A DNA stretch of 18,818 nucleotides, taken from Chloroflexota bacterium (lineage in GTDB: Bacteria > Chloroflexota > UBA6077). The DNA is taken from positions 1 through 18,818 of the forward strand of contig JAJYKO010000016.1 of the NCBI GenBank assembly GCA_021788565.1. The letters are read 5' to 3'. The notes under the pieces were generated by a model. That model made no database searches. It was not told the origin of the DNA and saw only the letters and a program-made list of their open reading frames with translations. A program made the position numbers and the translations under genes. Shown here in pieces: positions 1 to 18,818 of this stretch (position 1 is the first letter of the stretch; each line of letters starts with the position of its first letter).

Positions 1-50
1 TAATATATGCGGCCCGCTCTCTTGAAACGCACACCGACGATTCGTGTCAT
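1..50 (-). CDS. ricT: RicT/YaaT-type PSP1-domain protein, N-terminal fragment (runs off the window)
   Basis: The minus strand from 50 to 1 opens with ATG and reads MTRIVGVRFKRAGRIY, which is the characteristic N-terminus of PSP1-domain proteins of the RicT/YaaT family. In B. subtilis RicT belongs to the Y-complex that promotes RNase Y-dependent RNA maturation; that role is family knowledge, not visible here. The start lies 4 nt beyond the holB stop and a purine-rich AGGTAG overlaps that stop, so the two are probably translationally linked. holB followed by a PSP1 gene is a common order in Gram-positive-type genomes. Only 16 codons are visible, so the call rests on this short match plus the neighbour. 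Confidence 0.65.
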   Translation of the reverse strand, partial: MTRIVGVRFKRAGRIY

Positions 51-54
51 CTCG

Positions 55-1065
55 CTACCTACTGGCTACCTTGCCGTTTGCTCCCTTGGGTACGCTCAGC
101 ATCAATGCTTCCAGGGCCAGCCTGGGGTTGACGTTCTGGCCAAGCAAGGTGATCGTCTGCTGTATGGATTTCACCATCCTGCCCAGCGCTTCGACGGAGT
201 AGCCACTTGCGTCTGCGTTCATGCGACTCCTCAGGTCCGCGTTGACCACGAGCTTCGTCACTCCCAGCCTCGAGAGGAGAAGATCCCGCCACCAGGACTG
301 CCACATCTCCAGCGTGCTTCTGGCTGCCTCTGGATCGCGCCCGTAAAGAGTCGCCAGCTCTGCCGCGTAGGCGAACCTTCCCACGCGCCCCATTCCCGGC
401 AGCGCCAGCAGCTTTTCCATCTGCTCTGACCTCTTGTCCAGGGCGTTGCGGCTGGACGCTACCTGTACCGCCCAGCCCATTCGGCCTCTCGCCAGGCTCG
501 CCAGCAACCGTGCTCGCTCTTGATCGACCTCGTGGCGCTCCCGCAGCGCCGCCTCCACGGCGGCGGACGGGACTGGCCGCAACTCCAGCTGCTGGCAGCG
601 GGACACCACTGTAGGCAGCAGCGAAGTGGCGTCCAGCGTGGTCAGTATCATCACAACCGAGGGCGGCGGCTCTTCCAGGGTCTTGAGCAGCGAGTTCGCG
701 GCGGGCTCCGAGAGCCGCTCCGCCTCCTCGATAATGTATACCTTGGTCTGTCCCTCGAAAGGGCGTAACGCTACGCCTTCCTGCAGCCTCCGCACTGCGT
801 CGATGCTGATGTTCTTGGAGCCTTCTTCCAGATCGATGACCTGAACATCGGGATGGATTGAGGCTTCTATCTTCTTGCAGGAGCGGCAGCGGCTGCAGGG
901 TCGATCGGGTTCCAGGCAGTTGAGCGCTTTGGCGAAATCCCTGGCAAGGGTAGCCTTGCCGATTTGCCTGGAACCCGAGAAAAGATAGGCGTGAGAGACT
1001 CGCCCTGTCTCGATGCTGTTCTGCAGCAAGTGGATCGCGTGGTCGTGCCCGACAGTTTGCCACAT
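55..1065 (-). CDS. holB: DNA polymerase III subunit delta' (clamp loader)
   Basis: 336-residue AAA+ protein of the clamp-loader delta' family, a subunit of the complex that opens the beta sliding clamp at primer termini. The N-terminus (MWQTVGHDHAIHLLQNSI) is typical. A Walker-A-like loop sits at residues 31-38 (GSRQIGKA), with Ala where Thr or Ser is usual; delta' subunits commonly have a degenerate ATP site. Four cysteines (C50, C57, C60, C63) form the usual zinc module. LLKTLEEPP and the SRC sensor motif (VVSRCQQLEL) follow at about 125-160, then the C-terminal oligomerisation domain. The start codon has only a weak Shine-Dalgarno (GAAGAG). The gene is followed immediately by the ricT-like start and is transcribed divergently from the kinase at 1268. 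Confidence 0.95.
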   Translation of the reverse strand: MWQTVGHDHAIHLLQNSIETGRVSHAYLFSGSRQIGKATLARDFAKALNCLEPDRPCSRCRSCKKIEASIHPDVQVIDLEEGSKNISIDAVRRLQEGVALRPFEGQTKVYIIEEAERLSEPAANSLLKTLEEPPPSVVMILTTLDATSLLPTVVSRCQQLELRPVPSAAVEAALRERHEVDQERARLLASLARGRMGWAVQVASSRNALDKRSEQMEKLLALPGMGRVGRFAYAAELATLYGRDPEAARSTLEMWQSWWRDLLLSRLGVTKLVVNADLRSRMNADASGYSVEALGRMVKSIQQTITLLGQNVNPRLALEALMLSVPKGANGKVASR

Positions 1066-1109
1066 GGGAACGCTCTTCGGGGCTGCAAATAACGATATAT
1101 TTCACTCCT

Positions 1110-1118
1110 ATTCTATCA
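1110..1118 (-). promoter_or_regulatory. Putative extended -10 promoter of holB
   Basis: On the minus strand the string TGATAGAAT gives an extended -10 element (TGn plus TAGAAT) about 45 nt upstream of the holB ATG. No convincing -35 hexamer is seen. The same -10 hexamer TAGAAT appears in front of several other genes in this window. It lies in a 15-mer, CAATTGTGATAGAAT, that recurs almost unchanged in the opposite orientation at 1211-1225. Confidence 0.5.
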
Positions 1119-1152
1119 CAATTGAGCTATTGGCCACCGCTGACCTGCACTT

Positions 1153-1164
1153 GACCGGCCGGTC
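1153..1164. repeat. Perfect 12-bp palindrome GACCGGCCGGTC in the divergent promoter region
   Basis: The 12 bases are self-complementary and lie between the two divergent putative promoters. It could be an operator half-way between them, or chance in GC-rich DNA; nothing else identifies a regulator. Confidence 0.4.
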
Positions 1165-1196
1165 GGGCGCCACATGCGTCCAGTTTGCCAGAAGGT

Positions 1197-1206
1197 CAAG
1201 CGCTTG
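1197..1206. promoter_or_regulatory. Palindrome CAAGCGCTTG at the -35 position of the kinase promoter
   Basis: A perfect 10-bp palindrome covers the place where the -35 box of the TAGAAT promoter at 1220-1225 should be. A factor bound here would compete with or replace -35 contacts. This is positional inference only. Confidence 0.35.
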
Positions 1207-1216
1207 CCAACAATTG

Positions 1217-1225
1217 TGTTAGAAT
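1217..1225 (+). promoter_or_regulatory. Putative extended -10 promoter of the kdpD-type kinase
   Basis: TGT followed by TAGAAT forms an extended -10 element ending 42 nt upstream of the GTG start at 1268. There is no good -35 hexamer; a 10-bp palindrome lies there instead. It is embedded in CAATTGTGTTAGAAT (1211-1225), which differs by one base from the divergent holB promoter sequence on the other strand. Confidence 0.5.
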
Positions 1226-1267
1226 CGCTCATAGATAGTACCACTCCACCTCTCCTTTTTCCGTCTT

Positions 1268-2887
1268 GTGGTGATTCGGTTGAGCACCTTATCCGTCGTT
1301 CGCCAGGTAACGTGGGTCGGGTACCTCGTCGCGGCCGTCGCGGCTGGCCTGGTCACGGCATTCGTCGGGGTTCTCCAGGGCTACCTCCACGCGCCGAACC
1401 TCTCAGTGCTGTACCTGTTGGCGGTGCTGGCCGCGGCCATCGCCTTCGGCAGGGGACCCGCTATCCTCCTTTCCGTAGCGTCCTTTCTCGCCTTCAACTG
1501 GTTCTTCGTGGAACCTCTGCACAGCTTCACCGTAGACAGGCCGGAGGAGTGGGTGGCGCTGGTTGTCTTCCTGGTGGTCGCCATCATCGTCAGCCAGCTC
1601 GCGTCCGCTCAGAGGCTCCGGGCGAAGGAGGCCGAACAGCGGGAACTCGAGGCCGAGGTCCTTTACGAGGTGGTGAGGCTGATGGGAGAGCCGGACCTGG
1701 AGTCCGCTCTCAGCGCAGTGGGCGAGGGCCTAAAGCGTACGCTGAACCTGGCAGCTGTGGTCATCGACCTGCCCGACCCGGCTGGAGCTGCCGTCAGGGT
1801 ATCGGTCGGCGATCCCGAATCCATTCGCCAGGTGACCTCGGCACCACTCGGACCGGGCGAGATCCTGGGCAGCGGTCGGGCGCCCGGCGCGGAGCGCGGA
1901 GCGGTTCCCGGGCGGTGGATCAGGGTGGTGCCGCCCTTCTCTCCGAACCCTCACGGTGCCTCTCTGGCCGGCCGCGTCCATGCCGTGCCGGTCAAAGCTG
2001 GAGACGGAAGGTTGGGGATGCTACTGCTGGTCTCCACGCCAGGCGGACTGCGGTTCGGCCCAGCCGACGACAGGCTCCTTTCGGCCGTATCTGCCCAGCT
2101 TGGCCTCGCCATCGAGCGCAGGCGTCTCCGCAGGGATGCCACGGAGGCCGAGATCCTGCGGCGCGCGGACGGCCTGAAGAGCGCCCTGCTGAACGCGGTC
2201 TCCCACGACCTGAGGACCCCCCTCGCCTCCATAATCGCCTCCGCCGGCAGCCTCCTTCAGCGCGACGTGGTCTGGACGGAGCAGGAGCGACAGGACTTCG
2301 CGGAGGCCATAGATGAAGAGGCGCGGCGCCTGAACAGGATCGTGGCCAACCTGCTGAACCTCTCCCGGATAGAGTCCGGGAACCTGCGGCCGGAGAAAGG
2401 CTGGTACGACTTCGGCGCCCTGGTGGACGACGTGCTGGGGAGGCTGAGTCCCCTGACGGCTCGCCATCGAGTGGTGACCGACGTGCCGGAAGAGCTGCCG
2501 CCGGTGTTCCTGGACTACGTGGAGATCGATCAAGTGCTCTCCAACCTGGTCGAGAACGCATCCAAGTATGCCCCCGCGGACAGCGAGATCCGCGCCTCCG
2601 TGCGGCTGGAAGGAGCGGAGGTCAGGGTGGAAGTAGCGGATGGTGGTCCTGGTATCCCACCAGCTCAGATCTCGCGGCTGTTCGATCCCTTCAGCCGACC
2701 CGGGGACGACCGATCACGACCGAAGGGCACCGGTCTGGGCCTGGCGGTGGCCAGGGGGCTGGTGGAGGCCCACGGGGGGAGGATCTGGTTCGAGAACCGG
2801 CCCAGCGGGGGAGCTCTCTTTGCTTTCACCCTGCCCGTGACTCAGCCGGATGAGGCGCAGGCCGGTCGGGGGTTGGGAGATGAATAG
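1268..2887 (+). CDS. KdpD-type sensor histidine kinase lacking the N-terminal KdpD/Usp domains
   Basis: 539-residue membrane histidine kinase. Residues about 15-112 hold four close hydrophobic segments of the DUF4118 type found in KdpD. A GAF-like segment follows at about 130-285. The dimerisation/phosphoacceptor box is NAVSHDLRTPLAS with His313. The HATPase domain carries the N box (DQVLSNLVENASKYAP, 421-436), G1 (DGGPGIP) and G2 (GTGLGL, 487-492). Classical KdpD is about 900 residues, with an N-terminal KdpD domain and a Usp domain; both are absent, so this is only the C-terminal half. The GTG at 1268 is the longest start; GTG 1271 or TTG 1280 are possible and no strong ribosome site is visible. 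It overlaps the kdpE start by 8 nt. It presumably autophosphorylates in response to K+ or osmotic state and passes phosphate to the adjacent KdpE. Confidence 0.9.
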   Translation: MVIRLSTLSVVRQVTWVGYLVAAVAAGLVTAFVGVLQGYLHAPNLSVLYLLAVLAAAIAFGRGPAILLSVASFLAFNWFFVEPLHSFTVDRPEEWVALVVFLVVAIIVSQLASAQRLRAKEAEQRELEAEVLYEVVRLMGEPDLESALSAVGEGLKRTLNLAAVVIDLPDPAGAAVRVSVGDPESIRQVTSAPLGPGEILGSGRAPGAERGAVPGRWIRVVPPFSPNPHGASLAGRVHAVPVKAGDGRLGMLLLVSTPGGLRFGPADDRLLSAVSAQLGLAIERRRLRRDATEAEILRRADGLKSALLNAVSHDLRTPLASIIASAGSLLQRDVVWTEQERQDFAEAIDEEARRLNRIVANLLNLSRIESGNLRPEKGWYDFGALVDDVLGRLSPLTARHRVVTDVPEELPPVFLDYVEIDQVLSNLVENASKYAPADSEIRASVRLEGAEVRVEVADGGPGIPPAQISRLFDPFSRPGDDRSRPKGTGLGLAVARGLVEAHGGRIWFENRPSGGALFAFTLPVTQPDEAQAGRGLGDE

Positions 2888-3584
2888 ACCGACCGGGGCG
2901 CTGGTCCTGGTGGTGGACGACGAGCCCGCCATACTGAGGGCGGTGCGGGCCAACCTGTCGCGTCACGGGTTTCAGGTGGAAACGGCCGAGAGCGGCGCGG
3001 AGGCTCTGGAGAGCTGCTCGCGGCTTCACCCCGACCTGATACTGCTGGATCTGGGGCTGCCCGACATGGATGGCATGGAGGTGATCCGGATCGTGCGCTC
3101 CCGCGACAGCACTCCCATCGTCGTGCTCTCCGTCCGGGGTGCGGAGTCCGACAAGGTGGCCGCCCTGGACCTGGGGGCCGACGATTACCTGTCCAAGCCC
3201 TTTGGCGTGGACGAGCTGCTGGCGCGCATCCGGGTGGCGCTCCGCCACGCCGTGCGTCCCTCCAGCGGTGCGGCGGCCCAGTTCCGAACGGGGGAGCTAG
3301 AGGTGGACCTGGAGCTGCGGCGGGTCACGGTGGCTGGCAGGGAGGTACATCTCTCGCCAACGGAGTACCAGCTTCTCAAGGCGTTCATCTCCCACCCCAA
3401 CAAGGTGCTCACCGACCGGATGCTGCTCCAGCAGGTGTGGGGGCCGGAGTACGGCTCCGAGGCGCACTACCTGCACGTGTATGTTGCGCGGCTGAGGAAG
3501 AAGCTGGAGGAGGACCCGCAGCGCCCCCGCTACCTGACGACCGAGCCCGGCGTGGGCTACCGCCTCCTCGCGGAGGGGTGCTAG
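2880..3584 (+). CDS. kdpE: KdpE-type response regulator (OmpR/PhoB family)
   Basis: 234 residues from ATG 2880, chosen over ATG 2850 because GGGGGTTGGGAG lies just upstream and because the start overlaps the kinase stop (ATGAATAG), a normal coupling arrangement. The receiver domain has the acidic pair D13-D14, phosphoacceptor D57 in LILLDLGLPD, and the KPF lysine in ADDYLSKPFG. The C-terminal winged-helix domain contains LSPTEYQLLKAF, VLTDRMLLQQVWG and the GYRLL ending. LSxRxxESDKxAALDxGADDYLSKPFG closely resembles E. coli KdpE. It is expected to bind DNA when phosphorylated. No kdpFABC operon is in the window; the nearest downstream transport genes are the two KimA-type transporters, which are plausible targets by inference. 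Confidence 0.95.
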   Translation: MNRPTGALVLVVDDEPAILRAVRANLSRHGFQVETAESGAEALESCSRLHPDLILLDLGLPDMDGMEVIRIVRSRDSTPIVVLSVRGAESDKVAALDLGADDYLSKPFGVDELLARIRVALRHAVRPSSGAAAQFRTGELEVDLELRRVTVAGREVHLSPTEYQLLKAFISHPNKVLTDRMLLQQVWGPEYGSEAHYLHVYVARLRKKLEEDPQRPRYLTTEPGVGYRLLAEGC

Positions 3585-3673
3585 CACTGTTGATGTAATG
3601 TTGAGCGTGAGGAAGGCCGTTGTTGACACCTCGTTGAGCGTTCCTGACCACAATAATCTTGAGGTAATGTGGG

Positions 3674-3955
3674 ATGGAACGTTCCGGCGAGAAAACCGAA
3701 CCCTTGACCATGGAGCGGCTGGAGGTGCTCTCCAACTGGGCTGCCTCCGTACGCGCCGCCTGCGATACGCTACGGCGAGCATCGGCGCGGAGCATGATGT
3801 CGATTATGGTCACCGGCAGGCTGGATGGCCCTCAGGGCGAAGCAAGCTTGCTGCGGGGGTTGAGCAACGAGCTTGCCGAGAGATACGGCCTTCGAGCAGC
3901 AGTGGATCTGGATGGAAGTGCCTTCACTGTGCGCTTCAGTCGCGCGGTCGCCTAA
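3674..3955 (+). CDS. Hypothetical 93-residue protein
   Basis: I do not recognise this protein. The frame has the GC-rich third-position bias of its neighbours. GAGG sits at 3661-3664, 9 nt before the ATG. The sequence suggests a helical N-terminal half (ERLEVLSNWAASVRAACDTL) followed by a helix and two strands (LSNELAERYGLRAAVDLDGS, then AFTVRFSR). There is no signal peptide or membrane segment, so it is probably cytosolic. It lies 89 nt after kdpE and 241 nt before the first KimA-type gene. A role tied to the two-component system or to the transporter is possible from position only. Confidence 0.65.
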   Translation: MERSGEKTEPLTMERLEVLSNWAASVRAACDTLRRASARSMMSIMVTGRLDGPQGEASLLRGLSNELAERYGLRAAVDLDGSAFTVRFSRAVA

Positions 3956-4078
3956 ACCTCCCCTCACGCCGCCCCCTCAGCCATTCTCCGAGGTTCGCCG
4001 CGGTGAATCACGCCGTGCACCCCGGCATGGAAATCTGGGATTCTGGCCTTGTTGGCCCGTTTGATGCCGAAATAGTGT

Positions 4079-4105
4079 GAGAAGAGGCGGCAGCCGTCTC
4101 TTCTC
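4079..4105 (+). terminator. Strong hairpin in the leader before the first KimA-type gene
   Basis: An 11-bp stem (GAGAAGAGGCG paired with CGTCTCTTCTC, one G-U pair) closes a 5-nt loop. There is no T-run after it (TTGATG follows), so it is not a classical intrinsic terminator. It could end the transcript of the 93-residue gene with help from another factor, or be part of a structured leader for the transporter. The segment 3956-4078 just upstream also has short stems (for example CCGTGC/GCATGG at 4012-4029). Confidence 0.5.
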
Positions 4106-4126
4106 TTGATGTGTGACCTGATCACG

Positions 4127-4149
4127 ATGTACAGTGTTTGAGTGTACAT
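4127..4149. promoter_or_regulatory. Candidate operator: inverted repeat ATGTACA - 9 nt - TGTACAT
   Basis: A perfect 7-bp inverted repeat with a 9-nt spacer lies 47 nt upstream of the first KimA-type start. Its right arm overlaps a -10-like CATAAT (4147-4152). The geometry fits a dimeric repressor or response-regulator site over a promoter. A short TTAACCCGG follows at 4152-4160 and recurs upstream of the second KimA-type gene (6251-6259). The binding protein is unknown; KdpE is only a candidate by neighbourhood. Confidence 0.5.
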
Positions 4150-4196
4150 AATTAACCCGGTCGAATGCGATTGATTTTTCTGGTGGAGACAACAGT

Positions 4197-6248
4197 GTGA
4201 CTGCCGACGAGAAGTCCCCCTCGCCATCCCAACATCACGAAGATAACAAGTCCTCGGCTCCTTTTCACCCGGATCTGGTGTGGCGTGAGGAGGTGACGGG
4301 TACCCGGCCTGGCGACAGGGTGGTGCGCATTGCCAGGCACCGCTACTTCCGCGGCCTCGGCCCGGCGGTGCTGCAGCCGCAGCCGGAGGCGACGGTGCCA
4401 CACCAGGGGTTCGGAAGACTCTGGTGGAGGTTCAAGCACTTCCTCATCGGTCAGCCGATTCCGACGATACGGGAGGGCGAAGAGCGGCTGAGCAAGATGA
4501 AAGCGCTAGCTGTCCTCTCCTCGGACGCGCTTTCTTCGGTAGCATACGGCACTGAGGCCGCAATGCGGGCTCTCCTGTACGCGGGCGTCGCCGCACTGGC
4601 GCTTACCCTGCCTATCTCCGTTGCCATCGCCCTGCTGCTGATCATCGTGGCAACCAGCTATCAGCAGACTATCGAGGCGTACCCAGGTGGTGGCGGCTCC
4701 TATATAGTGGCCCACGAGAATCTGGGGGTGATACCTGGGCTCACCGCTGCGGCGGCACTCTTGGTGGACTACGTCCTGACGGTGGCCGTGTCGATTGCCG
4801 CAGGCATCCTGGCTCTCGCGTCGGCATTCCCCTCGCTGATCCCATACGAGTTGGAGATGTCCGTCGGGATGGTGGTGGTGGTCACCATACTGAACCTTAG
4901 GGGTGTACGGGAGTCTGGCAGCATCTTCGCCGTTCCAACCTACGTCTTCATAATCTCTATTCTAGGGTTGATCGCTCTTGGCTTGTTCCGGGCTGTCACC
5001 GGCGGCATCCCGTACACACCCGGCCCTGCCGGCCCAACTGCTGGAACACAGTCGCTGACCCTGTTTCTGGTACTCTCCGCCTTTGCCCGCGGCTGCACTG
5101 CTATGACCGGCACCGAGGCTATCGCCAACGTCGTGCCGGTCTTCAAGAAACCTGAACCCACGAACGCCAGGATCACGCTGGGCTGGATGGCCGCCATCCT
5201 CGCCATCATGTTTGTGGGGATATCTTTCCTTACGACACACATAGGGATAGTGCCGGTTCCAAATGAGAGTCAGACGGTGCTGAGCCAGGTGACCCATCTG
5301 ATTGTGGGAGACGGCTGGTACTACTACCTTGTGCAGTTCTCCACCATGCTGATTCTCTCGCTGGCCGCCAACACTAGCTTCAACAGCTTCCCGCGCCTGC
5401 TGTATGTCATGGCCCGGGATCGCTACGTGCCGCGCTGGTTCGGTCTAAGGGGCGATCGGCTGGTCTACTCGACGGGTATTGTCGCCCTGGCGGCTTTCTC
5501 CATTTTGCTGCTGGTAGCCTTCAGCAGCCGCGTGGACAGCCTGCTGAACCTGTACGCAATAGGCGTGTTCACCAGTTTCACCCTCAGCCAATCCGGCATG
5601 GTGCGGCACTGGTTGAAAGGCAACGAGCCCAATCGCAAGCGCAAGGCGTTCATCAACGGCCTGGGCGCGGTGGTGACCGCCATGGTTACCCTCATCATTG
5701 CCGTTACCAAGTTTGCCGAGGGTGCCTGGATCGTCATCGTCATTGCCCCCATTCTGATCTCGATATTCGTGTGGATTCATGGCCACTACTGGTCGGTTTC
5801 GAGACAGCTGCGCACCAAAGTGATCGTCAAGCCAAAGGGCGCGCCTCCCCTGGTACTGGTGCCGATTCCCAATCTGAACCTGGTGACTCGCCAGGCCCTG
5901 GCCTTTGCCCAGGACCTGAGCAGCCGGGTCGTGGCCGTCCACGTAACGTCGGACCTGAAAGAGGCCGAAGCCCTCCGAAGCCAGTGGCACGAGGTGGTCG
6001 GGGACAACGTTTCGCTGGTAATCGTCGAGTCACCCTACAGGCTGCTGCTGCCCCCGCTCTTGGCCTACGTGGACGCCCTCCGCGACACCCATCCCAACGA
6101 CAATCTGCTTGTGGTGCTTCCGGAGTTCGTGCCGAAGCACTGGTGGGAGAACATCCTCCACAACCAGACGGCGCTTCGCTTGAAAGCCGCGCTGCTCTAC
6201 AGACCGGGGGTGATGGTCACCAGCTACCCGTATCAGCTCGCGGAGTAG
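4197..6248 (+). CDS. kimA: KimA/KUP-type K+ importer (APC superfamily), copy 1
   Basis: 683-residue polytopic permease closely resembling B. subtilis KimA (formerly YdaO), a proton-coupled high-affinity K+ importer. From residue 80 it follows the KimA pattern: FLIGQPI, then KALAVLSSDALSSVAYGTE, AYPGGGGSYIVAHENLG, VDYVLTVAVSIAAG, GTEAIANVVP, AANTSFNSFPRLLYVMARD and TLSQSGM. About 12 membrane segments are followed by a cytosolic C-terminal domain ending NILHNQTALRLKAALLYRPG. D110, Y117, D191, T195 and S199 align with KimA D36, Y43, D117, T121 and S125 (KimA numbering recalled). An extra N-terminal tail of about 75 residues (HPDLVWREEVTG, PGDRVVRIARHRYF) is not in B. subtilis KimA. The GTG start has GGTGGAGA upstream. 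The family has often been annotated merely as amino-acid permease. Confidence 0.88.
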   Translation: MTADEKSPSPSQHHEDNKSSAPFHPDLVWREEVTGTRPGDRVVRIARHRYFRGLGPAVLQPQPEATVPHQGFGRLWWRFKHFLIGQPIPTIREGEERLSKMKALAVLSSDALSSVAYGTEAAMRALLYAGVAALALTLPISVAIALLLIIVATSYQQTIEAYPGGGGSYIVAHENLGVIPGLTAAAALLVDYVLTVAVSIAAGILALASAFPSLIPYELEMSVGMVVVVTILNLRGVRESGSIFAVPTYVFIISILGLIALGLFRAVTGGIPYTPGPAGPTAGTQSLTLFLVLSAFARGCTAMTGTEAIANVVPVFKKPEPTNARITLGWMAAILAIMFVGISFLTTHIGIVPVPNESQTVLSQVTHLIVGDGWYYYLVQFSTMLILSLAANTSFNSFPRLLYVMARDRYVPRWFGLRGDRLVYSTGIVALAAFSILLLVAFSSRVDSLLNLYAIGVFTSFTLSQSGMVRHWLKGNEPNRKRKAFINGLGAVVTAMVTLIIAVTKFAEGAWIVIVIAPILISIFVWIHGHYWSVSRQLRTKVIVKPKGAPPLVLVPIPNLNLVTRQALAFAQDLSSRVVAVHVTSDLKEAEALRSQWHEVVGDNVSLVIVESPYRLLLPPLLAYVDALRDTHPNDNLLVVLPEFVPKHWWENILHNQTALRLKAALLYRPGVMVTSYPYQLAE

Positions 6249-6250
6249 TC

Positions 6251-6290
6251 TTAACCCGGATGTAGTATAATGTTGTGTCAGTTCGGGTTA
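6251..6290 (+). promoter_or_regulatory. Promoter-like region of KimA copy 2 with inverted repeat TAACCCG/CGGGTTA
   Basis: A perfect TATAAT lies at 6266-6271, in the 63-nt gap between the two transporter genes, with no clear -35. It is framed by TAACCCG (6252-6258) and CGGGTTA (6284-6290), an exact 7-bp inverted repeat. TTAACCCGG here matches the copy at 4152-4160 in front of the first transporter, suggesting shared control. Copy 2 may also be read through from copy 1. Confidence 0.5.
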
Positions 6291-6311
6291 TGACTGCGCG
6301 GAGGCCGTTCG

Positions 6312-8357
6312 GTGACCACCGATGGGCGACGCTCGGCGGCCCCGGCCGAGACGCCTGAAAAGCGATCCAGCTCCTTCCATCCAGATCTCGCCTGGCGCGA
6401 AGAGGTCACCGGTCACAAGCCCGGCGATCGCATTGTGCGGATCTCGCGGCACCGCTACTTCTGGGGATCCGCCAATGGGAGCCTGCTCCCGCGGCCTTCC
6501 GCTACGGAGCCGCGTAACGGCTGGGAGTGGGTCTGGCACCAGATCAAGCTTGTTCTTCTGGGCACCCCGCTTCCTACCTCCCGAGAGTCGCAGGAACGAC
6601 TCTCGAAGATGAAGGCACTGGCGGTTCTCTCCTCCGACGCGCTTTCCTCGGTGGCCTACGGGGGCGAGGCGGCGATGCGGGTCCTGCTGTATGCGGGCGT
6701 TGCCGCACTGGCGCTCACCCTGCCTATCTCCATCGCCATTGCCCTGCTGCTGGTCATCGTGGCAACCAGCTATCAGCAGACCATCAGGGCATATCCGTCC
6801 GGTGGTGGCTCCTATATAGTGGCCCACGAGAATCTGGGGGTGATTCCTGGCTTGGTTGCCGGAGCTGCCCTGCTGATCGGCTACGTGTTGACGGTTGCCG
6901 TCTCGATCGCCGCCGGCGTCGATGCTCTGGTCTCCGCTTTCCCTGTGTTACAGCGCTGGGACCTAGCGCTGGCCGTTGGCGCTGTGGTTCTTGTCACTGT
7001 GATGAACCTGAGGGGGGTGCGGGAGTCGGGAAGCGTGTTCATGGTCCCGACCTACGTCTTCGTATTCTCCATCTTCGGCATGATCGCCTTCGGGCTCTAT
7101 CGGCTGGCAACTGGCAACATTTCGTACCACCCCGCGGATCCCGGACCGCTCGCAGCGACGCAGCCGCTGACGTGGTTCCTCATCCTTTCAGCCTTTGCCA
7201 AGGGATGCTCGGCCATGACCGGGACCGAGGCGATAGCCAACGCGGTCCCCGCGTTCCACGCGCCCGAGCCCAGGAACGCACGGCTGACCCTGGGGATGAT
7301 GGCCGCCCTGCTGGCCACGATGTTCGTGGGTATCTCCTTCCTGGTGGTGCAGATTGGGATAGTGCCTGCCGTCGACGAGAGCAAGACCGTACTTAGTGAC
7401 CTAACCAGGACGGTAATGGGCGAGGGCTGGTACTACTACGTGGTTCAGTTCGCCACAGCCTTGATCCTGCTGCTGGCCGCCAACACCAGCTATACGGGCT
7501 TTCCATGGCTACTGAGAGTCATGGCTCGCGATAGCTACGTTCCCCGCTGGTTCGGCATGCGGGGCGATCGCCTGGTCTTCTCCACCGGCATTGCTGCCCT
7601 CGCCGTCGCGTCCATCGTTCTGCTTCTGCTGTTCGGAAGCAGCGTAGATAAGCTACTTCCCCTCTACGCCATCGGCGTGTTCACGGCCTTCACCTTGAGC
7701 CAGTCGGGCATGGTCGTGCACTGGCTCAAAGGGCGCGAGGCGAACCGTATCAGGAGCGCTACCATCAACGGCGTGGGCGCGGTAACGACCGGGGTCGCGA
7801 CGGTCGTCATAGGGATCACCAAGTTCGGCGAAGGGGCGTGGATGGTCATCGTCGTCGCCCCCGTACTGGTGGGGCTCTTCCTGGCGATCAACGGCCACTA
7901 CCGGTCCGTCGTCAAGCAGCTGAGCTTCCGCAGCGATGTGAGGTCAACCGGAACACGCCCCATGGTGTTGGTCCCCGTTGCTAGCGTTAACCTGGTCACC
8001 CAACAGGCGATGGCCTTTGCCCAGGACATCGGCGATCACGTGGTTGCTGTCCACGTTTCCGCGGACCCGGCCGAAGCGGAGGCGTTGCGCGCGGAATGGC
8101 AGAAGGCGATCGGCGATGTCCCGCTGGTGATCATAGAGTCGCCCTACCGGCTGCTGCTGCCCCCGCTGCTGGCGTACGTGGATGCACTGCGGGAGAGCCA
8201 TCCCGCCGATGGGCTGGTGGTGATGCTTCCCGAGTTCGTGCCCAAGCACTGGTGGGAGAACATCCTTCACAATCAAACGGCGCTGCGGCTGAAGGCTGCG
8301 CTCCTCTATCGCCCTGGGGTTGTGGTTGCCAGCTTCCCGTTCCACCTGGCCGAGTGA
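6312..8357 (+). CDS. kimA: KimA/KUP-type K+ transporter (APC superfamily), copy 2, diverged ion site
   Basis: 681-residue paralogue of the preceding gene along its full length, including the N-terminal HPDLAWREEVTG/PGDRIVRISRHRYF tail, the membrane core and the C-terminal domain (NILHNQTALRLKAALLYRPG). GTG 6312 is the start, with GGAGG at 6300-6304. D109 and Y116 match KimA D36 and Y43, but the position equivalent to KimA D117 is Gly190 (LLIGYVLTVAV), where copy 1 has Asp191. T194 and S198 are kept. The lost acidic residue should alter K+ or H+ coordination, so substrate or coupling may differ from copy 1. The pair arose by tandem duplication; a 38-bp stretch (4695-4732 and 6807-6844) is still identical. 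It is likely an integral inner-membrane protein, possibly forming homo- or heterodimers as KimA does through its C-terminal domain. Confidence 0.86.
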   Translation: MTTDGRRSAAPAETPEKRSSSFHPDLAWREEVTGHKPGDRIVRISRHRYFWGSANGSLLPRPSATEPRNGWEWVWHQIKLVLLGTPLPTSRESQERLSKMKALAVLSSDALSSVAYGGEAAMRVLLYAGVAALALTLPISIAIALLLVIVATSYQQTIRAYPSGGGSYIVAHENLGVIPGLVAGAALLIGYVLTVAVSIAAGVDALVSAFPVLQRWDLALAVGAVVLVTVMNLRGVRESGSVFMVPTYVFVFSIFGMIAFGLYRLATGNISYHPADPGPLAATQPLTWFLILSAFAKGCSAMTGTEAIANAVPAFHAPEPRNARLTLGMMAALLATMFVGISFLVVQIGIVPAVDESKTVLSDLTRTVMGEGWYYYVVQFATALILLLAANTSYTGFPWLLRVMARDSYVPRWFGMRGDRLVFSTGIAALAVASIVLLLLFGSSVDKLLPLYAIGVFTAFTLSQSGMVVHWLKGREANRIRSATINGVGAVTTGVATVVIGITKFGEGAWMVIVVAPVLVGLFLAINGHYRSVVKQLSFRSDVRSTGTRPMVLVPVASVNLVTQQAMAFAQDIGDHVVAVHVSADPAEAEALRAEWQKAIGDVPLVIIESPYRLLLPPLLAYVDALRESHPADGLVVMLPEFVPKHWWENILHNQTALRLKAALLYRPGVVVASFPFHLAE

Positions 8358-8391
8358 GCCATTAGCTGTTAGAAATTAGCCATAAGAAACT

Positions 8392-8421
8392 TTGACAACT
8401 CAATTGGGGAAGGCCTAGAAT
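8392..8421 (+). promoter_or_regulatory. Sigma70-type promoter of the usp gene
   Basis: A perfect TTGACA (8392-8397), an 18-nt spacer and TAGAAT (8416-8421). The predicted start is near 8428, giving a 5' leader of about 70 nt that contains the hairpin at 8458-8483. It makes the usp gene independent of the transporters upstream. Confidence 0.7.
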
Positions 8422-8457
8422 CTCGGGTCGCTTAGAAGAAAAGTTGGTACTTTTCGG

Positions 8458-8483
8458 CTCCGCGCCTCACTTTGGGCGCGGAG
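8458..8483 (+). promoter_or_regulatory. Hairpin in the 5' leader of the usp gene
   Basis: CTCCGCGCC pairs perfectly with GGCGCGGAG across an 8-nt loop. It ends 8 nt before the GAGGTGA ribosome site. There is no following T-run, so mRNA stabilisation or translational control is more likely than termination. Confidence 0.5.
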
Positions 8484-8498
8484 ACCGTTGCGAGGTGA

Positions 8499-8933
8499 AT
8501 GTTGGCAGTGACCCCCGGCAAGATACTGGTGACGGTCAGCGGTGGTGAGCTGGACGAAGAGATGGTGGATTTTGCCTGCTATCAGGCAAAGCGGTCTCGC
8601 GGAAGGCTGTATGCCGTCTACGTGATCGAGGTGAAGCGAGAATTGCCGTTGGAAGTGGACCTGCCGGCGGAAGTGGAGAAGGGCGAGGAGATTCTCCAGA
8701 ATGCAGAAGACGTGGCGCGTCGCTGGAAGCAAGAGATGGATACGGAGGTGCTGCAGGCCAGGGATGCAGGCACCGCCATCGTCGAGGAAGCTGAGAGGCG
8801 AGGTGTTGATCTGGTGATCGTCGGCCTGAGGTACAGGAAGAAGTTCGACCAGTTTTACATGGGCAGCACGGTGTCCCACGTCTTGAAGAACGCACCCTGT
8901 CGAGTTTGCGTATGCAGGGAGCCGATTCCGTAG
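8499..8933 (+). CDS. Universal stress protein (UspA family), stand-alone
   Basis: Single Usp domain of about 144 residues: N-terminal strand KILVTVSGGELDEEMVDFA, central helices with EVLQARDAGTAIVEEAERRGVDLVIVGLR, and the C-terminal GSTVSHVLKNAPCRVCVCRE. In ATP-binding Usp proteins the motif is G-2X-G-9X-G-S/T. Here the second Gly is absent (GLRYRK) while GST is present, so nucleotide binding is uncertain. GAGGTGA abuts the ATG at 8499, so initiation may instead be at TTG 8502 or GTG 8508, which have better spacing. It lies between the KimA-type transporters and the TrkA pair. The adjacent KdpD-type kinase lacks the Usp domain normally found in KdpD, so a partner role is conceivable. Confidence 0.88.
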   Translation: MLAVTPGKILVTVSGGELDEEMVDFACYQAKRSRGRLYAVYVIEVKRELPLEVDLPAEVEKGEEILQNAEDVARRWKQEMDTEVLQARDAGTAIVEEAERRGVDLVIVGLRYRKKFDQFYMGSTVSHVLKNAPCRVCVCREPIP

Positions 8934-8982
8934 TTCGTGGTGGACCGGGCTGATCGTGGCCCAGGCCTAAACCTTTCTTTTT

Positions 8983-9010
8983 TTGATGCCGGCGTTCTGG
9001 TGGGTAGAAT
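8983..9010 (+). promoter_or_regulatory. Promoter of the trkA pair
   Basis: TTGATG (8983-8988), a 16-nt spacer and TAGAAT (9005-9010), about 40 nt before the ATG at 9050. The -35 lies in a T-rich run (8977-8984) that follows a weak GGGC/GCCC stem (8947-8962), so a weak terminator for usp may overlap it. Confidence 0.6.
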
Positions 9011-9049
9011 CAGAACAATAGGGTTGGCGTCCAGGAGGTAAACTCTGCG

Positions 9050-9454
9050 ATGAGAGTTGTCTTGATGGGGTGCGGACGAGTAGGCAGCCGGCTGGCTACC
9101 ACGCTCGATGCCGAAGGCCACGAGGTGGTCGTGATCGACTACAATTCCAGGGCTTTCAGACGGCTCCCTCAGAGCTTCAAGGGAACCACGGTGTTGGGCA
9201 CAGGGATCGACGAGGACGTGCTGATACGTGGGGGAATAGAAAGGGCGGACGTGTTCGTCGCGACGACGGAGGGCGACAACCGCAATATCATGGCGGCGCA
9301 GGTGGCGCAGAAGGTGTTCAACGTGCCTACGGTTATCGCTCGAATGTACGATGTGGGCCGGGCGGAGATCTTCGAGAAGTTGGGGGTGAAGACGTACTGT
9401 CCAACCCTGATAGGCGCCCAGCTACTTCACGACATGATTCTGGGGAACAGGTAG
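9050..9454 (+). CDS. trkA: TrkA/RCK N-domain K+ regulatory protein, single domain (CeoB-like)
   Basis: 134-residue RCK_N Rossmann protein. The nucleotide-binding GCGRVG is at 7-12, and the acidic residue closing strand 2 is D30 (VVVIDYN). DVFVATTEGDNRNIMAAQVA and PTVIARMYDVGRAEIFEKLGV are typical of TrkA, whose members bind NAD(H) or ATP/ADP and gate K+ channels. There is no TrkA_C domain. AGGAGG at 9033-9038 precedes the ATG. The stop abuts the ATG of the second trkA gene, so the two are one operon, as in the mycobacterial ceoB-ceoC pair. No TrkH/KtrB membrane subunit is in the window, so the target may lie elsewhere or be the KimA-type transporters upstream. Confidence 0.92.
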   Translation: MRVVLMGCGRVGSRLATTLDAEGHEVVVIDYNSRAFRRLPQSFKGTTVLGTGIDEDVLIRGGIERADVFVATTEGDNRNIMAAQVAQKVFNVPTVIARMYDVGRAEIFEKLGVKTYCPTLIGAQLLHDMILGNR

Positions 9455-10117
9455 ATGTACATCGTCGTTGTTGGTGGCGGCAAAGTTGGGTACTACCTCA
9501 CGCGGGAGTTGCTGGAGCAGGGGCACGAGGTTCTGCTGGTCGAGAGAAAGCCGGAGCGAGTGGATCGGATCATCGAGGTGCTGGGGAACGTCGCGGTGCT
9601 GGGCGACGGTTGCGAGTTGGCGGTCCTGTCCGAGGCCGGTGCCGCGCGATCCGACGTGCTGGTCGCGGTGACCGGCGACGATGAGGACAACCTTGTCGCC
9701 TGCCAGGTCGCCAAGAACCATTTCCACGTGCCCAGGACCATCGCCCGGATAAATAATCCCGAGAACGAGGACATATTCCGCCTTCTCGGAATCGATGTTA
9801 CTGTGAGCGCGACCACAATCATGATGTCCATGATCGAGCACGAGATGCCCCGGCGCGCCCTGCTGCATCTGCTGGCCATCCAACACATGGGGGTGGAGAT
9901 CGTGGAGGCCGTGCTCCTGGCGCAGGCGCCGGGTGTTGGTAAGAGCATCTCTGACTTGAGGCTACCGGCTGACTCTTCCATCGCGGCGGTCATCCGTGAT
10001 GGCCAGTTCCTGATCCCGTCGGGGCAGCTCGCGCTTCAGGAGCGAGACGAGATCATCGCCCTCTGCAAGCCGGAGCGCGAGATGGAGCTTCGAAACGCAC
10101 TGCTGGGCCCAGCGTAG
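9455..10117 (+). CDS. trkA: TrkA-type K+ regulatory protein with RCK_N and RCK_C domains (CeoC-like)
   Basis: 220 residues. The RCK_N Rossmann fold has GGGKVG at 7-12 and an acidic strand-2 residue E30 (LLVERKPERVD). LGDGCELAVLSEAGA, DVLVAVTGDDEDNLVACQVA and IARINNPENEDIFRLLGI follow. An RCK_C domain occupies about 140-220 (VEIVEAVLL, then ERDEIIALCKPE). The ATG directly follows the TAG of the previous gene (0-nt gap) with GGGGAACAGG as ribosome site, indicating coupled synthesis and likely a heteromeric ring of short and long RCK subunits. It is probably cytosolic, binding NAD(H)/ATP and regulating a K+ transporter. Its transcript ends at the palindrome at 10119-10275. Confidence 0.93.
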   Translation: MYIVVVGGGKVGYYLTRELLEQGHEVLLVERKPERVDRIIEVLGNVAVLGDGCELAVLSEAGAARSDVLVAVTGDDEDNLVACQVAKNHFHVPRTIARINNPENEDIFRLLGIDVTVSATTIMMSMIEHEMPRRALLHLLAIQHMGVEIVEAVLLAQAPGVGKSISDLRLPADSSIAAVIRDGQFLIPSGQLALQERDEIIALCKPEREMELRNALLGPA

Positions 10118-10118
10118 G

Positions 10119-10275
10119 TAGCTGATAGCTATTAGCTATTAAGCTATTAGCAGTTAGCTATTAGGGGCGGAAAGAAGCGAGAAGCAACCCGATGCTCTGT
10201 CGCTGCTCGCTTCTTCAGTAGCCGCTTATGGCGTACAGCCAACAGCTAATAGCTAATTACTAATGGCTATTAGCT
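10119..10275. repeat. Large imperfect palindrome between convergent genes (AGCTATTAG-rich arms)
   Basis: The left arm (10120-10160), rich in AGCTATTAGC units, aligns with the reverse complement of the right arm (10236-10275) over about 40 nt with a few mismatches and one gap. Nested inside are GCGG/CCGC and AAGAAGCGAG (10171-10180) with CTCGCTTCTT (10206-10215). The AT-rich arms contrast with the GC-rich genes. It fills the whole gap between trkA (plus) and the HNH gene (minus), so it may act as a bidirectional terminator. It may also be a MITE-like dispersed repeat; a related fragment lies at 8361-8386. Confidence 0.65.
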
Positions 10276-10788
10276 TTATCCCAGGCGTTCCCACTCGGGG
10301 ACGAACTTCGACCATTCCTCGTAGCTCTGAAGGTGCTGGTAGAGGATGTAGTAGCCGTTGCTCTTGGGCTCGTACGGCTGGTGCAGCAGCTTGATGCGGC
10401 TCTCTTCCAGGGTCTTGCCACCCTTCCGGTGGTTGCAGGCCCGGCAGGCGCTGACCAGGTTTTCCCACGAGTGCTTGCCCCCGCGGTGGCGCGGAATCAC
10501 GTGGTCGATGGTCAGATCCTTGGTCTTGATCCCGCAGTACTGGCAGGTGTAGTGGTCCCTGTGGAAGATCTCTTTTCGGGAGAGCTTCACCTTGGGGTGC
10601 GGCCGCTTGATGAGGTAGACCAGCCGGATGACGGAGGGCCGGGGGAAGACTCGTGAGGGGGTCCGGATGCTGAAGGCGCTGTGCTCTAGAACTTCGGCCT
10701 TTCCCGCACCTACCAGCCCCAGAGCGCGCCTGAAATTGCACACGTTTAGTGGCTCGTAATTCTGATTCAGAACTAAGACAGCCTCCAT
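10276..10788 (-). CDS. Stand-alone HNH endonuclease family protein
   Basis: 170 residues, beginning MEAVLVLNQNYEPLNVCNFRRA, a form common in short stand-alone HNH proteins of Actinobacteria, Cyanobacteria and Chloroflexota. The HNH fold spans about 78-125: CQYC zinc knuckle, LTIDHVIPRHRGG (Asp-His catalytic pair), ENLVSACRACNHRKGGKT (Asn, second CxxC, final His). All metal and zinc ligands appear intact. The C-terminus is YYILYQHLQSYEEWSKF. The physiological substrate of this subfamily is not known to me. It has its own candidate promoter at 10832-10860 and only a weak GGGGGT ribosome site. It is convergent with trkA. Confidence 0.9.
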   Translation of the reverse strand: MEAVLVLNQNYEPLNVCNFRRALGLVGAGKAEVLEHSAFSIRTPSRVFPRPSVIRLVYLIKRPHPKVKLSRKEIFHRDHYTCQYCGIKTKDLTIDHVIPRHRGGKHSWENLVSACRACNHRKGGKTLEESRIKLLHQPYEPKSNGYYILYQHLQSYEEWSKFVPEWERLG

Positions 10789-10831
10789 AGCCGTTTACCC
10801 CCGGCACTGAGTCAACTTCCCGCCCTGGGTT

Positions 10832-10860
10832 ATCTTAACATGCACCTAGGCACCCTTCAA
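10832..10860 (-). promoter_or_regulatory. Candidate promoter of the HNH gene
   Basis: On the minus strand TTGAAG (10860-10855), a 17-nt spacer, then TAAGAT (10837-10832), each matching 4 of 6 consensus positions, about 44 nt upstream of the HNH ATG. Confidence 0.45.
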
Positions 10861-10884
10861 TCAATCAGCGAGCCGGGGCAAGGA

Positions 10885-12318
10885 CTATCCCCTTGCCCTC
10901 TCCCCTCGTCTCCCGGTCTCCCCGTTCCCGCGTCCCTTGGACGTCGTCGGCTGGGCTTTGCGCTGGGGGGTGGCTCGGTAGGAAGGCGCTGAGATGGGGC
11001 AGAGAGTGCTAACCTTCAGGTCGGCCAGCCGCGAGGCCAGCCTCTCATCCAGTTCGTCCAGTGCCAGGTTGGTTGTGATCACCGTGGGCAGCCGATGGTT
11101 GTAGCGATGGTTGATCAGCTGATAAAGCTTCTCCTCGGCCCAGGGAGTGCTGCTGTGGGCACCCAGGTCGTCCAGGATCAGTAGCGGTGCGGTCCGAATC
11201 GTCTCGAACAGCTCATCGTAGGGAATCTTGCTGTCCGGGCCATAGGCGGAGCGGAGATGATCCAGCAGGTCCGGGACTACGACGAAGTAGACCGGCTTGC
11301 CCCGCGCGATCAACCGGTTTGCTACCGCCGCTGCCAGGTGCGTCTTGCCACAGCCCGTGGGCCCCAAGAGCACCAACCAGAGATGAGGCTCCTCCGCGAA
11401 CTCCCTGGACAGCTTGTATGCTTTCTCCAGGCTGTCCATGGCCTTCTCGTCCACGGCCTGCCCTCGCCGGTCGAATCCCTCGAAGGTCATTCCCTTAAGA
11501 AGTTCCGGCAGTTCGGCGCTGAGCGATTCCTGGGCCGCCGTGAGCCGTTCTTCGACCACACACACCACGCTCAGGGCCGGGTCTGTCATTCGCGAGCGAA
11601 GCCGCTCCTCGATCTCGGCGATGGATCGGTTGGAGGTGATCACAGTGGGGAACCTTGCGTTATAGCGGTGGTTGAAGATCTGGTAAAGCTTCTCCTGGGC
11701 CCACGGTGTCGCGCTCTGAGTGCCCAGATCGTCGAGGATCAGTAGCGGAGCGGCCTTCACATTCTCGAACAGTTCGTCGTAGGGAACCTCGCTGGAGGGA
11801 CTGAACGAAGAGCGGAGGTGATCCAGGAGGTCCGGCACCACTACGAAGAGCACCTGCTGCCCGGCAGCGATTCGCTCGTTGGCGATGGCCGCGGACAGGT
11901 GGGTCTTGCCGCAACCGCTGGGGCCGAGCAGCACGAGCCACCCCTCCGGAGAGCGGGCGTAGTCGCGGCAGATGTTGTACGCTTTGTGGAACCGCTCGCG
12001 GGCCTGAGGGTCGGAGCTTCGGCCCTGGTTCAACAGACTGTCGAAGGTGAGGCGCACCAGGGGGCCCAGGTTGCTGAGGCGCTCCAGCTTGTCCTTTCGC
12101 TCTCGAGTCAGACTATCGGTTCGGCAGCGACACAGTACGAGCTTGCCGAAGTCCGGATGGCCCGGGGGCAGATCCACCCGCAAGAAGCCCGCCCCCTTGC
12201 AGATGGGGCATACGGTCTCCTCGGGCTCGCCGCTATCGGTTGAGGAGGTGGGCGTACTTCCCTCCGAGGTATTTCGAAGGGGACCCAGATCCCTTAGTAC
12301 GTCGCCTAGCCGTTCCAT
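10885..12318 (-). CDS. DnaC/IstB-type helicase-loader ATPase with two tandem AAA+ domains
   Basis: 477 residues from ATG 12318 (MERLGDVLRDLG), preceded by a purine-rich GGGGAGAGGGGAGG. N-terminal CxxC (C37, C40) and CxC (C63, C65) form a zinc-binding module. Domain 1: LTFDSL lead-in at about 90, Walker A GPSGCGKT (132-139), Walker B LLILDD (192-197), VITSN, and RLRSR arginine finger region (239-243). Domain 2 repeats all of it: MTFEGFDRRGQ, GPTGCGKT (319-326), LLILDD (379-384), VITTN, RLASR (426-430). The repeat period is 187 residues. DnaC/DnaI loaders normally have one AAA+ domain in about 250-300 residues. It is presumably the loader for the DnaB helicase encoded upstream. It overlaps the dnaD end by 86 nt. 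The last 20 or so residues (GRGNGETGRRGERARG) come from a G-rich repeat. Confidence 0.88.
   Translation of the reverse strand: MERLGDVLRDLGPLRNTSEGSTPTSSTDSGEPEETVCPICKGAGFLRVDLPPGHPDFGKLVLCRCRTDSLTRERKDKLERLSNLGPLVRLTFDSLLNQGRSSDPQARERFHKAYNICRDYARSPEGWLVLLGPSGCGKTHLSAAIANERIAAGQQVLFVVVPDLLDHLRSSFSPSSEVPYDELFENVKAAPLLILDDLGTQSATPWAQEKLYQIFNHRYNARFPTVITSNRSIAEIEERLRSRMTDPALSVVCVVEERLTAAQESLSAELPELLKGMTFEGFDRRGQAVDEKAMDSLEKAYKLSREFAEEPHLWLVLLGPTGCGKTHLAAAVANRLIARGKPVYFVVVPDLLDHLRSAYGPDSKIPYDELFETIRTAPLLILDDLGAHSSTPWAEEKLYQLINHRYNHRLPTVITTNLALDELDERLASRLADLKVSTLCPISAPSYRATPQRKAQPTTSKGRGNGETGRRGERARG
10888..10937 (-). repeat. G-rich repeat forming the C-terminal tail of the loader gene
   Basis: On the minus strand the segment is a run of GGGAACGGGGAGACCGGGAG-like units, encoding NGETGRRGERARG. 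Such purine-rich GGGGAGAC-type runs are typical of intergenic dispersed repeats, here read as the end of a protein. Confidence 0.5.
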
Positions 12319-13051
12319 CCTCCCCTCTCCCCTCAGTGGCCCAGTTTTCCAGTATTCGGCGCACATAGCGCCAGTTCCGCTTGTTGTAGCTGATCGCCTC
12401 CCGGAAGGCCTCATATATCCAGTCAGCGGGATAGGCTTGCTCGGCCTGTTGCAGCTCCTCGGCGATCAGTGGTGTGATCAGACCCACGTTCTGCTCGTAA
12501 AGGTCGTAGATACTGGGGCGCTGCTCAGGCACCGCGACCCAGCCCGGTCGCGGGACCGCACCCTCGGCTAGAGAGAGCTCACCGCGCTCGGCACGCTCTA
12601 TCAGATTTCGGTTAAGTGCAGTGTTCAGCAGGTAGCAACGATCCTCGGCTTCGCCGACGAGGAGTGGCGCGGAGACGAAAGTTCCCCGCTCGCATGCACG
12701 GCTTAGCCCCGCGACCAGCGACTGCTCGGGAGACCCGGTGTTGGAGGCCCGCAGCGCCAGCAACAGGGCTCGATCCTTATACAGCTCGCTCAACTGCACC
12801 AGTCGCGGGAAGCCACGCTTCTCGTAGATGAGCCGGAACAGGTGAAGGGTCACCTTGAGTTCTGTCAGGTCGTCCACGTCGGACAGCACGGCGCTGAAGA
12901 ACACGTTGGGAACAGGCGTATACCGCATCCGGTCCGGAAAGCCGGGGAACCTCTTCCGGGGGGTCGGGGGTCGGGAGTCGGGTATCCGGGAAACTGCTTC
13001 GCCTCCGTCGCCCCTGCCCCCTGATCCCTGACCCCTGACCTCGTCACTCAT
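12233..13051 (-). CDS. dnaD: DnaD/DnaB-domain replication initiation protein
   Basis: 272 residues from ATG 13051, chosen because GGAGG lies 9 nt upstream and the start overlaps the dnaB stop (ATGAGTGA); the longer frame up to 13288 is a shadow of dnaB. The N-terminal winged-helix region (TPVPNVFFSAVLSDVDDLTELKVTLHLF) is followed by a C-terminal DnaD-like domain (ITPLIAEELQQAEQAYPADW, EAISYNKRNWRYVRRILENW), ending KYLGGKYAHLLNR. In Firmicutes such proteins help load DnaB at origins and stalled forks. Residues 4-32 are low in complexity and encoded by a G/C-rich palindromic repeat (12957-13040), so this N-terminal tail is probably an insertion. The end overlaps the downstream loader gene by 86 nt. 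Confidence 0.88.
   Translation of the reverse strand: MSDEVRGQGSGGRGDGGEAVSRIPDSRPPTPRKRFPGFPDRMRYTPVPNVFFSAVLSDVDDLTELKVTLHLFRLIYEKRGFPRLVQLSELYKDRALLLALRASNTGSPEQSLVAGLSRACERGTFVSAPLLVGEAEDRCYLLNTALNRNLIERAERGELSLAEGAVPRPGWVAVPEQRPSIYDLYEQNVGLITPLIAEELQQAEQAYPADWIYEAFREAISYNKRNWRYVRRILENWATEGRGEDGTARRRTKGSGSPSKYLGGKYAHLLNR
12957..13040. repeat. G/C-rich palindromic repeat inside the 5' end of dnaD
   Basis: The G-rich arm (12957-12983, GGGTCGGGGGTCGGGAGTC-type units) and the C-rich arm (13008-13040, TGATCCCTGACCCCTGACC-type) are imperfectly complementary, with G-U pairs, around a 24-nt centre. Unit sequence and architecture match the element at 14406-14495. It keeps the dnaD frame open and adds about 29 residues. 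Confidence 0.6.
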
Positions 13052-14402
13052 CACGATACGCCTCCAGGTCCACGAAGCGGGTTGTACGCTCCAGGAACAG
13101 CAGCGAGAACTGCCCGGTGGGGCCGTTGCGGTGCTTGGCCACCAGGATGTCCGCGATCCCCTTCTTCTCAGTCTCGCGGTTGTACATGTCCTCCCTATAG
13201 ATGAAGAGGACGACGTCGGCGTCCTGCTCGATACTGCCGCTCTCTCGAAGGTCGGACAGCATCGGGACGTGGGGAGTACGGGACTCAACAGCTCGGGAGA
13301 GCTGGGAAAGGGCTACCACCGGCGCATTCAGCTCCCTGGCAAGGGCCTTCAGGGAGCGAGAGATTTCGGATATCTCCTGGACTCGGTTGTCGCCGAAGCG
13401 GCTGGTGGTGATCAACTGGAGATAATCCACCACCACGATGTCTATCCCCTTCTCCGCCGCCAGCCGCCTGGCCTTGGAGCGCACCTCCGACAGGTTGATG
13501 GAGGGGGTGTCATCGATGTAGATGGGCGCCTCGGAGAGGAGCGCCAGGGCGTGGTGGAGCTTGCGGGTCTCGGATTCGTTGATCATTCCCAGCCGCAGCT
13601 TTGTGGCGTCCACGCCGGACTCCGCGCAGAGGAGCCTGTGGGCCAGTTGCTGCTTCGACATCTCCAGGCTGAAGATGGCGCAGGTAGCGTTGTGCCGCAG
13701 GGCGGCGTTCTGCACGATGTTCAGTGCCCAGGAGCTCTTGCCCATGCTGGGTCTGGCCGCCAGGATGATCAGATCGGAGCGTTGCAGGCCGCCGGTCATC
13801 TTGTCCAGTTCGATGAATCCGGAGGGGATGCCGCGGCTGTCTTCCCCCTGGGCGGCCCGCTCTTCCATCTGCTCCAGGTAGTCGCCCAGGATGTCGCCGA
13901 TGTGCTCGAAATCCTTGGAAATCCGCCGCTGGGAGACCCCGAAGAGGATCTGCTCAGCTTTCTCGAGCGTCGTGTCCAGGTCCAGCGAGTCGTCGTAGGC
14001 GACACCCGCGATCTTGCCAGCGGCGCCGATCAGCCGGCGCTTGACGGCCGTGCGCTCCACGATATGGGCGTAGTGCTCGACGTGGACGGCCGTTGGGACC
14101 ACGCCCACCAGGTGGGAAAGGTAGACCAGTCCCCCGACCTCGTCGTAGATGCCTGATCGCTTGAGTTCGTCGCTGACCGTTAGGAAGTCGACCGGCTCGT
14201 GTCGCTCGTAGACAGCCAGCATTGCCCCATAGATAGCACCGTTTCGCTCGCGGTAGAAATCCTCCTGGCGAAGGTAAGGCGCTACCTTCCCCACTGCCTC
14301 GGGGTCCATGAGGAGGGAACCAAGCACGGCCTCCTCGGCCTCCGGGTTCTGCGGTGGCAGGTGATCGATAGGTTGCTGGGTGTCGACGCTGTCTAGTGCC
14401 AT
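13044..14402 (-). CDS. dnaB: Replicative DNA helicase DnaB
   Basis: 452 residues, normal length for the family. The N-terminal primase-interaction domain starts PPQNPEAEEAVLGSLLMDPEA. The RecA-like C-terminal ATPase has Walker A AARPSMGKSS (215-224), FSLEMSKQQLAHRLL, Walker B IVVVDYLQLI (322-331), SQLSRAVESR, LRESGSIEQDADVVLFIYR and AKHRNGPTG with the arginine finger region. It unwinds DNA ahead of the fork as a hexamer. No intein is present. The ATG at 14402 lacks a Shine-Dalgarno: the 20 nt upstream are C-rich and belong to a palindromic repeat. It lies between rplI and dnaD in one apparent operon, overlapping dnaD by 8 nt. Confidence 0.97.
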   Translation of the reverse strand: MALDSVDTQQPIDHLPPQNPEAEEAVLGSLLMDPEAVGKVAPYLRQEDFYRERNGAIYGAMLAVYERHEPVDFLTVSDELKRSGIYDEVGGLVYLSHLVGVVPTAVHVEHYAHIVERTAVKRRLIGAAGKIAGVAYDDSLDLDTTLEKAEQILFGVSQRRISKDFEHIGDILGDYLEQMEERAAQGEDSRGIPSGFIELDKMTGGLQRSDLIILAARPSMGKSSWALNIVQNAALRHNATCAIFSLEMSKQQLAHRLLCAESGVDATKLRLGMINESETRKLHHALALLSEAPIYIDDTPSINLSEVRSKARRLAAEKGIDIVVVDYLQLITTSRFGDNRVQEISEISRSLKALARELNAPVVALSQLSRAVESRTPHVPMLSDLRESGSIEQDADVVLFIYREDMYNRETEKKGIADILVAKHRNGPTGQFSLLFLERTTRFVDLEAYRDE

Positions 14403-14405
14403 CTT

Positions 14406-14495
14406 GGGGGTCGGGGGTCACAGGCCAGGGGCCAGGAATAGGGGACGAGCTTTACCTTTACGTCCCCTGATCCCCGATCCCCGACCCCTATCCCC
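14406..14495. repeat. G/C-rich palindromic intergenic repeat between rplI and dnaB
   Basis: Outer arms GGGGTCGGGG (14407-14416) and CCCCGACCCC (14479-14488) and inner arms AGGGGACG (14440-14447) and CGTCCCCT (14461-14468) are perfect complements, giving a nested hairpin that fills nearly the whole 94-nt gap. The same kind of unit is found inside dnaD (12957-13040). It looks like a dispersed REP-like element and may alter rplI/dnaB read-through. Confidence 0.6.
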
Positions 14496-14496
14496 G

Positions 14497-14952
14497 CTAC
14501 TCGCCTTCTTCGCCTTCTACGGTGAGGTTGACGTTTGCGGTCACGTTCTTGGAGAGCTTGATCGGGATCTTGTAACTGCCCACGTGGCGGATCGGTTCCT
14601 CGATCTCGATCCTGCGCTTGTCGACGGTTTGGCTGGCCTGGCTTTCGAGGGCGTCTGCTACGTCCTGAGAGGTGATGGAGCCGTAGAGCTTGCCGCCTTC
14701 ACCAACTTTGGCACGCACGGTGATGTTGGTGCCGTCCAGTTTCTTGCCGACGGAGCGCATCTCATCATCCAGTTTGTCCTGACGCTTCTTCTCGGCGGAC
14801 TGGCGCTGCTCCACCTCCTTGATAGCGCCGGGCGTGGCTATCGTGGCCAATCCTTTGGGCAGCAGGTAGTTGCGAGCGTAGCCGTCGGCCACTTCCTTGA
14901 TCTGGCCGGCCTGCCCCAGCCCCTTAACTTCCCCTGTCAGCACGACCTTCAT
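14497..14952 (-). CDS. rplI: 50S ribosomal protein bL9
   Basis: 151 residues from ATG 14952 (MKVVLTGEVKGLGQAGQIKEVADGYARNYLLPKGLA), chosen over the longer frame to 14994 because AAGGAG sits 8 nt upstream. The N-terminal RNA-binding domain, the long charged connecting helix (EQRQSAEKKRQDKLDDEMRS) and the C-terminal domain (KLYGSITSQDVADAL) are complete. The family is usually about 150 residues. It binds domain V of 23S rRNA. rplI followed by dnaB is a widely conserved gene order. Confidence 0.97.
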   Translation of the reverse strand: MKVVLTGEVKGLGQAGQIKEVADGYARNYLLPKGLATIATPGAIKEVEQRQSAEKKRQDKLDDEMRSVGKKLDGTNITVRAKVGEGGKLYGSITSQDVADALESQASQTVDKRRIEIEEPIRHVGSYKIPIKLSKNVTANVNLTVEGEEGE

Positions 14953-14998
14953 CGGTTTTCTCCTTGGGATAGCAACTTCAGCTTCATAATGCACCGCG

Positions 14999-15007
14999 AT
15001 TATATCA
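14999..15007 (-). promoter_or_regulatory. Extended -10 promoter of the rplI-dnaB operon
   Basis: On the minus strand TGATATAAT is a perfect extended -10 element (TGn plus TATAAT), about 47 nt upstream of the rplI start. No good -35 is seen, as expected for extended -10 promoters. Confidence 0.6.
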
Positions 15008-15034
15008 GAGGGCGAGTGCCCCTTGTACGGGTCC

Positions 15035-15055
15035 CGGCACGCGCAAACCGTGCCG
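15035..15055 (-). terminator. Hairpin downstream of the lipid-kinase remnant
   Basis: CGGCACG and CGTGCCG form a 7-bp stem with a 7-nt loop. It lies 24 nt after the remnant's stop and 28 nt before the rplI -10. There is no T-run, so termination is uncertain. Confidence 0.35.
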
Positions 15056-15079
15056 AACGGGCGGGGGCGTCACCTCACG

Positions 15080-15217
15080 CTATGAGGGCAAGCCGTCGTT
15101 AGGCACCAGGACGCGCAGGGCATTGCGGCCAAGCCGAAAGTGCACCGGGGTCGGACGCGCGTATTCGCCGTCCAGGTCCACATCCTGAGGCGGATCGGCC
15201 TCCGCTGAGACTCTTTT
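15080..15217 (-). pseudogene. C-terminal remnant of a YegS/DagK-type diacylglycerol (lipid) kinase
   Basis: The minus-strand frame from 15217 to the TAG at 15080-15082 has 45 codons with no start and an in-frame stop (15218-15220) directly before them. It reads KRVSAEADPPQDVDLDGEY and then PTPVHFRLGRNALRVLVP. This matches the C-terminal strand region of the diacylglycerol/lipid kinase family, where a conserved DGE motif precedes the final ALRVLVP strand. The catalytic N-terminal domain is missing, and no homologous frame was found in 15218-15297, which otherwise holds nothing recognised. It is most likely the tail of a gene lost by deletion when the dehydrogenase/aconitase genes came to lie here. 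Confidence 0.65.
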
Positions 15218-15297
15218 CTATGGCCACACGCCATGGGAATACGCAAGGCTGACACCCACCGTCCGGGAGCCCGACACTCGTCCCACGCAGTGAGAGC

Positions 15298-16217
15298 CTA
15301 CTCCTTGAAGACCTCCGGGTTGACGGGGTGCGCCGGGCGCTCCCCCCTCAATGCCTGAATCACCGCGTCGGCCGCCAGGAACGGCGCCCGGTTGCGGTAC
15401 TCTACCGTCGCGGCCGCCGCATGCGGCGTGAGGAGAACGTTGGGCAGGCCCCGAAGCGGGCTGTCTCCAAGCGGTTCCTGCTCGTGAACGTCCAGGCCCG
15501 CCGCGGCGATTCGATTTTCATTCAAGGCTCGATATAGCGCCTCACTATCCACCACGCCGCCCCTGGCAGCGTTGATCAGGATGGCCGTGGGCTTCATCAG
15601 CGACAGCCTCTCGGCGTCGATGAGGTGATGAGTGCTCTTGTCCAGGAGGCAGTGCAGGGTGACAAAGTCGCTCTGCCGAAGAAGATCCTCTAGAGACACG
15701 TAGGTCACACCGTTTGCTTCGGCGAACTGCTCGTCGCGCACCAAATCGTAGGCCAGAAGCCTCATCTCGAAGGCACGTGCCCGCTGCGCGACCTCTTTCC
15801 CGATGGTCCCGAGCCCCACTATTCCCAGGGTCTTCCCGGCGAGCTCCACACCGTCGATAGACTTCCATCCGCCGTTCTCGACCACGGACAGGTTCTGCAG
15901 CAGCTTTCGGCCGCACGCGAGCATCAGGGCGAAAGTAAACTCAGCCACCGCGTGACGGTTAGCCCCAGGCAGGGTGCAGACCGGAATACGCCGGTGCGGG
16001 CTATCACCTTCAACCTGTTCGCGGACTCGATCACTCGGGCTGAAAGGGGATCGCTGCTGCAGATGATGGCATCCATCCCCTGGATGGCGGCGATCATCTC
16101 CTCCTCGGTGTGGCATTGCTTGAACACCGGCTCCAGGCCCGACCTTCGTAGATAGTTATCGATCTCCGAGCCGGGATCGAGGAAACGGCTCGTGACCAGC
16201 ACGCGAGGGCTATTCAT
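15298..16217 (-). pseudogene. D-2-hydroxyacid dehydrogenase (phosphoglycerate dehydrogenase-like), frameshifted by an internal deletion
   Basis: The gene starts at ATG 16217 (MNSPRVLVTSRF; GGAGG 7 nt upstream) and is in frame to residue 77 (NRLKVIARTGV). The rest, from IPVCTLPGANRHAVAEFTFA to the stop at 15298, is in another frame. At the switch (about 15985-15995) about 14 residues normally found between the RTGV and IPV motifs are missing, so about 41-43 nt have been lost rather than one base misread. The remainder is well preserved: NAD site GLGTIGKEVA, catalytic Arg in NAARGGVVD, Glu in LDVHEQEP and His in LTPHAAA. The intact form would be about 320 residues with no ACT domain. It lies 23 nt downstream of the aconitase gene, in the same transcription unit. 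Confidence 0.85.
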
Positions 16218-16240
16218 CCGGTTTCCTCCACATTCTTCGA

Positions 16241-18166
16241 CTACGAACTGACTCCGAAGTAGTTCAACAGCCCTCCGGCCAGGTAGACCTGAAGCTGCCG
16301 GGCGGTCAGGGCATGCTTCACAGCGATATCTACACCCATGGTAAGGTTTCGGATAACCAGGTCGCTTCCCCGGGATAGCTGCGACCGAATGTCGGTCAAC
16401 TCCAGCAGGTCCCCCTGCTCGATTCGGTCGTAGCCGGCCTCATCGGCGAAAGTCAGCGGCAGGATGGCCACGTTGATCAGGTTGGAGTGATGGATGCGAG
16501 CGAAGGACCTGGCCAGCACTACCTTCACGCCGAGATAGGCGGGGAGCAGGGCAGCGTGCTCTCGGCTGGAGCCCTGGCCGTAGTTCCAGCCACCCACGAC
16601 GATCCCCTCCCCAGCTTCCTTGGCTCTCACCGGGAAGCTGCTATCGATCCGTTCGAAGACGTATTCTGCCGAGGCCGGCACATTGGAGCGCAGCGGTCCC
16701 AGCTTCGCCCCGGCGGGAATGATGTCGTCGGTGCTCACGTTGTCGCCTGTTTTCAGCAGCACCGGGGCCCGCAGACTCTCAGGTGGGGCGCTGGCTCGGA
16801 ACAGTGGCTTGATGTTGGGTCCCCGTCGAACCTCCACACTGTTCGGATCATCGGCCGGACGCAGGATCATGCCGTCGTCGACCGCGAACTGCCTGGGCGG
16901 ATCGATCTGTGGCGCCTCTCCCAGCCTCCGAGGGTCGGTGATGTGACCGGTGATGGCTATGGTTGCCGCCGCCTCCGGACTGCAGAGGTAGACCTGGTCG
17001 GGATTTGTGCCGGAGCGGCCCGGGAAGTTGCGGTTGAAGCTACGGGCAGAGACAGCGCCGGTCGCGGGGGCCTGGCCGGTGCCGTTGCAGGGCCCGCAGC
17101 TGCACTCCAGGATGCGGGCGCCGGAGGCGATTAGGTCCGTCAACGCACCCGACTCGGAGATCATGCGGAGCGCCTGCCGAGAGCCCGGCGTCACGGTGAA
17201 GCTGACGCCGGGATGAACCGTCTTTCCCTTCAAGATGGCCGCGACGGTCATCAGGTCCACGTAGGAGGAGTTGGTACAGGAGCCGACGCACACCTGGTGG
17301 ATCCGAGTACCCTCTAACTCTCCCAAAGGGACCACTCTGTCGGGACTGCTGGGGCAGGCGATCAGCGGCTCCAGGGAGCCCAGATCGAGCTCGATCGTCT
17401 CGTCGTAGCCGGCGTCGGAGTCAGCCGCCAATAGCCGCCAGACCTCTTCGCGGCCCTGGGCCTTGAGGAATGCACGGACCGACTCGTCGCTGGGGAAGAG
17501 GCTTGTTGTCGCGCCCAGTTCCGTTCCCATATTGCAGATGGTCGCCCGCTGGGGAACCGTCATGGATGCGGCTCCATCGCCAGCGAACTCGAAGATTCGG
17601 CCCGCGCCGCCCTTCATGCCCAGTCGGCGGAGCAGTTCCAGGATCACGTCTTTGCTTGTCACCCATGGAGACAGCTTCCCTGTCAGAACTACCTGCACCA
17701 CCCTGGGCATCTGCAGGTAGTAAGGTCCGCCGCCCATGGCCACGGCCACGTCCAGCCCGCCGGCCCCGATGGCGAGCATCCCCAGGGCCCCGCAGGTGGG
17801 AGTGTGGCTGTCGCTTCCCAGCAGGGTCGCGCCGGGTTCGCCGAACCGCTCCAGGTGGACCTGGTGACAGATCCCGTTGCCCGGGCGGGAGAAGAGGATT
17901 CCGTACTTGGACGCGAAGCTCTGCAGGAAGAGATGGTCGTCGCTGTTCTCGTACCCCACCTGCAACAGGCTGTGGTCCACGTAGCAGAGGGAGAGCTCGG
18001 TCCTGACTCGGGGGATGTTCATGGCCTCGAACTGGAGGAAGGCCATCGTGCCCAGGGCGTCGTGAACGAGGGTCTGGTCGATCCGCAGTGCAATCTCCTC
18101 GCCCGGCTTCAACTCGCCCTCGACGAGGTGATCGCGAATGATCTTCTGCGCCAGATTGAGTCCCAT
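16241..18166 (-). CDS. acn: Aconitate hydratase, Aquifex-type aconitase family
   Basis: 641 residues from ATG 18166 (MGLNLAQKIIRDHLVEGELK), the usual start of this compact aconitase type; the frame continuing to 18328 is unrelated repeat sequence. GGAGGGG lies upstream. Fe-S ligands are Cys297 (VGSCTNSSY), Cys357 and Cys360 (CSCGPCNGTGQAP). Further active-site blocks are ICHQVHLERFG, GSDSHTPTCG, FNRNFPGRSGT and the swivelling-domain GQGSSREHAAL (535-545 region). The enzyme would interconvert citrate and isocitrate through cis-aconitate; homoaconitase or a related hydro-lyase cannot be excluded. CGPCNGTG departs from the more usual CGPCIGMG. It is the first gene of a unit continuing into the broken hydroxyacid dehydrogenase. 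Confidence 0.9.
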   Translation of the reverse strand: MGLNLAQKIIRDHLVEGELKPGEEIALRIDQTLVHDALGTMAFLQFEAMNIPRVRTELSLCYVDHSLLQVGYENSDDHLFLQSFASKYGILFSRPGNGICHQVHLERFGEPGATLLGSDSHTPTCGALGMLAIGAGGLDVAVAMGGGPYYLQMPRVVQVVLTGKLSPWVTSKDVILELLRRLGMKGGAGRIFEFAGDGAASMTVPQRATICNMGTELGATTSLFPSDESVRAFLKAQGREEVWRLLAADSDAGYDETIELDLGSLEPLIACPSSPDRVVPLGELEGTRIHQVCVGSCTNSSYVDLMTVAAILKGKTVHPGVSFTVTPGSRQALRMISESGALTDLIASGARILECSCGPCNGTGQAPATGAVSARSFNRNFPGRSGTNPDQVYLCSPEAAATIAITGHITDPRRLGEAPQIDPPRQFAVDDGMILRPADDPNSVEVRRGPNIKPLFRASAPPESLRAPVLLKTGDNVSTDDIIPAGAKLGPLRSNVPASAEYVFERIDSSFPVRAKEAGEGIVVGGWNYGQGSSREHAALLPAYLGVKVVLARSFARIHHSNLINVAILPLTFADEAGYDRIEQGDLLELTDIRSQLSRGSDLVIRNLTMGVDIAVKHALTARQLQVYLAGGLLNYFGVSS

Positions 18167-18197
18167 GTCTGCCCCATCCCCTCCAAGGCTGTGAACG

Positions 18198-18327
18198 TGC
18201 CTTGGACACCCGGCTGGGTATAGGATATTGGAGCCGGCGTTGTCTCTAACGCCGGCTGTCGGTTGGGGAGCCGCCTGCGTGACGCGAGCGAGCGCAGCGT
18301 CACGGGGACAACCCAGGCTCCAAGGCA
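18198..18327. repeat. 130-bp palindromic element upstream of the aconitase gene
   Basis: The ends are exact inverted repeats TGCCTTGGA (18198-18206) and TCCAAGGCA (18319-18327), with a second pair CTGGGT (18214-18219) and ACCCAG (18311-18316). Two inner hairpins follow: AGCCGGCGTT/AACGCCGGCT (18232-18241 and 18248-18257, 10 bp, 6-nt loop) and CGTGACGC/GCGTCACG (18278-18285 and 18297-18304). There is no transposase. It looks like a MITE-like or REP-like element and occupies the aconitase leader/promoter region. Confidence 0.55.
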
Positions 18328-18495
18328 TCAGATCACGAGTAACAGGGCACTAGGCCAGCCTCTCCCGGTAAAGCCGAGCATAACGCTTGGACCGCTCATC
18401 CGGCTCGCCCGCGAGGCGGCGTAGGCCGCGCTGGTCTCCTGCAGGAATCGAACTCGGCGGTACTCCTCGACCGCCTTGGCGACGATCTTCGGCAT
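18328..18495 (-). CDS. Small antitoxin-like protein, possibly frameshifted
   Basis: ATG 18495 has an excellent AGGAGG 8 nt upstream and gives MPKIVAKAVEEYRRVRFLQE followed by TSAAYAASRASRMSG, 55 residues to 18328. The helix EEYRRVRFLQE..SAAYAA resembles the C-terminal part of small type II antitoxins. After SAAYAAS the frame becomes non-polar and ends at the palindromic element, while the alternative frame reads AGEPDERSKRYARLYRERLA and stops at 18350-18352, a far more natural charged tail. A one-base frameshift near 18395 is therefore suspected. It lies 28 nt downstream of the PIN-domain gene on the same strand. It has no recognisable DNA-binding N-terminus, so function is tentative. Confidence 0.45.
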   Translation of the reverse strand: MPKIVAKAVEEYRRVRFLQETSAAYAASRASRMSGPSVMLGFTGRGWPSALLLVI

Positions 18496-18523
18496 CGACT
18501 CAACCTCCTGTTCGGAAAGCTCC

Positions 18524-18818
18524 TTAGGGCTCTTCAAACAGCTTTGGTTGAGAAATCGCTGGCTCGCCAATGCTGAATCCAACGATTCCTGCATATCCGA
18601 AGAGGCGCTGATCGTAGGTATGGAATTCGGCGACCCGCAGACGTTCTGCCGTCGCCAAGTGGATAGCGTCCAGGGGCTTCAGTGACATATCGTGGGCCAG
18701 GGCGCGACGAATGAGGGTTCTCGCCTCCCTGGCAACCATTTCGTGGAACTCGGCGAGCTTAACCGCCTGTTCATCGGCCCAAAGATCGTCGATTTGCTCC
18801 TCGACTCGCAGATCCAAC
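18524..18818 (-). CDS. PIN-domain protein (VapC-type toxin), C-terminal part; continues beyond the window
   Basis: 97 residues are visible, ending at TAA 18524-18526. PHLATAE-type region LKPLDAIHLATAERLRVAEF and the following HTYDQRLFGYAG match the second half of PIN domains, with the two C-terminal acidic residues (Asp in LDAIHLA and Asp in TYDQRL) of the metal site. The N-terminal Asp and about 40 residues would lie beyond the window edge. VapC-type toxins are single-strand RNases acting on tRNA or rRNA. The usual order is antitoxin first; here the only visible partner candidate lies downstream, so the true antitoxin may be outside the window. Confidence 0.75.
   Translation of the reverse strand, partial: LDLRVEEQIDDLWADEQAVKLAEFHEMVAREARTLIRRALAHDMSLKPLDAIHLATAERLRVAEFHTYDQRLFGYAGIVGFSIGEPAISQPKLFEEP

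What the first reader, a model, noticed from the sequence alone, without database searches (positions are those of the whole stretch)
1268..10117. A K+ homeostasis region wired without Kdp ATPase or Trk/Ktr channel
Co-linear on one strand: truncated KdpD-type kinase, KdpE, a 93-aa unknown, two KimA/KUP-type transporters, a Usp protein and two TrkA/RCK proteins. None of the usual effectors (kdpFABC, trkH, ktrB) is present. The arrangement suggests that KdpDE controls KimA-type importers and that RCK proteins gate them, a combination I do not know as a described system. As recalled, mycobacterial ceoBC also lies beside an APC-type permease gene (Rv2690c), so the linkage may be old and functional.
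Basis: partly seen in the sequence, partly recalled or inferred. Interest (0 to 1): 0.78.

Follow-up and report, generated by a model that had tools for sequence, protein, structure and literature searches.

The report
TrkA ring paired with KimA importers
One stretch of bacterial DNA joins a KdpD/KdpE-type gene switch, two relatives of the proton-driven potassium importer KimA and a two-part TrkA-type regulator with no TrkH pore gene beside it; the regulator likely controls the importers, which would be a new job for such proteins.

Summary
The gene string is real. Both permeases are KimA-type (44-45% identity, complete K+ and proton site). The RCK pair matches the two-subunit Thermotoga ring TM1088A:TM1088B, whose known partner is a TrkH channel. 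The "truncated" KdpD is the separate histidine-kinase chain already described for Chloroflexota. In 151 Chloroflexota genomes, 23 of 133 fetched KimA loci carry an RCK pair; 22 of those 23 genomes have no TrkH/KtrB-family match, and in all 23 the linked RCK2 is the genome's best. A KdpD/E-type pair lies within 3 kb of KimA in 28 of 133. Two further genomes hold the whole set in one neighbourhood; KimA also lies by an RCK pair in two of four actinobacterial records. Against a KimA-only ring: it occurs in 118 of 151 genomes without statistical tie to KimA, 2TM channels occur in 14 of the 23, and both KimA keep the c-di-AMP pocket. Where TrkH and KimA are both missing, 22 of 24 ring-bearing genomes have another KUP-like permease (1 of 24 TrkH-bearing controls). 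Best reading: KdpDE likely switches on KimA, and the ring likely regulates KUP-type symporters. No own genome is held; nothing was tested at the bench.

The parts
1268..2887 (+). KdpD-type histidine-kinase chain (DUF4118-GAF-HisKA-HATPase; no KdpD-N, no Usp domain)
   Evidence: Pfam; no KdpD-N match in the window; HK-chain type described in PMC11018627 (passages)
2880..3584 (+). KdpE-like response regulator (ORF listed from 2850; ATG at 2880 overlaps the end of the kinase gene)
   Evidence: Pfam; best NCBIfam model KdpE, 240 bits, under its 325-bit cut-off; sequence
3674..3955 (+). S93, 93-aa orphan protein with relatives beside kdpDE, kimA or kdpA in L052, L056 and L057
   Evidence: predicted alpha-beta model, pLDDT 84
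4128..4148 (.). TGTACA-N9-TGTACA repeat 48 bases before kimA1, possible operator
   Evidence: not found within 500 bases upstream of 148 other KimA
4197..6248 (+). KimA1, KimA-type K+/H+ symporter homologue; D36, Y43, D117, T230, E233, Y377 kept
6312..8357 (+). KimA2, same but Gly in place of Asp117
8357..8386 (.). left copy of an A+T-rich intergenic repeat bracketing Usp-RCK1-RCK2
   Evidence: inverted pair I1, 77% complementary over 30 nt
8392..8421 (+). promoter-like site before usp (TTGACA-18-TAGAAT, 11 of 12)
   Evidence: the window's total of 3 such sites is no more than shuffles give (2.8)
8499..8933 (+). Usp protein of the ring cassette
   Evidence: Pfam; Usp on the strand of the RCK pair in 13 of 20 unlinked cassettes and on the other strand in 2
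9050..9454 (+). RCK1, TM1088A-type nucleotide-binding half (TrkA_N only)
   Evidence: Pfam; PDB 3l4b_A E 3.1e-29; 8 of 9 AMP-site residues kept
9455..10117 (+). RCK2, TM1088B-type half (TrkA_N + TrkA_C)
   Evidence: Pfam; PDB 3l4b_C over residues 1-218, E 1.9e-30
10225..10254 (.). right, inverted copy of the intergenic repeat

Best explanation
The locus encodes a KdpD/KdpE-type two-component pair, two KimA-type K+/H+ symporter homologues, a Usp protein and an RCK pair of the two-subunit ring type, and it most likely works as one potassium-uptake unit in which KdpE would switch on the kimA genes at low K+ and the ring would throttle the symporters in place of a TrkH channel. Shown by sequence: the gene set and order, the complete KimA K+/proton site, the match of the RCK pair to TM1088A:TM1088B, the recurrence of both linkages in other genomes, and the lack of a TrkH match in 22 of 23 genomes with the KimA-RCK linkage. 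Inferred: that KdpE acts on kimA; that RCK1 and RCK2 assemble as in Thermotoga and read adenine nucleotides through RCK1; that the ring touches KimA, a homodimer (that TrkH is one too is recalled). KimA1 keeps Asp117, the proposed sensor for K+ trans-inhibition; KimA2 has Gly and would lack that brake. c-di-AMP would remain a second, direct brake on both.
For: KimA homology and site residues (roles from PMC6994465 and PMC10284832, passages). RCK pair of TM1088 type. KimA-RCK-RCK chain in 23 of 133 KimA loci; 22 of 23 genomes without TrkH; the linked RCK2 is the genome's best in 23 of 23. The one exception, G068, has RCK or TrkA genes in each of its three TrkH clusters. The linkage label needs 12 changes on the KimA tree, 11 forced by supported branches, so it arose or was lost repeatedly. 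KdpD/E-type pair within 3 kb in 28 of 133, 18 of the 27 genomes without KdpA; 0 of 20 control loci. L054 and L064 hold all the main elements together. Actinobacterial L189 and L190. Ring and TrkH negatively associated, p=0.008. Of 24 ring-bearing genomes without TrkH and KimA, 22 have another KUP-like permease against 1 of 24 controls. ceoB and the adjacent Rv2690c share a transposon phenotype in M. tuberculosis (PMC12216072, abstract and passages).
Against: The ring is not associated with KimA across genomes (67 of 118 against 21 of 33, p=0.55) and 24 genomes have it with neither TrkH nor KimA. None of 20 unlinked ring loci fetched has KimA beside it; one follows another APC permease. PF07885 2TM channels, another possible partner, occur in 14 of the 23 linked genomes. 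The known partner of this ring type is TrkH (PMC4380455). KimA keeps the c-di-AMP pocket and diadenylate cyclase occurs in 113 of 151 genomes, so the ring is not needed to explain regulation. The nearest relative, L036, lacks KdpDE near KimA and has TrkH divergent to it. Two of four actinobacterial RCK records fetched have no KimA beside the pair, one being behind a P-type ATPase. Fisher tests ignore kinship. No contact between RCK and KimA was modelled or measured.
Confidence: 0.42

Rival explanations
1. The RCK pair is a general regulator that stands on its own in the genome and serves several or other K+ transporters (2TM channels, KUP-like APC permeases, pumps); its place after KimA only secures joint expression.
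For: Ring in 118 of 151 genomes, no tie to KimA (p=0.55); none of 20 unlinked cassettes fetched has KimA, TrkH or KdpA beside it; an RCK pair lies behind a P-type ATPase in L192; PF07885 in 14 of 23 linked genomes; usp has its own promoter-like site.
Against: Repeated gain of linkage to KimA in more than one gene order; in 9 of 23 linked genomes no PF07885 match, eight or more of them also without TrkH.
Confidence: 0.3
2. The RCK pair is the regulator of an unlinked TrkH elsewhere in the genome, as TM1088 is of TM1089 in Thermotoga, and its place after KimA is not functional.
For: Known partner of the ring type is TrkH (PMC4380455, passages); the nearest relative G068 has four TrkH matches.
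Against: 22 of 23 genomes with the linkage have no TrkH/KtrB match; ring and TrkH are negatively associated (37 of 118 against 19 of 33, p=0.008); in G068 each TrkH cluster has an RCK or TrkA gene of its own, and the one of these in the tree, with two from other genomes, sits on a very long branch apart.
Confidence: 0.12
3. KdpDE here regulates a kdpFABC operon elsewhere in the genome and is only a neighbour of kimA.
For: KdpDE is the kdpFABC regulator (PMC11018627, passages); 9 of the 27 genomes with the HK-RR pair beside KimA also have KdpA; in L057 kdpA lies divergent to HK-RR-KimA.
Against: 18 of the 27 genomes have no KdpA match; 23 of 28 loci have the pair on KimA's strand; the KdpD-N chain that acts on the pump is absent from the window.
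Confidence: 0.13

Closest known systems
Thermotoga maritima TM1088A:TM1088B two-subunit TrkA gating ring (PDB 3L4B) with TrkH TM1089
   Same: Short TrkA_N-only protein plus full RCK protein from adjoining genes; AMP-site residues 8 of 9 kept
   Different: No TrkH in the window; KimA genes stand in its place
KimA of B. subtilis (PDB 6S3K, 8B70, 8B71)
   Same: 44-45% identity, K+ and proton-coupling residues and c-di-AMP pocket kept
   Different: Two copies in tandem, KimA2 with Gly117; no ydaO match in the window; KdpD/E-type and RCK genes beside it
Kdp system of Chloroflexota with split KdpD (ASK and HK chains)
   Same: HK chain and KdpE-like regulator
   Different: No kdpFABC and no ASK chain in the window
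Mycobacterial CeoB/CeoC Trk system with adjacent Rv2690c
   Same: Two TrkA proteins, with Rv2690c next to ceoB (PMC13163235, abstract; PMC12216072)
   Different: Rv2690c was not compared by sequence here; that it is KimA-type rests on recalled synteny with L189

Membership tests
KimA subfamily of KUP symporters | Full-length homology to KimA, membrane and cytosolic domain | tested here: met
   KimA chain residues 4-605 and 2-605 aligned
KimA subfamily of KUP symporters | K+ site and proton-coupling residues D36, Y43, T230, Y377, E233 | tested here: met
   kept in KimA1 and KimA2
KimA subfamily of KUP symporters | K+/H+ symport activity | not testable with these tools
   needs transport assays
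c-di-AMP-regulated KimA | c-di-AMP pocket (R337, P479, V506, H579, N580, Q581, S/T582) | tested here: met
   kept in both copies, Thr at 582; residues from PMC10284832 passages
c-di-AMP riboswitch (ydaO) control | ydaO-type RNA match near kimA | tested here: not met
   no such match up to E 1 in the window
Two-subunit TrkA gating ring (TM1088 type) | TrkA_N-only subunit plus TrkA_N/TrkA_C subunit, best PDB or full-length matches to TM1088A and TM1088B | tested here: met
   RCK1 best match 3l4b_A; RCK2 aligns to 3l4b_C over 1-218, although V. parahaemolyticus TrkA scores higher with two domains
Two-subunit TrkA gating ring (TM1088 type) | Octameric assembly | not testable with these tools
   no multimer prediction at hand
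Trk system (TrkH + TrkA) | TrkH/KtrB pore subunit beside the RCK genes | tested here: not met
   no TrkH match in the window; rest of the genome not held
Kdp system | kdpFABC beside kdpDE | tested here: not met
   no KdpA match in the window
KdpD, split HK chain | TM (DUF4118)/GAF/HisKA/HATPase without KdpD-N | tested here: met
   type described in PMC11018627

The most novel reading that the evidence does not exclude
Two-subunit RCK rings are the regulatory subunits of proton-coupled KUP/KimA symporters in bacteria that lack TrkH: a gating ring known from an ion channel has been re-partnered with a LeuT-fold transporter, and the unnamed membrane partner of the actinobacterial CeoB/CeoC-type TrkA pair is the KimA-type permease beside it.
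Probability: 0.33. Interest if true: 0.87.

Novelty: new variant of a known kind. Interest (0 to 1): 0.62.

Why it matters
RCK rings are known as gates of channels such as TrkH. If such a ring regulates a KimA symporter, that is a new mode of transporter control. It would also give a testable answer to how TrkA pairs work in organisms without TrkH: 81 of 118 ring-bearing Chloroflexota genomes here have no TrkH/KtrB match, and the M. tuberculosis Trk system is described as two TrkA proteins, with the word TrkH absent from the main text of the three papers checked (PMC12136442, PMC13163235, PMC6375644).
Full report
WHAT IS THERE. The kinase has DUF4118, GAF, HisKA and HATPase and no KdpD-N domain. 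The regulator's best NCBIfam model is KdpE, below that model's cut-off. The two permeases align over nearly the whole length of KimA of B. subtilis, their only PDB sequence hit, at 44-45% identity, and are 69% identical to each other. RCK1 has TrkA_N only; RCK2 has TrkA_N and TrkA_C. No TrkH or KdpA profile match occurs in the window. No whole genome is held for it. That it comes from Chloroflexota is inferred from its nearest relatives: four of the five loci are titled Chloroflexi, and its best match is G068 in the sample drawn around one of them.

TWO CORRECTIONS. First, the kinase is not truncated. In Chloroflexota the KdpD serine-kinase chain (KdpD/Usp domains) and the histidine-kinase chain (TM/GAF/DHpCA) are commonly separate proteins (PMC11018627, passages). 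The window has the second. The first phosphorylates the pump subunit KdpB, so it would not be missed where no pump is served (inference). In the 133 KimA loci a KdpD-N open frame was found in five: L039, L053, L055 and L063 (separate) and L140 (fused). Second, the RCK pair is not two generic TrkA proteins. RCK1's best PDB match is TM1088A (E 3.1e-29), and RCK2 aligns to TM1088B over residues 1-218 (E 1.9e-30; V. parahaemolyticus TrkA scores higher with two domains). These are the two subunits of an octameric ring in Thermotoga whose partner is TrkH TM1089 (PMC4380455, passages). Eight of nine AMP-site residues are kept in RCK1.

SURVEY. I searched 151 genomes of the phylum of G002 (the genome of L002) with KimA1, TrkH/KtrB (PF02386), KdpA, RCK2 and diadenylate cyclase. 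KimA1 matches 106 of 151, 88 of them below 1e-100; TrkH 56; KdpA 46 after dropping five cross-hits. KimA and TrkH largely exclude each other: TrkH in 18 of 88 genomes with KimA against 38 of 63 without, p=1.1e-6 without correction for kinship; 40 genomes have KimA and neither of the others. I then fetched up to 20 kb around 133 KimA clusters and annotated them with local profiles.

LINKAGE TO THE RING. In 23 of 133 loci KimA and two RCK genes form one chain on one strand: ten with Usp between, as in the window, and thirteen without Usp, one of these (L168) with the pair before KimA. L136, on a 4.8-kb contig, shows one RCK only. In 23 of 23 genomes the linked RCK2 is the genome's best RCK2 match. 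In 22 of 23 there is no TrkH/KtrB match. The exception, G068, is also the nearest relative of the window (RCK2 75% identical). Its four TrkH matches lie in three clusters, each with an RCK or TrkA gene (one TrkA before two TrkH in C72). One of these RCKs (C95) was put in the tree with two TrkH-adjacent RCKs of other genomes; the three sit on a branch 3.85 long, far from the KimA-linked pairs. The linkage label needs 12 changes on the KimA tree, 11 forced by supported branches, and 5 on the RCK2 side of the ring tree (5 forced by supported branches over both sides together).

LINKAGE TO KDPDE. A KdpD/E-type pair lies within 3 kb of KimA in 28 of 133 loci, on KimA's strand in 23; 18 of the 27 genomes have no KdpA match. 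None of 20 control loci around unlinked RCK pairs has such a pair. In L039 and L140 kdpA, kinase, regulator and kimA are co-linear, so KimA sits in the kdp neighbourhood there. L054 and L064 hold two KimA, Usp, RCK1, RCK2 and a KdpD/E-type pair together, the pair being on the other strand, in genomes without TrkH and KdpA matches. The nearest relative, L036, lacks KdpDE near KimA and has TrkH divergent to it, so the window's exact arrangement is not fixed.

BEYOND THE PHYLUM. Of four actinobacterial RCK records fetched (of five hits), two have KimA by the RCK pair: Nonomuraea L189 (TrmA-like gene, KimA, then divergent RCK, RCK) and Streptomyces L190 (KimA, a TrkA_N protein, RCK, RCK, then convergent KdpE-type regulator and full KdpD); two, L191 and L192, do not, L192 being behind a P-type ATPase. 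The RCKs fall on the RCK1 and RCK2 sides as in Chloroflexota. In M. tuberculosis ceoB and the adjacent Rv2690c share a transposon phenotype (PMC12216072, abstract and passages), and the Trk system is described as two TrkA proteins (PMC13163235, abstract as listed). That L189 mirrors the mycobacterial order from Rv2689c to ceoC is recalled, not tested.

AGAINST. The ring (RCK2 match below 1e-30) occurs in 118 of 151 genomes. It is not associated with KimA (67 of the 118 with ring against 21 of 33 without, p=0.55), though negatively with TrkH (37 of 118 against 19 of 33, p=0.008). None of 20 unlinked ring loci has KimA, TrkH or KdpA beside it by profile; of ten neighbour proteins scanned from nine of them, one, in L178, is an APC permease, without KimA's C-terminal domain. 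PF07885 2TM channels occur in 14 of the 23 linked genomes. Twenty-four genomes have the ring with neither TrkH nor KimA. With the L178 permease as query, 22 of those 24 (its own genome included) match at E 1e-20 or better, against 1 of 24 TrkH-bearing genomes without KimA. The L178 protein has AYGD where KUP proteins have VFGD/IYGD (PMC6994465), so a KUP-like role is plausible but untested, and the weakest of these matches may be other APC permeases. This moves the reading from 'the ring gates KimA' to 'the ring goes with KUP-type symporters where TrkH is absent', and leaves a general regulator as a serious rival.

MECHANISM. KimA residues for K+ binding and proton coupling are complete in both copies (PMC6994465, passages). 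Asp117, proposed there as a sensor of cytosolic K+ for trans-inhibition and dispensable for transport, is kept in KimA1 and is Gly in KimA2 and in the linked KimA of L036. The c-di-AMP pocket (PMC10284832, passages) is kept in both, with Thr for Ser582, and a diadenylate cyclase is present in 113 of 151 genomes, so direct c-di-AMP inhibition is likely too. I propose: low K+ activates the kinase and KdpE, which turns on kimA1 and kimA2; c-di-AMP and, for KimA1, K+ itself brake transport; the ring adds an energy-state input through nucleotides bound by RCK1. Every arrow here is inference.

CASSETTE. Usp-RCK1-RCK2 is bracketed in the window by inverted copies of an A+T-rich intergenic repeat (8357-8386 and 10225-10254); 13 AGCTATTAGC-like sites occur in the window against 0.4 expected. 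Since the ring stands apart from KimA in most ring-bearing genomes sampled, the cassette may have come next to kimA as a block (inference).

VERDICT. The parts are known kinds; the combination, a channel-type ring beside a symporter in genomes without the channel, is a new variant.

Noticed in passing
window 3674-3955; L052:7766-7969, L056:7327-7536, L057:4589-4798: A small orphan protein family (S93) beside kdpDE, kimA or kdpA in four loci; in L057 it stands just before kdpA. The L056 and L057 members are distant. Function unknown; predicted alpha-beta fold without a specific relative.
   Followed up: partly
window 8357-8386, 10120-10163, 10225-10275: A+T-rich intergenic repeats in both orientations flank the Usp-RCK1-RCK2 cassette, perhaps a trace of its movement.
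   Followed up: partly
window 10885-12414 (-): A 509-aa protein with two IstB/DnaC-like AAA stretches, next to DnaB_2 and DnaB helicase genes; an unusual double helicase-loader-like protein.
   Followed up: no
L178:9573-11108 (-) and matches in 22 further genomes: A KUP-like APC permease with an AYGD motif, found in 22 of 24 ring-bearing Chloroflexota genomes without TrkH and KimA and beside the Usp-RCK pair in one.
   Followed up: partly
L192:2430-6558: A Streptomyces P-type ATPase gene followed directly by two TrkA genes, another possible partner for an RCK pair.
   Followed up: no
L135:10092-13409 (-), L134:4542-7856 (+): A 1105-1106-aa Cache/HAMP/GAF/PAS histidine kinase just before KimA-RCK-RCK in the Usp-less group.
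   Followed up: no
G068:C3:153523-154112: A broken second RCK2-like gene (pieces 51-72% identical to the window's RCK2, stops inside) in the nearest relative.
   Followed up: no
window 8499-8933: The Usp protein has G-2X-Y-9X-GS where ATP-binding Usp proteins have G-2X-G-9X-G(S/T) (motif recalled), so it may not bind ATP in the usual way.
   Followed up: no
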